Assembly (NCBI GenBank): GCA_019456225.1
Contig: VRUI01000009.1
Span: 1-64,000 of the forward strand
Direction: 5' to 3'
DNA length: 64,000 nt
From: Planctomycetota bacterium
Lineage (GTDB): Bacteria > Planctomycetota > Phycisphaerae > Sedimentisphaerales > Anaerohalosphaeraceae
The notes below the pieces were generated by a model that worked only from the letters and a program-made list of their open reading frames with translations, was not told where the DNA came from and searched no databases. Every line of letters begins with the position of its first letter. The first letter of the stretch is position 1. The position numbers and the translations under genes are program-made. This document shows positions 1 through 64,000 of this stretch, piece after piece.

Positions 1-105
1 AAATAATTCAAAAAAAGTCAAAATATCGCGATTTATCTCAATTAATTTCAAAATATTTCAAAAAAAACGCCCAAAACGACAGATGGGAAATGTCGGAAAT
101 GTCCT
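1..105. repeat. 10-bp phased TCAA array, copy 1
   Basis: TCA(A) motifs end at positions 10, 20, 40, 50 and 60, so they recur at exactly 10 bp. The unit near position 30 reads ATCGCG instead. The array is followed by a conserved tail beginning acgcccaaaac and then gggaaatgtcg. A second copy with the same order lies at 62471-62590. It may be longer to the left of the window. A 10-bp spacing puts the A-rich runs on one face of the helix, which favours intrinsic bending (inference). It lies downstream of the stop codon of the neighbouring minus-strand gene. Confidence 0.75.
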
Positions 106-221
106 GAATCACCAAATCGTGTAATACCAAAACGTTATACAAAAAGGGGAAAAAGGGAACCGGGAAAAAAGGGAGCCGGGTTACCCTTTCCGGAAGATAG
201 GTAAGATAGGGACTTGCTGCA

Positions 222-1622
222 CTATTCGGCTACTGCCGGTACAACCAGGTGCTTGTCTATGGCGGCAAAAAGATCCTTTTTGTTTATCGGCTTGAAGATA
301 TAGTCCGTGCAGCCGCTTTTCTTGATGTTTTTGATCGTTTCTTTTGAATAATCGGTAGTCATGATTATCACAGGTGACTTATATTCGTCCTGGCGGAGTT
401 TATATGCGACCTCCAGGCCATCCAGTTCCGGCATTAAGAGCGCAGTCAATACCATGTCAAAATTAACTAACTGGCTCTTTTCGATGGCTTCCAATCCATT
501 TACGGCGAAATCTACGTCCAGACCCGAACCTTTCAGATGTGTGCCGATAAGCATGCGGTTAAGCGAATCATGATCTACAATAAGCACCCTGCCGCTGTAT
601 TGTTTCTGGGTTTTGTCCGGTTTTTCGACGCGTACGGCTCCGGTTTGTCTTGGCGTAAAGGATTTTTCAGAAGAAAATTTTTCTTTTAGAGATTTACCCC
701 GGTCAACCAGTGCCGATGTTTTTGCCATAATATTTTTCGGTATCGGGTTCCTTGCCAGAATGACCAGCCCGGAGACATTTCCGAATTCATCGCGATCCGG
801 AACCACTTCAGTACGACGGTACTCCAACGAACCGGTGGTTGATTTATATGCTTCTATATTCTCATCAAAACCAATTCCGTCTCTGAGGACAAGCTCGTGT
901 TTCATTCTGGCGTGATCGTCGTTGCCTGCAAAAAGACGATAAAAATCTTTACCGATAACATCATTAGCATTTTTGCCGATCAAGTCGGCAGCAGGTTTGT
1001 TTAATCGAATGATCTTGCCATTCTTGTCAAGGTGCCAGATCATTGCCGGTAGAATATCGAGAAGCTGTTCATGCTCGGTAGTTAACTGCTGCATTGTCCG
1101 CTCTGTATGATTCTTCGAGCTTATTTGATCGGTGAGAGATTCTTTAATTTCGCGGATCTGGTAGTGCAGGAGGTCTACATGGTTTTGCAGGTTACCCTGA
1201 TTTTCAGTTTCGAGCTTTCGGCGTCTTCTTTCAATTGAAAAACAGATCGATCTTCCGAGCATCTCACGAAGCATATCACCTTTTACTATATAATAGTCGG
1301 CACCATATCTGATCGAGTTGACAGCTGTCTCGTGGTCGGATATTCCGGAAAGGACAACAACGGGCACATCGGGATCTGCCTCCTTTATACTGTGTAAAGT
1401 ATCAAGGCCGCTGCTGTCGGGCAGTCTAAGATCCAGTATGACATTATCGAAGTTCCTTTCGCCAAGCATCCGCCGGGCGCTTGCGAGGTCTTCGGCTTCT
1501 GATATCTCATAAGTAATTGAAGGGTCGTGCGCATGCAGAGCACGCTTGACAAGCTGTCGCGAAGCGGCATCGTCTTCTACCAGTAAAACACTAATATTCT
1601 GAAGTAAATTAGAATCAACCAT
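222..1622 (-). CDS. REC-PAS-REC signalling protein with a degenerate second receiver
   Basis: Multi-domain cytoplasmic signalling protein of 466 residues. Residues about 10-130 form a receiver with the acidic pair E16/D17-D18 and phospho-acceptor D64 in the segment VILDLRLPD. A coiled-coil linker (about 130-185) leads to a PAS domain (about 185-300), then a second receiver (about 345-460). In the second receiver the position of the phospho-acceptor Asp is Ala394 (VLTALLMPELDG), so it probably cannot be phosphorylated. The Lys of the fold is kept (IFKPINKKD). There is no kinase or output DNA-binding domain, so it probably signals through protein contacts. It appears to be a single-gene unit. 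The partner histidine kinase is not identifiable; the kinase at 28824-30542 is distant. Confidence 0.85.
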   Translation of the reverse strand: MVDSNLLQNISVLLVEDDAASRQLVKRALHAHDPSITYEISEAEDLASARRMLGERNFDNVILDLRLPDSSGLDTLHSIKEADPDVPVVVLSGISDHETAVNSIRYGADYYIVKGDMLREMLGRSICFSIERRRRKLETENQGNLQNHVDLLHYQIREIKESLTDQISSKNHTERTMQQLTTEHEQLLDILPAMIWHLDKNGKIIRLNKPAADLIGKNANDVIGKDFYRLFAGNDDHARMKHELVLRDGIGFDENIEAYKSTTGSLEYRRTEVVPDRDEFGNVSGLVILARNPIPKNIMAKTSALVDRGKSLKEKFSSEKSFTPRQTGAVRVEKPDKTQKQYSGRVLIVDHDSLNRMLIGTHLKGSGLDVDFAVNGLEAIEKSQLVNFDMVLTALLMPELDGLEVAYKLRQDEYKSPVIIMTTDYSKETIKNIKKSGCTDYIFKPINKKDLFAAIDKHLVVPAVAE

Positions 1623-1978
1623 AAACCGACTCCCGTCCCAAACTAATCTATCGGTCAGTTTGGGATTGATAATTTATTACTTACAATTGATCATTTCAGG
1701 ATTTGGCTCGCCCAAAGTCGGTTATGCAATCTGACGGCCGAGACTATTACTACATAAAACAGCTTCCGTAACTTCTATGATCATGTAAAGACTTAACCCG
1801 GCAAGAACTGAAGAAGTGGGTTCCAGGTTTTGATACAACCGATAATTATCGGCCTTTCTGTGGAAATTTCATTAAAAAATTACACAGCCATCCCACAGGA
1901 AATTAAAATATGAGAGGATTCTTTTAAATTAGCGGGGTATGAGTTACACTAAAGTTGTCCAAAAATTAGGAGTAACCC
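1623..1978. other. Intergenic region between response regulator gene and transposase
   Basis: No gene seen. Positions 1638-1665 form a hairpin with perfect 8-bp arms (cccaaact / agtttggg) in the 5' leader of the minus-strand regulator gene. It resembles the second hairpin of the intercistronic repeat found in the hyp and acc operons. The left end of the insertion sequence should lie between about 1900 and 1978, but no matching terminal inverted repeat was found by eye. Confidence 0.5.
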
Positions 1979-3196
1979 ATGAAACCCGCTAAACATCAAT
2001 ATACCATTCTCAAACAAATATGCAACCACATTCCCGCTCATCTTGTGCCAAAACTTGCACGATCTTTCGGCGTAGACAAAAAGGCACGGTCATTTTCGCC
2101 CTGGTCACACGTTGTTTCCATGCTTCATGTCCAAATCGCTCATAGTCTCTCGCTCAACGATGTCGCCGATACGCTGCGTAATCACTCGGGGGTTTTGACC
2201 ACTATTCGTGGTGCGACACCGCCCAGCAGGAACGGTTTGTCGCATGCAAACCGCGTTAGAGACCCCAATATGGCACAAGCACTCTTCTGGGATGTGCTGT
2301 CCCACATACAAATCAAGCATCCCAATTTCGGACTTGGCCACAAGTATTCCGGTCTGCCAAAGCGATTCAGTCGAGCGGTCTATGCGGTTGACTCGACAAC
2401 GATTCAGCTTGTTGCCAATTGTATAGACTGGGCTAAGCATCGAAGACGTAAAGCTGCCGCAAAGTGTCATATGCAGTTGAATCTCCAGACATTTCTGCCT
2501 CAATTTGCTATCGTCAAAGAAGCTTCGACGCATGATTCAACCGAAGCATATCGGCTCTGCCTGAACCTCAAAAGTGGCGAAATAGCGGTTTTTGATAAGG
2601 CATACGTGGATTTTACGCATCTCGCTGATCTTGACAAACGTGACGTTTTCTGGGTTACGCGAGCCAAAAGCAATATGAAATATCATATTGTTAAGCAGCA
2701 TACAAAACCCAAAAGCGACATTGTTTACGATGCCTTAATCGAACTTGAATCGCCGAAAAGCAAGAAAGCATACCCGCAGAGATTGCGTCTAGTCATGGCT
2801 TATGTGGAAGTCAACAGCGTTAAAAAACTGATGACGTTTATCACGAACAATATGATCTGGGCACCGAGTAGCATTTGCGATCTGTATAAATGCCGCTGGG
2901 GTGTAGAGGTGTTTTTTAAGCAGATTAAACAGACTTTGCAACTGGGTGACTTTCTTGGGCATAGCAAAAATGCAATCCTATGGCAAGTCTGGATGGCACT
3001 GCTGGCGTACGTTTTAATACGGTATATTGGCTTTCTTGGAAAATGGAAAGGATCATTTAGCCGGTTGTTTACATTACTACGTGGAGTATTATTTAGCCGC
3101 TTGGATGCTTTTAGTGTTATGTCGCTCTGTGGGACAGCACGCGGTTCACCACGTATGATTGGTTGCCCACAGCAGGCTTATTTGCCGGGTTTTTGA
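1979..3196 (+). CDS. IS4-family transposase (DUF4372 N-terminus)
   Basis: Intact transposase of 405 residues. The N-terminal 75 residues match the DUF4372 domain typical of this IS4 subgroup. The DDE catalytic set is visible: the first Asp in AVDSTTIQL (about 137), the second Asp in VFDKAYVDF (about 206), and the YREK signature in YKCRWGVEVFFKQIK (about 302-316) with Glu near 309. A start ATG with a nearby AGGAG (1969-1973) fits good translation. It moves DNA by a cut-and-paste mechanism (family knowledge). There is no frameshift or premature stop, so it may be active. Flanking genes (signalling protein, pterin genes) are unrelated cargo-free chromosome genes. Confidence 0.93.
   Translation: MKPAKHQYTILKQICNHIPAHLVPKLARSFGVDKKARSFSPWSHVVSMLHVQIAHSLSLNDVADTLRNHSGVLTTIRGATPPSRNGLSHANRVRDPNMAQALFWDVLSHIQIKHPNFGLGHKYSGLPKRFSRAVYAVDSTTIQLVANCIDWAKHRRRKAAAKCHMQLNLQTFLPQFAIVKEASTHDSTEAYRLCLNLKSGEIAVFDKAYVDFTHLADLDKRDVFWVTRAKSNMKYHIVKQHTKPKSDIVYDALIELESPKSKKAYPQRLRLVMAYVEVNSVKKLMTFITNNMIWAPSSICDLYKCRWGVEVFFKQIKQTLQLGDFLGHSKNAILWQVWMALLAYVLIRYIGFLGKWKGSFSRLFTLLRGVLFSRLDAFSVMSLCGTARGSPRMIGCPQQAYLPGF
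1979..3196 (+). mobile_element. IS4-type insertion sequence, ends unresolved
   Basis: Minimal extent, taken as the transposase gene itself. I looked for terminal inverted repeats in about 1850-1978 and 3197-3340 and found no convincing pair, so the true ends and target duplication are unknown. Confidence 0.6.
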
Positions 3197-3402
3197 TTGT
3201 CGTAAGATTTACACGGAGAAGAATTGCTGACAATTCGGCAGTATCGACCACAAAAACCGCCACATTGGGATAGCCAATAAAATTTGCAAACTTGGGTAAT
3301 AGAAATGCTTGACGAAAAGGCGTTTTTTATTTCAATAAATCAGGTTGCAACACTAAGTTTACGGACTTATGGGATGACTGTGAAAAAATTACAGAAAAAC
3401 CC

Positions 3403-4200
3403 TCAACCGCAGTAAGTACAGCTAGTTCTATCCGATTCCCATACCGTGACCCGTGAAAGCCTTGCGAAGTCAATCTTTTTGCTAAGTATATTCCAGGCAA
3501 AGACCGCGATATTCTCAACTGTAGGAATTGTGTCGGCGAATTCGGCAACGTCTTGATTAAGGTTTTTATGGTCAACTAAATCTATGAATTCTTTTGTGAC
3601 GAGATTCTCGAACGAGCCGATCCTGAATGTCTCATCGAGGTTTTGCTTTTCGATGGTTACCTCTATTACATAGTTATGTCCGTGTCCGTTGGGGTTTGCG
3701 CATTTTCCGAAGACCTCGAAATTCTTTTCATCGGTAAACGACTTGTTCCAGAGTTTGTGCATTGCGGCAAATTCAAATTTTTCGCTGAAATACGTCATTT
3801 TCTTATTCCCCATTTCTATGGATATTTTTCTGAAAGGATTTAGCTGTAATCCGAGTTTTGTGAGCCGGGCATTTCCAAACCGGCTATTGATTACGGGCCA
3901 AGTCTGGGCTAACAAGGTATACATATCCGGAAGGGATACGTGCCTGCCTTTGCGAAATCGCTCTGTCACGAAATCTGTGAATACTCCTATCGCCGACTTT
4001 CTGATGACCTTGTCGATCTCCACGACGTTTACTACGAAACCTGTCTCGGGGTCGACTTGTGCCTGAAGTTCTACCAATAGGGCGAAATACAATGCCAGGC
4101 CCTCTCCGCATGGTTTGGACGAGTATGAGTTATCCCCTACCGCAGTTTCGGCAAGAAAAGGATTAACAGAAAACCGGATTTGCCTGGAAAGCTTATGCAT
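3403..4200 (-). CDS. Tandem 6-pyruvoyl-tetrahydropterin synthase/QueD-like protein
   Basis: 265 residues, about twice the length of a usual 6-PTPS/QueD subunit. The C-terminal half (about 133-265) is a complete PTPS domain: the zinc His in FAAMHKL, the nucleophile Cys and the two other zinc His in CANPNGHGHNY, the DHKNLN segment, and a C-terminal WES Glu. The N-terminal half (about 1-125) has the same outline but lacks the CxxxHGH motif, so it looks like a degenerate copy. It starts 17 bp after folE, so the two are co-transcribed. The substrate should be the dihydroneopterin triphosphate made by FolE. The product may be 6-carboxy-tetrahydropterin (queuosine route) or a pyruvoyl-pterin; sequence alone does not decide. 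Confidence 0.85.
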   Translation of the reverse strand: MHKLSRQIRFSVNPFLAETAVGDNSYSSKPCGEGLALYFALLVELQAQVDPETGFVVNVVEIDKVIRKSAIGVFTDFVTERFRKGRHVSLPDMYTLLAQTWPVINSRFGNARLTKLGLQLNPFRKISIEMGNKKMTYFSEKFEFAAMHKLWNKSFTDEKNFEVFGKCANPNGHGHNYVIEVTIEKQNLDETFRIGSFENLVTKEFIDLVDHKNLNQDVAEFADTIPTVENIAVFAWNILSKKIDFARLSRVTVWESDRTSCTYCG

Positions 4201-4216
4201 AGCAACAGTTACCCCT

Positions 4217-4798
4217 TTAGCTTCCGGCGTTGATTAAACTCAATACTTCGCTTCTGCTTCTTGGGTCGCTCTTGAAGAGGCCGCGAAGGGCTGATGTTAC
4301 CATTACGGAACCGGCTTTTTTGATGCCCCTGATGGTTGTGCAGCTGTGGGAGGCCTCTATTACGACGGCTGCTCCTTTGGGCCTGAGGCTTTCCATGAGG
4401 AAGTCGGCGATCTGGCCGGTGAGACGTTCCTGTACCTGGAGGCGGCGGGCATAGTTGTCGAGTATCCGGGCGAGTTTGCTTATTCCGATCACGCGGCCGT
4501 CGGGGAGGTATGCGATGTGGGCCTTGCCGATAAACGGCATCATGTGGTGCTCGCAAACGCTGTAGAACGGTATGTCCCTTAAAAGGACCACTTCGTCGTA
4601 TTCCTCGCGGAAGGCGTGGATGTGCTCGGCCGGGTCGGAATGCGTACCGGCAAGGAGCTCGGTATACATCTTCGCGACGCGCCTAGGCGTATCGACAAGC
4701 CCCTCACGGGCCGGGTCCTCACCGAGTGCGACAAGGATCTGATGGACAGCATCTTCTATTTTCTTCGTATCTACTTTGCTTTTTAGATCATCGCTCAT
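4217..4798 (-). CDS. folE: GTP cyclohydrolase I
   Basis: 193 residues, normal for type I GTP cyclohydrolase, which converts GTP to 7,8-dihydroneopterin triphosphate in the cytosol. The zinc and active-site segment [18 protein letters not shown] and the later SCTTIRGI segment with the second zinc Cys are present, as is [11 protein letters not shown]. The start ATG at 4798 has AAGGGG about 8 nt upstream on the minus strand. It is the first gene of a two-gene unit with the PTPS-like gene and is preceded by a copy of the two-hairpin repeat (4813-4900). Confidence 0.96.
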
Positions 4799-4812
4799 AC
4801 GAAAACCCCTTG

Positions 4813-4900
4813 TTCAAACCGGCCTTTGCCGGTTTGAAATTGATTATTTATTATTTATTATTGATTATTTAATGATTCGGCCATTCGGCCGAGGCTCTTT
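4813..4900 (-). repeat. Two-hairpin intercistronic repeat, copy upstream of folE
   Basis: One hairpin at 4814-4838 (arms caaaccggc / gccggtttg), then an AT-rich run of attattt-like units, then a second hairpin at 4879-4892 (cggc ... gccg). It has the same modular order as the copies in the acc, hyp and degT regions, but in the opposite orientation relative to the gene. Confidence 0.75.
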
Positions 4901-4968
4901 CATTAATAATATTGCAACATGTAAATGCCTGTTTGTCAAGGATTTAAAGATAATCTGGCTTAATTAAA

Positions 4969-5006
4969 AACGCCCCGCAGTTGTAGCTCCGCGGGGCGTT
5001 GTTTTT
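4969..5006. terminator. Bidirectional intrinsic terminator
   Basis: Perfect 10-bp stem aacgccccgc (4969-4978) / gcggggcgtt (4991-5000) with a 12-nt loop. T-runs follow on both strands. On the minus strand it terminates the response regulator gene at 5039-5494. Confidence 0.85.
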
Positions 5007-5038
5007 AAGGAGAACGAGATGAATTTTAATTTCTGTTT

Positions 5039-5494
5039 TTATGCCGAGCATTTGCTCATTAGCTCTACTCCGCCGGCGACTACTGAGGGGAAGAGTCCTA
5101 CTTTTTTCATTGCGTCTATGTAGCTGCTGTATTTTACGGGTTTTACGATATACGCGCTGCACCCGAGTTCCATGCCCTTGTCTATGTCTTCGGGGTTTTC
5201 CATTGCCGTCAGCATTACTACGGGCAGGTTCTTAAGCCTGGGGCTGGCCTTGATGCGTCTGAGTACCTCCCAGCCGTCCATGTTCGGCATTCGGATGTCG
5301 AGGAAGAGAATGAACTGCTTGCCGGGATGACTCCTGGCATGGCCGTCACTGGTGAAAAGATAATTGATTGCCTCGCGGCCGTCGGAAAACCATATCAACT
5401 CATTTCGCACGCCCATGCGCGCTAAGTAATTCTCCGTCAGCACGAAATGCCCCCTGTTATCCTCCGCCATCAAAATGACTAGCTCCTTGTTCAT
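5039..5494 (-). CDS. Single-domain response regulator (CheY/Rcp1-like)
   Basis: About 151 residues from the ATG at 5494, which has GGGGG 7 nt upstream; a longer in-frame start at 5542 lacks a good ribosome site. One receiver domain only: acidic cluster AEDN, phospho-acceptor Asp in LFLDIRMPNMDG, Thr in VMLTAM and Lys in YIVKPVKY. The insertion around FSDGREAINYLF with an extended loop is typical of the Rcp1-like family that works with phytochrome-type or hybrid kinases. No output domain, so it acts by protein contact. Monocistronic, ended by the terminator at 4969-5006. Confidence 0.88.
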   Translation of the reverse strand: MNKELVILMAEDNRGHFVLTENYLARMGVRNELIWFSDGREAINYLFTSDGHARSHPGKQFILFLDIRMPNMDGWEVLRRIKASPRLKNLPVVMLTAMENPEDIDKGMELGCSAYIVKPVKYSSYIDAMKKVGLFPSVVAGGVELMSKCSA

Positions 5495-5518
5495 TACTAA
5501 ACCCCCGCTATAAAATCT

Positions 5519-5538
5519 CTGTACACAAACACGTACAG
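5519..5538. promoter_or_regulatory. Dyad ctgtac-N8-gtacag upstream of response regulator
   Basis: Perfect 6-bp inverted repeat with an 8-bp spacer, 25 bp upstream of the start codon at 5494 on the minus strand. It could be an operator or a leader hairpin; the binding protein is unknown. Confidence 0.4.
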
Positions 5539-5897
5539 TCAAATAATGTTCTACTACTTAAAGCCTAACACATACTTGCCTAAAGGCGCAAGTTATACGC
5601 GTATAGAAGAAATAATGTTCAGCGGCATAGAGGATTACGGACCGATAAAAACGCCGCCAGCGGACTGAATATAATATTACGACCGGTTACAACAGGTTAC
5701 GCAGATTGTAACAGCCTGGCACTCTATTTAAGCAGGCTCATGCCCTGTTTAGCACGGCCCCCTTTCCAGCGACCTATAATATCTTACAAAAAGCAGTTTT
5801 TTTAGTTTTTTTCTTGTGTTGTCTCTTTTTGTGAGTTAATGTAGACGTAGACACGCTGTTTATGGGAGTTTTAATCAATAGGATTTTTTTTGAGGTT
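5539..5897. other. Divergent intergenic region
   Basis: No gene seen. It holds the 5' regions of the minus-strand response regulator and the plus-strand giant secreted protein. There is a short direct repeat ggttac near 5690-5705. No confident promoter was found for the plus-strand gene. Confidence 0.4.
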
Positions 5898-8800
5898 ATG
5901 ATGAAAAAAACAATAATGATCAGGTTTCTTGTTTCTTGTCTGTTAATTTCGACCCTTTTTGCAGTTACTCATGCCGACGATCTGATCTATAGCAACTCGA
6001 TTTCTTCAGGTCTGGGGCTTACGCTGGGTAATAATAAGGAGGTATATGATTTTGGAACGAGTTCCGGCGGACTGATCAGTAAATTTACTTTTGGATACGT
6101 CAGCTACAATAATATCAGTACCCTTATAGTTCGTTTCTATACCGCAGTTGACACGCGGTGGTACGATTGCGGGTATGTTGTCAAGTCAATCGCAATAAAC
6201 AATCTCCCCTCTACAGGTGGTTTTCTGGAATACTATACTCACGACATACTTGATGAAAACCGGTTTGAACTTCCCGGCGGCACATTCGGTTATTCTTTTC
6301 AATGGCCAGACAGCAATGCAATGATCGCGCTTGCCCGGGGCGGTACGGGAAATGAAGATGAGCTATGGGATGACCCCTCTCCATCGGGGTCAGCTTACTT
6401 CGAGTTTGGCGGAAATCCGTGGGCGGGATTTGATATGGAAATATATAAAGGGCCGGTGATCGAAGATGTGACCTGCGATATCCAAGGTTACAAATTCGAC
6501 GATCTTAACTCAAACGGCGTATTTGACGGCGGCGAACCTTACCTTCAGGGCTGGAGAATATATATTGACAGCAACGGCAACAATACATTTGACGCGACGG
6601 AACCAAACTCTGTTACCGATCCTAACGGTATGTACTTTTTTGACAATCTGGACAGCCTGGCGACTTATACTATTCGCGAGGTTATGAAAGACGGATGGAC
6701 GCAGACGCTGCCCGGCGGTACGAACGAGTATGTACTGGTCACCGAACCGAACAATGTCTATACGCGGCACTTTGGGAACACACAGCAGACGTCAAACGGC
6801 GTTATCGCGGGCAAAACCTTCATTGACTTTAACGCTAACGAGATATATGACGGTGGCGACGCCCTGGATTCTGGCTGGAGAGTGTATGTCGATGAAAATG
6901 AAAACGGGATTTATGACAGCGGAGAAAGGTACGATTATACCGAGTTCGGACACTATATGATAACAGGCGTGCCTGTAGGTACCCATACATTAAATGCTAC
7001 TATCAAATCGGGGTATGTCCGGACCTTCCCCGAAGATGAAATGACTCATACGATTACAATCGCTACAGGTCAGATCGTCAACGACATTGATTTTGGTCAT
7101 TACAATTTCCCGGGTTACGGCGGCGGAAGCGGAACACAAGCTGATCCGTACCTGATAAGCTCGGCATATCAGCTTCAGGCACTTGGCGCAAATAAGACCG
7201 ACTGGAATAAGCACTATAAAATGACTAAGAGCTTTTACCTTAGAAAATACAAAGGCGAAGAATTCAATTTGATCGGTCGCTATAATTACTATGATCAGTC
7301 AACACCGTTTAGCGGGACTTTTGACGGCGACGGAAATTTCATAGTCAGCTTTTCATACAACTATACCGGTATTCGCCAGGAGTACATCGGGCTGTTCGGT
7401 TATGTTCACGGAGTCAATGCCGAGATCAAGAACCTGTCGATGTACGACACGAACATTGACACCCAGGGTCGTGGAATCGGTTCAGGTGCGATGATCGGAT
7501 ACCTCGAGAGTGGAACAGTATCAAAATGTTTTGTCGGCGATGGTTCGATAAAGAATGACGAATCCAATACCGGTGGGATAATCGGTTATTGCGAAAATGG
7601 CACGATTACTGATTGTCATGCCAGTGTCGATGTTGAAAACACCGGCGTTTTCGGTACCGGAAGCAGAGGCGGCGGGCTAATTGGCACCAATAAAAATGGA
7701 ACCGTGACGGGTTGTTCGGCAAAGGGTAGTGTTACCGCACATATGGGAACCGGCGGTTTAATCGGTAATAATGGAGGGAATGTCCATCGCTGTTATTCAA
7801 ACTCCACTGTAAATGGGTTCCAGCACGTCGGCGGCCTTATCGGAGAAAGTAATAGCGACAGCGTAATTTCAGAGTGTTATTCGCTTGGGACCGTCGAGAC
7901 ATTTGAAGATGATTTCACCGGTCTGGACGGCAATCAAGCAGGCGGCCTGGCTGGTACTATTGACAGCGGCGCCGACATCATCAACTGCTACTCGCATGTT
8001 GATGTAACCGGTGTCAATAAAATTGGCGGGCTGGTCGGAGTTTGCTCGAGTACGGATCCGGCTCATCCGTGCATTATCACAAATTCGTACTCGACCGGTG
8101 CGGTATCAGCTACTTCGCCCGGAGGGCTGATCGGTCTCAATATCGACGGTGTTATTACAGGATGTGTGTGGGATAAACAGACTAGCGGGCGTTCGTGGAG
8201 TAACGGCGGAGTTGGCAAAACCACGTGGCAGATGCAGAACGAAGGGACGTTCGATCACCTGGGCTGGGATTTGTCATCGCCGGTATGGAATGTTTGCCCG
8301 GCTTTCGGGTACCCGGTTCTGGCGTGGCAAAACAGCAGTGCCGGTCCGGGCGGAGTTATAGAAAAATGGTCATCCTTTGAAGGCGGCAGACTGATCGATG
8401 AAGGAAAGAAAGTGCTTGTAGATTTTGAGGGTAATATCGTTGTCATCACGAAATATTACGCCGAACATGAAACCGAGAAAAACATTGACTTTATGGTCAG
8501 CAAGTACACACCTTCTGGCGATAAATTGTGGTCAGAAACCTATGACAGTGACCCATCCGGCGATATTAACGATATTCCTGAATATATGGCAATTGATGAC
8601 AATGGCAATATCTACATCACCGGGGCGACCAATTCCAGTCAACAGATCCTTACCGTCAAATTCAGCCCGAGTGGAGTGCTTGTCTGGGCTCGTCAGTATG
8701 ACGGCACAGCAGACAGGCGTGATATCGCTAGAGGGATAACAGTTGATGCGAGTGGAAATGTTTATATCGCCGCGGAAACAGATACATCGTCCATTAGCGA

Positions 8801-10013
8801 CATCGATTACTGCCTGATCAAATACAGTACCGGCGGAGTATTTCAGTGGGCGAAAATCAGTGATGGCGGCAATAATGGTGATGATTACGCCCTTGGTGTC
8901 ACGGTTGATTTGTCAGGTAATGTATACATGGCCGGTGACCCTGATTCTTATAACACGGTTTCGAAAATCCAGACGTTTAAATATAACTCGGCGGGAGTTT
9001 TGCAATGGCAAAAAGATTTCGACGCCCCTGCCGATACGTTTATCAACGGCGGTGAAATTGCGACTGACAAATCTGATAATATTTATGTCTCGGGTCTCTT
9101 ATACAAAGATAGCGATGAAGATTTTCTGCTGCTTAAATATAACGAAGACGGCGATTTGCTATGGTCAGAAATTTCCGATGTTGACAGTTCTAACGTTGAA
9201 TTTCCACGAATGGCTTTAGATGATGCCGGTAACATATATCTTGCCAGCGCTACCTACTCTCCTGCAACCTGGTTTGATTATGTCATTGCCAAGTATTCTC
9301 CGGAGGGGACAAAGCTTTGGCATCAAACTTATAACGGGCCGGAAAGCCAGCATGATAAAATTACGGCAATAACAGTGGGGCCAGACCAGAGTGTATATGT
9401 GACAGGTATTTCCGGATACCGACACGAAATGAACCGAATAGTAGATGGAATCAGTAGAACACAAAAATATAGCCAGGACGGAGATCTTGTATGGTCGATC
9501 GATCATGTCGGGACGCAAGGAAGCATGACAATGCCATTTAGCATTGCTGTCGGGGATCGTCAAGTTTACATTACGGGTGCTTTTGAAGGTGCTACGATGT
9601 ATGGCGATAGCGGTGTTATCTGTTATGCGGAGTGCTCGAGTAACGGTGACTGCAACGCGGACTTCAAAGTGAACTTTGCCGACTTTGCCGTCCTTGCCGG
9701 TCAGTGGCTTGATACGAACTGCGGCGAATGCGGAAAAGCCGACTGGACCGGTGACGGAAATGTTCAGGCCGACGACCTGATCGTTTTAGCGAATAATTGG
9801 TTGTGGGACATCAACGCTCTCGATCTTGCGTGGGATTTCAATGACGACCTTGTTGTCAATATGATTGATTATGCAATGATGGCCCAGGCGTGGCAATCCG
9901 AACCGGGCGATGAGCAATGGAACAAAGATTGCGACCTGTCACAAACTAAAGGCGTAATAGACATCGAAGATCTGCTGATACTTTCTGAGCATTGGCTGGA
10001 AGACAGAAGGTAA
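5898..10013 (+). CDS. Large secreted GLUG/beta-propeller protein with dockerin-like C-terminus
   Basis: About 1371 residues from the tandem ATGs at 5898/5901, which follow GAGG; a longer start at 5862 is less likely. A signal peptide ends near VTHADD. Domains in order: an N-terminal beta domain; two SdrD/Cna-B-like repeats (DIQGYKFDDLNSNGVFDGGE and GKTFIDFNANEIYDGGD); GLUG-type repeats (for example GGLVGVCSS...NSYSTGAVSA); a run of SBBP-like beta-propeller repeats (DNGNIYITGATNS and DASGNVYIAAETD); and a C-terminal tail with Asp-rich dockerin-like duplicates ending in QWLD, NNWLWD and HWLED. Probably exported and surface-attached or matrix protein. No catalytic domain is visible. Ca-binding by the tail is inferred from the DxNxDxxxNxxD pattern. 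Confidence 0.85.
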   Translation: MMKKTIMIRFLVSCLLISTLFAVTHADDLIYSNSISSGLGLTLGNNKEVYDFGTSSGGLISKFTFGYVSYNNISTLIVRFYTAVDTRWYDCGYVVKSIAINNLPSTGGFLEYYTHDILDENRFELPGGTFGYSFQWPDSNAMIALARGGTGNEDELWDDPSPSGSAYFEFGGNPWAGFDMEIYKGPVIEDVTCDIQGYKFDDLNSNGVFDGGEPYLQGWRIYIDSNGNNTFDATEPNSVTDPNGMYFFDNLDSLATYTIREVMKDGWTQTLPGGTNEYVLVTEPNNVYTRHFGNTQQTSNGVIAGKTFIDFNANEIYDGGDALDSGWRVYVDENENGIYDSGERYDYTEFGHYMITGVPVGTHTLNATIKSGYVRTFPEDEMTHTITIATGQIVNDIDFGHYNFPGYGGGSGTQADPYLISSAYQLQALGANKTDWNKHYKMTKSFYLRKYKGEEFNLIGRYNYYDQSTPFSGTFDGDGNFIVSFSYNYTGIRQEYIGLFGYVHGVNAEIKNLSMYDTNIDTQGRGIGSGAMIGYLESGTVSKCFVGDGSIKNDESNTGGIIGYCENGTITDCHASVDVENTGVFGTGSRGGGLIGTNKNGTVTGCSAKGSVTAHMGTGGLIGNNGGNVHRCYSNSTVNGFQHVGGLIGESNSDSVISECYSLGTVETFEDDFTGLDGNQAGGLAGTIDSGADIINCYSHVDVTGVNKIGGLVGVCSSTDPAHPCIITNSYSTGAVSATSPGGLIGLNIDGVITGCVWDKQTSGRSWSNGGVGKTTWQMQNEGTFDHLGWDLSSPVWNVCPAFGYPVLAWQNSSAGPGGVIEKWSSFEGGRLIDEGKKVLVDFEGNIVVITKYYAEHETEKNIDFMVSKYTPSGDKLWSETYDSDPSGDINDIPEYMAIDDNGNIYITGATNSSQQILTVKFSPSGVLVWARQYDGTADRRDIARGITVDASGNVYIAAETDTSSISDIDYCLIKYSTGGVFQWAKISDGGNNGDDYALGVTVDLSGNVYMAGDPDSYNTVSKIQTFKYNSAGVLQWQKDFDAPADTFINGGEIATDKSDNIYVSGLLYKDSDEDFLLLKYNEDGDLLWSEISDVDSSNVEFPRMALDDAGNIYLASATYSPATWFDYVIAKYSPEGTKLWHQTYNGPESQHDKITAITVGPDQSVYVTGISGYRHEMNRIVDGISRTQKYSQDGDLVWSIDHVGTQGSMTMPFSIAVGDRQVYITGAFEGATMYGDSGVICYAECSSNGDCNADFKVNFADFAVLAGQWLDTNCGECGKADWTGDGNVQADDLIVLANNWLWDINALDLAWDFNDDLVVNMIDYAMMAQAWQSEPGDEQWNKDCDLSQTKGVIDIEDLLILSEHWLEDRR

Positions 10014-10031
10014 TAGTTTTCTGCCGGTTTT

Positions 10032-11324
10032 TCACAAACTTCGGTTAAGCTTTTTGCATAGTGATTTGAAGTGGTTTACTTTTTCGGTACCGAGGTGGAT
10101 TATTGGAAATGCGGTTTTGTTGTGGTTCAGCGGTTCGTCCAGGTCTGTGTATTTTTTGCAGTAATCGCCGTCCGGGGTGGACGGGATCGGAGAAAAATCT
10201 GCAAGCATTACCTTGAGACCAAGCGAATTTGCGAATCGCATTGACTCTTCCAACTGCTGCAAATCTGAATTTGGATGGCCGATTATCTGGTATGTCGTAA
10301 TATTTTTTTTGTCGGCGCCTGCATTTATGAGATTTTCGGCGGCTGTAACCAGATCGCGGGAGACAACTTTTGAGCCGGTTTTTGAATGAAAATCACCGGA
10401 TTTGCTCTCGAAGCCAAGATAAAAAGTTTTGAACCCGCCGCGGACCATGATATTTGCGATCTCCGGCGTAATAAATCTCACATGCAGAGCATTCGGGGTG
10501 TGGAAATTAACCTTGATGTCGCCGGCGATGACATATTCCAAAAAAGGAATGAGGGTTTTATCCGGCTGATAAAGGAGGGCATCGTCATAAAAGGCGATAT
10601 CCGTAACCCCTTTATCTAAAAGTATTTGCAGGTCTTTGATACATTCGGTGAGCGGTCTTGCCTTAAATCCGCCGCTGTTTAGCAGGTGTACGCCGCAGTA
10701 GGTGCAATGGTATGGACAGCCTCGGGTCAGTTTTATCACGCCGACGTCGAGCTTTTCGTAAAGTTCCCACAGCGGAGACTGATAATTTTTTCCGCTTTCA
10801 GGAACCAGAGATTCTAAAAATGTGGTATCTGAGTCCGGAATGAGGATGTCGGCGCCGAGGGTTTTGGCGTGTTCGGGGCATAAGCCGACGTAAGTGCCTC
10901 CCAGAACAACACTTGCGCCGGGCAGAAAGCTGCGGATATCCTCTATGACCTCCATTACGCCCGGATACCAGTATGTCATCGATGTTTGGACGAGGACGTG
11001 GTCAAATGGGATGTTTTTTTTAATAAATGACTGAAAAATTGACCGCTCAGCGCCAAAACGTCGATAATTACGATGGATGCTTGCAAACTGTTTGGGTTTG
11101 TCGATCTTTTTGGCCTGAAAATGTCCTCGCCCCCACTTGTCAGCAGTAGATTCGGCGTTATCAGTGCCATAAGGGTTGTTTCTGTCGAGATAATCGAATA
11201 GAGTCAGGTCGGCTGATCGGCGCAGGCAAGCTGCTGCCGTGAGCATTCCAAACGGCTTTAGCCAGAAATCATACGCCGTAAAGTCATAAATCGGCGGATT
11301 AACGAGTAATATTCGCGGTTGCAT
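10032..11324 (-). CDS. B12-binding domain radical SAM protein
   Basis: About 430 residues starting at MQPRILLVNPP (11324); an upstream start at 11360 lies in AT-rich repeat-like sequence. The N-terminal half resembles a cobalamin-binding domain (VNPPIYDFTAYDFW; VVLGGTYVGLCPEHA). The radical SAM cluster motif CPYHCTYC (CxxxCxxC) lies in the middle and is followed by a TIM-barrel-like region (DIAFYDDALLY; FYLGFESKSGDF). The family carries out B12-dependent methylations or rearrangements, and some members do anaerobic modification of natural products; the substrate here is unknown. It is convergent with the preceding giant gene and separated by only 18 bp. Confidence 0.85.
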   Translation of the reverse strand: MQPRILLVNPPIYDFTAYDFWLKPFGMLTAAACLRRSADLTLFDYLDRNNPYGTDNAESTADKWGRGHFQAKKIDKPKQFASIHRNYRRFGAERSIFQSFIKKNIPFDHVLVQTSMTYWYPGVMEVIEDIRSFLPGASVVLGGTYVGLCPEHAKTLGADILIPDSDTTFLESLVPESGKNYQSPLWELYEKLDVGVIKLTRGCPYHCTYCGVHLLNSGGFKARPLTECIKDLQILLDKGVTDIAFYDDALLYQPDKTLIPFLEYVIAGDIKVNFHTPNALHVRFITPEIANIMVRGGFKTFYLGFESKSGDFHSKTGSKVVSRDLVTAAENLINAGADKKNITTYQIIGHPNSDLQQLEESMRFANSLGLKVMLADFSPIPSTPDGDYCKKYTDLDEPLNHNKTAFPIIHLGTEKVNHFKSLCKKLNRSL

Positions 11325-11466
11325 GGACTGAACTATACTTGAAAATACAGCGATTAGCAATTAGCGATTAGCGATTAGATCCAGGTTGAAAATTAGGTTA
11401 GTTTTAGGTATAATCAGGTTGCACAGGTTGCCGATTATTACTAATTTGAACATTTTGGATAAATAT

Positions 11467-11582
11467 GTCGAACAGAACCTTCTAATAGTCGAAAAACAAC
11501 TTGCATAAATTACATAAATTAGTATAATAGATGGATTAGCGTTTAATTACGACATGCAGGGGTTCCAGATGTTCTGTACGAC
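11467..11582 (+). promoter_or_regulatory. Promoter flanked by inverted 12-bp sites
   Basis: A sigma-70-like promoter TTGCAT (11501-11506), 16-bp spacer, TATAAT (11523-11528) lies upstream of the HTH/acidic protein at 11624. It is bracketed by GTCGAACAGAAC (11467-11478) and its near-perfect inverted copy GTTCTGTACGAC (11571-11582; 11 of 12 match), 104 bp apart. The arms are too far apart for one dimer site, but could support looping or two operators. Confidence 0.55.
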
Positions 11583-11623
11583 TATTATTATTTGAGTCGA
11601 TTTTTTTTGGGGATTATATAACA

Positions 11624-13327
11624 ATGGCTGGTATGTTCTTTACAATGCAGGAAGTAGCTGACAAGCTCTCGAAGTCGGAAGAGCAAATACACGAACTGAT
11701 TCAGGAAGGTAAACTTCGTGAGTTCAGAGACGGTACGAAGCTGCTTTTCAAAGTATCCGAAGTTGAGTCTCTGGCATCACAGTTACCAATTATTGCAGAT
11801 GGTGAACCGGTTGAGATTCTCCCCAATGACAGCGAAGTAGTGCTCGAACCGATAGCAGAACCAACTCCGGCGGCAGCGCCTACTCCAACCGTCGACGAAC
11901 TGGACATCGTCGAAGACGCGGCAGCTGAACCGGATGACGACGGCGATGACGAATTGCTGTTGGGCGATTTCAGCCTGGACGAAACGCAGGAAGACGTGCT
12001 GCTGGAACCTGAGCCGGCTAACGAGGAACTTTCACTCGATGATTCACTGAGCATACTTGCCGGTGACGACAACTCAGACAAGACTTCAGCAGTTGAAGAT
12101 ATCTCTTCGGAATCGGACGACGTGCTAACGGACGATGCTGACGCCGCAGATGATATTTCCATCGAACCTCAAGCAGAGATAACCGGCGATGACAGCATGG
12201 ACGTACTTCTAACCGACGACGAGCCGGCAGAAGCGGAAGTCACCGAAGATGTATCTCTGGAAGCGACATCGATAGGTGACGAACTTTTAATCTCCGACGA
12301 ATCATCAGCAGATATGCTTCTCGATGACGAGGATTCGCTTAAGCTGGCAGAAACGACAGCGGCTGTGGAAGAAAATGCCGAACAAGAATTCGATCTTGGC
12401 GACAGCTTTGACATCCTGATGGATGACGATGCAAGCGATCAAGCGTCTATTGAAAAAGATGGTAGCCTGCTCTCGGACGATACGCTTGGTGGGTTGCTGG
12501 CGCCGGACGCACCAAAAGTAAAAGGTTCAGACGACGAACTTTTAAGCTCAATTACAAAAGCTGACACCGCAATGGGTAACACCGGGGTCAATGTTCTGGC
12601 CGAAACCGACAGCGATTTCCAGCTTGCAAGCGATACCAAGGCAGATACTGTGATCCCGGACGAAGAAGATGACCTCGACGACCTCGACGATCTTGACATG
12701 AGTGACGGTGACTTTCTTGCCGAGTCTACAGGACTTGGCAATCTCGACGACGATCTGAATCTCGACAGCATCGGAAGCGGATCGGGCCTGCTGGATCTTT
12801 CACTACAGGCTGACGACACCTCGCTCGGGGCAGTACTTGACGACATCCTCCCATCCGAAGACGAAATAGAGGCAGTACCTGTCGAAGTGGAAGAGGCAAC
12901 CATCGCCGATGAAGCAGACAAGATATTCGAAGCTGATGATGACGACCAGGCTATGATCACGGCACCTGAACCGGCAAGACAAATGACAGCGAGATACGTA
13001 GCAGCAGCACCGACGGCAGTAGAAAATGCTTGTGGAATTGCAATGTTCCTGCCTGCAATAATGGTTGCTTTTGCAGCGATAATATTGCTGTTTGGGCTTA
13101 AGGGGATAAGTCCAATGCTCCTGACCAAGGTTTCCAGCGATCTTGCCGGTTTCCCGATGATCTGGTGGATCGTCATTGGTACAAGCGTACTGTTTTTGGT
13201 GATCCTGATGTTCGGAGCACTTCTGGGCGGTGGATCAGGACAGACAAAAGCTAAGGCTAAGAAACCCAAAAAGGGTAAAAAACCAAAAAAAGCAAAAAAA
13301 AGCAAAAAAGCTAAGAAAAAGAAATAA
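11624..13327 (+). CDS. HTH-domain protein with acidic middle, two TM helices and poly-Lys tail
   Basis: 567 residues with an unusual composition. Residues 1-60 form an excisionase/MerR-like DNA-binding helix-turn-helix domain (FFTMQEVADKLSKSEEQ; GKLREFRDGTKLLFKVSEVE). Residues about 80-440 are extremely Asp/Glu rich, low complexity and probably disordered. Two hydrophobic helices follow (AMFLPAIMVAFAAIILLFGL and WIVIGTSVLFLVILMFGALL). The last about 30 residues are nearly all Lys/Ala. It reads as a membrane-tethered DNA-binding or nucleoid-associated protein (inference). The downstream gene, 79 bp away, is an OmpA-like lipoprotein and may be co-transcribed. I know no named function. Confidence 0.8.
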   Translation: MAGMFFTMQEVADKLSKSEEQIHELIQEGKLREFRDGTKLLFKVSEVESLASQLPIIADGEPVEILPNDSEVVLEPIAEPTPAAAPTPTVDELDIVEDAAAEPDDDGDDELLLGDFSLDETQEDVLLEPEPANEELSLDDSLSILAGDDNSDKTSAVEDISSESDDVLTDDADAADDISIEPQAEITGDDSMDVLLTDDEPAEAEVTEDVSLEATSIGDELLISDESSADMLLDDEDSLKLAETTAAVEENAEQEFDLGDSFDILMDDDASDQASIEKDGSLLSDDTLGGLLAPDAPKVKGSDDELLSSITKADTAMGNTGVNVLAETDSDFQLASDTKADTVIPDEEDDLDDLDDLDMSDGDFLAESTGLGNLDDDLNLDSIGSGSGLLDLSLQADDTSLGAVLDDILPSEDEIEAVPVEVEEATIADEADKIFEADDDDQAMITAPEPARQMTARYVAAAPTAVENACGIAMFLPAIMVAFAAIILLFGLKGISPMLLTKVSSDLAGFPMIWWIVIGTSVLFLVILMFGALLGGGSGQTKAKAKKPKKGKKPKKAKKSKKAKKKK

Positions 13328-13406
13328 GACCGGCCGATGAAGGGTCTATGGGCATAGCGCCCGGAACTTGAAAATAAGGATATGAACTTTCTTGAAAGGA
13401 TTCAAA

Positions 13407-14180
13407 ATGAAAAAGGCAAGTGTAATAGCGGTTATCGGAATTTGTGCATTTATCATGCTGGCGGGCGGATGTATTTCGGTGCAAGAGCATGAAAGCGTCC
13501 TAGCATCAAATAAACGCATGGCAGACGACCTGAGAAAAGTCAGGGGCGAACTTAGAAGCTCCAATATCCTGCTTAATCAATGCCAAGCACGACTTGCAAC
13601 AGCAACAAGTCTGTCCGGCCCGGAAATGCAGGCTCTAAAAGACAAGATCGACCTTCTCAATCAGGACATCGCCAGCAAGACAGCCCTCATCAAACGAATG
13701 CAAGTGGAATTGTCCCGAAACGTAATTCAGCTGCCGGTGGAACTTAGAATAGCTTTGAGGGAATTTGCCCAGGCCAACGACATGGTTACGTTTGACGAAG
13801 CTACGGGCGTTCTCAAATTCAAAAGCGATCTGCTTTTCAACTCCGGAAGTGCAAAAGTACTTGACGAAGCAAAAAGCGGGATCGCCTCACTTGCCGGCAT
13901 TATGAACTCCGAACTGGCAAGCCAGTTTGATCTGGTCATCGCCGGACACACAGACAACGACCCGATCAAATACAGCAAACACCTCCATGCGACTAACTGG
14001 CATCTTTCTTCGCACAGGGCTATCGGGGTACTCGAGTTGTTGACGCAAAACGGTATCTCGCCAAAACGGCTCAGCGCAAGAGGATTCGGCGAGCAGCGTC
14101 CGCTTCAGCCAAACGAAACAAAAGAAGGAAAAGCGGCCAACCGAAGAGTTGAGATATATGTAATCGCACCGGGAATGTAA
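13407..14180 (+). CDS. OmpA/MotB-domain lipoprotein
   Basis: About 257 residues from ATG 13407, with AAGGA 7 nt upstream. A lipobox LAGGC after a hydrophobic stretch marks a lipoprotein. A coiled coil (about 20-95) is followed by an OmpA C-terminal peptidoglycan-binding domain (LLFNSGSAKVLDEA; VIAGHTDNDP; HRAIGVLELL; RGFGEQRP; NRRVEIYV), with the conserved Asp and Arg of the family. Role: anchoring the outer membrane or a membrane complex to peptidoglycan. It sits after the HTH/TM protein and before ndk. Confidence 0.9.
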   Translation: MKKASVIAVIGICAFIMLAGGCISVQEHESVLASNKRMADDLRKVRGELRSSNILLNQCQARLATATSLSGPEMQALKDKIDLLNQDIASKTALIKRMQVELSRNVIQLPVELRIALREFAQANDMVTFDEATGVLKFKSDLLFNSGSAKVLDEAKSGIASLAGIMNSELASQFDLVIAGHTDNDPIKYSKHLHATNWHLSSHRAIGVLELLTQNGISPKRLSARGFGEQRPLQPNETKEGKAANRRVEIYVIAPGM

Positions 14181-14220
14181 GCTAAACCAAAGACTATAAA
14201 CTATATACTAGAGACTGGCA

Positions 14221-14682
14221 ATGACTGAGAAGACTTTGATTATAGTTAAACCCGACGGTGTGCAGCGTCACTACGTTGGCGAGATAATTTCGCGATTTGA
14301 GAAGAAGGGCTTTAAGCTCGTCGCCGCCAAATTCATGCGGATCCCGGAAGAGACGGCGAGAAAACATTACGCCGTTCACGAAGGCAAACCGTTTTTTGAA
14401 GGAGTTGTCAAATACATCTCGTCATCACCTTCGATGGTGATGGTCTTCCAGGCCGATGGCGTTATCGACATGGCTCGCAAGATGATGGGAGCGACGTTCG
14501 GATTTACAGCAGAGCCCGGAACTATTCGGGGAGACTTCAGCTGCTCGAAGGGTTACAATTTGATCCACGGTTCGGACTCACCGGAATCAGCGGACTTCGA
14601 GATACCGATTTACTTTACGCCGGAAGAGCTCGCCGATTATGAACTGTCCGACGAAAAATGGCTCTACGGCAAAAACGACTAG
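14221..14682 (+). CDS. ndk: Nucleoside diphosphate kinase
   Basis: 153 residues, normal size. It transfers the gamma-phosphate from ATP to NDPs through a phospho-His. Seen here: the N-terminal TLIIVKPDGVQR segment, the PGTIRGDF segment, and the active-site His in NLIHGSDSPESA. The start ATG overlaps an upstream AGAGACTGG region. A strong terminator follows at 14718-14748. Confidence 0.97.
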   Translation: MTEKTLIIVKPDGVQRHYVGEIISRFEKKGFKLVAAKFMRIPEETARKHYAVHEGKPFFEGVVKYISSSPSMVMVFQADGVIDMARKMMGATFGFTAEPGTIRGDFSCSKGYNLIHGSDSPESADFEIPIYFTPEELADYELSDEKWLYGKND

Positions 14683-14717
14683 AAGTCTGTTAACTTCGAC
14701 AATAAGATATCAAATTA

Positions 14718-14748
14718 AATCCTCGCACATCGCGGGGATTTTTTTTTG
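14718..14748 (+). terminator. Intrinsic terminator after ndk
   Basis: Stem aatcctcgc / gcggggatt (one G-U pair) with a 4-5-nt loop and a run of T residues. Confidence 0.88.
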
Positions 14749-14801
14749 TCGTATAACAGCATGGGCACAGCCCATCCTACCACCTCAAGTCTATTTTATA
14801 A

Positions 14802-16910
<2,109 letters not shown>

Positions 16911-17127
16911 CTATTAATTCCGTGACGTAAACCCCGTTTCTGCGAAATTATTAAAGATTTTGGCGTATTTAATCCGACTGAAAGTGTTCATGAGGGGTTT
17001 TAGGCCAGCTTTGATGCAATAATTGATTGTGTTTCAACGTCATTTATGCTATGCTGTTCTACTTGACTTTTGCTTATAATCCGGATAGTAATACCGGGAA
17101 AATTAACTATTATTTAAGGAGTATAAA
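16911..17127. other. Intergenic, nothing recognised
   Basis: Only a possible -10-like TATAAT near 17086 before the FKBP gene. No repeat or RNA structure was recognised. Confidence 0.35.
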
Positions 17128-17895
17128 TTGAAAACCAGGATTCTTGTAATTACGATCATCGCTGTAATGGTTGCAGCGGGATTTGCTGTCGGGGCAAAAA
17201 AAGGTGCAGAAAAAACACCGGAGACTAAAACAACGGGAACTAAAGCAACGGAGTTGAAAACAGAGTTGCACAAAGTCAGTTACATTTTAGGAGCTAACGT
17301 TGGCAGGTCATTCAAACAGGGGAGACTTAAAACTATCGAATATGATGCTTTTGTTCAAGGCATGAAGGACGTATTTGCCAAGAAAGACCTCGCTTTCACC
17401 CCGAAGCAGATGCAGGCAATAATGACAGCGTTTGGCAAGAAGAAAAAGGAAGAGCTTGACAATATCGGAAAAACAAACACTACAGAAGGTAAAGCTTTCC
17501 TTGCTGAAAACGCCAAGAAAAAAGGGGTAATAACACTAAAAAGCGGACTTCAGTACAAAATCATCAAAAATGGAACCGGAGCCATTCCGAAAGCAACCGA
17601 CACAGTCGAAGCTGTTTACAAAGGCACGCTTATTGATGGTACAGTATTCGATGCCAGCAGTCTCCACAAAGGACCGTCTATATTCGGCGTTGGCGGAGTA
17701 ATCAAGGGTTGGACAGAAGCACTTCAGCTTATGCCTGTTGGCTCCAAGTGGATTCTTTACATCCCAGGCCACGGCAACCTGGCTTATGGTTCCAACGGCA
17801 ATGGCGACGACATCGGCCCTAATGCTACGCTTATTTTTGAGATCGAGTTGGTAAAGATCATGCCGCCGAAGATCGATCTCCCGAATTTCAGGTAG
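17128..17895 (+). CDS. Secreted FKBP-type peptidyl-prolyl isomerase
   Basis: 255 residues starting with TTG, with AAGGAG 7 nt upstream. A signal peptide (ILVITIIAVMVAAGFAVGA) targets it to the periplasm or outer membrane. The N-terminal helical dimerisation domain of the Mip/FkpA type (VSYILGANVGRSF ... AFVQGMKDVF) is followed by an FKBP domain with VEAVYKGTLIDGTVFDASS, GWTEALQLMPVGSKW and the ATLIFEIELVKI end. It catalyses prolyl isomerisation in exported protein folding. A terminator follows at 17916-17949, so it is monocistronic. Confidence 0.93.
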   Translation: MKTRILVITIIAVMVAAGFAVGAKKGAEKTPETKTTGTKATELKTELHKVSYILGANVGRSFKQGRLKTIEYDAFVQGMKDVFAKKDLAFTPKQMQAIMTAFGKKKKEELDNIGKTNTTEGKAFLAENAKKKGVITLKSGLQYKIIKNGTGAIPKATDTVEAVYKGTLIDGTVFDASSLHKGPSIFGVGGVIKGWTEALQLMPVGSKWILYIPGHGNLAYGSNGNGDDIGPNATLIFEIELVKIMPPKIDLPNFR

Positions 17896-17915
17896 CAGCA
17901 TATTCAAAACAATTA

Positions 17916-17949
17916 AAGCCTGCAATCGATTGGTTGCGGGCTTTTTTTA
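17916..17949 (+). terminator. Intrinsic terminator after FKBP gene
   Basis: 10-bp stem aagcctgcaa / ttgcgggctt with one G-U pair, followed by seven T residues. Confidence 0.88.
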
Positions 17950-18101
17950 TGCGCACCCGACAATCATTGTTTTTATCGGGCTATGAATCATAAATATGCC
18001 TCCGGCGGTGGTTAAGTCATGTTGTTTTTGTGCCGAAAATTCAGTAATGGAGTTTCGCTTCGGCGGGACCATGGCAAGGATGACACTTTTGAGAACGATT
18101 T

Positions 18102-19325
18102 ATGACTGAAACACAGCTATTCAACGCAATAGGCATAGAAACGGAAACGACAGATATTATCTTCGTGACCGACCAGGAGAAGATGCCCCACCAGATAGGC
18201 AAAACGCTAATGGACGAAGGCCGTTCGTGGGAGAAAATTGGCGTGGAAAGATTCATTGAATCTTTTGAGAAACTCGGCGAGATACGAACCGTAGTCGTCG
18301 ATACCAGCGAGGTCGAGGAAGAAGATCGCCGCGGTTTGCTTGAGGCCTTAAAAAGGCTGGAGGAAGCAAATACCGCAGCGATCCTTCTTAACGACAACAT
18401 AGATTTTCCGTTTGATGAGTTCGAGCATGCGTCATTGCTAAAGAGCGCATCGTTCGATGAGCTATGGGGAAGAATTGATTCGAATATTAAGTTCCGTGAC
18501 AGCGTCATACTGGAAACCGACCAGACTGTCGAAGAAGCGATTTTTGCAAAGCCGCAAATCGCGCCGGAGCATTCTGCGGATATGGTCGAGCAACTCAAGA
18601 TGGCCGGTCGTGTTCAGCGTGATTTTCTGCCGACGGATCTGCCCGACAGCGACAAGATCAACTGGGCAGCATACTTCGAGCCCGCCGAGTGGGTATCCGG
18701 TGACATCTACGACATTACACGGCTGGACGAACAGCATATCGGGTTCTACCTCGCCGATGCCGTAGGCCATTCGATGCCGGCTGCCTTGCTTACGATGTTT
18801 ATAAAGCAGGCGATCGTTATGCGTCAAACAAAGGGAAATGACTACAGTATTTCCGTGCCGGTCGAAGTGATGAGCAAACTCAACAGCAAAATGAGCGAGC
18901 AAAACCTTTCGGGATGTTTGTTCGCGACGTGCTGTTACGGTCTTATCAATTCACGAACACTGCAAATGACATACTGCCGCGGAGGCCACCCGTACCCGAT
19001 ACTAAAACGCAACGGCGAAGAACCCATCCAACTGCAGGCGCAGGGCGGATTGCTGGGAATCTTTCCAAGTTCGCATTTCGAGCAGGAAACTGTTCAACTA
19101 AAATCCGGCGATAAGCTGGTGATCTATTCCGACGGACTCGACGAAATAATCGGCGAAAACGCCGACAGCAGCGATGATTCGTTTATTTTCAACGAAGAAT
19201 TCAGAGAAGCTCTGGACCTGCCGGTAAAAGATATGATGGCAAAGATCAAGCAACTCGCCAAAAACACAAACCAAAAATTCCCCGACAAAGACGACCGGAC
19301 AGCTATCGCGCTGGAGATTTTGTAA
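18102..19325 (+). CDS. SpoIIE-type PP2C serine phosphatase
   Basis: 407 residues. The N-terminal 130 residues look like a degenerate receiver-like domain without a clear acidic pocket. Residues about 165-405 form a PP2C/SpoIIE phosphatase domain: VSGDIYDI (metal Asp), YLADAVGHSMPAALLT, YCRGGHPYPIL, LVIYSDGLDE and DDRTAIALEIL. Such enzymes dephosphorylate anti-sigma-factor antagonists in partner-switching systems (RsbU-like). No anti-sigma or antagonist gene is adjacent. No terminator was recognised apart from the hairpins at 19333-19377. Confidence 0.9.
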   Translation: MTETQLFNAIGIETETTDIIFVTDQEKMPHQIGKTLMDEGRSWEKIGVERFIESFEKLGEIRTVVVDTSEVEEEDRRGLLEALKRLEEANTAAILLNDNIDFPFDEFEHASLLKSASFDELWGRIDSNIKFRDSVILETDQTVEEAIFAKPQIAPEHSADMVEQLKMAGRVQRDFLPTDLPDSDKINWAAYFEPAEWVSGDIYDITRLDEQHIGFYLADAVGHSMPAALLTMFIKQAIVMRQTKGNDYSISVPVEVMSKLNSKMSEQNLSGCLFATCCYGLINSRTLQMTYCRGGHPYPILKRNGEEPIQLQAQGGLLGIFPSSHFEQETVQLKSGDKLVIYSDGLDEIIGENADSSDDSFIFNEEFREALDLPVKDMMAKIKQLAKNTNQKFPDKDDRTAIALEIL

Positions 19326-19332
19326 TACCGTG

Positions 19333-19377
19333 CTGTCGGCATCCTGCCGACAGATACTGCGGGCTGGAAGCCCGCAG
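19333..19377. repeat. Double-hairpin repeat, copy 1
   Basis: Two perfect hairpins in tandem: ctgtcggc / gccgacag with a 5-nt loop (atcct), then ctgcgggct / agcccgcag. A related pair lies at 53693-53767 with the same tcggcatcctgccga core. They separate the convergent phosphatase and accC genes and may stop both transcripts. Confidence 0.7.
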
Positions 19378-19383
19378 AACAAA

Positions 19384-20724
19384 CTACTCCATGTGTTTTT
19401 CGATGAATGATGTGTCTATATTATTTTCGACATAGAGGTTGTGGCGGAGGATTTCCAGGCATACAGGGATCGTTGTCTTAACAGGGCTTACCTTAAACTC
19501 TCGCAGTGCGCGTTTCATTGTGTTGATGGCGCTATCACGGCTGTTTCGGTGGACGATCAGCTTACCTATCATGGAATCGTAATACGGCGATATGACATAG
19601 CCTTGGTGGACGTGCGTATCAAGTCGCACTCCGGGGCCGCCCGGCGGGATGAACTCTGCGATCCTGCCCGGACTCGGAGCGAAATCCCTTGCCGGGTCCT
19701 CGGCATTGATCCTGCATTCGATTGCGGCACCGTTGAGCTTGATATCCTTCTGGCGAAGTTCGATGCGCTCACCGCTTGCGACCTTCAACTGCCACTTGAT
19801 AAGATCCTGGCCGGTAACGATCTCGCTTACAGGGTGTTCGACCTGGATGCGCGTGTTCACTTCGATAAAGAAAAAATTCTTATTCTTGTCGAGCAGAAAT
19901 TCGACAGTCGCGGCACCGACATACTCGGTCTGCTTAACCAGGCGGATAGCCGCACGGCAAAGTTCTTCGCGGGTCTTGTCGTCAAGGATACCGCATGGAG
20001 CTTCTTCGATAAGTTTCTGGTGACGCCTCTGGATCGTGCAGTCTCTTTCATAGAAATGAAGAGCATTGCCATGGCTGTCGGTCATTACCTGCACCTCGAT
20101 GTGGCGGGGTTCTATGATAAACTTTTCGATGAAAAGGGTTCCGTTGTTAAAGCAGGCTTCGGCTTCGGACCGGGCGGCTGCGAAAGCGCCGTGCATGCTG
20201 ATATCGTTATGGACAACACGCATACCGCGGCCGCCGCCGCCTGCTGCAGCTTTGAGGATCACGGGGTAGCCCAGTTTGTTTGCCATTTTGAGCGCTTCGG
20301 CTTCGTCTTTGAGAGCATCCTTCGAGCCTGGAACAACGTCGACTTTGGCTTTCTTTGCGATCTCTCTTGCTTCGATCTTGTTGCCGAGCATCCGCATAGC
20401 CTCTGGCGACGGTCCGATGAAACCGATACCGCAATCACGGCAGACCTCGGCGAAGTGGTCGTTCTCTGCGAGGAAACCATAACCGGGATGGATAGCTTCA
20501 ACGTCGGTGATCTCAGCGGCACTGATTATCGCCGGGATGTTGAGGTAGCTGGCAGCCGCGTTTGCCGGGCCGATACAAACTGCCTCGGTTGCCTGCCTGA
20601 TATAAGGTGCGTCTTTGTCAGCCTGCGAAAAAACGGCGACCGTCTCGACACCAAGTTCCTGACAGGCGCGAATTATTCTAAGGGCGATCTCGCCTCTGTT
20701 CGCTATTAAAATTCTTGAAAACAT
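19384..20724 (-). CDS. accC: Acetyl-CoA carboxylase biotin carboxylase subunit
   Basis: 446 residues, normal. It carboxylates biotin on BCCP using ATP and bicarbonate, the first step of malonyl-CoA synthesis. It has the N-terminal [27 protein letters not shown], the glycine-rich ATP-grasp loop [26 protein letters not shown] and ECRINAED. It follows accB by about 76 bp filled by a two-hairpin repeat. GGGCT of the repeat lies just upstream of the start ATG. Long open frames on the opposite strand here are shadows. Confidence 0.97.
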
Positions 20725-20725
20725 A

Positions 20726-20800
20726 AGATAGCCCGGCTAAAGAGCCGGTTCCTAAATTCGTAATTGGTAATTTTCGAACTGACCGGCAGGTCGGCTTGAG
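20726..20800 (+). repeat. Two-hairpin intercistronic repeat between accB and accC
   Basis: The hairpin agcccggct / agccggtt (loop aaag) is followed by AT-rich taaattcgtaattggtaatt and a second hairpin gaactgacc / ggtcggcttg. It fills the whole gap between the accB stop and accC start. Confidence 0.75.
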
Positions 20801-21268
20801 TTAGTCCGGTTTGACCTTAAAGAGTACCTCGTCAAACTCGATGGCTTGTCCGGGTTGACACATGACCTCTGCGATAGTACCGCTCATCTCGGCTTTGATC
20901 TCGTTCATAACTTTCATCGCTTCGATGATGCAGATGACCGTACCCTCATTGACCCGCGAACCGACCGTTACAAACGATTCGGAATCCGGGCTTGGCGAGC
21001 CGTAAAAAGTGCCGACCATCGGAGAGGTGATATACTTGAGATTGCTGTCTTCGGTTGGGGCAACTGCGGCAGGAGCATCAGCAGCGGCAGCCGGAATAAC
21101 CGCCTGCGCCATTGGAATCTGCTGGACAGCCTGCATTTGCGGCTGGGGACGTTTGAGGTGAATCTTTTTGTCACCGTCGGCTATTTCTATTTCGACAAGA
21201 TCATTTTCCTTCATGATCTCGATCAATTCTTTAACTTTCGCTAAATCTTTATCCTTCATCTCTGACAT
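20801..21268 (-). CDS. accB: Biotin carboxyl carrier protein
   Basis: 155 residues. Carrier subunit of acetyl-CoA carboxylase. N-terminal helical segment (KVKELIEIMKENDLVEIEI), an Ala/Pro-rich linker, and a C-terminal biotinyl domain with the biotin-accepting Lys in IEAMKVMNEI and the capping segment SPMVGTFYGSPSPDSE. First gene of the accB-accC unit. The start is followed by ATGTCAGAG and a short AGGAC upstream. Confidence 0.96.
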   Translation of the reverse strand: MSEMKDKDLAKVKELIEIMKENDLVEIEIADGDKKIHLKRPQPQMQAVQQIPMAQAVIPAAAADAPAAVAPTEDSNLKYITSPMVGTFYGSPSPDSESFVTVGSRVNEGTVICIIEAMKVMNEIKAEMSGTIAEVMCQPGQAIEFDEVLFKVKPD

Positions 21269-21448
21269 ATGGCCAGTCCTTTAATAGGTGTTTATTTTAT
21301 TTATCGGCGATAAGTATAGCTTTTCAACGGTAGAATGCAAGAAAATTAGCCAGTACAAGACCTGCTGTATCGCCAGTAGCCGTTTTAGGCACAAAAACCG
21401 ATAAAATCCCCCAAAAAGCTTTTTCCATTTATTCCGTGATCGGGTTAT

Positions 21449-22726
21449 CTATTTCTCCAGTTCTACGAGGTTTTCGTAGTTCTGGCGTTTTCTGATCACT
21501 GTAAATTTGTCTCCGTCGACGAGGACTTCCGGCAGCATTGGCCTTGAGTTGTAGTTACTGCTCATCGTATATCCGTATGCTCCTGCGCTAAAAACTGCGA
21601 TCAGGTCGCCTCGTTTCACCGGTGCCAGCGAGCGACCCTGGGCAAAGAAGTCTGATCCTTCGCAGATCGGTCCGACAATATCTACAACCTCGGTTCCGTC
21701 AATCTCCAACTCTTTACTGCGTCTGCCCGGCATGAATTTTTCTTCGATCTCGGCAGGCCAGATAAAGTGGTACGCATCGTACAGCAATGGCCGGATAAGG
21801 TCGTTCATGCCCGCGTCGACAATGACGAATTTCTTCTCGCCGCCCTTTTTCAGATACAAAACCTTCGTCAGCATGATCGCCGCATTGGCCGCGATAGACG
21901 CACCCGGTTCGAGTATGAGTTTGAGATCCTTACCCTTAAGCAGCGGCACGATGGCTTGAGCGTATTTCGCAGCAGAAGGCGCCGACGACGTTCCGTAGTC
22001 GGCACCATAGCCGCCGCCCAGATCGACAGCTTCAACACGGAAACCGTCATCGCGAAGCTGGTCGATAAGCTCAAGCGTTTTTTCCAATGCCTCGACATAC
22101 GGATCAACCGTTTTGCCCGCAGAACCAAGGTGAACGTGTATCGCGCACAGATCGACGTTTTCATCTTTTCCATACTGCGTAAATACCCTGCGTGCCCGCT
22201 CGATATCTACGCCGAACTTCGACTCCTTTTTGCCGGTGGTAGTATAGGTATGCGTTTTGGGGTCAACGTCGGGGTTTACACGCAAAGCGGCTTTGGTCTT
22301 TTTGCCGGACTCTTTGGCAAGCTTAATAATATTTTCCAGTTCCTCTTCCGATTCGATATTGAAGTAACCGATACCGGCATCGAGGGCTTCGAGGATTTCC
22401 TTATCCGTTTTGCCGACCCCCGCGTAGACGATCTTTGACATGTCGGCGCCGGCTTGTTGTGCGCGATAAAGTTCGCCGCCGCTGACAATATCAAAACCGC
22501 TGCCGGCGTGGGCCAAAAACTTCAGGATATTGATATTGCTGCAAGCCTTGATCGAGTAACAAATAGTCGTATCAAGTTCGCTGTAAGCGGCCTGAACCTT
22601 ATTCAGATGGTCAAGAAAAGTCGCCTTACTGTAAATATAAACCGGCGTCGAAACTTCCGCGGCAATGCGGGAAACAGGGACGTCTTCGGCAAAAAGTTTC
22701 CCGTCAATATAATCAAATCTGTCCAT
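21449..22726 (-). CDS. lysA: Diaminopimelate decarboxylase
   Basis: About 425 residues from the ATG at 22726, with AGGTG upstream. PLP enzyme making L-lysine from meso-diaminopimelate. The PLP Lys lies in TTICYSIKACSNINIL (the usual family motif has a FAxKAN form). The HVHLGSAGKTV and DLGGGYGADYG segments, the EPGASIAANAAIM strand, and GPICEGSDFFA with the second-subunit Cys are all present. Monocistronic by spacing, though accB lies 181 bp downstream in the same direction. Confidence 0.95.
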   Translation of the reverse strand: MDRFDYIDGKLFAEDVPVSRIAAEVSTPVYIYSKATFLDHLNKVQAAYSELDTTICYSIKACSNINILKFLAHAGSGFDIVSGGELYRAQQAGADMSKIVYAGVGKTDKEILEALDAGIGYFNIESEEELENIIKLAKESGKKTKAALRVNPDVDPKTHTYTTTGKKESKFGVDIERARRVFTQYGKDENVDLCAIHVHLGSAGKTVDPYVEALEKTLELIDQLRDDGFRVEAVDLGGGYGADYGTSSAPSAAKYAQAIVPLLKGKDLKLILEPGASIAANAAIMLTKVLYLKKGGEKKFVIVDAGMNDLIRPLLYDAYHFIWPAEIEEKFMPGRRSKELEIDGTEVVDIVGPICEGSDFFAQGRSLAPVKRGDLIAVFSAGAYGYTMSSNYNSRPMLPEVLVDGDKFTVIRKRQNYENLVELEK

Positions 22727-22792
22727 AATAACACCTGTCACAATCTATTAATATTACCAAAAGCGGGCATTATACAGACTCAGCAGGAGGAT

Positions 22793-23071
22793 TTACAGCT
22801 TTTTTATATTTTTCAGTTTGACCGGCCGAAACCGTCCGTCACTACTCTTGCGGTATCGAAAATCGCTGCTTTCCATTTCATCACCTGAATTCAGAAAAAT
22901 CTCCCTTACTTCGTCATTGACCTGCTTATCCGTCCAGTCAGGGTGAAGTTGCTTTATCCAGCCCGTCTTCAGCGCATAGGCGGTATTATACAGATCGCAC
23001 ATAACCTGGATCTTCTCGGCAGGCGTCATGCGTTTGTATATTTCGGTCTGAATTTTTTCCGCTTCTGTCAC
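22793..23071 (-). CDS. Small conserved protein of unknown function
   Basis: 92 residues with a GTG start preceded by AGAGG. Charged helical protein with the pattern RMTPAEKIQVMCDLYNTAYA ... HPDWTDKQVNDEVREIFL, which I recognise as a recurrent small family often near nucleotidyltransferases or TA-like genes. No partner gene is visible here: the neighbours are the GH95-like gene (25 bp upstream) and lysA (downstream). Function unknown. Confidence 0.6.
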   Translation of the reverse strand: MTEAEKIQTEIYKRMTPAEKIQVMCDLYNTAYALKTGWIKQLHPDWTDKQVNDEVREIFLNSGDEMESSDFRYRKSSDGRFRPVKLKNIKKL

Positions 23072-23096
23072 TTACTACCTCTTATCGTTTCGATCA

Positions 23097-25478
23097 TTAT
23101 CGCATCTGCTTGTTATTATCTATCTTTCCATCTTCTGTGTCAAGTATCTGGATCGAGCCGATTCTGTGTAATGTTGGGTCCGTGACTGTCCATACGACTT
23201 TTTTGTCCGGGGTTATCTCGAACACCTGCGAGGCGGTCGGATCGCTGTCCTTTCCGTGGACAAGGTTTGTTACGATAGTATTTCCGTTAGGCAGACGCTG
23301 CATCCCGCAAACCATATTAATATGCAGCCCGATATCGTCATCGCCGCCCAGTGACCATACGACCTTACCATCTCCGTCGAACTCGGCGATATGCCAGCCG
23401 CCTTTATTCGGGTTACCCGATGTCAGAGTATTGCCGTTGCCGAGCCGGATAGCGACATAATGGCCGTTAGGAAATGTCCGCAAAAGTTTGCCGTCGGCGT
23501 CCCATTCATACGTTTTATTTTCGGTCATAATCGTGGTAAGATATGTCCCTTGAGGCGTCTTGCGAATCTGGCGGAACGCATGGCGTTTGTCTTTTCGGTC
23601 GGAGACTTTTATCTTTTTTGCAACCGTACCGTCGGGGTTCAGCTCAACCAGCCATGCCCCGTTTCCGTTCTCACCTACGAGAAACTTCCCATCGGCTATC
23701 GGCTGACACGAATGATTCTCTTTGCCCTTTGGCGGGTCGTACCTCCAGATCGTCACCTTGTCCTTACCGACAAGCGTAACGCCGTCCTTGTGACTGAAAA
23801 TAATCCTGCCGCCGCCCAGATACCATGAATCGGTCGTCTCGTCATCGGTGCCATACTCCCATTCGATTTTGCCGTCTGCCCCGACGACAGCAACACTTCC
23901 CGACTTCCAGCCGGACTTCAGGTAGCGGTGGGTAACTTTCTTTTCGACCTCATCGCCGGTCTTTAAAACGGTAACAATAAGCGGGCCGTTGATACGAATA
24001 ACCTCACCGGCATTTTTCTTGCGGGTGATCGCAAATTCGCCATAATGAATATTGCACGCCCTTCCATCCTCCGAGCGGATAATCGCCTCGACAAGTTTTC
24101 CGTCTTTCCATTCGACATCCGCACTGAAACCGCCATTTGCGACAATACCTGTAACCTTACCGTTTGGCCAGGCTGCCGGCAGAGCGGGCAAAAGGCGAAT
24201 ATCTTCACCATCGCTTCTCAAAAGCATTTCACTAATATTGTCCTCCAGTTCCGCAAGCCCGGCAGCGTTGCGCGGACCTGAGATCATAAGATACCGCCAA
24301 TACTGAAAATGCAAAGCAGCCAGCGAATTGTTATCGCGTGCCGCAACTTCAGCAGCCTCATCTTTTTCACTGCCGTCAACATTTTCACCGCTCTCATCAA
24401 AACTCTTTATACGAAGATCGGTCGTTTGCATACTTTCTGCGATCGGCTCGTCGAAATGAACACGCATACGGCCAAAAGTTTTTCTGTAATCGGCGATATG
24501 ATCTTTCAGCAAAAGCTTATACGATTTCGCCGACGCCTGAATAAGATTCATCGTTACCTGCGCGGAAGGATTAACCGCCTCGGTTAGAACGGTTCCGTTG
24601 AAACTTGGGAAATTGGTTTTGCTGGAAATCAACAAAGTAACTGCGTCGGCATCTTCAACATGAATACCTTTGTCATCCGAACTTACCAGCCCGCCGGTGG
24701 CATTGACCTTAAGCTGCATCTCAGATAACATTTCGCCTGCACTAGAGGCACCGGGCAATAATATAGGCACCTTGCTATTGACGGCAATGCGATCATAGGC
24801 AGCGATTACAACTTTTGCGGTCGGACGATCCACACGAAGAGCCGCAGTGAAATTAAGCTTCTCCTGCTTGTCGCAGCTAAGGCGAACAACGATAACATTG
24901 TCAGGTTTGCTTGCATAAACCTGGCGGGTATATGTCGCACCGTTATGCCTGAAGCTGGTAGTAGCAATCCCGTTTTCCAGATCGAGCTTTCGCCGGTATT
25001 CAGCTGCCGCACCGATACCCTTGAATTTAATATTCAGACCGTCGATGACCTCGTGGGGCTGGAGTTTTTTGCGGACAATGTTTTTTGTGACACGCTCATC
25101 GGCTTCGACATATTTCCCGTCCCTAACCATCTCAATACCCTCAGTGAGAGTGCTCGCGTTGTCGGCAAGGCCTGGCAGCGTGTTGTTGATGACATAAGGC
25201 AAATTGTCGAAAAGTTCAAGCCATTCGGATTTTATACCCCCAAAGACCATCGCCCCAAGCTCGCCGTTGCCGACCGGCAGAGCCTGCTGCCAATTTGCAG
25301 CCGGTTCATCATACCACAGCACAAGATCGGGATTGATGCCTTCGGCGATCCTGGGAGCAGCGGAGCTGACAATTTCCGAAACACACCCGCCGGAAAAAAT
25401 AACCGAAATCGCCAAAACGGCGATAACCGTAAATATCATCGAAAAATCCAAAAATCTTATCGGGCGTTGATCACGCAT
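23097..25478 (-). CDS. GH95-like lipoprotein lacking the catalytic barrel, fused to a propeller-like domain
   Basis: 793 residues. A signal with a GGC lipobox (about 30-32) is followed by a GH95 N-terminal beta domain (about 52-330: WYDEPAANWQQALPVGNGELGAM is split over the usual opening motif). Then DHIADYRKTFGRM and LAALHFQYWRYLMISGPR (about 390-402) lead directly to EDNISEMLLRSDGEDIRLLPALPAAWPNG (about 412-440), which in full-length alpha-L-fucosidases lies at the far end of the catalytic (alpha/alpha)6 barrel. The barrel, about 350 residues, is therefore absent in frame. Residues about 520-793 form PQQ/aryl-sulfotransferase-like beta-propeller repeats. Likely a binding or non-catalytic protein. 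Start at the ATG near the RBS AAGGAGAG. Confidence 0.8.
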   Translation of the reverse strand: MRDQRPIRFLDFSMIFTVIAVLAISVIFSGGCVSEIVSSAAPRIAEGINPDLVLWYDEPAANWQQALPVGNGELGAMVFGGIKSEWLELFDNLPYVINNTLPGLADNASTLTEGIEMVRDGKYVEADERVTKNIVRKKLQPHEVIDGLNIKFKGIGAAAEYRRKLDLENGIATTSFRHNGATYTRQVYASKPDNVIVVRLSCDKQEKLNFTAALRVDRPTAKVVIAAYDRIAVNSKVPILLPGASSAGEMLSEMQLKVNATGGLVSSDDKGIHVEDADAVTLLISSKTNFPSFNGTVLTEAVNPSAQVTMNLIQASAKSYKLLLKDHIADYRKTFGRMRVHFDEPIAESMQTTDLRIKSFDESGENVDGSEKDEAAEVAARDNNSLAALHFQYWRYLMISGPRNAAGLAELEDNISEMLLRSDGEDIRLLPALPAAWPNGKVTGIVANGGFSADVEWKDGKLVEAIIRSEDGRACNIHYGEFAITRKKNAGEVIRINGPLIVTVLKTGDEVEKKVTHRYLKSGWKSGSVAVVGADGKIEWEYGTDDETTDSWYLGGGRIIFSHKDGVTLVGKDKVTIWRYDPPKGKENHSCQPIADGKFLVGENGNGAWLVELNPDGTVAKKIKVSDRKDKRHAFRQIRKTPQGTYLTTIMTENKTYEWDADGKLLRTFPNGHYVAIRLGNGNTLTSGNPNKGGWHIAEFDGDGKVVWSLGGDDDIGLHINMVCGMQRLPNGNTIVTNLVHGKDSDPTASQVFEITPDKKVVWTVTDPTLHRIGSIQILDTEDGKIDNNKQMR

Positions 25479-25647
25479 TATCTCTCCTTAGATATAAGTT
25501 TTAATAATCCCTTAAAATGTTTGCGTAAACAAAGGGCTCTGGTGTTTTATTCGGCAAATAAAACAAATCAATCCAGTTTACAGTTTACATTCGGAGAATT
25601 TAAGTTAATATAATTGATATTGACTTATTATGATACAAGGGGAAAAG

Positions 25648-26457
25648 ATGTCGTCAATTGGTTTTATAGGCGCCGGCAATATGGCCCAGGCCCTGATAAA
25701 TGGGATCATTCAAGCCGATCAGTTCGCCCCGGCCGACGTTCTGGTAAGCGATATAAGCGGCGAAAGGCTTGTATGGCTGGCAAAAAAATACGGTGTGGTC
25801 GCCGTCTCGAACAATACCGCTATCGCCGACAAAGCCGATATAATCGTCCTGAGCGTTAAACCCCAGGTCATGGCCGGTGTACTGGAAGAAATAAAAAACA
25901 GCGTTAAAAAAACATCCGTAGTGATTTCCATCGCCGCGGGAATTACCGTCGCGGCGATCTCAGAGGCACTCGGCGATATACAGGTCATTCGCGTCATGCC
26001 AAACACCCCGTCGCTGGTATCGGAAGGCATGAGCGGGCTCTATTCGCCAAACGCTTCCGATAATACGATGCAAAACGCACTGGAAATCTTTTCTGCCGTC
26101 GGAAAAGCTGTGATCGTCGAAAAAGAGGACCTCATCGACGCCGTCACCGCGATAAGCGGATCCGGGCCGGCGTACTTTTTTTTGCTGATGGAAGAAATGA
26201 TCAAAACCGCCCAAAAACTCGGTTTGCCGGAAGATATCGCGACCGATCTGGTCCTCCAGACGGCAAAAGGCGCAGCAATTCTTGCAGAAATAGCACAGTT
26301 TAACGGCGAATCTGCCGAAGAACTAAGAAGAAAGGTAACCTCTCCCGGAGGCACCACAGAAGCGGCGATAAATACATTCAAGAACGCCCAGCTCGATAAG
26401 TTAGTAGAAAAAGCACTGACAGCCGCATACGATAAGAGTAAAGAACTTTCAGGTTGA
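25648..26457 (+). CDS. proC: Pyrroline-5-carboxylate reductase
   Basis: 269 residues from ATG 25648 with AAGGGG 5 nt upstream; an in-frame Met at 25630 is weaker. NADPH-binding Rossmann motif IGFIGAGNMAQAL, the IRVMPNTPSLVSEGMSG segment, and the C-terminal substrate domain AISGSGPAYFFLLMEEM and VTSPGGTTEAAI. Final step of proline synthesis. An AT-rich upstream region carries a TTGACT-like -35. Confidence 0.96.
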   Translation: MSSIGFIGAGNMAQALINGIIQADQFAPADVLVSDISGERLVWLAKKYGVVAVSNNTAIADKADIIVLSVKPQVMAGVLEEIKNSVKKTSVVISIAAGITVAAISEALGDIQVIRVMPNTPSLVSEGMSGLYSPNASDNTMQNALEIFSAVGKAVIVEKEDLIDAVTAISGSGPAYFFLLMEEMIKTAQKLGLPEDIATDLVLQTAKGAAILAEIAQFNGESAEELRRKVTSPGGTTEAAINTFKNAQLDKLVEKALTAAYDKSKELSG

Positions 26458-26531
26458 ACATAATGGGGGTGTCCCCCCCCGCAAACAAAAATGTCGACAA
26501 AAACAGGTAATTATTATTTGGAGAGTATAGT

Positions 26532-27290
26532 TTGAATCTTACAAAAAGTTTTTTTCTAATCGGGCTCGCAGGTTTGACAGCACTATTATTAATCGCCGGT
26601 TGCGGACCGCAGATGACGCAAACACCAACACTGTCATCCGCCCAAAATTACAACAAATACAAACGCCTTGACATTTCAATCGAAACAGATACGCACAAAC
26701 ACAAACCCGAACTGGTACATACACTGACAGTTCTGCCGGTCGGATCGCTCAAAGGCGTTACGATAATCGTTGACGCAGGTCACGGCGGAAAAGATCCCGG
26801 TGCAGGTGAAAAAACTTATTCCAGAACCCCCGAAAAAACTATCAACCTGGCAATCGCAAAAGAACTGCAAACCCAACTCCAGGCCAAAGGCGCAAGAGTA
26901 ATAATGTCTCGAACAACCGACAGATTTATCGACCTCGACGTCAGAGCCGCTATGCCCGGAAGACACAAAGCCAACCTGCTGGTCTCAATACACGCCGACT
27001 CGAACCCCAGCCGATATATGAACGGAGTGTGCGTCTACGTCGCCAGGAACCGTTCTTATAAAAGCTTTAAAACAGCAGAAAACATCAAGGCCAGCATCAA
27101 AGCCTCAGGCATCGCATTTCATAAGATCGGCAATCGCGATTTCAGGGTACTCGCAAAGCATTCAAAGCCGGCAGTACTTGTAGAATGCGGTTACATGACA
27201 AACAAAACAGACGCCGCCTATCTCAACCAGACCTGGTATAGAACAAAAGTCGCCAAGGCGATAGCTGAAGGCATTGCAAGAACATTCTAA
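26532..27290 (+). CDS. N-acetylmuramoyl-L-alanine amidase lipoprotein
   Basis: 252 residues, TTG start with GGAGAG upstream. Lipobox LLIAGCG marks a lipoprotein. Amidase_3 domain (about 75-250): zinc-binding His and Glu in IIVDAGHGGKDPGAG, VSIHADSNPS and the C-terminal VLVECGYMTN with the catalytic Glu. It cleaves the amide between MurNAc and the stem peptide in peptidoglycan remodelling or cell separation. It follows proC by 75 bp containing a G5/C7 hairpin. Confidence 0.93.
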   Translation: MNLTKSFFLIGLAGLTALLLIAGCGPQMTQTPTLSSAQNYNKYKRLDISIETDTHKHKPELVHTLTVLPVGSLKGVTIIVDAGHGGKDPGAGEKTYSRTPEKTINLAIAKELQTQLQAKGARVIMSRTTDRFIDLDVRAAMPGRHKANLLVSIHADSNPSRYMNGVCVYVARNRSYKSFKTAENIKASIKASGIAFHKIGNRDFRVLAKHSKPAVLVECGYMTNKTDAAYLNQTWYRTKVAKAIAEGIARTF

Positions 27291-27501
27291 GCATTTAAAG
27301 TAAAGCCCACACAGAAGCGCGGCAGCGGTTGAGCGAAGCGAAATCCGCCGTAGGCGGGGCCGAATAACGCCTTAGATCGGCTAATCAACTCGAAACCCCT
27401 ATTCGGAGCCCTTGCGCTCTCACGCTTTTGGGCTACGCCTTTCTCCTTACGTCATTCCACCTAAAGTCGCCCCCCTTGCCTGTCGATACCTTCATTATAC
27501 A

Positions 27502-27541
27502 TTAGACAATATGGTACATCCTTAGACAATATGGTACATCC
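27502..27541 (+). repeat. 20-bp tandem direct repeat
   Basis: Two perfect consecutive copies of ttagacaatatggtacatcc, just upstream of the -35 of the next promoter (27549). They could be twin operators or a slippage product. Confidence 0.7.
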
Positions 27542-27548
27542 GGCAGTA

Positions 27549-27577
27549 TTGACGGAATCATTAGACATTTTTATATG
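27549..27577 (+). promoter_or_regulatory. Sigma-70 promoter for acetate-kinase-like gene
   Basis: TTGACG (27549-27554), 17-bp spacer, TATATG (27572-27577), with the start codon 17 bp further. Confidence 0.6.
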
Positions 27578-27593
27578 GGGGTTTTAACGTAGC

Positions 27594-28799
27594 ATGAATA
27601 TACTTGCGCTCAATTGCGACTCCACAAGCATCAAGTACAAACTTTACGATGCCGGCGACGATTTCAGATTAATCTCAAAGGGCCGCGCTGAGAAGATCGG
27701 AGAAACACACTCACTGCTTAAACAGCAAATATCCGGACACAAAGAAATAACCGTCGCCTGCTCATTCCCCGAGCACTGCGCCGCCACCAGAGAGCTCCTT
27801 GGCATCTTGATACACGACCCGTCATCGCCGATAAACAGATATCACCAAATCGACGCAGTCGGACACAAAATCATGAGCGGCGGAGAAAAACTCAAATCTC
27901 CCGTCGTCATCGACGATAGCGTAATGGAAATAATAAGGGAGTCCGGAAAATTCGCACCCATCCACAGCAGGCCGAACATTGTAAGCGTCGAGGAGGCCCG
28001 CCAACTCATCCCGTATGCCGAACACGTCGCCATCTTCGACACGGCACTGCACCAGACACTACCGCCGAAAGCTTACCTCTACGGTCTGCCGATAGAATAC
28101 TACGAAAAATACGGCGTGCGAAAATACGGATTCGGAGGGATCAAACACGGCTACGTCGCGGCCCGGGCAGCCGATCAAATGCAGCAATCTCTTGAAAACA
28201 TAAAACTTATAACGTGCCACCTGGGAAAAAGCTGTTCGATAACGGCCTTTCAAAACGGCAAAAGTATCGACACCTCGATGGGGCTTACCCCGCTGGAAGG
28301 GCTGATGATGGGCTCACGCAGCGGCGACATGGACCCGTCTGTAATTTTGCACCTGCTCGAAGCAAGACACCTCTACGCGTCAGAAATTGACGACCTGCTA
28401 AACAGAAACTGCGGACTAAAGGGCCTCTGCGGAAAGAGCGATATGCGTGACGTACTGGCCCTTGTCGAAAAAAACGATCCCCACGCAAAAACCGCACTCG
28501 ATGCATTCGTCTACAGGGTACAGAAATACATCGGCGCATACATAGCTGCCCTCAACGGATTAGACGCGATAGTATTTACAGGCGGCATCGGCGAAAACTG
28601 CCCTACAGTACGCAGCCGGATAATGGAAAACTTCGGCTACATCAAGGCGATCGTCGATCATGAAAAGAACGAAGAAAATGAAAAAGTCTTCTCCGCCGTC
28701 GACTCAAATATCTGCCTGATGAACATACCGGAAAACGAGGAAATGATAATCGCAAAACAAACATACGAAATGCTCACAAAATTAAAAGTCAACGTGTGA
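27594..28799 (+). CDS. ackA: Divergent acetate kinase family protein
   Basis: 401 residues, normal for acetate kinase, and clearly in the family: NCDSTSIKYKLYD at the N-terminus, IFDTALHQTLPPKAYLYGLP, DTSMGLTPLEGLMMGSRSGDMDP, VFTGGIGENCPTVR and the NEEMIIAKQTYE end. Compared with the well-studied Methanosarcina thermophila enzyme (numbering from memory), Asn7, Asp148 (D149), Arg241 (R242) and Glu384 are kept. Arg91 is Lys92, the transition-state His180 is Gly181 (FGGIKH, not FHGTSH) and Asn211 is Lys212. It may use another acyl substrate or have lost or altered activity. No phosphotransacetylase gene is adjacent. Confidence 0.85.
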   Translation: MNILALNCDSTSIKYKLYDAGDDFRLISKGRAEKIGETHSLLKQQISGHKEITVACSFPEHCAATRELLGILIHDPSSPINRYHQIDAVGHKIMSGGEKLKSPVVIDDSVMEIIRESGKFAPIHSRPNIVSVEEARQLIPYAEHVAIFDTALHQTLPPKAYLYGLPIEYYEKYGVRKYGFGGIKHGYVAARAADQMQQSLENIKLITCHLGKSCSITAFQNGKSIDTSMGLTPLEGLMMGSRSGDMDPSVILHLLEARHLYASEIDDLLNRNCGLKGLCGKSDMRDVLALVEKNDPHAKTALDAFVYRVQKYIGAYIAALNGLDAIVFTGGIGENCPTVRSRIMENFGYIKAIVDHEKNEENEKVFSAVDSNICLMNIPENEEMIIAKQTYEMLTKLKVNV

Positions 28800-28823
28800 C
28801 AATTTCCCGGATGTTCGCAAAGT

Positions 28824-30542
28824 TTATTCCGGCAGTGTGACCGTAAATTTCGTCCCACAGTCTACTTGCGACTCTAACTGTATATCACCATTGTGCCTGT
28901 CGATAATCCGTCTGACAATTGTCAGTCCGAGCCCTTCACCTTCTACCGGTCCGGTGGGGTCGAGCCGCTGATATATCCCAAATACTTTATTCTCGTGATT
29001 TGCCGCAATGCCTATGCCATTGTCCTCGACATAATAAACACTCTTGTCGCCTGCCCTCTCACCGTTGATTTTTATTACCCCTTTTCTTTTGGGATCGAGG
29101 TATTTGATCGCATTGTCAATAAGATTTGCAAACACCTGTGTCACCTGATCCTCGTCACCGGTGCAATCCGGCAAATCCCCATAAACGACCTCAGCACCAA
29201 CACTGTCCGTTCTAAATTTAACCGTATCGCCGATCTGGGAAATAATCTTGTCCATATCTATCTTCTTGAAATCCACATCGCAAGTCCCGATCCTGGAAAC
29301 TCGCAAAAGACCGTCGATCAGCTTTGACATCCTGTCGGTACTGGAACCAATAAAACCGAGGGCTTCGGGGATATCTTCTGTAAGAACAGGCATGATTTGC
29401 TTTTTAAGGTCTTCATCAATCTCAAGTTTCTCGATGAAATTAGCGATCTGCTCACAGCCCTCGGTAAGGGCACAGCTGAATCCGTTAATATTAACCAGCG
29501 GGGATCTCAGGTCATGCGATGAAATATAAACAATGCTTTGTAACTCGTCATTCTTTGCGGCAAGAGTTCTGGATAAATCCTGGTATTTGATCTTGCTGGT
29601 TTTAAGGGCCTGTTCTTTTGCGAGCAATTGCTGATTTGATGCATCAAGCTGCTGGTTAGATGCCCTCAACTGCTGTTCATTTGCCTTTAATTGCTGATTA
29701 GAAGCATCAAGCTGTTGGTTGGCCGCTCTTAACTGCTGTTCGTTTGCCAGTAGCTGCTGGTTAGATGCGTCAAGCTGCTGGTTAGCCGCCCTCAACTGCT
29801 GTTCGTTTGCCAGTAGCTGCTGGTTAGATGCGTCAAGCTGCTGATTTGAAGCATCAAGCTGCTGGTTAGCCGCTCGCAACTTGATCTCATCTCGAAGCTG
29901 AGCAAGTAAAAGCTTGCGTAATATCACACCAACAATAACAAATACCGCCAGACAAAGACCGATCAGTAAAACCTGAGTAGTCTGAAAAATTTTCAGTTTC
30001 TCAGCTATCAAAGCCTGAAGTTCGGTTTCAACATCATCGGCTAATTTTATAAAATCTTTGAAAATCGCATCATACTGCTGGTCGATCTCACTTCCTATAC
30101 CGGCCTGATCTTTCATCTCCCATCGCTTTTCAGTGATCTCTCTAAACTCGGCGATCTTTTCGCGGACAAGTTTGATGTGATCGCGCAACTGGGCATCTTT
30201 CAGAGGAATGAATTTACCTTCCGCGCTTTCACCGCCTTCAAGCATCGCCTTTGCATACCAGTCGGAATTATCGATGTGCTCAAAGGAACCTTTCAATAAT
30301 TCCGGATGATCACCACTGATGACCTCCTCAAACCACAGGTGCCCTGTCGTAGCTTCCAGCTTAATCTCCATAGCCGCATCGATCAGCGGCGTATAAACCG
30401 CCGTCATGTGCCTGCCCATAAAAAGGATAAAGATCATAGAGGTGACAATAACAATTGTGACAAAACCCAGCAGTAAATACATTTTCCGTATAACTGCCGA
30501 CTTTTTCTTCCCCAGTTGTTCACGAAAATCGTCTTTTGCCAT
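28824..30542 (-). CDS. Membrane sensor histidine kinase with heptad-repeat coiled coil
   Basis: About 572 residues from ATG 30542 (GGGAG upstream; the longer frame needs TTG). Two TM helices (MYLLLGFVTIVIVTSMIFI and VLLIGLCLAVFVIVGVIL) flank an about 130-residue extracytoplasmic sensor with no recognised fold. A long coiled coil of near-identical heptads of the type NQQLDAS / EQQLRAA / NQQLLAN follows. HisKA with His in ISSHDLRSPLVNI; HATPase with DNAIKYLD, VEDNGIGIA and GEGLGLTIV. Autophosphorylates and passes phosphate to an unknown regulator. Last gene of the minus-strand cluster with CheD. The heptads are also repeated at DNA level. Confidence 0.93.
   Translation of the reverse strand: MAKDDFREQLGKKKSAVIRKMYLLLGFVTIVIVTSMIFILFMGRHMTAVYTPLIDAAMEIKLEATTGHLWFEEVISGDHPELLKGSFEHIDNSDWYAKAMLEGGESAEGKFIPLKDAQLRDHIKLVREKIAEFREITEKRWEMKDQAGIGSEIDQQYDAIFKDFIKLADDVETELQALIAEKLKIFQTTQVLLIGLCLAVFVIVGVILRKLLLAQLRDEIKLRAANQQLDASNQQLDASNQQLLANEQQLRAANQQLDASNQQLLANEQQLRAANQQLDASNQQLKANEQQLRASNQQLDASNQQLLAKEQALKTSKIKYQDLSRTLAAKNDELQSIVYISSHDLRSPLVNINGFSCALTEGCEQIANFIEKLEIDEDLKKQIMPVLTEDIPEALGFIGSSTDRMSKLIDGLLRVSRIGTCDVDFKKIDMDKIISQIGDTVKFRTDSVGAEVVYGDLPDCTGDEDQVTQVFANLIDNAIKYLDPKRKGVIKINGERAGDKSVYYVEDNGIGIAANHENKVFGIYQRLDPTGPVEGEGLGLTIVRRIIDRHNGDIQLESQVDCGTKFTVTLPE
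29620..29880 (-). repeat. In-frame 21-bp tandem repeats encoding heptads
   Basis: About a dozen 21-bp units within the kinase gene, with near-identical copies such as those of ctgctggttagatgc. They encode heptads with Leu at the d position. Repeat-number change by slippage would preserve the frame. Confidence 0.8.
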
Positions 30543-30637
30543 AATACAAGCTCCCAACTTTCTGTTTTAAGGTTGCAGGTTTTCGCACTAATAATCTTGC
30601 CAGTTAAGCATCGCGAAAACCTGACAAACATCAGGAT

Positions 30638-31132
30638 TTACATGTTCATATTCCCAGGCTGCCACAAAAAAGTTTCCCTGCCGTCACCCTCTGTATAGCT
30701 GACCTTTCCGCTGGCAACATCCATCATAACACTTTTGCGTTTGATCCCGCCGAGAACCGAAGCTCTGACTGGAATATTTCTTTCTTTCATTATCCCGGTG
30801 ATCGATTCGATGTTAGACTGGCAAATACTGTCGTCTTCCTTCTCAAGAACATTGCCCCCGCCGACGAGGCAAACCTCGATGTCACCGAGGTCAACTCCAA
30901 AGCCTTCCAGGATACCGAGCAGTTCATCAACAGCGTCTTCGGCATACCTGGTCTTTTCTTTGGTTGCTCCACTCGCCCTGCCCGGAAGCATAATATGAGC
31001 TATCGCACCAGCCCGGTCGCGAAAACTGTAAGCAACAACGGCAATACACGAACCGATTGCGATAGAACGCAAAACCACAGAATCCCTGCTGCCCTTAACA
31101 TCACCCGTATTTACATCTATCGTTTTATTCAT
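30638..31132 (-). CDS. cheD: Chemoreceptor glutamine deamidase CheD
   Basis: About 164 residues from ATG 31132 (an upstream GTG at 31138 is possible). Catalytic Cys in IAIGSCIAVV, His in IAHIMLPGRA and Thr-containing SVLGGIKRKSVMMDV. CheD deamidates receptor glutamines and modulates CheC in chemotaxis. No other che gene is in the window, so here it may serve the neighbouring histidine kinase, 95 bp downstream, or remote receptors. Starts about 10 bp after the membrane-protein gene. Confidence 0.9.
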   Translation of the reverse strand: MNKTIDVNTGDVKGSRDSVVLRSIAIGSCIAVVAYSFRDRAGAIAHIMLPGRASGATKEKTRYAEDAVDELLGILEGFGVDLGDIEVCLVGGGNVLEKEDDSICQSNIESITGIMKERNIPVRASVLGGIKRKSVMMDVASGKVSYTEGDGRETFLWQPGNMNM

Positions 31133-31147
31133 AAACACAAAAAGGAA

Positions 31148-31738
31148 TTACTCCTTGCTGTCACCCTTTAATCGACTTACAGCTTTTACTATAACTGCCG
31201 CAACGATACCGGAAAGCGAACCGAAGAACAGGTATAAAAGCGCCCTTGACATCATACCGTCGGCGCCGAAAAGATTATGCGGAGAAATACCCGCCGGAAG
31301 AAACATCCGCTTAACCAGGCAGATAAGATTGGCCAATCCGCCGGCAACTGCGAGCAGAAGGATCATGGAAAATAACGAAACCTTGTTCTTCTCGATATAA
31401 TTTGCGACCACGTCAAGAACTCCACCGGCAACGGCGATCAATGGAAAACCGATAAGCCCGCCTGCAAGATTTGCTCCAAGCGAATACGCCGTCATCGCCG
31501 CGAACATTCCGCCTGCTGAAGTGCCGATCTTTGCACCGGTGCGAAACCTTGCGATAAGAAGCGGCGTCATCCACATAAAAGCTTTATGCCCGGACCAACC
31601 CAGATTCAGCTTTATGCAGGCGATAAACAAACCCGAAAATATTCCGACGGATATACAGACAAGCGTCTTTTTAAACTGGTCGCTGTGAACTAAACCGGCA
31701 GCATTACTTTTTTTTGCGGTCGACTGGGATCCAGACAT
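31148..31738 (-). CDS. Integral membrane protein of unknown function
   Basis: About 196 residues from ATG 31738, which overlaps the TiaS-like gene; a TTG at 31759 is an alternative. Four to five hydrophobic helices are visible (LVCISVGIFSGLFIACI, AGGLIGFPLIAVAGGVLDVV, LFSMILLLAVAGGLANLICL, ALLYLFFGSLSGIVAAVIV). Small Gly/Ala-rich residues in the helices give a transporter-like look. No family was recognised. It is embedded in a tight operon with a TiaS-like protein and CheD. Confidence 0.7.
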   Translation of the reverse strand: MSGSQSTAKKSNAAGLVHSDQFKKTLVCISVGIFSGLFIACIKLNLGWSGHKAFMWMTPLLIARFRTGAKIGTSAGGMFAAMTAYSLGANLAGGLIGFPLIAVAGGVLDVVANYIEKNKVSLFSMILLLAVAGGLANLICLVKRMFLPAGISPHNLFGADGMMSRALLYLFFGSLSGIVAAVIVKAVSRLKGDSKE

Positions 31739-32414
31739 TTTCTTTTTCACTCCATTCAACTTTTAACACGGCTTTACCATTTTTCAGGCCGGGTCTCGCC
31801 CAGCCGAGCGTATCACAAACAGCATCATCAAGCGGCTCATGTAAGCAGCCTGCATACTCGATCTCGACCCCGATATCCGAAAGGTCGGCTTTACTTACCC
31901 GTTGCGGAAGATCGCGAAGTCCCGGCATATCAATAAACCGTCCGTCATTACCGCCGGCCCTGAGCCCTACAGAGCCAAGAGCGCCGATAACACCCTGGCA
32001 ATTCCCGCCAAGGCCGTACAGTTTCACACCGCCGCTTTTTGCTATTTTAAACGAATCTGCGATCTTGACCACTATTTTTTGTGCGGTTTTGCCAAATTCT
32101 GTAATTTCGGCGTTTACATCGTCACAATATGCGATGCAAACACCCGGATCGGACCCTTCGGCCGAGATATCGGCGATATAGTCGAATACGAAATCAACCG
32201 CCTCGATCCCCCCGGCCCGCGAAACACCAATACACGCCCCGCTGTTATGAGAGGTATAAGGAATCGCATCGTCAACCAGAAACTGATGCCGGGTAACACC
32301 ACGCGACTGAAAACCCATACCAACAAGAACCCCGCAAAGCTTACGCGCAATATGCCCGGTCCCCGGACTGTCCAGGTTATCAGTATCATCAATACCAATC
32401 AAAATAGTTCGCAT
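31704..32414 (-). CDS. TiaS-like protein (DUF1743-type domain)
   Basis: About 236 residues from ATG 32414 with AGGTG upstream. The N-terminal motif IGIDDTDNLDSPGTGHIA is the signature of the archaeal tRNA(Ile2) agmatinylcytidine synthase family. The later domains of full TiaS (zinc ribbon and OB fold) are absent: the protein ends after a 236-residue catalytic-like region. Bacteria use TilS/lysidine for this codon, so another activity, or a different nucleic-acid or nucleotide substrate, is likely (inference). It lies between the pseudopilin-like and membrane-protein genes, and its last 35 bp overlap the latter. Confidence 0.7.
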   Translation of the reverse strand: MRTILIGIDDTDNLDSPGTGHIARKLCGVLVGMGFQSRGVTRHQFLVDDAIPYTSHNSGACIGVSRAGGIEAVDFVFDYIADISAEGSDPGVCIAYCDDVNAEITEFGKTAQKIVVKIADSFKIAKSGGVKLYGLGGNCQGVIGALGSVGLRAGGNDGRFIDMPGLRDLPQRVSKADLSDIGVEIEYAGCLHEPLDDAVCDTLGWARPGLKNGKAVLKVEWSEKENVWIPVDRKKK

Positions 32415-32442
32415 AATCACCTAATCGCTAATTGCCAATCGC

Positions 32443-33039
32443 TTATCGAAACATCTCCTTCGGGCCTTCTTTCACCATATGCACCGAACCGTCAAGTGTC
32501 GCATAATTGACACCTTTTTTATGCCACCTGTGTGCTGTAGGAATACCAGAAAACCAGGCATCACTAAAAACCAGAGTCTCACCGTTCATTGAATCCGTTA
32601 TTTCTCTTGACCAGGGTATGTCTTTGCGAAGAAACTTGCTCAAGTATGACAGTGTTGCTCTTTCGCTGTAGGAAAAGTAAAAATAGCCAATATTGCCGGC
32701 GGCCAAATTCTCCGGCGAAAACTTAAGCTCATCCTTTTTTTCACTTGGACAAAAATAAATCTTTTCATTGCTTATATATTTACCGCTCCTTAGTTTGTCG
32801 ATCAATAACGTATGCGGATTATGAAGCTTGCCGCTGACAGGCAATCTTGAGTTATAATCGTTAGCATACGCCCTGCAGCCCAGCAGCAGATTTTTCAGAT
32901 TACTCCTGCACACAATCAATCTGGACTGATCTTTTGCGCGCCCTGCCGCAGGGACAATTATAGCCAGCAAAAAGCTTATTATTGCAATTACAATCAATAA
33001 CTCTACCAATGTAAAACCTTTTTTAAAGCCTTTAGACAA
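32443..33039 (-). CDS. Pseudopilin-like protein with H-X9-DG motif
   Basis: 198 residues, TTG start with AGGAG about 10 nt upstream. The N-terminus carries the prepilin cleavage signature KKGFTLVELLIVIAIISFL followed by a hydrophobic helix, so it is a prepilin-peptidase substrate exported by a type II/IV-like system. The C-terminus HKKGVNYATLDG fits the H-X9-DG motif common in Planctomycetes and Lentisphaerae. It follows the dockerin-like gene with a 2-bp gap. Function unknown beyond surface or secretion roles. Confidence 0.85.
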   Translation of the reverse strand: MSKGFKKGFTLVELLIVIAIISFLLAIIVPAAGRAKDQSRLIVCRSNLKNLLLGCRAYANDYNSRLPVSGKLHNPHTLLIDKLRSGKYISNEKIYFCPSEKKDELKFSPENLAAGNIGYFYFSYSERATLSYLSKFLRKDIPWSREITDSMNGETLVFSDAWFSGIPTAHRWHKKGVNYATLDGSVHMVKEGPKEMFR

Positions 33040-33041
33040 TT

Positions 33042-33944
33042 CTATCTCACTCCTGTAAGCCAGTATTTGGACACTACAGCGAGATCTGCCAGATCCACCT
33101 TCAGATCTTTATTGAGATCGGCATCGATCGTAACGGCAAATGTTGAAACCTTTTTCCTGGTATTATTTGGATCTATAAATGCCCTGTTAGTGTGATAGAT
33201 TTCCGGACCACCGGTAGCAGGTGCCAGACCATAGACGCTGAAAACAACAGGTGCTTTCAAGGAACTAAATGAGTATTCAACATTTATCGTATTGCCATAT
33301 AGGGGATCACCTGCATAGCCCAAAGGATCGCCCATTCCGGATACCCCGTAAACCGTGACCATTGCACTTTCGTGTGCGTATGTAATAGTCTCGACATTCG
33401 GTTCCGTATCTGAATAGAAGCCGCTCGGCCTGCCGAAATCTCCATCATAAAAAGCAAAATGATTCGGGTCAAAAACGTAAGCAGGCTGGCCCTGCAAATT
33501 AAGGCTCATTGAAAAATCAGTTCCCAGATTATCGTCAGCGACTGCAGCCAAAATAAAAATATTTGTGAACCTGTTACTAGCGCCCGTATTTATAATAGAA
33601 AAACTGCCTGCCATATCCCTGGAAACCATATGACCTTCCATTATGCCCCCATGAATAAATTTCAACGCATTCATACCTCTGGCCTTACCATCTGCACTCT
33701 CTTCAAGAAATGAAATTTTATATGACTTGTCAATATCAATATCAGCCTGCCAGTTTACCGGATACAAATTCGGATCATCGCCATCGGCGTAATCAATCCA
33801 CCAGTTTTCTGTCAGTACATCCCAGGGCTTATCCCAATCAATCGGATCGGCCGCGCAAACACTGCAAAAAACCATCGTAAACACAAATAAACCGACAAAT
33901 AGCACTGATTTATTAGTTCTTGTCATCATAATTCCCTTTTTCAT
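33042..33944 (-). CDS. Secreted protein with C-terminal dockerin-like repeat
   Basis: 300 residues. The ATG at 33944 overlaps the stop of the regulator gene (TAATG), implying translational coupling; an internal ATG at 33929 with AAGGG upstream is the alternative. Signal peptide ending VCAADP. Beta-rich body with no recognised catalytic domain (AFYDGDFGRPSGFY; TVYGVSGMGDPLGYAG). The last 27 residues DADLNKDLKVDLADLAVVSKYWLTG are one dockerin-type half with a DxNxDxxxDxxD calcium loop. Likely a surface adhesion or binding protein. Confidence 0.75.
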   Translation of the reverse strand: MKKGIMMTRTNKSVLFVGLFVFTMVFCSVCAADPIDWDKPWDVLTENWWIDYADGDDPNLYPVNWQADIDIDKSYKISFLEESADGKARGMNALKFIHGGIMEGHMVSRDMAGSFSIINTGASNRFTNIFILAAVADDNLGTDFSMSLNLQGQPAYVFDPNHFAFYDGDFGRPSGFYSDTEPNVETITYAHESAMVTVYGVSGMGDPLGYAGDPLYGNTINVEYSFSSLKAPVVFSVYGLAPATGGPEIYHTNRAFIDPNNTRKKVSTFAVTIDADLNKDLKVDLADLAVVSKYWLTGVR

Positions 33945-34318
33945 TACTGTTTCAATTCAAAGTTTTCTAAATATTTACTGTAAGCAGTTTCGGCTGCATC
34001 TTCTACATCACGATGAAATTTCGAGTACGCTTCTACCCAGGCCTTACCCTGCTCCGTTAAATTGCTGTGACCGTGCGTTTTACCGCCCCGCGATTTGGTC
34101 ACCAGTGGGAATTTGAGACATTCTTCAGCGTTTTTCAGATTACCCCACGCCTTGCGGTAGCTTATTCCGAGCTTCTCGCAGGTCGATTTAAGCGATTCGG
34201 TTTTTTCAATAGCCTCAAGCAGCTGCCACTTGCCGTCACCAAACGAACTATCCGATTGTTCCGCCGATAACCACAGCTTCAGTCGCAGTCTAAGCCTTTT
34301 ATTACGAGATTTATCCAT
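33944..34318 (-). CDS. ModE-like winged-helix regulator without molybdate-binding domain
   Basis: 124 residues matching the N-terminal DNA-binding half of ModE: LRLKLWLSAEQ, GDGKWQLLEAIEKTESLKSTCEKLGISYRKAW (winged HTH, about 25-60) and RGGKTHGHSNLTEQG. The TOBE molybdate-binding domains of full ModE are missing, so it may sense something else or work with a partner. First gene of the seven-gene minus-strand cluster. A dyad with ModE-box geometry lies 71-94 bp upstream (34389-34412). Confidence 0.85.
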   Translation of the reverse strand: MDKSRNKRLRLRLKLWLSAEQSDSSFGDGKWQLLEAIEKTESLKSTCEKLGISYRKAWGNLKNAEECLKFPLVTKSRGGKTHGHSNLTEQGKAWVEAYSKFHRDVEDAAETAYSKYLENFELKQ

Positions 34319-34616
34319 TTCAAATTCCCAGGTTAATCTTCAATTAATCTTATCTATGCTCTGGAATACCTCTGTTATACCGCAAAGCCGATATGCTTGC
34401 TCAAACATATCGAAGTCCAAAAAAAAACACCTTAATCAGGAATTGATTGGTTTAATTCAGAAATCCATCCGGTTTAACACTCAAAACATCCATGTCCCGC
34501 CCGGAAAAACGGCGATATTACTGCAGATATCACCCCGACAGGTTTTGTAAATGTTAACATAAAAAACCTGTTTGTCACGTAGGAATTTCAAAAAAACTAA
34601 AATTATCAGCGGCTAG
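34319..34616. other. Intergenic region between regulator operon and ferredoxin
   Basis: Holds the upstream region of the minus-strand operon, including the dyad at 34389-34412 and a possible TATAAC -10 near 34371. No gene seen. The ferredoxin gene ends at 34617. Confidence 0.45.
34389..34412. promoter_or_regulatory. ModE-box-like dyad
   Basis: Perfect inverted repeat CGATAT-N12-ATATCG. The E. coli modA operator is, as I recall, CGTTAT-N12-ATAACG, so arm length and spacer match exactly. Located upstream of the ModE-like gene, where it would overlap its -35 region and suggests autorepression. Confidence 0.6.
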
Positions 34617-34808
34617 CTATTCCTCGTCTGTGAGAATAATGGCGTCGACAGGACAGTCATACGCAGCCTCTTCGACCTGCTCTATCAGCGTGGAAGGAAC
34701 CTTTTCGACCAGTGTAATGGCAATATCTTCACCCATCTCGAACACATCAGGACAGGTATCAACACAAACTCCGCAAGAAATACAGGTATCTTCGATTCGT
34801 ACAAACAT
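34617..34808 (-). CDS. Small [4Fe-4S] ferredoxin
   Basis: 63 residues. One cluster: CISCGVCVDTCPDVFEM gives CxxCxxCxxxCP and the C-terminal YDCPVDAI gives the remaining Cys-Pro. The spacing between Cys is C-x2-C-x2-C-x3-C, then a distant Cys; the second cluster of bacterial 2[4Fe-4S] types is missing. Electron carrier in the cytosol. No clear redox partner is adjacent. Downstream RNA genes are divergent. Confidence 0.9.
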   Translation of the reverse strand: MFVRIEDTCISCGVCVDTCPDVFEMGEDIAITLVEKVPSTLIEQVEEAAYDCPVDAIILTDEE

Positions 34809-34930
34809 AGCAAACCCCCAAAAAAGAACAGTAAATAGACGACCAATGCGGTCGCTATAAGCACATTAATAGAGATATCGGCAAATATTCAGCAAATATG
34901 AAAAGGTTTTTCTGGAAATTATCACGACAA

Positions 34931-34958
34931 TTGCTATACTACCAAGACTCAATAATAA
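34931..34958 (+). promoter_or_regulatory. Promoter for SRP RNA
   Basis: TTGCTA (34931-34936), 16-bp spacer, TAATAA (34953-34958). Predicted start about 34966, matching the first bases of the SRP RNA helix. Confidence 0.6.
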
Positions 34959-34966
34959 ATTGAAAT

Positions 34967-35069
34967 GGTCGGGTCCCATACAAGTCGGGCACGTGAATTT
35001 GGTCAGACGGGGAACCGAGCAGCCATAAGCGATCGCTCAGCTGTGTATGGTAAACCCGGCCACCTTTTT
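34967..35069 (+). ncRNA. ffs: Signal recognition particle RNA (small bacterial type)
   Basis: Long helix pairing ggtcgggtcccatac with gtatggtaaacccggccacc, enclosing domain IV: GGTCAG, then CGG-GGAA-CCG (GNRA-class tetraloop) and AGCAGCC, the conserved Ffh-binding site. A TTTTT run at 35065-35069 follows the stem. The RNA binds Ffh to target secreted and membrane proteins; its receptor FtsY is encoded at 62621-63544. Location just before dnaX is the same as in Bacillus (scr-dnaX-recR). Confidence 0.95.
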
Positions 35070-35098
35070 GAATGTATAATAGACATTAGGCATTTGTC

Positions 35099-36730
35099 AT
35101 GGCATATACTGTTTTAGCTCGGCGTTACCGTTCACAAACATTCGACGATGTTGTCGGACAGGATGCTGTTGCGCAGACTTTGCGTAATGCTATTGAGAGT
35201 GATCGAGTTGCTCATGCTTACCTGTTTAACGGTACTCGCGGGGTTGGTAAGACTACTATGGCCCGGGTTCTGGCAAAATCACTTAATTGCCTTGAGTTTG
35301 ACGCCCCGACGCTTACCCCCTGCTGCAAATGCGACAGCTGCGTAAACGTCAACACAGGCGAGGACCTTGACGTTATCGAGATCGATGGTGCCTCTAACAA
35401 CAGCGTTGACGATATCCGCGAACTCCGCCAGAATGCGATCTATCGCCCGGCTCGCTCAAGGTTTAAGATCTACATCATTGATGAAGTCCATATGCTAAGC
35501 CCTAATGCGTTTAACGCCCTGCTGAAGATCCTCGAAGAACCCCCTGAGCACGTAAAATTCATCTTCGCTACGACCGAACCAAACAAGATACTGCCGACAG
35601 TCCAGTCACGCTGCCAGCGATTTGACTTTAACAGCATCTCGCCGCCGATAGTCGGCGCTCAGCTGAAAAAAATTCTGAAAAGCGAAAAGATCAAGGCCGA
35701 CGACGATCTTATACTGCATTTATCAAGACTGGCCAACGGTTCGATGAGAGACGCTCTCAGCTTGCTCGACCAGCTCATCAGCACCGGCATAGAGCCGCTG
35801 ACTGTCGAACTGCTCGAAGAATTCCTCGGCGAACCGAACCGGGCAAAGATCTGCAACCTCCTCGACCGCATTTCTGAAAAGGACGCCGCCGAGGTGCTCA
35901 ATATAGTAGATTCACTGCTGAAAACCGGGCTGACCTGCATCCAGATCGCCGATTCGCTGATAAGCTGCATGCGTGATCTGATGGTCATCTCAGCCGCCGG
36001 CGACAGCAGCGAACTGCTGATGCTTACCGCCGACGAGAAAAAGGCAATGACCGCCGTCTCGCAGAAATTCGACATACCCGCCCTGATATTCAGCATTACA
36101 ACGCTGGAAAAACTCCGCTGGACGATCAAGAACAGCGAATCGGCAAGGGCATTGCTGGAAGCGTCGATGCTGAGACTTGCACTTAGCGAACACTTCCTCG
36201 GCGTCGAAAAGCTGATCAACCAACTCAAACAAAGCATCGCAAGGCCGACAGCAGCAGGAGCGGGGCAAGTAAAAAAAAAATTAACCGCTGAGCCGGCAAT
36301 TAACGATATACCTGCCGCCGTTGAGACGATAGCGGCAAGCGAACTGACCCTGGAATCAATAAATCAAAACTGGCCAACCATCGTCTCTACCGCAAAAGGG
36401 ATGACAGCCTCGATGCTCAAAAACGGCGTGCCGGCCCAATACACCGGCGGGACGCTTACGGTAAACTTCGAGCAGGAATTCAACAGGGTCGGCTGCCATG
36501 ACAGACATGATGAAATATGCAAAATTTTCAGGGCGGCGACGGGCGCATCGATAAAGATGAAATTCGAATTGCAAAACGGCGCCGATAAAGCACCGGCTGC
36601 TCCAGCCGGTAACAGGCCAATAAACTCAAGCAAACGCCAGGAAATCCTCGACGACCCCGACATTAAAACAATAATAGCAGGCCTGAACGCAACAGTATCG
36701 AGCATAGAACTGGCAAAAGAGGAACAATGA
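35099..36730 (+). CDS. dnaX: DNA polymerase III tau/gamma subunit
   Basis: 543 residues. Clamp-loader AAA+ ATPase: N-terminal YTVLARRYRSQTFDDVVGQ, Walker A GTRGVGKTTMAR, four-Cys zinc site CCKCDSCVN, Walker B IIDEVHML, and the SRC sensor loop PTVQSRCQRFDF. The C-terminal part is short compared with E. coli tau, as in many bacteria. It loads the sliding clamp and bridges polymerase and helicase. Its last four bases overlap the recR start (ATGA). No ybaB-like gene intervenes. Confidence 0.97.
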   Translation: MAYTVLARRYRSQTFDDVVGQDAVAQTLRNAIESDRVAHAYLFNGTRGVGKTTMARVLAKSLNCLEFDAPTLTPCCKCDSCVNVNTGEDLDVIEIDGASNNSVDDIRELRQNAIYRPARSRFKIYIIDEVHMLSPNAFNALLKILEEPPEHVKFIFATTEPNKILPTVQSRCQRFDFNSISPPIVGAQLKKILKSEKIKADDDLILHLSRLANGSMRDALSLLDQLISTGIEPLTVELLEEFLGEPNRAKICNLLDRISEKDAAEVLNIVDSLLKTGLTCIQIADSLISCMRDLMVISAAGDSSELLMLTADEKKAMTAVSQKFDIPALIFSITTLEKLRWTIKNSESARALLEASMLRLALSEHFLGVEKLINQLKQSIARPTAAGAGQVKKKLTAEPAINDIPAAVETIAASELTLESINQNWPTIVSTAKGMTASMLKNGVPAQYTGGTLTVNFEQEFNRVGCHDRHDEICKIFRAATGASIKMKFELQNGADKAPAAPAGNRPINSSKRQEILDDPDIKTIIAGLNATVSSIELAKEEQ

Positions 36731-37332
36731 ATCCAGCATATACAGACAGTTTGAACGAATTGATGGAACAGTTTGGCAAGCTTCCGGGTATCGGGCCCAA
36801 GACCGCCGAGCGGCTTGCTTTTCATGTTCTAAAGACCGATACGGATAAGGCTCTTAAGCTTGCCGCCGCTATCAGCAATGTTAAGAAGAATACCAGGGCA
36901 TGCACCGTTTGCTGCAATCTTGCCGAGAGTGAGCTTTGCAAGATATGCTCAGACGCCGGCCGTGACCGGTCGATAATCTGTATTGTCGAGCAGTCGAAGG
37001 ATATTATCAGCCTGGAAAAGACGGGGTTGTGCAAGTGGGTCTATCATGTTCTCGGCGGTCATATCGCACCGCTGGAAGGGGTCGAGCCATCGGACCTGAC
37101 GATAGACCAGCTGCTAAAACGCATCCGCACCGGCGAGGTCAAAGAGGTGATAATGGCGACGAACCCGAACATAGAGGGCGACGGAACTTCACTGTATATA
37201 AGCTCGCTGCTGCGATCACTGCCGGTGAAGATAACCCGCCTGGCGCGGGGGCTGCCGTCGGGATCAAATATCGAGTTTGCCAGCGGCAAGATACTGGCCG
37301 ACGCGATCATGGGGCGATCTACGCTGGAGTAG
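36727..37332 (+). CDS. recR: Recombination protein RecR
   Basis: 201 residues, ATG overlapping the dnaX stop. HhH motif LPGIGPKTAERLAF, four-Cys zinc finger CTVCCNLAESELCKIC, and Toprim domain with CIVEQSKDI and GVEPSDLTI. Works with RecF/RecO to load RecA at gaps. Translationally coupled to dnaX. Confidence 0.97.
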   Translation: MNPAYTDSLNELMEQFGKLPGIGPKTAERLAFHVLKTDTDKALKLAAAISNVKKNTRACTVCCNLAESELCKICSDAGRDRSIICIVEQSKDIISLEKTGLCKWVYHVLGGHIAPLEGVEPSDLTIDQLLKRIRTGEVKEVIMATNPNIEGDGTSLYISSLLRSLPVKITRLARGLPSGSNIEFASGKILADAIMGRSTLE

Positions 37333-37687
37333 CGAAAGCAAATACCTCTGGGCATTACAGATAACTCCTCGAAAAACTACACCTTTACTACACCGTTTCT
37401 ACACCGCTTTTTTGGTTGCGATTTTTTAAATATCCGGAATATCCTTTGAATATTGCGATTTGCGGGTTTAATGGGGGGTTTTTGGGCAATTATGGCTATC
37501 TTGCTCAAACGTAGCTGGAATATTCGTGCAACTTATTTCTGACGCACCCTATAGTGCCCGTACTGAAGGATGTTCTTGACTTTTCACGTAGATTTTAGTA
37601 TAATAATTGTTTATGAAATTTCAATGCGATTGACACGCGGTCGGGTTTTTATTTATTTTTCGAACATTTATCCTGGAGTCTTTATTG
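37333..37687 (+). other. Intergenic region with sigma-70 promoter
   Basis: No gene seen. Promoter TTGACT (37576-37581), 17-bp spacer, TATAAT (37599-37604), starting transcription near 37611 for the DUF3616 gene. The first 240 bp contain no clear terminator for recR. Confidence 0.6.
37576..37604 (+). promoter_or_regulatory. Sigma-70 promoter for DUF3616 gene
   Basis: TTGACT, 17 bp, TATAAT: near-perfect match to the vegetative consensus. Confidence 0.8.
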
Positions 37688-39844
37688 ATGCGGAAAAGCT
37701 GTCCATTTGTGTTGCTGCTGGCGATTTGCTGTATGCTGCATGCCAGGCCGCTTGACATCATCATTGTAACCAACAATGACAGTTCGGAGAACGGCTATGG
37801 CGAGTTTCTCAGGGAAATTTACATGGATAACGCCGCCGTCGAGATCGATGACGACAGATACAAAGAAGATTCTCTGACCGAAGCAGAAAAACAGCAACTT
37901 CAAAGTGCGGACCTGATCATTATTTCAAGCGATAACTCAGGCGGAGACTACAACGATCACTCGGCTTTTTGGAGCACATTGCCGGTTCCGATTCTTTGCC
38001 ATAACATTTCTGTTTGCAGAAGCAACAGTCATGATAACTGGGACTGGTTCGGCAGCGGGAAAACAACAAACTCTATTTCAGATTTCTACGCCTCAGATCC
38101 GAACGATGGCATATTCAATGGGATCGACGTTACTTCCGGAGGCATAACAATTTTCAATTCTGCAATGGATTTTTCCGTCCCGGATGAATCATATTCGGGC
38201 AACGGGAAACTGCTTGCGACGGATCTTTCAGGGATGCCGGTGATAGTTCGATTCGACGGAAGCGAATCGAAGTATTACGACACATCGCTTTATGATCCAA
38301 ACCAGACGCCGCGGATTTACTTCGCACTTAGCCGGGAACCGGCTGACTTTTTCCTCAATGCAACTCCATCTGCAAAACAACTTCTGCGTAATGCGATCAC
38401 ACAACTGCTTCCTCAGTGCTGGCTGACCGGAGATATCAATTGCGACCGTGTCGTCGATATGAAAGATTTCTCAGAACTGTCCGTGCAATGGCTTCAGTCC
38501 GCCCTGCCGGAGAGTCAGCCGCTAGAGGCTGATATTTCCCGGGATGGTAATGTCAACGTTTTCGATTTGAAACTGATGGCAGTGTTCTGGCTCGAAGGTT
38601 TTGATGACACTGCACCTTTACCGGACCCTGCTGACTGGAAAGATGAGCCGGCGGTACAGGACGGAGGATTTATCGCTATGAAAGCGAAAAACACAGACGA
38701 CGATCTCCACGGGGTTCAGTACCGTTTTGACTGTATAGAAAACAATATCTACTCCAGCAGCTGGCAATACGAAAGGGAATACATCCCAGCCGATCTCCCG
38801 GCGGGAAGGACGTTTTCCTTCCGGACAAAAACTCGCGACACTTCAAGCATGCTGAATGAAACACAGCCTTCCTCCGTGGAATCAGTACGAACAGACGGTG
38901 TTTTTTATTGTTCGTCAGACGCCTCGGCAGCGGTGGCTTTGGACGAAAAGAGATTCATTATGGCAGACGACGAGATTAATATGCTACAGGTTTTTGACTG
39001 GGACAGGCCGGGTTCAGATCCGAACGTGGAGACGGATATCAGCGCAGCACTTACACTCGACATCCAGCACCCCGAAGCTGACTTAGAAGGGGCAACATGG
39101 TTTAACGGGCGGGTTTTCTGGATCACATCGCATGGGCGCAGTAAAAATGGAGATTACTGGAAAAGCCGATACAACTTTTTTGCCACGACCATCGACCCGA
39201 ACGGTACGGCTACGGTTGACGGTGTTTATACAAACCTGATCGATGACCTGATACAGTATGACAAAATATGGAATCTCGGCCTGCAAGCTGCGATCGGTAC
39301 TACAGGGGACCACATTGACGAGGGCACAATTCCTGCCCTTGCACCGAAAGTCGACGGTCTGAACATTGAAGGTCTTTGCACAACTGCCGACGGAAACAAA
39401 ATGTTTATTGGATTTAGGAATCCCAGGCCCGGTGGTATGGCGTTGATCATCCCGCTGTCCAATCCCGAAGAGGTCGTGCTGGACGGAGCAACCCCGATAC
39501 TGGAAGAACCCAACCTGATCGACCTGAACGGATTGGGAATTCGCAGCATCGAATACAGCGACAGCTTCGGAGAATACCTCATCGTCGCCGGATCCCATAA
39601 AAGCGGAAACAATGAGCCTGTTCAGTATCTCTACAATTACGATTTCGAAATACACGACAGAGATAAACTGGCAACCTTTACAGACATAACACCCGAAGCT
39701 ATCTTCCAGTTCCCGCAGGCTAACGAAATCAACCTGCTCAGCGATGACGGAACAAGAATAATAGAAACTTCATCAGGGCCGGTAATAAATAAATTACTGC
39801 CAAGAGCGCAAAGAAGATACAGGACAAGAACGATCAAACCATAA
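37688..39844 (+). CDS. Secreted DUF3616 protein with internal dockerin-like domain
   Basis: About 718 residues from ATG 37688 (a TTG directly before it is also open). Signal peptide LLLAICCMLHA. An N-terminal about 210-residue Rossmann-like domain (DIIIVTNNDSSENGYGE; LIIISSDNSGG) is followed by dockerin-like repeats (about 255-305: DINCDRVVDMKDFSELSVQW and DISRDGNVNVFDLKLMAVFW). The C-terminal half (about 400-715) matches DUF3616 (EGATWFNGRVFWITSHG, DGLNIEGLCTTADGNKMFIG, SIEYSDSFGEYLIVAG). Unknown function. Exported, probably a calcium-binding surface or matrix protein. Confidence 0.82.
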   Translation: MRKSCPFVLLLAICCMLHARPLDIIIVTNNDSSENGYGEFLREIYMDNAAVEIDDDRYKEDSLTEAEKQQLQSADLIIISSDNSGGDYNDHSAFWSTLPVPILCHNISVCRSNSHDNWDWFGSGKTTNSISDFYASDPNDGIFNGIDVTSGGITIFNSAMDFSVPDESYSGNGKLLATDLSGMPVIVRFDGSESKYYDTSLYDPNQTPRIYFALSREPADFFLNATPSAKQLLRNAITQLLPQCWLTGDINCDRVVDMKDFSELSVQWLQSALPESQPLEADISRDGNVNVFDLKLMAVFWLEGFDDTAPLPDPADWKDEPAVQDGGFIAMKAKNTDDDLHGVQYRFDCIENNIYSSSWQYEREYIPADLPAGRTFSFRTKTRDTSSMLNETQPSSVESVRTDGVFYCSSDASAAVALDEKRFIMADDEINMLQVFDWDRPGSDPNVETDISAALTLDIQHPEADLEGATWFNGRVFWITSHGRSKNGDYWKSRYNFFATTIDPNGTATVDGVYTNLIDDLIQYDKIWNLGLQAAIGTTGDHIDEGTIPALAPKVDGLNIEGLCTTADGNKMFIGFRNPRPGGMALIIPLSNPEEVVLDGATPILEEPNLIDLNGLGIRSIEYSDSFGEYLIVAGSHKSGNNEPVQYLYNYDFEIHDRDKLATFTDITPEAIFQFPQANEINLLSDDGTRIIETSSGPVINKLLPRAQRRYRTRTIKP

Positions 39845-40003
39845 CAACACTCCATTTTACCTATCCTGCCAAAAAGAAACCCGGTTTAATTAACCACAAA
39901 GTATTCTTTAAAGTTCTCTTTTTGTCTGGTTGCGCTTTAGTTATGCTCAGTAGATGACATTTTTTATAAATTCACTGATTTATGGTTGATTTTTCGGAGG
40001 CTT

Positions 40004-40024
40004 ATGCCGATAATTCAATCATGA
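40004..40024 (+). CDS. Tiny leader ORF coupled to the AAA ATPase gene
   Basis: ATG at 40004 follows a strong GGAGG (39997-40001) and encodes MPIIQS before TGA. The TGA overlaps the ATG of the ATPase at 40021 (ATGA). The downstream start has no Shine-Dalgarno of its own in range, so this small ORF may deliver ribosomes by coupling. Not a standard annotation. Confidence 0.4.
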   Translation: MPIIQS

Positions 40025-41184
40025 TACACAGAAGAATTCAAAAAGATATCACTGACAGTCTTAAGCAGTTCCCAGCCATTGGGCTGATAGGGCCTCGTCA
40101 GGCCGGTAAGACTACGCTGGCCAAAATGATTACCGATCAACTTGACAAACCGGCCTTATATCTGGATATGGAAAACCCTCAGGACCTTCAAAAGCTGGGA
40201 GATGCGCAATTGTATCTTCAGCAGTTTCAAGATCACCTGATCATTCTCGATGAAGCCCAGCGAAAACCTGAATTATTTCCACTTCTTCGGTCTATGATCG
40301 ATCAAGACAGAAAACCGGGCCGCTTTATGGTACTCGGTTCGGCATCTCCGTCACTTAAAAGACAGGCATCAGAATCGCTAGCCGGCAGAATTGCATACCA
40401 CGAGCTATCGCCATTTACTCTTGATGAAATATCCGACGAGAAATATGATTTTCATAAGCTATGGCTCAGAGGAGGATATCCGGAAAGCTATTTAGCCAAT
40501 TCTGATGATGGTGCGACGTTATGGATTGAAAATTTCATTCAAACACATCTTGAAAGAGACCTGCCGGTTCTTGGGGTTAGGGTTCCAGCTACGACGCTGC
40601 TTCGTTTTTGGACCATGGTTGCTCACTGTAACAGTCAACTCTGGAATGCAAGCAGACTTGCCGAAAGCCTGGGAGTTGATTCAAAAACCGCACGCAGGTA
40701 TCTGGATATTCTCGAGGAAACTTTTATGATACGACAGCTTCAACCGTTCTTTGGGAATGTTAAAAAAAGACTTGTCAAATCTCCCAAAGTATATATCCGG
40801 GACAGCGGGCTTCTTCACACTATGCTAAAGATTTACAGCTATGATGATCTTTGCGCCAATCCGATATTGGGGGCATCGTGGGAAGGTTTCTGCTTAGAGC
40901 AGATAATCGCCCTTAAGCCGCGTAAATACGATACGTATTTCTATCGAACTCAGTCGGCTGCCGCAGCTGAGATCGACCTGGTTTTTGCTAAAGGATTAAA
41001 GGTTGAAATTGCTGTCGAAATTAAATATTCATTAACACCAAAACTTACCAGGAGTTCTATCAACGCAATCAATGAAGTAGCCCCTCAAAAGACATGGATC
41101 GTTTATCCAGGCGAAGAAAGCTATCCGATCAAAGAAAATATCTGGACACTGCCTATAAGCCAGATTTCCAGAATATTTGAATAA
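40021..41184 (+). CDS. AAA ATPase with DUF4143 domain
   Basis: About 387 residues from ATG 40021; an ATG at 39982 is possible but has no ribosome site. Walker A GPRQAGKTTLAKM, Walker B HLIILDEAQR, sensor region MVLGSASPSL; C-terminal DUF4143 with a possible PD-(D/E)xK-like nuclease fold (AAAEIDLVFA ... VAVEIKYSLTPKL has the order E-D-...-E-x-K). Such ATPases are common and widely scattered; function is poorly known. It is a single gene between DUF3616 and DUF1080 genes. Confidence 0.88.
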   Translation: MIHRRIQKDITDSLKQFPAIGLIGPRQAGKTTLAKMITDQLDKPALYLDMENPQDLQKLGDAQLYLQQFQDHLIILDEAQRKPELFPLLRSMIDQDRKPGRFMVLGSASPSLKRQASESLAGRIAYHELSPFTLDEISDEKYDFHKLWLRGGYPESYLANSDDGATLWIENFIQTHLERDLPVLGVRVPATTLLRFWTMVAHCNSQLWNASRLAESLGVDSKTARRYLDILEETFMIRQLQPFFGNVKKRLVKSPKVYIRDSGLLHTMLKIYSYDDLCANPILGASWEGFCLEQIIALKPRKYDTYFYRTQSAAAAEIDLVFAKGLKVEIAVEIKYSLTPKLTRSSINAINEVAPQKTWIVYPGEESYPIKENIWTLPISQISRIFE

Positions 41185-41279
41185 CCCGTAAGCGCATAAT
41201 AATTACACCGCAAAGTATTATTAGCCTGAGCTAAATTACCCATTTTCCGGTAATTGTACCGTGATTTCACCTTTTTGGA

Positions 41280-41308
41280 TTGACAGTTTATCGTTGCTGG
41301 GTTTAAAT
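41280..41308 (+). promoter_or_regulatory. Sigma-70-like promoter for DUF1080 gene
   Basis: TTGACA (41280-41285), 17-bp spacer, TTAAAT (41303-41308); a TAAATA with an 18-bp spacer is also possible. The start codon lies about 54 bp downstream. Confidence 0.6.
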
Positions 41309-41361
41309 ATTATGTTAGTATTTGATTTCTCACTTTTTGACACTTATTTTTGGGAGATATT

Positions 41362-42003
41362 ATGAGCAGATTTGGTTTGATTTTTGGTGTTATCGTTTGT
41401 GTTTTGGTTTTTGGGGTTTGTTCTTGCTCGGATCGTGGCGGTGATGCCCCTGCCGCTTATACCGGCGATGGAGTGTCTTTGTTTGACGGGAAAAGCCTTG
41501 ACGGATGGACGGTCATTAACTGCAAGGCTGTTGTCGATGGCGGCGATATACTGCTTGTCGAAGGTAACGGGCTTGTCCAGAGCAAAGAGAAATACGGCAA
41601 TTTCGTGCTTGAGTTTGACTGGAAACCGCTTGCCGAGGATAAATGGGACAGCGGGATATATTTCCGCTATGATACCGTGCCCAAAAATCGGTTCTGGCCG
41701 AAACAGTACCAGGTAAACCTGAAAAAAGGCCAGGAGGGCAATATGAGTTCGCTCGAAGGCGCCACCAGCAAGGATTTATTCAAGCCAGGTCAGTGGAACC
41801 GGTTCAAGATCACCGTCGACGGGGTAAAGGTATCGCTGCAGATCAACGGCAAAGAAGCCTGGCAGACCGAGGGACTGAGCGGACCCGAAAAAGGATACAT
41901 AGCCCTGCAAGCCGAAGTACCGCAAGGCGGAAAGCACAGGTTCAGAAATATTTACATAACCGAACTTAAGGAGGATGCCGACAATACGGGAACCACGAAT
42001 TAA
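41362..42003 (+). CDS. DUF1080 (3-keto-disaccharide hydrolase-like) lipoprotein
   Basis: About 213 residues from ATG 41362 with GGGAG 8 nt upstream. A hydrophobic leader with a Cys (VCSCS) suggests a lipoprotein. The remainder is the beta-jelly-roll DUF1080 domain: SLFDGKSLDGWTV, FVLEFDWKPL, SGIYFRYD, QVNLKKGQEG, WNRFKITVDG and GYIALQAEV. The family is abundant in Planctomycetes and linked to sugar degradation. No adjacent sugar-metabolism genes. Confidence 0.9.
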   Translation: MSRFGLIFGVIVCVLVFGVCSCSDRGGDAPAAYTGDGVSLFDGKSLDGWTVINCKAVVDGGDILLVEGNGLVQSKEKYGNFVLEFDWKPLAEDKWDSGIYFRYDTVPKNRFWPKQYQVNLKKGQEGNMSSLEGATSKDLFKPGQWNRFKITVDGVKVSLQINGKEAWQTEGLSGPEKGYIALQAEVPQGGKHRFRNIYITELKEDADNTGTTN

Positions 42004-42231
42004 CACTTATTGGCACTAATTATTTAACCGCGGATTAAATAAAAAATTATAGATTAAAAAGCAAAATGACAAAGCAAAACTTAAAAATATTGCACAGGAT
42101 GTTTTGTTGAGTTTTGCTTGCAACTTTTTTTAGGTTTGGCTTGTTTTCCTTTTTTGCCACCGAGGAAACAGAGGGCCACAGAGATTGGATTTGTTAAAAG
42201 AGATATAAAGGCATTATCGGAATCGAGGAAT

Positions 42232-42903
42232 ATGGAAAATAATAATGTTACTGACCTACAGCAGACCTCAGAAAGCAAAGGCGAAATAATCATACAGTCT
42301 CGGAGAGGACGTAAAGTTTTTCCATGGTTTAGATTTGCGATGTCACTGATGCTTGTGGTCGTAATATGGCTTATCTTACAGGTTCTTCCCAGCTTTTTAT
42401 CGCCGGGGGTAATTCCCCAACCCCTGCAAAAGATAATATATAGCCCGGGTAGTTTCTGGCAGAATTATGACTCTTCCGGTTTAGTAGATACCAACTTTCA
42501 TGGTAGTTCCTTTTTAGGCGGAAGCGGTTGGCTCTATTTTAAAAGCGACAAGCCCGAAACATATAATGTGGACGATGTAATTTCGTTTGCGGAAAAGAAT
42601 GGGTGGGTCTACCACGGCAAGACTCTGATTAAAACACAAGTATTTACAGATCACTTTATAGAAGGTCGCCTGGACTGGGAGAAAGATATTGATGAGTCGC
42701 AAATTGCTTTTTGGGGGATGTACATAACTTATTTCCAACGCATTCCTTTTAAGATTCAAAGGGACTGTACAATTATCGCTTTTGAAGCCTTTAAGCCTCA
42801 TTATGTAATGGTATCCTCTGACGGTAAAGAGATGGAGGTTCGCGTAATCACTTATCACTTCCCGGACCCACCCATAGCAATACCTGAAGACTTCAAAAAA
42901 TAA
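42232..42903 (+). CDS. Unknown protein with one N-terminal TM helix
   Basis: 223 residues from ATG 42232, preceded by GAGGAAT; the longer frame from 42118 begins in repeat-like sequence with TTG. One TM helix (AMSLMLVVVIWLILQVLPSF) follows a charged about 35-residue head. The rest is a soluble domain with no recognised motif. Neighbours are DUF1080 and rpoN, and no functional hint follows from them. Confidence 0.6.
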   Translation: MENNNVTDLQQTSESKGEIIIQSRRGRKVFPWFRFAMSLMLVVVIWLILQVLPSFLSPGVIPQPLQKIIYSPGSFWQNYDSSGLVDTNFHGSSFLGGSGWLYFKSDKPETYNVDDVISFAEKNGWVYHGKTLIKTQVFTDHFIEGRLDWEKDIDESQIAFWGMYITYFQRIPFKIQRDCTIIAFEAFKPHYVMVSSDGKEMEVRVITYHFPDPPIAIPEDFKK

Positions 42904-42976
42904 ATGCCACAGAAAAACTGAGGAAACCAGACTCCCTTTCCCTGCAAATGCCCACTTTTTTTGCATTTTTTCTCAA

Positions 42977-43010
42977 AATCCGTGGAAATCCGTGCAATCC
43001 GTGGTTGATT
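42977..43010 (+). repeat. Short repeat of the aatccgtg type
   Basis: Three spaced aatccgtg units followed by gttgatt. It is related to inverted-orientation copies at 44576-44610 and 55988-56020 (acacggatt and cacggatt). Confidence 0.6.
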
Positions 43011-43019
43011 ATTCTATAA

Positions 43020-43035
43020 TGGCATGATAATTGCT
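43020..43035 (+). promoter_or_regulatory. Sigma-54 promoter for rpoN
   Basis: TGGCATGATAATTGCT: a perfect match to TGGCAY-R-N4-TTGCW, with GG and GC separated by exactly 10 bp. The transcription start should fall near 43047, 50 bp before the rpoN ATG. It implies sigma-54 controls its own gene. Confidence 0.85.
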
Positions 43036-43097
43036 TTGCGATTGTTTCGGATAGTGGTGTTAGGCAATATTTAACTTAGTACAGGGTTTCGATTTCA

Positions 43098-44567
43098 ATG
43101 AAAATGTCTCTTTCAGGTCAGATGCGTTTAGAGCAGCGGATGAAGCTTGCTCCCCGCATGATTCAGTCTATGGAAGTTCTTCAGCTTCCACTGCTCGCTT
43201 TGCAGGAAAAGATCGATGCCGAACTGTCGAGCAACCCGGTTCTGGAGCTTGCCGAAGAAACCGACGAAAACGAAAACCACGAAGAAGAAACACTCGAAAC
43301 TGAGACCATCGAGCAGAAGGAGCTTGTCGTAAACGAAGAATCCGACAATGCCGAGGATTTTCAGCGGCTTGACGAAATCGGCGAAAGCTTCGGTGATTAT
43401 TTCGAGCAGACGGCACCGTTTAAGAGTACACGTCCGACGGGCAGCGACAAAAAGCTGGAAGCGCTGCAAAATACCGCCGCCGATCAGATCTCGCTGCATG
43501 ACTATCTGCTCAACCAGTGGGGGCTCGTCGAAGCCGACGAAAATATCAAAGATGCGGGCATAGTCATCATAGACTTTATCGACGAGAAGGGCTACCTGAC
43601 CGTTCGGCTTGAACAGTTGTATAATAAGGACAAGCACAGCTTTAGTTTTGAGCAGTTGGAAAAAGCTCTTGACCGTGTGCAAAATCTTGAGCCGGCAGGC
43701 ATCGGCGCACGAGATGTTCGGGAATGTATGCTCATACAAATATCCCAGCTGCCAAAGGATATGACTTTCGAGACGGAGATCGTGACAAACCACTGGCAGG
43801 AGCTTCTGGAAAACCACCTTCCAAAAATCGCTAAGAAAATGCGGTGCTCGACGGACGATGTCTATAAGGCAATCGAACAACTCAGTAAACTTGACCGGTC
43901 GCCGGGGCTGCAGATCGGCAAAACCGAAAACTATAACATCACCGCAGACGTTACCCTCGAAGAAAACGAAGAGGGCCCCGGTTATATTGTCTCGCTGACC
44001 GACGCATTTATACCGAATCTTCGCGTTAATAACTTTTATTCGCAGATGTCGAAGGATCGCAAAGTCGACGCAAAGACCCGCGAATTCCTGCAGCAGAATA
44101 TTCATTCCGCGCAGTGGCTGATGGACGCTATCGCACAGCGAAAACAAACGCTTCTTAGAGTCGCTACCGCCGTGGTCGAATATCAGAAGGAGTTCTTCAG
44201 CAAGGGTAAGCTGCACCTGAAACCGCTGCCGATGGCGACTATCGCAGACAAGGTTGGCGTACACATCGCAACCGTCTCGCGAGCTGTCGCCGGCAAATAT
44301 ATCCAGTGCTCACAAGGGATGCTGCCGCTTCGCGGATTCTTTACCGGCGGGACGGAATCAAACGATGGATCGACGCAGAGCTGGGACGCGGTAAAAGCAA
44401 AACTCCAGACCATCGTCAACGAAGAGGATAAATCCAAACCGCTAAACGACGATCAGATATGCGAAAAACTTATGGCCCAGGGTGTAAAGAAGATCGCGCG
44501 AAGGACCGTCGCGAAATATAGAAAACTTATGGATATACCGGCGGGAAGGTTCAGAAAGAAATATTAA
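43098..44567 (+). CDS. rpoN: RNA polymerase sigma-54 factor
   Basis: 489 residues. The N-terminal region I is Gln/Leu rich (MRLEQRMKLAPRMIQSMEVLQLP), which binds enhancer-binding protein. An acidic region II follows, then core-binding and HTH regions. The C-terminus has the RpoN box ARRTVAKYRK at about 466-475. Directs transcription from -24/-12 promoters; both such promoters recognised here are at rpoN and dnaK. Preceded by its own sigma-54 promoter; no enhancer-binding protein gene is in the window. Confidence 0.97.
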   Translation: MKMSLSGQMRLEQRMKLAPRMIQSMEVLQLPLLALQEKIDAELSSNPVLELAEETDENENHEEETLETETIEQKELVVNEESDNAEDFQRLDEIGESFGDYFEQTAPFKSTRPTGSDKKLEALQNTAADQISLHDYLLNQWGLVEADENIKDAGIVIIDFIDEKGYLTVRLEQLYNKDKHSFSFEQLEKALDRVQNLEPAGIGARDVRECMLIQISQLPKDMTFETEIVTNHWQELLENHLPKIAKKMRCSTDDVYKAIEQLSKLDRSPGLQIGKTENYNITADVTLEENEEGPGYIVSLTDAFIPNLRVNNFYSQMSKDRKVDAKTREFLQQNIHSAQWLMDAIAQRKQTLLRVATAVVEYQKEFFSKGKLHLKPLPMATIADKVGVHIATVSRAVAGKYIQCSQGMLPLRGFFTGGTESNDGSTQSWDAVKAKLQTIVNEEDKSKPLNDDQICEKLMAQGVKKIARRTVAKYRKLMDIPAGRFRKKY

Positions 44568-44575
44568 AGAATCTA

Positions 44576-44610
44576 TCCACGTATTACACGGATTTACACG
44601 GATTAAAAAT
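44576..44610 (+). repeat. Short acacggatt repeat
   Basis: Two copies of acacggatt in tandem with a flanking ccacg, just before thiS. Related copies at 42977-43010 and 55988-56020. Confidence 0.55.
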
Positions 44611-44624
44611 TAAAGATATTAATT

Positions 44625-44831
44625 ATGAATACTTTAAAAATTAACGGTACGGAAAAAAAATTTGACAAGCTGCCTTCTACTCTTGTTGAACTTCTCGACG
44701 AAATGAAGATTAACCACGCTACTATCGTTGCTGAGATCGACGGCGAGATCATTGGGCGCGACGACTTTCATCAGACGGCGATAAACACCGGCCAACAGAT
44801 CGAACTGATCCGTTTTGTCGGGGGCGGGTGA
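44625..44831 (+). CDS. thiS: Sulfur carrier protein ThiS
   Basis: 68 residues with the C-terminal Gly-Gly required for adenylation and thiocarboxylate formation (FVGGG, then stop). Beta-grasp fold. Delivers sulfur to ThiG. Its stop overlaps the ThiG start region. No ThiF gene is adjacent. Confidence 0.94.
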
Positions 44832-44833
44832 TA

Positions 44834-45604
44834 ATGGACAAGCTTGTAATCGCAGGCAAAGAGTTTGGCTCGCGGCTGTTCATAGGTACCGGAAAATATT
44901 CGTCCAACCAGATCATGGCAGAATCTATCGCCGCCTCGAAAACCGATATGGTGACCGTGGCGCTTCGTCGTGTTGATATCGAAAATGAAAACGACGATAT
45001 GCTGGCGGCTATCGACCGTGAAAAATATTTGCTATTGCCCAATACCTCCGGCGCCCGCGATGCAAAAGAAGCGATACGTCTGGCGAAACTTGCAAGGGCG
45101 GCCAGCGGGATCAACTGGCTCAAGCTCGAAGTAACGCCGGACCCGTATTACCTGCTGCCGGACGGAACAGAAACGCTAAAAGCCGCCAAAGCACTGGTTA
45201 AGGACGGTTTTGTCGTGCTGCCGTATATTAACGCCGACCCGATCCTTGCGAAAAAACTGCAGGACGTCGGAACCGCAACGGTAATGCCGCTGGCAAGTCC
45301 CATCGGGTCCAACCAGGGGTTGAAAACACGGGCGGCTATCGAGATTATTATCAAGCAGGCGACGGTGCCTGTCGTTGTCGATGCCGGTCTGGGACTGCCG
45401 TCGCATGCGGCAGAGGCGATGGAAATGGGGTCAGACGCGGTGCTGGTAAACACGGCTATCGCGGCAGCGGCCGATCCGGTATTGATGGCCAAGGCGTTTA
45501 AGCAAGCTGTCAAAGCCGGAAGAAACGCATTCCTGGCAGGCAGAGCGGCGGTTACGACCGAGGCGAATGCGTCAAGCCCGCTTACGGGTTTTCTGCGTGA
45601 CTAA
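44834..45604 (+). CDS. thiG: Thiazole synthase ThiG
   Basis: 256 residues from ATG 44834, two codons after a GTG alternative at 44828. TIM-barrel enzyme making thiazole phosphate from DXP, ThiS thiocarboxylate and dehydroglycine. [14 protein letters not shown], the Schiff-base Lys region TWLKLEV-type [12 protein letters not shown], and [21 protein letters not shown] are seen. Middle gene of thiS-thiG-thiH. Confidence 0.96.
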
Positions 45605-45632
45605 AACTAATCATATCCTGCGGGGTTTTGCA

Positions 45633-46772
45633 TTGTCGGAAATACAGCAGATACTTTCTGAAAAAAATCTGGATCGTCATAATGACGGATTGCTTGAATT
45701 ACTTAATAATGTAACCGTCGATGACGTAAAGTGTGCGCTGCGCGAAACGCCCGGCGAATATTCGCTTAAGCGGATGCTTACTTTGATCTCCCCGGCGGCC
45801 CAGGAGTGCCTTGAAGATATGGCGTCTCAGGCAGCGGCGCTGACCGTGCAGCGCTTTGGCAAAACTGTCCAGCTTTACGCACCGCTGTATGTTTCCAATT
45901 ACTGCTGCAACAGCTGCCTTTACTGCGGGTATAATAGCTCGACGAAATTTGAGCGAACGCGTCTGACCATAGAACAAGCCGCCGCCGAAGCCGACATCAT
46001 CGCTTCGGAGGGGTTTCGCCATATTCTGCTGGTCAGCGGTGAGGACCCTTCGTTTGTTACCTGTGATTATCTGAACGAGCTTGCAGAAAAATTACGCTCG
46101 AAATTCAGCTCGATTTCTATTGAGATACAGCCGCTCAGCACCGATGGATATGCGGAAGTTTTCCGGGGCGGGATTGACGGAGTTACGCTGTACCAGGAAA
46201 CATACGACCGGGACACTTATGCCAAATATCATAAGGCCGGTCCCAAGAGCGATTATGATTATCGGCTTGACACGCATGACAGAACGGCGGCGGGCGGGAT
46301 GCGGCGGCTTGGGGTTGGATTCCTGTTGGGGCTTGCCAACTGGCGACTTGAAACGCTTGCGATGAGCGAACATGCGGCATACCTGATGAAGAATTACTGG
46401 CGGGCTCAGGTTTCGTTTTCGTTTCCCAGGATGCGGCCTGCTCTAAACGTCGCCGAAAATTATCAGCATTTGGTCAATGACAAAGAGCTGGTTCAACTGA
46501 TGCTTGCCCTTCGGCTGTGCTTTGCTGATGCCGGTATCGTTTTGTCTACTCGGGAAAGCGCCGCGTTTCGCGATAACCTTGTAAAGCTGTGCGTAACAAG
46601 AATGAGCGCCGGAAGCAAAACAAATCCAGGGGGGTATTCAGGTGATGGCAATTCCGCAGAGCAGTTTGAAATTGACGATGACCGCAGTGCCGGACAGATC
46701 GCTGATATGTTAAAATCGGTCGGAAAAGAAACTGTCTGGAAGGATTGGGACGCGGGATTTGTAAACGTCTAA
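45633..46772 (+). CDS. thiH: Radical SAM tyrosine lyase ThiH
   Basis: About 379 residues from the TTG at 45633 with GGGG about 8 nt upstream; the open frame extends back into thiG and a GTG at 45597 is possible. Radical SAM motif CCNSCLYCGYN fits CxxxCxxC. It makes dehydroglycine from tyrosine for ThiG. The same family includes HydG, but length, context after thiSG and lack of the HydG C-terminal extension favour ThiH. Last of the operon. Confidence 0.92.
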   Translation: MSEIQQILSEKNLDRHNDGLLELLNNVTVDDVKCALRETPGEYSLKRMLTLISPAAQECLEDMASQAAALTVQRFGKTVQLYAPLYVSNYCCNSCLYCGYNSSTKFERTRLTIEQAAAEADIIASEGFRHILLVSGEDPSFVTCDYLNELAEKLRSKFSSISIEIQPLSTDGYAEVFRGGIDGVTLYQETYDRDTYAKYHKAGPKSDYDYRLDTHDRTAAGGMRRLGVGFLLGLANWRLETLAMSEHAAYLMKNYWRAQVSFSFPRMRPALNVAENYQHLVNDKELVQLMLALRLCFADAGIVLSTRESAAFRDNLVKLCVTRMSAGSKTNPGGYSGDGNSAEQFEIDDDRSAGQIADMLKSVGKETVWKDWDAGFVNV

Positions 46773-46810
46773 TATCGATTTCAGCTAATCATAAACGATC
46801 AAAAAATGTC

Positions 46811-46830
46811 ATTCCCGCGAAGGCGGGAAT
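46811..46830. repeat. Hairpin attcccgc-gaag-gcgggaat
   Basis: Perfect 8-bp arms, a common type of bacterial REP-like hairpin. Degenerate copies with cgtcaatc lie at 58693, 59187 and 59454. It falls between thiH and the hyp operon end. The nearby ttggttattcc units resemble those at 59585-59600. Confidence 0.7.
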
Positions 46831-46906
46831 CTACACCCATGACTGGTTATTGGTTATTCCTTGTTCGTTATTGGATATTCAGTTGACAGCATGAGCCCAG
46901 CCCAGC

Positions 46907-47554
46907 CTACTGGGTAATTTTTGATCTCAGCCAGTTGTACCAGTTTTCCATTCCTTCGCCGGTCGTTGCTGACAGCTGGAGTATCTCGGCCTTGTCGTTT
47001 ACTACTCTTATGTCTGCTATTACTCTTTCCAGGCTGAAATCTATGTAGTCTATCAGGTCGATTTTATTTATCAGAATCACGTCTGCTTTTGCGAAGGTTC
47101 CGGGATATTTGATCGGTTTGTCGTCGCCTTCCGGAACTGAGAGTACGACTACGCGGAGGTCCTCGCCAAGCACAAAGTCCGACGGGCATACGAGGTTGCC
47201 AACGTTTTCTATGAATATCACATCCATGCCGGCGGCGGGTATCGCCATTAGTGCGCCGGTTACCTGCTGGGCAGAGAGATGGCATGAACCTTTGGTCTCT
47301 ATCTGGACGGCACTTGCGCCGGCGGCACGGATCTTCTTGGCGTCTATGTCGGTTCGGATGTCGCCTTCTATTACGGCTATCTTTATCTCACCGGTCAGGT
47401 CGCGGATGGTTTGCGAAAGTATTGTTGTTTTACCCGAGCCCGGCGAGGAGATCACGTTTAAGCAGAGTATGTCGTTATCCGCAAAGAACTCGCTGTTTTG
47501 CATTGCACATTCTTCGTTTTTATCCAGTATTTTTTTGTTCAATGATATTTTCAT
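46907..47554 (-). CDS. hypB: Hydrogenase maturation GTPase HypB
   Basis: 215 residues. P-loop VISSPGSGKTTIL, metal-linked Cys/His region TKGSCHLSAQQV, and GNLVCPSDFVLGE. GTPase that inserts nickel into the NiFe hydrogenase large subunit with HypA. It lacks the His-rich N-terminal stretch of some HypB, so it is probably not a nickel store. Last gene of the hyp operon. The preceding gap to hypA is a two-hairpin repeat. Confidence 0.96.
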   Translation of the reverse strand: MKISLNKKILDKNEECAMQNSEFFADNDILCLNVISSPGSGKTTILSQTIRDLTGEIKIAVIEGDIRTDIDAKKIRAAGASAVQIETKGSCHLSAQQVTGALMAIPAAGMDVIFIENVGNLVCPSDFVLGEDLRVVVLSVPEGDDKPIKYPGTFAKADVILINKIDLIDYIDFSLERVIADIRVVNDKAEILQLSATTGEGMENWYNWLRSKITQ

Positions 47555-47576
47555 ACTAACCTTTTAAAACAATAAA

Positions 47577-47662
47577 TTGCATCGGCCGCAAGGCCGAATC
47601 CTCAATTCGTAATTCGTCATTCGTAATTCGTAATTTCAAACTGACCGCCAGGTCAGTTTGGC
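47577..47662 (+). repeat. Two-hairpin intercistronic repeat between hypA and hypB
   Basis: First hairpin cggcc-gcaa-ggccg, AT-rich attcgtaatt units, second hairpin caaactgacc / ggtcagtttg with a short loop. The hairpin overlaps the last codons of hypA (the stop TGA is inside it). Confidence 0.8.
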
Positions 47663-47997
47663 TCTAGTTCTATTTCTTCCAGTAATAGCGGTGCGTCTTC
47701 TTTGAAGTCGAATTCCATTGAGTTGCAGTCCGGGCATCCCGGTTTGTATACGTCATAGTCGAATCTTACTCCGCATTGTTTGCAGCTTGCCGACAGCGGT
47801 ATGTGTTTGATATTCAGCTTCATCCCTTCACAGGGCGTTCCCTTGGCGATCAGGTCGAACGCGAAATTCAGGACTTCGTCATTGATCGGGTTGAACTGGC
47901 CGCATGAGATCGTAGCTTCCACGGCTCGGGCGTTATGCTCGTTTGTCAGTTGCTGAATCGATTCGAAAATGCTCTGGGCGACCATTGTTTCATGCAT
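47653..47997 (-). CDS. hypA: Hydrogenase nickel incorporation protein HypA
   Basis: 114 residues from the ATG at 47997, giving the usual MHE start; the longer frame at 48003 lacks that start. Nickel site at MHE. Zinc site CKQCG ... CPDCN. It is coupled to hypE (TGATG overlap). Its last codons, ending Pro-Asn-stop, lie inside the repeat. Confidence 0.95.
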   Translation of the reverse strand: MHETMVAQSIFESIQQLTNEHNARAVEATISCGQFNPINDEVLNFAFDLIAKGTPCEGMKLNIKHIPLSASCKQCGVRFDYDVYKPGCPDCNSMEFDFKEDAPLLLEEIELEPN

Positions 47998-49019
47998 CAG
48001 CATATCCTCGGAAGTTCGCGGCCGTATGGCATCTGGACTATTCTTCGCCCGCCTATCTTTGTGACGAGTTCTACTATCGGGTCATCTTCGCCATCTAGTA
48101 CAGTACCGAGTATGCAGGCATCTTTGCCGAGCGGGTGCTTTTTGCAGGCGCTAACAATTGCGTCTGCCGAACCCGCGCCGGCGACGATGACGACCTTGCC
48201 CTCGTTGGCGATGTCAAGCAGGTCAAAGCCAAGCATTTCGGCGGCTGCGCGGACTGTCGGGTTTATCGGCAGGTCGGTTTCGCGCAACTCTATGCTGCAG
48301 TTGGAAGCTGTGGCAATTTCGTTAAGGGTTGCCGCGACTCCGCCCCTGGTCGGGTCGCGCATGAATTTTATGTCTGGCGAAACTGCCATAATGTCTGCGA
48401 TGAGACCGTTGAGACACGCGCAGTCGCTTTTTAGCGGCGAGTCGAATTTTATTCCTTCACGCTGCGATATGATCGTCATACCGTGATCGCCGAGGGTGCC
48501 GTTGATTATGATCTTGTCGCCGGGTTTGATCTTGTTGAAAGACAGGTTGCCGCTTTTCGGTTTGGTTCCTATACCGGCGGTGTTGATGAATATCCCGTCA
48601 GCTGCCCCGGATTCAACGACCTTGGTATCGCCGGTTACTATTTCTATGCCGGCAGCATTGACTGTGTCGGCTGCGCTTTGGAGGATCTTTTCGAATAGCT
48701 CGAAGTCGAGACCTTCTTCGATTATCAAAGACAGGCTAAGAGCGACCGGTTTTGCGCCGGCGACGGCGAGGTCGTTGACCGTTCCGCAGATGGCGAGTTT
48801 GCCGATATCGCCGCCATTGAAAAATAACGGCTTAACGACGAAGCTGTCGGTCGTAAAACAAACCGTCCTCGAGTCGAGAGTGATCTCGGCTGCATCGGTG
48901 AGCTGACAGAGCTTGTCATTGCCGAATCGCGGGACGATGTGTTTGTCTATTAGAGCGCTGGTCAGGCTTCCGCCGCCTCCGTGGGCGAGAAGTATTTTCT
49001 TTTGCTGCTGGTCGGTCAA
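47997..49019 (-). CDS. hypE: Hydrogenase maturation protein HypE
   Basis: 340 residues ending in the PRIC C-terminal motif, whose Cys carries the thiocarbamate-derived cyanide. PurM-like ATP-binding region (AHGGGGSLTSALIDKHI; TDSFVVKPLFFNGGDIGKLAICGTVNDLAVAGAKP). Dehydrates the carbamoyl group from HypF and passes CN to HypC/HypD. Start ATG overlaps the hypD stop (ATGA). Confidence 0.97.
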   Translation of the reverse strand: MTDQQQKKILLAHGGGGSLTSALIDKHIVPRFGNDKLCQLTDAAEITLDSRTVCFTTDSFVVKPLFFNGGDIGKLAICGTVNDLAVAGAKPVALSLSLIIEEGLDFELFEKILQSAADTVNAAGIEIVTGDTKVVESGAADGIFINTAGIGTKPKSGNLSFNKIKPGDKIIINGTLGDHGMTIISQREGIKFDSPLKSDCACLNGLIADIMAVSPDIKFMRDPTRGGVAATLNEIATASNCSIELRETDLPINPTVRAAAEMLGFDLLDIANEGKVVIVAGAGSADAIVSACKKHPLGKDACILGTVLDGEDDPIVELVTKIGGRRIVQMPYGRELPRIC

Positions 49020-50095
49020 GTTTGTCTCCTTTTTCGTCGTCCATATTTATACCACGCCGAACACGCCCCTTCTGTGCTTACCATGCATGGGCCTACCGGT
49101 TCGTCCGGCGTACATGCCGAATCGAACATCGCACATTCCGGCGGGTCGATAAGACCGCACAGTACCTCGCCGCATCGACATCCGGTCATATCCTCGGCGG
49201 GTATTTCGTCTATTCCGAAGCGAGTCATCGCGTCGTACTTGCCGTACTTTTCTTTTAGCCTCAGCGTGCCGTTTGGTATTTTACCAAGTCCACGCCAGTA
49301 TCCGTCGTAGGGCTCGAAGTATTCGTCGATGATCTTCATTGCCGCCTGGTTACCGGTTGGCGTTACCGCGACTTCGTATATTGATTTTGTTTCGGCGATG
49401 CCTTCTGTAAGTTGGCGGCAGATCTCGGCGATCCCTTCGATGACCTGCATCGGTTCAAATCCGGCGACGACGCAGGGACGTTTGTAATTTTCGACGATCG
49501 GCTTGTAGGCATCGGTGCCTATTATTACGCTTACATGGCCGGGACACAGGAAAGCGTCTATTTTGTGGTTTTTGTCGGAGAGCAACGCGTCCATTGCAGG
49601 GACGACTTTTTTGTGACCGCTGAGTATGCAGAAGTTTTCCAGGCCGAGTTTGCCGGCGTCGGCGACGGCGACGGCAGAGGCCGGCGTTGTAGTTTCAAAT
49701 CCGACTGCGATGAAGACGACCGTTTTGTCGGGGTTTTCTTTTGCCAGGTTGATCGCATCATCCGAGCTAAGAACGACCTTTACATTTCCGCTGGTCAGTG
49801 CTTCAAGCGATGTATCTTTGCCGGGAACCCGCATCATGTCGCCGTATGTTGCGAGTATACAGTCATCTCGTTTTGCCAGGTTGATCGTTACGTCAATATA
49901 GCCCTGGTCGGTCACGCAGACCGGGCAGCCGGGTCCGGAAAGCAGTTTTAGTTTTTCCGGGATAGCCGAGCGGATCCCGTTCCTGAAGATCGAAACAGTG
50001 TGCGTTCCGCATACTTCCATTATGTTTATCTGCCTGCCAAGCTTTTCGCAGGCAGCATCCATTTGTGATCGTGCTGTGCTGATACGTTCAAGCAT
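49016..50095 (-). CDS. hypD: Hydrogenase maturation protein HypD
   Basis: 359 residues with a [4Fe-4S] scaffold: conserved CGTHT (IMEVCGTHTVSIF), GPGCPVCVT, FCILSGHKKVVPAM, and the C-terminal CRCGEVLCGLIDPPEC metal-binding Cys. Assembles the Fe(CN)2CO unit with HypC. A gap of about 125 bp before it, containing a two-hairpin repeat, separates it from hypC. Confidence 0.97.
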   Translation of the reverse strand: MLERISTARSQMDAACEKLGRQINIMEVCGTHTVSIFRNGIRSAIPEKLKLLSGPGCPVCVTDQGYIDVTINLAKRDDCILATYGDMMRVPGKDTSLEALTSGNVKVVLSSDDAINLAKENPDKTVVFIAVGFETTTPASAVAVADAGKLGLENFCILSGHKKVVPAMDALLSDKNHKIDAFLCPGHVSVIIGTDAYKPIVENYKRPCVVAGFEPMQVIEGIAEICRQLTEGIAETKSIYEVAVTPTGNQAAMKIIDEYFEPYDGYWRGLGKIPNGTLRLKEKYGKYDAMTRFGIDEIPAEDMTGCRCGEVLCGLIDPPECAMFDSACTPDEPVGPCMVSTEGACSAWYKYGRRKRRQT

Positions 50096-50126
50096 TTTTC
50101 TTCGTGACCCCGATTTTCAAATAAAA

Positions 50127-50220
50127 CAGCCTCGGCCGCAAGGCCGAATCCTAAATTCGTAATTAGTAATTCGTAATTAGTAATTAGTAATTCCAAACTG
50201 GCCGCCAGGTCAGTTTGGTT
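50127..50220 (+). repeat. Two-hairpin intercistronic repeat between hypC and hypD
   Basis: cggcc-gcaa-ggccg hairpin, AT-rich run of attagtaatt-like units, then aaactggcc / ggtcagttt hairpin just before the hypC stop at 50223. Confidence 0.8.
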
Positions 50221-50222
50221 AG

Positions 50223-50465
50223 TTATCCTGAAATTTTGTTTGGGTTGTCTTTGTAGTTTTCTATCTCCTCAAACAGCTCCCAGGTCTTTTTTGCTTCCTC
50301 TTCATCGAGGGTTGTTATGGCAAAGCCCGCGTGGATGAGCACTATGTCGCCGATCTTTACTTCAGGGGTGAGGGTAGTTCTTATGTTCCAGCGGTTGCCC
50401 ATCGCGTCAACTACCGCTTTGTCGTCTTCCATCTCTATTATTCTGGCTGGCACTGCCAAACACAT
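50223..50465 (-). CDS. hypC: Hydrogenase maturation chaperone HypC
   Basis: 80 residues beginning MCLAVPA, the essential N-terminal Cys motif of HypC. Small beta-barrel carrying the Fe(CN)2CO unit with HypD to the large subunit. Starts 27 bp after hypF. Confidence 0.96.
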   Translation of the reverse strand: MCLAVPARIIEMEDDKAVVDAMGNRWNIRTTLTPEVKIGDIVLIHAGFAITTLDEEEAKKTWELFEEIENYKDNPNKISG

Positions 50466-50492
50466 ATCGTTCCCTTTGTTAGTCGTAAGTCG

Positions 50493-52916
50493 TTATTTAT
50501 ACATTTCGGCGGCTATTGCTGCCTGGCCCAGGGCTATACCGCCGTCATTTGCGGGCACCCTTCTCTTAAATAATACAAAGAAACCAGAATTTTTCAACTG
50601 CTGAATTACACGGTTTGCAAGATAGTTGTTACAAAATACCCCGCCGGACAGTGCGACCGCCTTAATGGCATGTATTTTTCTGGCTTTTTTGGCAAATCCC
50701 ATCATTGCGGCGGCGGCCCAGTTATGGAACTTTGCCGATATTATGCCGGTAGTTACGCCGTTTGCTTTGTCTTGAAGAAGCTCCATAAGCATCGTTCTGT
50801 AGTCCAGCTCCAATGCCGGACCTTTCTCTGTGATCGTTACAGTGTAGGCATCTTCTATGCCGGGCTGGATCGCAGATTCCAGGGTCATCGGCAGCTGGGC
50901 CTCAAACTGGTTGCAAGTGCCCAGCCCAAGGATGGCGGCGACGGCGTCGAATAATCTGCCCATACTGGAAGTTTGCACGGTGTTAATATTTTTTTCGATC
51001 TGGGTCTGAATTATTTGCACCCTGGATTTGTCTGGCTCTATTGCTTCAATTATATCTGAGTGTTTTTGCGAAATGGTGCTCATCAAGCCCAGTACCGGCC
51101 GCAGAGCCTCTTTCGAAGCGGCGTCACCGCCGGCAAGCGGGAAGTATCGCAGGTGTCCGAATCGTGTAAATTCGGCGAGCGATGCGATGAGGCACTCGCA
51201 TCCCCAGATCGCCCCGTCTGTGCCAAGCCCGGTACCGTCGGCGACTAATCCTATAACCTTTTCGCGGTAGTCGTATTCGGCGAGTACCGAGGCGATGTGG
51301 GCCCAGTGGTGCTGAACCTGGATGGTTTCCGCCCCGCCGAGCGACTGGGCGTATTGGGTTGAAATATAGGATGGATGAAGATCGCAGACGAATATCTCCG
51401 GGTTTATCTCGAAGAGGGACCGGAGATGTTTTATGGATTCGACGTAGTGTCGGTAGACCCGCAGGTCTTCAAGGTCGCCGATGTGCTCGCTGAGGATAAG
51501 CTGGTTCCCTTTGGCCAGGCAAAAGGTATTTTTAAGATCTCCGCCAGCTGCGAAGATTTGTTTTTTTATCGGCTTGTCGCGAAGAACAGGCCCCGGTGTA
51601 TATCCTCTTGACCGTCTTATCAGGGCCTGTCCGCCGGCGACGATGTGGACTATCGAGTCGTCGGTCTGGCGGCGGATGTCACGGTTGTGCATGAGGAAGG
51701 CGTCGGCGATGCCGGAAAGTTTTTCCAGTGCTTCGCCGTTGTCACAGATGAGCGGTTCGTCGGAGAGGTTTGCACTGGTCATTACGAGTACGTCTATGCC
51801 TTCTTCGGCAAACAGCAAATGATGGAGCGGTGTGTAGCACAGCATAAACCCGAGAGTACTTAGACCCTGAGCGACCGAGGCGGCTATGGATGTATTTTTT
51901 CGTTTTCCCAGAAGCACTATCGGGCTTTGGGGGCTGGTCAGCAGTCTGGCTGCCGGTTCGGTGACCTCTGCATACTGGTTGATCTTTTCGATAGACGCTG
52001 CCATCAGGGCGAATGGTTTGTGATCTCTTTGTTTTCTTTGGCGCAGAGTCTGGACGGCTTTTTCATTTTTTGAGTCGACAGCAAGGTGGAAACCTCCGAG
52101 GCCTTTGATCGCGACGATCTTGCCCTGTTTGAGCATTGCGGCGGTTTTTGCGATTGCTTTATCGGAGTTTGTTTCCATCATTTCACCCTTTGGGGTGGCA
52201 CCTTCAAGCCGCAGGCTTGTGGGTGCTGAGCCCGGTACACCCACAAGCTTCGCTTGAAGGTGCCACCCGGAATGCGAACTTTGTTTATCATCCCTGTGCT
52301 TCGGGTTTCTGTTGACCGATTCTATTTCGGTCAGCCAGATGTTTGGGCCGCATTTGGGGCAGGCTACCGGTTGGGCGTGGAACCTTCTGTCTTTGGGGTC
52401 GGTATATTGGCCCTCGCATTTTTTGCACATTGCAAACCCGGCCATCGTTGTGTTGCAGCGGTCGTAGGGGATCGTTTCTACGATGGTGTATCTTGGCCCG
52501 CAGTTTGTGCAGTTGATGAACGGGTATCGCCAGCGGAAATCGCCGCCGTCGTTCATCTCGGCGAGGCATTCGCCGCAGGTGGCAGAGTCTGCCGTAACGT
52601 GGGAGGTCTTTTCGCCGGGCGTCGGGCTCTTTCGGATCGCAAAAACTCTTTCGCCGTCAATTTCGGGGACCTGCCGCAACCGCATCGAGGTAATATTCAT
52701 CAGCGGCGGCCAGTCGAGATTCTTTTTGCCCAGTTCGAGAATTTTAACGAAATCCGCGATACGGTCGCCGGCGCCCTGCACCTCGATAACCACACCCTGG
52801 CTGTCATTAAAAACCGAACCGGTCAGACAGAGCTGCGAAGCCTTTCTAAATATATAAGGCCTGCACCCAACGCCCTGAACCTGCCCCTGTATTAATATTT
52901 TATTTCGAATTTCCAT
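50493..52916 (-). CDS. hypF: Carbamoyltransferase HypF with an in-frame palindromic insertion
   Basis: About 807 residues from the ATG at 52916 (MEIRNKILIQGQVQGVGCRP is split here: the acylphosphatase motif is QVQGVGCRPYIF). The longer open frame to 53009 runs through repeat sequence. Domains: acylphosphatase, two Cys4 zinc sites (CGEC ... CTNCG; CKKC ... CPKCG), YrdC (about 245-420), and Kae1-like (HHWAHIASVL; ATP- and metal-binding). Converts carbamoyl phosphate to thiocarboxamide on HypE. Residues about 217-241 are encoded by the palindrome at 52193-52268, making a linker longer than in other HypF. Confidence 0.95.
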   Translation of the reverse strand: MEIRNKILIQGQVQGVGCRPYIFRKASQLCLTGSVFNDSQGVVIEVQGAGDRIADFVKILELGKKNLDWPPLMNITSMRLRQVPEIDGERVFAIRKSPTPGEKTSHVTADSATCGECLAEMNDGGDFRWRYPFINCTNCGPRYTIVETIPYDRCNTTMAGFAMCKKCEGQYTDPKDRRFHAQPVACPKCGPNIWLTEIESVNRNPKHRDDKQSSHSGWHLQAKLVGVPGSAPTSLRLEGATPKGEMMETNSDKAIAKTAAMLKQGKIVAIKGLGGFHLAVDSKNEKAVQTLRQRKQRDHKPFALMAASIEKINQYAEVTEPAARLLTSPQSPIVLLGKRKNTSIAASVAQGLSTLGFMLCYTPLHHLLFAEEGIDVLVMTSANLSDEPLICDNGEALEKLSGIADAFLMHNRDIRRQTDDSIVHIVAGGQALIRRSRGYTPGPVLRDKPIKKQIFAAGGDLKNTFCLAKGNQLILSEHIGDLEDLRVYRHYVESIKHLRSLFEINPEIFVCDLHPSYISTQYAQSLGGAETIQVQHHWAHIASVLAEYDYREKVIGLVADGTGLGTDGAIWGCECLIASLAEFTRFGHLRYFPLAGGDAASKEALRPVLGLMSTISQKHSDIIEAIEPDKSRVQIIQTQIEKNINTVQTSSMGRLFDAVAAILGLGTCNQFEAQLPMTLESAIQPGIEDAYTVTITEKGPALELDYRTMLMELLQDKANGVTTGIISAKFHNWAAAAMMGFAKKARKIHAIKAVALSGGVFCNNYLANRVIQQLKNSGFFVLFKRRVPANDGGIALGQAAIAAEMYK
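52193..52268. repeat. 76-bp palindrome inside hypF
   Basis: Arms of about 32 bp: gggtggcaccttcaagc ... cttgtgggtg and, inverted, cacccacaag ... gcttgaaggtgccaccc, around a gctgagcccggta centre. Each arm contains its own small hairpin. It stays in frame in hypF and codes for about 25 residues between the zinc region and YrdC. Confidence 0.9.
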
Positions 52917-52953
52917 GCAGGGCTTGCATAACATTTGTTTTTTAATAAAAATA

Positions 52954-53037
52954 GCCTCGGCCTTCAGGCCGAAACGACCATTATACATTATACAATAATC
53001 ATTATACATTTCAAGCTGGCCGACAGGTCAGTTTGAG
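52954..53037 (+). repeat. Two-hairpin intercistronic repeat between pgsA and hypF
   Basis: cggcc-ttca-ggccg hairpin, cattatacattatac AT-rich run, then aagctggcc / ggtcagttt hairpin directly after the pgsA stop at 53038. Confidence 0.8.
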
Positions 53038-53661
53038 CTACTTGATCGGTCGCCTCACTGCCGATATTCCTGAGATCACTGTCGTTACCAGCATTATCGC
53101 AAAGGTCACGACCGCAAACCAGTCTCCCCATTCTTTTGATACATACGCCCATTTGACCATTACCATGCCGATGGAAAATGACTGGAAGAACATTTTGAGT
53201 TTGCCGGAAACAGTAGCACCGAAATTTATACCTCTGGATTCGGCGATATGGCGGATTATCGTAACCATCAGTTCGCGGATGATAATTATTGCCGCTGTAC
53301 CCCAGTAAAAAATCTGCATAAATCTGGCCGACAGGTCGAAGTTGTCAAGGGTAGGCTGACCGACGATGGCAAAACATATAAACGCACCGCAGACAAGAAA
53401 TTTGTCGGCGAGCGGGTCAACGATGCGGCCGAATTTGCTGGTTACGTCATACATCCTGGCGATCTTGCCGTCAACAATATCGGTTAGACCCGTCACGACA
53501 AAAAGGATAAACGCGACAAGCAGGTAATTAGATGTGCCCGGAGCATCTAAATCCGGCGCAAGCAGGATCATCGCCAGAAAAACAACCGTAAGCACCAACC
53601 GGCCAATAGTCAGTGCGTTTGGAACGTATTTGATAATGCCTTTGTTGTGGTCATCAGCCAT
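53038..53661 (-). CDS. pgsA: CDP-diacylglycerol-glycerol-3-phosphate phosphatidyltransferase
   Basis: About 207 residues from ATG 53661 with GGAG upstream. CDP-alcohol phosphatidyltransferase motif DGKIAR (in DIVDGKIARMYDVTSKFGRIVDPLADKF: D-G-x2-A-R-x8-G-x3-D-x3-D) and four or five TM helices (AMILLAPD; YLLVAFILFVVTGL; MLVTTVISGISAV). Makes phosphatidylglycerophosphate in the membrane. Upstream of the hyp operon on the same strand and joined to it by a repeat; functional link unlikely. Confidence 0.9.
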   Translation of the reverse strand: MADDHNKGIIKYVPNALTIGRLVLTVVFLAMILLAPDLDAPGTSNYLLVAFILFVVTGLTDIVDGKIARMYDVTSKFGRIVDPLADKFLVCGAFICFAIVGQPTLDNFDLSARFMQIFYWGTAAIIIIRELMVTIIRHIAESRGINFGATVSGKLKMFFQSFSIGMVMVKWAYVSKEWGDWFAVVTFAIMLVTTVISGISAVRRPIK

Positions 53662-53692
53662 ACTGTTTCTCCATGGCAAATTATTTAGTACC

Positions 53693-53767
53693 GCCGGCAT
53701 CTTGCCGGCTTTTCTCGTAGTGTCGGCATCCTGCCGACGCTGTTTAATTATGTGGGCTTCAAGCCCA
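53693..53767. repeat. Triple-hairpin repeat
   Basis: gccggcatcttgccggc, gtcggcatcctgccgac and gtgggcttcaagcccac in tandem. The second shares its core with 19333-19353. Located between rimO and pgsA. Confidence 0.7.
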
Positions 53768-53801
53768 CACTACGTGTAGTTTACAGCATCCGTTAAAATA
53801 A

Positions 53802-55166
53802 TCAACCAGAAATTTCTTGAACTATCAAATCATAATCGTTGGCAGCGAGAACCTCGGTTTCTACAAAATCGCCGGGTTGTGCCGTGCAGTCCTTTACCAG
53901 GCAAATACTGTCTACATGGGGGGCCTGGCCGTAGAATCGGCCTATGCCGACACCGTCTTTGTCCGAGCCCTCGTCGATCAGGCAGGTCAGCTTTTTACCC
54001 ACGTGCCGGCGGGCCTTCTCGAAAGCTATCTCCTGCTGAATACCCATCAAAATGTCGGCTCGCTCTTTTCGGACCTGTTCGGGAACCTGCCCGTCCATCC
54101 CGGCAGCCGCGGTTCCAGGCTCCGGGTAAAAACTAAAGCAACCCAGGGCATCGAACCTGGCCCACTTGACAAACTCGATCAGCTCGGCGAAACTTTCGTC
54201 CGTCTCACCGGGCAGACCCGCGATAACGGTAGTCCGCAAAACCACATCATCCATCGCCGCACGCAGCTTTTCGATAAGGGCGACCGTCTTGTCCTTTCGG
54301 TCGCTTCGCCGCATGGCCTTTAGAATATCGTCGTTAATATGCTGGATCGGCATATCAATATAGTTAAGCACCTTTTCGCTGGCGGAGATCGTCTCAATCA
54401 GCCGATCGTCGATCCCGGCGGGATACAGATACATCAGCCGGATCCACTTAAGGGCGTCGATCTTTTCGAGCTTGCCGATCAATCGTGAAAGCCCGTCCTT
54501 TTCGCCAAGGTCGCGTCCGTAGTAATTACTGTCCTGTGCGATAATGCTAAGCTCAACAGCACCGTTGCCGACAAGTTCCCGGGCCTCGGAGAGAATAATA
54601 TCTTCGGGCTTGCTCCGGAATTTGCCCCGAATCGACGGTATCGTACAAAACGCACACTTGCGGTCGCAGCCCTCGCTGATACGCATATACGCCCAATGCC
54701 CCGGCGTGATAAGCAGCCGCCCCCGGTCATCGGAAATGCCTCCATTATCGCCGCCCATATACATCACCGAACCAACACCGCCTGAAGGATGCAAGGTCTG
54801 CTTGATTATCGCGGCAATATTATCCCGCTCGCCAAGTCCGACAACAGCGTCAATGCCGTCAACTTCGTCGATAAGTTCCTGCCCCATCCGCTGGGCCAGG
54901 CAGCCGGTGACAATGACCTTTTTGACAGAACCGCTGGTTTTGCACTCGACAGCCTCGGCGATAGCTTCGATAGCTTCTTGCTTTGCAGGGGCGATAAACC
55001 CGCACGTATTGATCACGACAACATCGGCAGCGGAAATGTCTTCACAGATAACAAACCCCGCTTCGCCGATTTCGGCAAGCATCTTCTCGCTATCAACAAG
55101 GTTCTTAGGGCAGCCAAGGGCAATAAAACCGACAGATTCAACATTCGCATTTTCACTATTTACCAT
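53802..55166 (-). CDS. rimO: Ribosomal protein S12 methylthiotransferase
   Basis: About 454 residues from ATG 55166. UPF0004 domain (VGFIALGCPKNLVDSE), radical SAM motif CDRKCAFCTIPSIRG (CxxxCxxC), and a TRAM-like C-terminus. Adds a methylthio group to S12 Asp88. Monocistronic by spacing, but the small gene at 55262-55396 lies about 95 bp upstream on the same strand. Confidence 0.95.
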   Translation of the reverse strand: MVNSENANVESVGFIALGCPKNLVDSEKMLAEIGEAGFVICEDISAADVVVINTCGFIAPAKQEAIEAIAEAVECKTSGSVKKVIVTGCLAQRMGQELIDEVDGIDAVVGLGERDNIAAIIKQTLHPSGGVGSVMYMGGDNGGISDDRGRLLITPGHWAYMRISEGCDRKCAFCTIPSIRGKFRSKPEDIILSEARELVGNGAVELSIIAQDSNYYGRDLGEKDGLSRLIGKLEKIDALKWIRLMYLYPAGIDDRLIETISASEKVLNYIDMPIQHINDDILKAMRRSDRKDKTVALIEKLRAAMDDVVLRTTVIAGLPGETDESFAELIEFVKWARFDALGCFSFYPEPGTAAAGMDGQVPEQVRKERADILMGIQQEIAFEKARRHVGKKLTCLIDEGSDKDGVGIGRFYGQAPHVDSICLVKDCTAQPGDFVETEVLAANDYDLIVQEISG

Positions 55167-55261
55167 AGCCGGCAAAATAGCAGAAAACACCGGTAAAGTC
55201 CAAACATTTTAAAGATCACAGACATAACCCAAAAGCTAAATCACCTAAACCCCCGAAAACG

Positions 55262-55396
55262 CTATTTCGCGACTACGTTAATTTTGGCTGCATTGGAGAT
55301 AAGAAAACCATCCTTCCATGATGGTGCAGCAAAAAGACCTTCGCTTGCGATAGGGTGCATAACGATCAAAGTAAAGCCATCAATTTTTCGCAACAT
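55262..55396 (-). CDS. Small protein of 44 residues with its own promoter
   Basis: ATG 55396 with GAGG about 8 nt upstream, ending TAG at 55262. Promoter TTACAA-N17-TATAAT at 55436-55464 on the same strand puts a start site near 55428. Residues 7-12 read GFTLIV, which resembles a prepilin N-terminus but lacks the Glu at +5. Residues 20-40 are not hydrophobic throughout. Function unknown; may be a leader for rimO. Confidence 0.45.
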   Translation of the reverse strand: MLRKIDGFTLIVMHPIASEGLFAAPSWKDGFLISNAAKINVVAK

Positions 55397-55435
55397 TACA
55401 AATCCTCAAAAAACACCTGACTTCGACATGTCATT

Positions 55436-55464
55436 ATTATAATCAATATCAGCAAATTTTGTAA
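55436..55464 (-). promoter_or_regulatory. Sigma-70 promoter for small gene (and perhaps rimO)
   Basis: On the minus strand TTACAA (55459-55464), 17-bp spacer, TATAAT (55436-55441). Confidence 0.7.
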
Positions 55465-55638
55465 GTAAAATGCCCAATAGACCGATAAAAACCAAGGCCG
55501 CAATCAGGAATCAGGACAGGCCAACCCGGCAAGGGCAGCGAGTTTATTTGGTAGCAACTCAAAAAAAACGCCTGGAAAACCAGATTTTCGGCATTTTTCG
55601 GCTTTGACAGACCTCAAAAAAGTGCGGAAACTACAAAT

Positions 55639-55667
55639 CGTAAGTCCTTGCAAAATAAGGACTTACG
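55639..55667. promoter_or_regulatory. Perfect 11-bp dyad upstream of the small-gene promoter
   Basis: cgtaagtcctt / aaggacttacg with a 7-nt loop, 22 bp upstream of the -35 at 55689. Operator or RNA hairpin. Part of its arm (aaatcgtaagt) recurs inverted near 60147-60157. Confidence 0.6.
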
Positions 55668-55688
55668 ACGAAATATCAAATATTTTTC

Positions 55689-55717
55689 TTGTTATTTCCA
55701 TGAATTTCAGTTATAAT
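55689..55717 (+). promoter_or_regulatory. Sigma-70 promoter of the small-transcript locus
   Basis: TTGTTA (55689-55694), 17 bp, TATAAT (55712-55717). Start near 55724, giving a transcript of about 250 nt to the terminator at 55935-55971. Confidence 0.8.
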
Positions 55718-55760
55718 AGGTTTAACAATGATGATTCGGCTTCGTTGGTCGGGTTGAAGA

Positions 55761-55817
55761 ATGGGAAGATTTTTGGATTGGGTGAAGTATAAAAGTTTAA
55801 GCATAAGGGGAATATGA
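55761..55817 (+). CDS. Tiny upstream ORF of 18 residues
   Basis: ATG 55761 opens an 18-codon frame ending TGA, which overlaps the ATG of the next ORF (ATGA). Weak ribosome site. It could be a leader peptide; not a confident gene. Confidence 0.3.
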   Translation: MGRFLDWVKYKSLSIRGI

Positions 55818-55912
55818 TGACTAACTTTTATCAAAAAGTGTGGCTTCCGTTTATGGTCACTAAGAAAAGAATTTTGATTCTGGCCATCGCCAGCTACATC
55901 GCCCTCTGCTAG
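55814..55912 (+). CDS. Small hydrophobic peptide gene
   Basis: 31-32 residues from tandem ATGs (55814/55817) after AAGGGG. The N-terminal half is charged/aromatic (YQKVWLPF ... KKR), followed by a hydrophobic ILILAIASYIALC end. Strong promoter, ribosome site and terminator surround it. It looks like a type I toxin or regulatory membrane peptide, but no antisense RNA was found. Confidence 0.55.
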   Translation: MMTNFYQKVWLPFMVTKKRILILAIASYIALC

Positions 55913-55934
55913 ACAGGCATGTAGAACAATCTTA

Positions 55935-55971
55935 AGCGGCTGTTTCCGTAAAGGTCTCAGCCGCTATTTTT
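55935..55971 (+). terminator. Terminator of the small transcript
   Basis: agcggctg (55935-55942) / cagccgct (55958-55965) with T-rich attttt downstream. Confidence 0.85.
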
Positions 55972-55987
55972 ATGCGCAAAAAACTCA

Positions 55988-56020
55988 ACCACGGATTGCA
56001 CGGATTTCTACGGATTAAAG
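55988..56020 (+). repeat. Short cacggatt repeat
   Basis: Two to three cacggatt units; sibling copies at 42977 and 44576. Confidence 0.6.
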
Positions 56021-56049
56021 ACTTTGTATAGTGTGGTTTTTTTTATAAA

Positions 56050-56136
56050 ATAGCCTCGCCCGTAAGGGCGAATCATCCATTATACATTATACAATAATCA
56101 TTATTCATTTCAAACTGACCAATGAGTCAGTTTGCG
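56050..56136 (+). repeat. Two-hairpin repeat downstream of the DegT gene
   Basis: gcctcgcc-cgtaag-ggcga hairpin, AT-rich cattatacattatac run, then aaactgac / gtcagttt hairpin next to the stop of the DegT gene at 56137. Confidence 0.75.
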
Positions 56137-57267
56137 TCAAAGCATTTCGTCCAGTGTTGCTTTTAGCTCTGTGGCGACTATTTCTACTTCCTGTTTCGTC
56201 AGGTTATTATGGAACGGAAGTGCCAGGGTGCTTTTGCATACTTCGTCGGTTATCGGGAAATCGCCTTCTTTCAGGCCAAGCTCTCCGCTGATGAACGGCT
56301 GGAGGTAGACCGGCGGGAAGTAGTTGCTTACCTGAACGCCCCTTTCGATCATGCGTTTTAGGATGGCGTTTCTGGTCTCAACAGTCAGTGTTTTGTCAGC
56401 GAGGCGGACGACATATACGAACCAGCTCATCACACAGTCCGCCGGTTCTGTCGGTACGATGAGCCTGTCATCGGCGCCGAGGATTTCGCGATACATATTG
56501 GCGACACCGCTGCGTTTTGCGACAAATTCATCGATCCGTGACAGCTGGACAATTCCCAATGCGCAATTAATATCGCTAAGCCTGAAATTATATCCGAGCC
56601 TGTCATGGGCGAGCCATCCGCCGCCTTTGCCCCGGCCCTGGTTACGAAGCGACTGACACAAATCCGCCAGCTCGTCATCGTTGGTCAGTATTATCCCGCC
56701 TTCGCCGGTGGTGATCTGCTTGTTGGGATAAAAGGCGAACGTACTCATAGTCCCGAAAGTACCGACCTTTTTACCGCCCAGTTCGGAACCAAGCCCCTCG
56801 CAGCTGTCCTCGATAACCAGGAGGTTGTGCTTTTTGGCAATGGCGCAAACTTCGTCCAGACCGGCTGGGTTGCCGAATACAACGACAGGCAGAATTGCCT
56901 TGGTCTTTTCGGTTATCTTATCTTCAATATTTGCCGGATCCATGTTCAGGCTCACCGGGTCAATGTCAACGAACACCGGTTTCGCCCCGGTCATCATGAT
57001 CGTAGTCGCCGAAGCGATAAACGTAAACGGAGTAGTGATCACCTCATCGCCTTCGCCGATACCAAGAGCCTTCATGCACAGATACAGCCCGCTTGTTCCA
57101 CTGTTTACCGCGACAGCGCGTTTCATACCGGTGTATGCGCAAAACGCATCTTCAAACTCACCGAGCTTAGGCCCCAGAGAAAGGTTTGGAGTACGCAGAA
57201 CATCGGTGACTGCTTTGATCTCAGCTTCTGTTATATCCGGACGAGATAAATTAACCTTAAATTCCAT
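56137..57267 (-). CDS. DegT/DnrJ/EryC1/StrS aminotransferase
   Basis: 376 residues. PLP-dependent sugar aminotransferase: KRAVAVNSGTSGLYLCMKALG, EDSCEGLGSELGGKKVGTFG, and PLP Lys in TFAFYPNKQITTGEGGI. It probably makes a 4-amino- or 3-amino-sugar nucleotide for polysaccharide. A GAGGCT from the adjacent repeat lies about 8 nt before ATG 57267 and may act as its ribosome site. Downstream of rubrerythrin by 74 bp. Confidence 0.92.
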   Translation of the reverse strand: MEFKVNLSRPDITEAEIKAVTDVLRTPNLSLGPKLGEFEDAFCAYTGMKRAVAVNSGTSGLYLCMKALGIGEGDEVITTPFTFIASATTIMMTGAKPVFVDIDPVSLNMDPANIEDKITEKTKAILPVVVFGNPAGLDEVCAIAKKHNLLVIEDSCEGLGSELGGKKVGTFGTMSTFAFYPNKQITTGEGGIILTNDDELADLCQSLRNQGRGKGGGWLAHDRLGYNFRLSDINCALGIVQLSRIDEFVAKRSGVANMYREILGADDRLIVPTEPADCVMSWFVYVVRLADKTLTVETRNAILKRMIERGVQVSNYFPPVYLQPFISGELGLKEGDFPITDEVCKSTLALPFHNNLTKQEVEIVATELKATLDEML

Positions 57268-57270
57268 AAG

Positions 57271-57340
57271 TATAGCCTCGGCCGTAAGGCCGAATCCTTA
57301 ATTTTGATTATTGATTTTTAATTTTTTATCTTTGATTTAT
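57271..57340 (+). repeat. Two-hairpin repeat, partial, between rubrerythrin and DegT
   Basis: cctcggcc-gtaa-ggccgaa hairpin and AT-rich run; the second hairpin is lost. The Shine-Dalgarno-like GAGGC on the minus strand derives from this hairpin. Confidence 0.7.
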
Positions 57341-57841
57341 CTATTCTATTTCGTTGAATTTGCTTGCCGGTACTCCGCATACGGGGCATCTTTCCGGTGC
57401 TTCGTCGAGGACGGTGTTTCCGCATACGCTGCAGACGTATATCTTGCTTTCGGCGAGGTCGTTGCCGTCTGCGACCTGTTTGGCTGCATCGTTGTAGAGG
57501 CTAAAGTGCACCTGCTCGACGGCCATAGCATTCTGGAAAGACACCAGTGCCCTCTTGTTGTTGTCGGCTTTAGCGTCTTCGATGAACCTGGGATACATGT
57601 CGGTAAACTCAAATTCCTCACCGCTCATAGCACCTGCCAGATTTTCCTTAGTAGTTCCAACGCCGTCCATTGCGCTCAGGTGTGCCAGTGCGTGGACAGT
57701 CTCGGCGGCTGCGGCTGCCCTGAAAAGCTTAGCGATCTGCGGCAAACCCTCAGAGTCAGCCTTCTTCGCAAAAGCGAGGTATTTACGGTTGGCCTGACTT
57801 TCGCCGGCAAATGCGTCTTGTAGATCTTCCATTGATTTCAT
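57341..57841 (-). CDS. Rubrerythrin
   Basis: 166 residues. N-terminal ferritin-like diiron domain (DAFAGESQANRKYLAFA; AAAAETVHALAHL; EQVHFSLY Glu/His set) and C-terminal rubredoxin Fe site (YVCSVCGNTVLDEAPERCPVCG, CxxC ... CxxC). Peroxide reductase in anaerobes; consistent with the anaerobic lifestyle inferred from hyp genes. AAAGGA about 6 nt before ATG 57841. Confidence 0.95.
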   Translation of the reverse strand: MKSMEDLQDAFAGESQANRKYLAFAKKADSEGLPQIAKLFRAAAAAETVHALAHLSAMDGVGTTKENLAGAMSGEEFEFTDMYPRFIEDAKADNNKRALVSFQNAMAVEQVHFSLYNDAAKQVADGNDLAESKIYVCSVCGNTVLDEAPERCPVCGVPASKFNEIE

Positions 57842-58360
57842 TGCATAATCCTTTCAAAACTTATCGTTATATTTATAGTTATCGTCTGACTATGGTATAC
57901 AATCACACGCAAATAATCAAATTAATATTGCTCGAAATAAAAGGAGCAGATATGCTCTGCAAAAAAACTCTAAATTCCCCCTGAATTGTGAACAAAACCA
58001 CAAGCTGAGTTAATGTCCAATTCAATAGTTGTTTCTTAAAAGACTCGTATAGACGGCATTTAGAGCACTTTAATATTTTCTGCTCCGCTTTATGCCGTCG
58101 AGAGGACAAGGCTGGCAAAGAAGGATACGCAGCAATATTGAAATATTGCGAGTAATCCTGATGCCAGACAGCCCAAGCCGCAACAGGCAGAAAGCGAGCA
58201 CGAAAAATTAAATTGCTCTAGTGCTTGTTTAGTATTTAGAATTCGCTTGCGTCCCGGCTTTACGTCGGGATAGTGCTTAGGAATTGTCCAACAGCCCCTT
58301 ACGCTCTCACGCTCCTGTGTTATGTGAAATCCTGATTCAACAGGACCAATTGCTAAACAA

Positions 58361-58495
58361 TCAACCAAACCAAGCCAAACCTGCCCAATCCAAACCTGCC
58401 CAATCCAAACCCGCCCGAGCCAAACCTGTCCAAGCCAAACCTGCCCAATCCAAACCCGCCCGAGCCAAACATGCCCACGCCAAACCTGCCCAACC
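58361..58495 (+). repeat. 15-bp minisatellite (ccaaacctgcccaat type)
   Basis: Eight to nine imperfect copies of a unit of the ccaaaccygcccaat/gag type. A shorter run occurs at 58841-58895. Translated it gives an artificial PAKSKPA pattern. Confidence 0.8.
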
Positions 58496-58646
58496 TCAAT
58501 CCTGCTTGTTACCTTCGCACTTGTCACCTGTCACCAATCGCGCGCTATGTCCACGAGTGACATTCTGGGTCAACATATACTATTGGCCCTGTAACTTGTC
58601 TTCATTCGCAGTTTTTGGGATGAAAATCCAATCAAAATTGGAGGTG

Positions 58647-58838
58647 TAATATCAATCTCAGCTAATTCAAACCGGTCATGCAATATTGTAATTCCCGCCA
58701 AGGCGTCAATCCACAGCCGGCAAAACCATAAGGTCGTCAAGTGAGTAAGTTAATTTAGTGGCAAATTAGTTCGGGTTTAAAATACTGTAAGACGCCCACA
58801 CAAAAGCGCGGGAGCGCCTTGAGCGAAGCGAAATCCGC
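58647..58838 (+). repeat. 192-bp direct repeat, copy A
   Basis: Matches 59141-59332 in all positions but one (gccaagg vs gccaggg) with no indel; offset 494 bp. Ends gcgaagcgaaatccgc. Contains cgtcaatcc and attcccgcc fragments of the hairpin repeats. Confidence 0.9.
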
Positions 58839-59140
58839 CCACGCCAAACCTGCCCAATCCAAACCCGCCCAAGCCAAACCTGCCCAACCTCAATCCTGCT
58901 TGTTACCTTCGCACTTGTCACCTGTCACCAATAGCACGCTATGTCCCGCAGTGACATTCTGGGTATACATATACTATAGCCACTGCAAGGCCTTTTATTT
59001 CCCCGACTGCATTCAAAATAAAAGCAATTAGTCGCCAGCGGTGCCATCGCCCCCTCCGGCCTCGATGGCTAAACCCGGGATCCCCATTTGATGCGGCAAA
59101 GACAGTAAAGCTTATAGGCGCAAACTACCTTATTTTCGTA

Positions 59141-59332
59141 TAATATCAATCTCAGCTAATTCAAACCGGTCATGCAATATTGTAATTCCCGCCAGGGCGT
59201 CAATCCACAGCCGGCAAAACCATAAGGTCGTCAAGTGAGTAAGTTAATTTAGTGGCAAATTAGTTCGGGTTTAAAATACTGTAAGACGCCCACACAAAAG
59301 CGCGGGAGCGCCTTGAGCGAAGCGAAATCCGC
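59141..59332 (+). repeat. 192-bp direct repeat, copy B
   Basis: Second copy of the 58647-58838 sequence; one substitution seen. After it comes gcagaaggcggacccgaataa, as in the related 27345-27370 segment. Confidence 0.9.
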
Positions 59333-59829
59333 AGAAGGCGGACCCGAATAAAACGCCCAAAAAAACAGTAATAACGCTAAAACTTAAGATAAACATTCGG
59401 TAATGCTAAATCGCTACTAATACCAATTCCGATTAATCAATGCGCCCTTTTGTCATTCCCGCCAAGGCGTCAATCCATAGTAAAATAGCTTGCGCCGAAG
59501 GCGGTTTCATATTTTCTGCACATGCCTAAAATGTTACTAATTTACGATTAGCGCAGTAATTATTCGTATTTCGTATAACCTGGTTATTGGTTATTCCGTG
59601 TACTGAGCAAAGTGAAGTTAGAGCCTGCCCCAATTTTACATCGGGAGCTTCACGTCGGGATTGGATATTCAAAAAACGCAAAAACAAAAGCCTCACGGCA
59701 CCAGAATATATCAGGTATAATCAATATACGACACACTCAGAAACCAGCAGTGCCACCGCCGACAGAAGTGCGAGCTATCATACTGGCCCCCTGAAGAAGC
59801 GAGACACTTGTTAGGGTGTATGTTATGAT

Positions 59830-59878
59830 GTATTTCTCCGGTGTAATGAGCCATAGATGAATGAAACCGGAGAAATAC
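59830..59878. repeat. Perfect 13-bp-arm hairpin
   Basis: gtatttctccggt (59830-59842) and accggagaaatac (59866-59878) with a 23-nt loop. Could form a stable RNA or cruciform; no gene nearby. Confidence 0.8.
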
Positions 59879-60169
59879 ACTCGAAAACTTGAAAGGTCTC
59901 TAACCCGAGAAAACCCGAAAACCTGCTAACCCGAAAGATGACTAACATGCAAATAAACGCGCGCTATGTCCCCGAGTGACATTCCGGGTATACATATACT
60001 ATAGCCCTAACACGTCTCTTGATGTCCATTCCACAAATATCAAAGCCCAGGGCATTACCCGCCCATGAGTGATATATTGTCAGATTAAACCTGCCAAAAT
60101 GACAAATCCGCCTGTTTTGCAAAATCCGTAAACCTCTGCAATTAAACGACTTACGATTTTTCTGGTTAC

Positions 60170-60185
60170 TGGCACGCGTTTTGCA
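60170..60185 (+). promoter_or_regulatory. Sigma-54 promoter for dnaK
   Basis: TGGCACGCGTTTTGCA: perfect -24/-12 element with GG and GC separated by 10 bp. Predicted start near 60197, 76 bp upstream of the dnaK ATG. No CIRCE element was found. Confidence 0.85.
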
Positions 60186-60272
60186 CTTATATATATGCAG
60201 ACAGATACTGCATTTTTTGGCAGTTTATCAAATATATGTTTACAATGTAATTTTTGCATAGGAGTAATAAAA

Positions 60273-62216
60273 ATGGGTAAAATAATTGGAATCGACTTAG
60301 GTACTACTAACTCTGTTGTCGCTGTCATGGAAGGCTCGACGCCGAAGGTTCTGGTAAACTCTTCGGGTTCGCGTATTACGCCTTCTGTTGTCGGGTTTAC
60401 CGACAAGGGCGAGCGCCTCGTTGGCCAGATCGCCAAGCATCAACAGGTAACAAACCCTGAAAACACCGTCTTTTCGATCAAACGCTTCATGGGCCGTCGC
60501 CACAGCGAGGTTAGCGCAGAAGAAAAAGGCGTCCCCTACAAGATCACCGGCGCATCCGGCGAGCTGGTAAAAGTCAACGTTCGCGGCAAGGAATACACCC
60601 CGCCGGAGATCTCAGCGATGGTTCTTCAGGACCTGAAAAAGACAGCCGAAGACTACCTCGGCGAAACCGTCGACCAGGCAGTCATCACAGTGCCTGCATA
60701 CTTCAACGACGCCCAGCGTCAGGCTACCAAAGACGCCGGCAAGATCGCAGGCCTGAAGGTCGAGCGTATCATCAACGAACCGACAGCGGCCGCACTGGCT
60801 TACGGACTCGACAGCAAAAAGGAAGAAAAGATCGCAGTCTTCGACTTCGGCGGCGGTACTTTCGACGTCTCGATCCTCGACATCGGCGAAAACATCGTTG
60901 AGGTGCTAAGCACAAACGGCGACACGCACCTCGGCGGCGACGACCTCGACGAAATACTGATCAACTACCTCGCGGACGAGTTCAAGAAGACCGAAGGCAT
61001 CGACCTCCGTCAGGACCCGATGGCTCATCAAAGGCTCAAAGAAGCCGGCGAAAAAGCCAAGTGCGAATTGAGCACCCAGCTCGAAAGCAACATCAACCTG
61101 CCGTTCATCACAGCCGACGCTTCCGGACCGAAACACTTGCAGCTTACTATCTCGCGGAGTAAGTTTGAATCGCTTGCCGAAGATACATTTGAAAGACTTA
61201 AAGATCCGTGTATGAAGGCTCTTAAGGATGCAGGCCTGACGGCAGGCGACATCAAAGAGGTTCTCCTTGTCGGTGGTTCCACACGAATCCCCAAGGTTCA
61301 GGAGATCGCCAAAGACATCTTCGCCAAAGACTCCAACAAGAGCATCAACCCCGATGAGGTCGTATCTCTCGGTGCAGCCATCCAGGGTGCCGTCCTCGCC
61401 GGCGACTCAGGCGTCAAAGACATCCTCCTGCTCGACGTTACCCCGCTTTCGCTGGGCGTTGAAACAATGGGCGGCGTAATGACTCGCCTGATCGAGCGCA
61501 ATACGACTATCCCAACGAGCAAGAAGGAAGTCTTCTCGACAGCCGCCGACAGCCAGACAAGCGTCGACATTCACGTTCTGCAGGGCGAAAGAGAATTCGC
61601 TAATGACAACAGAACGCTCGGCCGCTTCCAGTTGGCCGACATCCCCGCCGCTCCAAGAGGCATGCCCCAGATCGAGGTCGCTTTCGACATCGACGCCAAC
61701 GGCATTCTCAATGTGTCGGCGAAGGATACCGGCACAGGCAAAGAGCATTCGATCAAGATCGAGTCAAGCTCCGGCCTTAGCGAAGATGAAGTCGAAAAGA
61801 TGGCCAAAGACGCAGAGTCGCACGCCGAAGAAGATAAGAAACGCAGAGAGGTCGTCGACCTGAAGAACCAGGCAGACCAGCTTATCTACCAGACAGAAAA
61901 GACCCTAAAGGAGCATGGCGACAAGGTTTCGAGCGAGACATGCGGAAATATCGAAAGCTCTCTCAACACTCTTAAAGAAGCAATCAAGGGCGATGACGGC
62001 GACGCTATCAAGAAGGCCACCGAAGGCGTAAGCACAGCGGCCCAGGAACTCGGCAAAGTACTCTACGAAGAAGCAGCTAAGGAACAAGCAGCCGCCCAGC
62101 CCCAGCCAGGCGACGAAGCCCCGCAAGGCGAGGCACCGGCCGAAGGCGAAGCCACTACAAAGAAGGTAGACAGCGATGTAATAGACGCAGAGTTCGAAGC
62201 AAAGGACACAGAATAA
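60273..62216 (+). CDS. dnaK: Chaperone DnaK (Hsp70)
   Basis: 647 residues from ATG 60273, with AGGAG 7 nt upstream; the longer frame from 60195 begins at the transcription start. [52 protein letters not shown], and the substrate-binding domain; C-terminal [15 protein letters not shown] and [11 protein letters not shown]-driven protein folding chaperone. No grpE, dnaJ or hrcA adjacent. Sigma-54 promoter upstream. Confidence 0.97.
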
Positions 62217-62289
62217 AAACCTTAAAAGCGCGGGAGCGCAAGCTCCTCGATCAGACTTCAAAACACAGATTGACATCACTAACACAATT

Positions 62290-62329
62290 AAGCTATGGCC
62301 GGCAAAAAGTCAGCCATAGCTTTTTTTTT
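62290..62329 (+). terminator. Terminator after dnaK
   Basis: aagctatggc / gccatagctt stem with an 11-13-nt loop and nine T residues. Confidence 0.9.
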
Positions 62330-62470
62330 GCCATCAACCGTAACGGCACGCTGGCTCAGTGCCGATACAGAGACCCAACTCCGTAATGTCGAAATTCTGC
62401 CGATATTCTCCCTTTGTTGAATTTAGTTATCCTCTGAATAAAGGTTAAAAAAACCTTCAAAAACGCACGC

Positions 62471-62590
62471 TTTTACTCAAAATAATTCAAAATATCTCAA
62501 TTTATCGCGATATATTTCAATTAATTTCAAAAAATGTCAAAAAAAAACGCCCAAAACCATAGGTGGGAAATGTCGACAATGTCCAGTATA
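62471..62590. repeat. 10-bp phased TCAA array, copy 2
   Basis: TCAA at 62477-62480, 62487-62490, 62497-62500, then cgcga, then 62517-62520, 62527-62530 and 62537-62540. Followed by acgcccaaaac and gtgggaaatgtcg as in copy 1. Same placement: downstream of a minus-strand gene. Confidence 0.8.
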
Positions 62591-62620
62591 GGCGCAATTT
62601 GATTAAATCATGGCGAGCTT

Positions 62621-63544
62621 TTAAGCAAACAGTGCATCAACAAATTCAGCAGGATCAAACTCAGCAATATCCTCAGGCTGCTCCCCTAACCCCACGAATT
62701 TCACTGGGATGTCTAGCTGGTCCTTAATTGCGATCACTATGCCGCCTCTTGCTGTGCCATCGAGTTTCGCGAGAAATATTCCTGTAACGTCGATAGCTGC
62801 GGTAAACATCTTAGCCTGCATTATAGCGTTTTGGCCGGTAGTGGAGTCCAGCACTAAAAGCACCTCTGTTGGGGCGCCAGGTATCTTTTTGGCTACGACA
62901 TTGCGTATTTTGGAGAGCTCATTCATCAAATGGGTCTGGGTATGCAGCCTGCCTGCAGTGTCCAGTATGAGGTAGTCTACATCCCTGGCTACGGCCGCCT
63001 CACAGGCGTCATAAGCCACGGCACTGGGGTCTGCGCCGGACTTGTGCTTTACTATCTGGACGCCGATCCGCTCGGACCAGATCGTCAACTGCTCAACCGC
63101 TGCGGCCCGAAACGTGTCGCATGCCGCTACGATGACCTCTTCGCCGTTCTGGCTGAGTGTATATGCGAGCTTGGCGATGCTAGTAGTTTTTCCGGACCCG
63201 TTAGTACCTGCGACCAGTATTACTGTAGGGCCGTTTTCGGCGGTGTGGAGCTGTCTGTCCTGATGGGGCCAGTAGCTTTTCAGTTTGTCTTTGAGGAATT
63301 CCAGGATGTCTTCGGTCTTTTCTATCTCCCGTTTTTTGTAGGCATCCCGCAAGTCGTTCATCAGCAGATCGGTTGTTTCTACGCCGATATCATCGCTTAT
63401 TAGGATCTCTTCCAGTTCGTCGAGCAGGTCGTCGTCGATCTTTCTGCCGATTGTCAGCACCGCAGATAAACTTGAGCTGATCTTAGAGCGTGTCTTGTCG
63501 AGGTGGTCTTTTAGAAATTGTACTGTCTTTCCGAATATTCCCAT
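62621..63544 (-). CDS. ftsY: Signal recognition particle receptor FtsY
   Basis: 307 residues. Four-helix NG domain with GTPase signature GTNGSGKTTSIAKLAY, DTFRAAAVEQL, DTAGRLHT and TKLDGTARGG-type AKLDGTARGGIV. It lacks the acidic A domain of E. coli FtsY and begins at the NG domain. Membrane receptor for the SRP; the SRP RNA is at 34967-35069. Minus-strand, with repeat copy at 63545-63625 upstream. Confidence 0.96.
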   Translation of the reverse strand: MGIFGKTVQFLKDHLDKTRSKISSSLSAVLTIGRKIDDDLLDELEEILISDDIGVETTDLLMNDLRDAYKKREIEKTEDILEFLKDKLKSYWPHQDRQLHTAENGPTVILVAGTNGSGKTTSIAKLAYTLSQNGEEVIVAACDTFRAAAVEQLTIWSERIGVQIVKHKSGADPSAVAYDACEAAVARDVDYLILDTAGRLHTQTHLMNELSKIRNVVAKKIPGAPTEVLLVLDSTTGQNAIMQAKMFTAAIDVTGIFLAKLDGTARGGIVIAIKDQLDIPVKFVGLGEQPEDIAEFDPAEFVDALFA

Positions 63545-63625
63545 TGTTACTCCGGGCTTTCAAATGAATAATGTATATTGTCTAATGTATAATGAATGAT
63601 ACGCCCTTTCGGACGATACTATATT
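63545..63625 (-). repeat. Two-hairpin repeat, partial, upstream of ftsY
   Basis: On the minus strand gtccg-aaag-ggcg-like hairpin and cattatacattagacaat AT-rich run, like the copy at 56050-56136; the second hairpin is degraded. AT run also resembles 27490-27515. Confidence 0.6.
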
Positions 63626-63700
63626 ATATAAGAGTTTGCCAGAAAATTGGTAAAATTTCAAGTATATAAAAATTTTGTATATTACATTGGCGGATTTCGT

Positions 63701-63729
63701 TTGACATGGGGTTATGATGGTGATAAATT
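63701..63729 (+). promoter_or_regulatory. Sigma-70-like promoter upstream of probable dnaA
   Basis: TTGACA (63701-63706), 17-bp spacer, TAAATT (63724-63729). A dyad ccaacta-tagt-tagttgg lies at 63765-63782 in the leader. Confidence 0.55.
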
Positions 63730-63894
63730 TGCATTATTGAAGGGCCACGGAAGGCATTTCTAATCCAACTATAGTTAGTTGGTATCTTGCGAGGTTATTT
63801 TTTACTCACAACTATCATTGAATTTACGCAATTAATTTTGGCGTTGCTGGTTTACGCGTTGAAATTGTTCGGATAAAAGCAAAGGTAATAAGTT

Positions 63895-64000
63895 TTGGCG
63901 ACTAAGGGTATAACTGATATCTTTTATGATATTCTTGAGCATGTCAAGGCTCTTGACCCCGTCAACACGCGCAAGTGGTTTGACGATCTTGTGGTTACGC
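63895..64000 (+). CDS. dnaA: Start of a probable DnaA, truncated by the window end
   Basis: TTG start with AAAGG about 10 nt upstream, then 35 codons open to the window end. The N-terminal segment has a DnaA domain I look: an amphipathic helix and a KWFDDL motif similar to the W-F-x-x-L of this domain. Too short for certainty; no DnaA boxes were seen nearby. It could be another protein with a similar helical start. Confidence 0.5.
   Translation, partial: MATKGITDIFYDILEHVKALDPVNTRKWFDDLVVT

Follow-up and report, generated by a model that had tools for sequence, protein, structure and literature searches.

Copies of the repeat in the hyp region and elsewhere in the window

The window (the whole 64-kb stretch of DNA that was analysed) belongs to a genome that, judged by the relatives of its HypD, falls within the Planctomycetota, Phycisphaerae, and probably the Sedimentisphaerales. 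Several of its intercistronic gaps hold copies of one modular repeat, which was confirmed by coordinate reading and a repeat search. Read 5' to 3' with transcription, the layout is the stop codon of the upstream gene, a hairpin B (CAAACTGACC-loop-GGTCAGTTTG), an AT-rich core, a hairpin A (TCGGCC-loop-GGCCGA) and then GGCTATTTTATTAAAA. The hypA-hypB copy spans 47568-47662 on the minus strand, with hairpin B at 47637-47660 (CAAACTGACC..GGTCAGTTTG), a core of 7-nt units (heptads) at about 47598-47636 and hairpin A at 47582-47597, after which a linker runs to the hypB ATG at 47554. The hypC-hypD copy (50118-50219, minus strand) has the same parts (hairpin B at 50194-50217, a heptad core and hairpin A at 50132-50147). 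Also on the minus strand are copies in the pgsA-hypF gap (52943-53037, core type b), in the accB-accC gap (20720-20800, with the accC ATG 9 nt past hairpin A) and straight after the stop codon of a gene for a DegT-family aminotransferase (56042-56136), as well as a part copy in the rubrerythrin-DegT gap (57264-57343) that consists of the core and hairpin A (57278-57296). The plus strand carries a copy upstream of and antisense to folE (4813-4906; folE, encoding GTP cyclohydrolase I, at 4217-4798, minus strand), a degraded copy with core and hairpin A upstream of and antisense to an ftsY-like gene (63533-63630; gene at 62621-63544, minus strand) and a diverged ninth copy with an insertion in hairpin A (1639-1755), which is absent from the earlier note on this DNA. 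A DDE_Tnp_1/DUF4372 transposase gene (1979-3196, plus strand) lies about 220 nt from this ninth copy.

All eight places listed in that note matched a covariance model that was built from 18 copies (including those at 47568, 50118 and 4815, the other places in the window lying outside the training set), with scores from 40.8 to 97.7 bits: 97.7 for hypA-hypB (47568-47660), 95.8 for the copy after the DegT gene (56042-56134), 92.1 for hypC-hypD (50118-50217) and for the copy upstream of folE (4815-4906), 82.6 for pgsA-hypF (52943-53035), 48.5 for accB-accC (20720-20798), 46.0 for the part copy and 40.8 for the degraded copy. The ninth copy scored 56.0 bits. The make-up of two hairpins around a core that had been described for the repeat applies to most listed copies, but the caaactg hairpin (hairpin B) is absent from those at 57271 and 63545. 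One hairpin indeed abuts the upstream stop codon: the TGA of hypA lies inside hairpin B, and the distance is 5 nt in hypC-hypD and 2 nt in both pgsA-hypF and accB-accC. The other hairpin had been said to abut the downstream start, which is true of accC and DegT (ATG 9-10 nt past hairpin A) but not of hypB (about 27 nt) or hypD (about 69 nt). Likewise, a location in operon gaps does not extend to the copies at 4813 and 63545, which lie on the opposite strand, or to the one at 56050, where about 875 nt separate it from the next called gene after DegT.

Other kinds of repeat were seen in the window as well, namely a tandem 15-nt repeat in two blocks (AAGCCAAACCTGCCC type, 58342-58900) and a 195-nt repeat with 99% identity at 58644 and 59138.

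Copy number and structure

The earlier note had counted at least eight copies or part-copies; the covariance-model search, in which 150 candidates were scored, found at least 150 in the 4.45-Mb genome, and the repeat is thus real and far commoner than was first described. A simple hairpin-A pattern gave 36 forward and 30 reverse matches genome-wide, against 0 forward and 1 reverse for the reversed-pattern control. Two stable predicted hairpins flank an AU-rich linker, with predicted folding z-scores of -3.6 to -4.4 for four copies and of only -2.0 for the accB-accC copy. Among 95 aligned paralogous copies, two-sided (compensatory) changes were found in 15 of the 16 stem pairs, and 93.6% of the stem cells were paired, compared with 84.8% after shuffling and at most 52% after sliding. 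The only match to Rfam 15 in the window at gathering score was a small SRP RNA, leaving the repeat without an Rfam match, and our literature search returned no paper describing such repeats in Sedimentisphaerales.

Position and polarity relative to genes

Gene context was taken from a purpose-built codon-usage gene caller, with which start codons are approximate, and the sample consisted of 767 kb of stretches that were chosen for holding copies; the genomes are drafts. Context could be assigned for 116 of 118 copies, of which 88 lie between genes of the same sense, 7 are antisense, 13 lie between convergent and 8 between divergent genes. Between co-oriented genes (95 sampled copies) 88 are thus oriented with transcription and 7 against it (p = 6e-19). 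The same polarity was found in a genome of another genus (G002), with 14 same-sense and 3 antisense copies. For copies above 60 bits with an upstream gene on the same strand, the element starts between -15 and +10 nt of the upstream stop codon in 55 of 64 cases, and exactly at -8 in 14 of the 64, in which the stop codon is the TGA within CAAACTGACC and is supplied by the element. At the other end, hairpin A ends in GAGG in 68 of 96 copies, and 12 of the 96 have an in-frame ATG 5-14 nt past hairpin A, such that the element supplies both the Shine-Dalgarno-like end and the ATG. The genome-wide search and orientation check proposed in the earlier note therefore yielded a sense bias between co-oriented genes, and the random placement that it had named as fatal to its reading is contradicted by the orientation, by the anchoring to stop codons and by the polarity in the other genus. 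Its claim that the element can give the Shine-Dalgarno sequence or the last codons is borne out by DegT, whose Shine-Dalgarno and start are provided by GAGGCTATACTTATG of the part copy, and by the hypA stop codon, and it concerns a minority of copies genome-wide.

The polarity would also be accounted for if the element were a portable internal promoter, in which the end of hairpin B and a type-b core (ATAATGT) form TTGAAA-16-TATAAT and drive the downstream gene. Such a sequence is found on the sense (minus) strand at 53014-52987 and 56113-56086, matching 11 of 12 positions of the sigma-70 consensus. A sense match of at least 10/12 occurs in 22 of 118 copies; the antisense strand has none, and each shuffled set gave 2.4. 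The matches are mostly confined to core type b, about one sixth of the copies, whereas the remaining cores make up the bulk of an equally polar set; besides, the sigma-70 consensus may not be that of this organism, and a consensus match is no evidence of function. We regard a promoter as a quite improbable explanation. Hairpin A with its T-rich stretch could act as an attenuator that partly terminates transcription and lowers expression of the downstream gene, and in the copies at 50127, 52954 and 56050 hairpin A was indeed flagged as resembling a terminator in the sense direction. The tail TATTTTATT is interrupted, though, and in some copies it contains or directly precedes the start codon, which makes attenuation quite improbable.

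The heptad core

The core is an array of 7-nt units: in 51 of 53 copies its length divided by 7 leaves a remainder of 1 or 2, and its identity at lag 7 is 0.75, compared with 0.15-0.42 at neighbouring lags. In the sampled DNA we found 70 arrays of period 7, of which 49 fall within listed elements, against 0-5 each for periods 4, 5, 6, 8, 10 and 11, 20 for period 9 and 11 for period 12. Core types are specific to a genome. The genome studied here (G000) has 61 cores of type AATTAC[GT], 23 of ATTGATT and 20 of ATAATGT, none of which occurs among twenty copies of G002, where 12 are AATGTCT and 6 AGTTTTT. Heptad arrays without hairpins (GATTAGC and AATAGAA types) were also seen in intergenic or intercistronic positions, at 11348-11380 and 32421-32448 of the window and in the accB-accC gap of G002 (L429), and 7-nt arrays are therefore more widespread than the two-hairpin element. 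In some copies (L088 3283-3391, L006 and L018) the heptad core contains, or is adjoined by, a smaller element of the ATTCCCGACGTAAAGCCGGGATGTTCCATAT type.

The 7-nt repeats might be bound as an array by a regulator that recognises RNA or DNA, as was proposed for the TAACTGA repeats of Beggiatoaceae. The stepping of core lengths by 7 nt, the lag-7 identity and the arrays without hairpins would fit, but the heptamer differs wholly between core types and between genomes, which means that no single binding sequence is kept, and we consider this highly improbable.

Full-length forms in the order identify a MITE family

In related genomes the two-hairpin layout is followed by a variable third module and then by the other end, GGTCAGTTTGAG. 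Of 161 genomes of the order, 23 have pairs of CTCAAACTGACC and GGTCAGTTTGAG at a distance of 156-184 bp, and further full elements were found at 125-155 and 185-215 bp; a control pattern gave no matches in any of these ranges. The full-length forms measure about 140-215 bp (mostly 157-161 and 168-171), have inverted ends CTCAAACTGACCG/CGGTCAGTTTGAG and combine constant ends with widely different interiors. Identical 7-mers flank 25 of 70 distinct full copies, compared with a mean of 1.36 and a maximum of 6 in 2000 flank shuffles. The target duplication thus measures 7 bp, and its consensus is the palindrome TWANTWA. From the inverted ends and the 7-bp duplication it follows that the repeat is a MITE family of the planctomycete order to which this genome belongs; terminal inverted repeats, a target duplication of fixed length, a size too short to encode a transposase and empty sites in relatives are all present. 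The predominant form of about 93 nt in G000 mostly lacks the right end, and these copies are MITE derivatives, not complete MITEs.

We found no transposase that could mobilise the family: no inverted end pair with a 7-bp duplication surrounds an ORF in the sampled DNA, nor does any occur as exact pairs in five element-rich genomes. The DDE_Tnp_1/DUF4372 transposase near the 1639 copy was considered as mobiliser and rejected, such ends being absent on reading. A scan of viral contigs for a 14-base end gave scattered single matches that look like chance. A stepping of full-element length by the helical turn of DNA (peaks at 158-159 and 169-170) was likewise dropped, since at 10.5 bp p was about 0.02 and many other periods did as well or better. 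In one full element of G000 (L196 2994-3174; C135:24293-24473) the right end and its flank are tandemly repeated (AAATTAATTCTTTTCCGGTCAGTTTGAG TAATTAATTCTTTTCCGG), a pattern that aberrant transposition may have left.

Since insertion of the family duplicates 7 bp of target with the consensus TWANTWA, and the cores are 7-nt arrays enriched in TWANTWA (60 occurrences against 23.4 +/- 4.7 in shuffles), the core can be read as a record of transposase activity. Arrays with units of the genome's own would grow as elements insert and are lost over and over, a 7-bp duplication staying behind each time, and selection would then reuse the product as an intercistronic mRNA module. We put this forward as an improbable reading.

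Excess of left halves

In both G000 and G002 the family consists mostly of a derivative of the left end, about 93 nt long and made up of hairpin B, heptad core and hairpin A. Left halves outnumbered right halves by 125 to 13 with the same HMM method in stretches that had been chosen for left halves, and a whole-genome BLAST search with the right half gave about 15 matches at E < 1e-5 against at least 150 left halves, again about a tenfold excess. Polarity is weaker in the full-length copies of relatives (26:8 between co-oriented genes), which also lie less often at stop codons. If the left half were kept for a role in the mRNA, one would expect G000 and G002 to show what they do, namely stronger polarity, abutment of stop codons and loss of the right half, although survivorship could underlie some of it.

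Empty sites and recurrent occupation

Close relatives have the same hyp gene order, and in all those compared the element is absent from both the hypC-hypD and the hypA-hypB gap. The former measures about 9 nt or less in most relatives and the latter is short in the relatives L128-L132 (about 8 nt in L128), whereas the insert in the present genome has shifted the hypA stop codon into the element. Two further gene pairs have a copy in G002 and none in G000. Other, unrelated palindromic inserts were observed in relatives at L136 2105-2250 (hypA-hypB) and L128 5889-6000 (hypC-hypD), the former containing GTCATTCCCGCGAAAGCGGGAATCCAG, similar to sequence within full elements of G033, G059 and G073.

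Of 30 genomes, five have element-like sequence in the accB-accC gap (G000, G002 with heptads only, G005, G011 and, antisense, G131). Each is of a different type and the gap is empty in congeners of G011, which shows that it has been occupied repeatedly. Four sites of G002 coincide with sites of G000 and have different cores, and may thus reflect repeated insertion rather than common descent. Given the recurrent independent occupation of accB-accC, we rejected common sites of the two genomes as proof of orthologous retention.

Discussion

The repeat represents a new MITE family, and its left-half derivatives constitute a stop-anchored, sense-oriented intercistronic cassette. As to why the left half persists, it may plausibly be retained as a module of the mRNA between cistrons. 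TWANTWA targets would arise naturally at TAA stop codons, and compact operons would tolerate insertion only there. Loss of the right half after insertion would then bring hairpin A, GAGG and the T-rich linker near the next start codon. In a polycistronic mRNA (the flanking genes presumably being co-transcribed) hairpin B would cap the end of the upstream cistron and hairpin A would shield the ribosome site of the next, while the unpaired, AU-rich heptad core could be the entry or segmentation site for an endonuclease such as RNase E. The genome does have an RNase E/G gene. Cleavage in the core would uncouple the decay of the two cistrons, with the products protected by both hairpins, and it is for the cap, the shield and the cleavage site that the left half would be kept. 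That the repeat may set the expression ratio within operons, as the earlier note proposed, is partly supported: the copies are far from randomly placed and a minority supply stop codons or Shine-Dalgarno sites, but the repeat is mobile, and relatives have these gaps empty or filled by unrelated inserts. We give the full explanation, a MITE with its left half retained as an mRNA module, an even chance of being correct.

The main rival to retention is tolerated insertion at a hot site. The element would then be a neutral passenger, i.e. a MITE with a target common at TAA stop codons, of which only insertions at stops survive in tight operons and antisense ones are purged or arise more rarely, so that position and polarity reflect survivorship without function. 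Unrelated insertions recur in the same gaps, the full-length copies of relatives are less polar and less often at stops, and relatives manage without the element, all of which suits a passenger; the strength of the polarity in G000, the tenfold excess of left halves and the stems that stay paired through compensatory changes do not. It is a serious possibility, albeit on the less probable side. Several observations count specifically against retention: the element is dispensable, as relatives with complete operons lack it, the unrelated palindromes in the hyp gaps of L128 and L136 fit mere tolerance, only 5 of 30 genomes have one of the differing element-like inserts in accB-accC, there are copies that run antisense or lie distant from any downstream gene, and the covariation of the hairpins could be partly older than insertion. 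Given the promoter-like type-b subset, the retained module may also have more than one effect.

Natural and engineered systems offer several comparisons. Synthetic tunable intergenic regions place a hairpin, an RNase E site and a second hairpin between cistrons; the two-hairpin layout around an unstructured linker is the same, whereas the planctomycete element is natural and its function putative. The Correia/NEMIS elements of Neisseria are small and non-autonomous with terminal inverted repeats, are transcribed with genes and are cleaved by RNase III in the mRNA. Their ends measure about 26 bp and they duplicate TA, in contrast to the CTCAAACTGACCG ends and the 7-bp duplication found here. 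REP/BIME sequences with RAYT are likewise numerous, form hairpins and often lie right after stop codons. REP hairpins bear GTAG or CGTC tags (PMC3733652); the CAAACTGACC and TCGGCC hairpins are without these, and the element has inverted ends and a 7-bp target duplication, features by which it falls outside this group. The TAACTGA heptamer direct repeats of Beggiatoaceae, Cyanobacteria and Bacteroidetes are intergenic and near start codons, with more than 100 sets per genome (PMC4679880). They consist of one fixed heptamer, and that account does not place them in a mobile element with two hairpins, while here many heptamers occur inside a MITE; as the core heptamers are AATTAC[GT], ATAATGT, TTATTGA, AATGTCT and others, the element does not belong with these repeats.

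The closest tested precedent, by analogy, is ERIC in Yersinia, where the orientation of elements at gene ends is decisive and they change transcript levels via an exposed RNase E site (PMC10969869, PMC2229807). The MITE-like ERIC/IRU elements of enterobacteria are intergenic, co-transcribed with their neighbours and structured as RNA, and are reported to have an orientation-dependent effect on adjacent mRNA (PMC2229807, PMC10969869); the present element is likewise intergenic, with a predicted RNA structure and presumed co-transcription. The planctomycete element differs in sequence, in its 7-bp target duplication and heptad core, and in its start at the upstream stop codon.

The agreement between the 7-bp target duplication and the 7-nt core repeats suggests a possible origin of intergenic heptamer arrays elsewhere. 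Whether small bacterial repeats act as passengers or as regulators is a long-standing question, which the order-wide set of empty sites, left-half derivatives, several core types and recurrent accB-accC occupation opens to comparative tests. The regulation of operons is hardly known in this phylum, and if retention of the left half is selected, the element would be a natural counterpart of engineered operon spacers that has been spread by transposition to more than 100 gene junctions.
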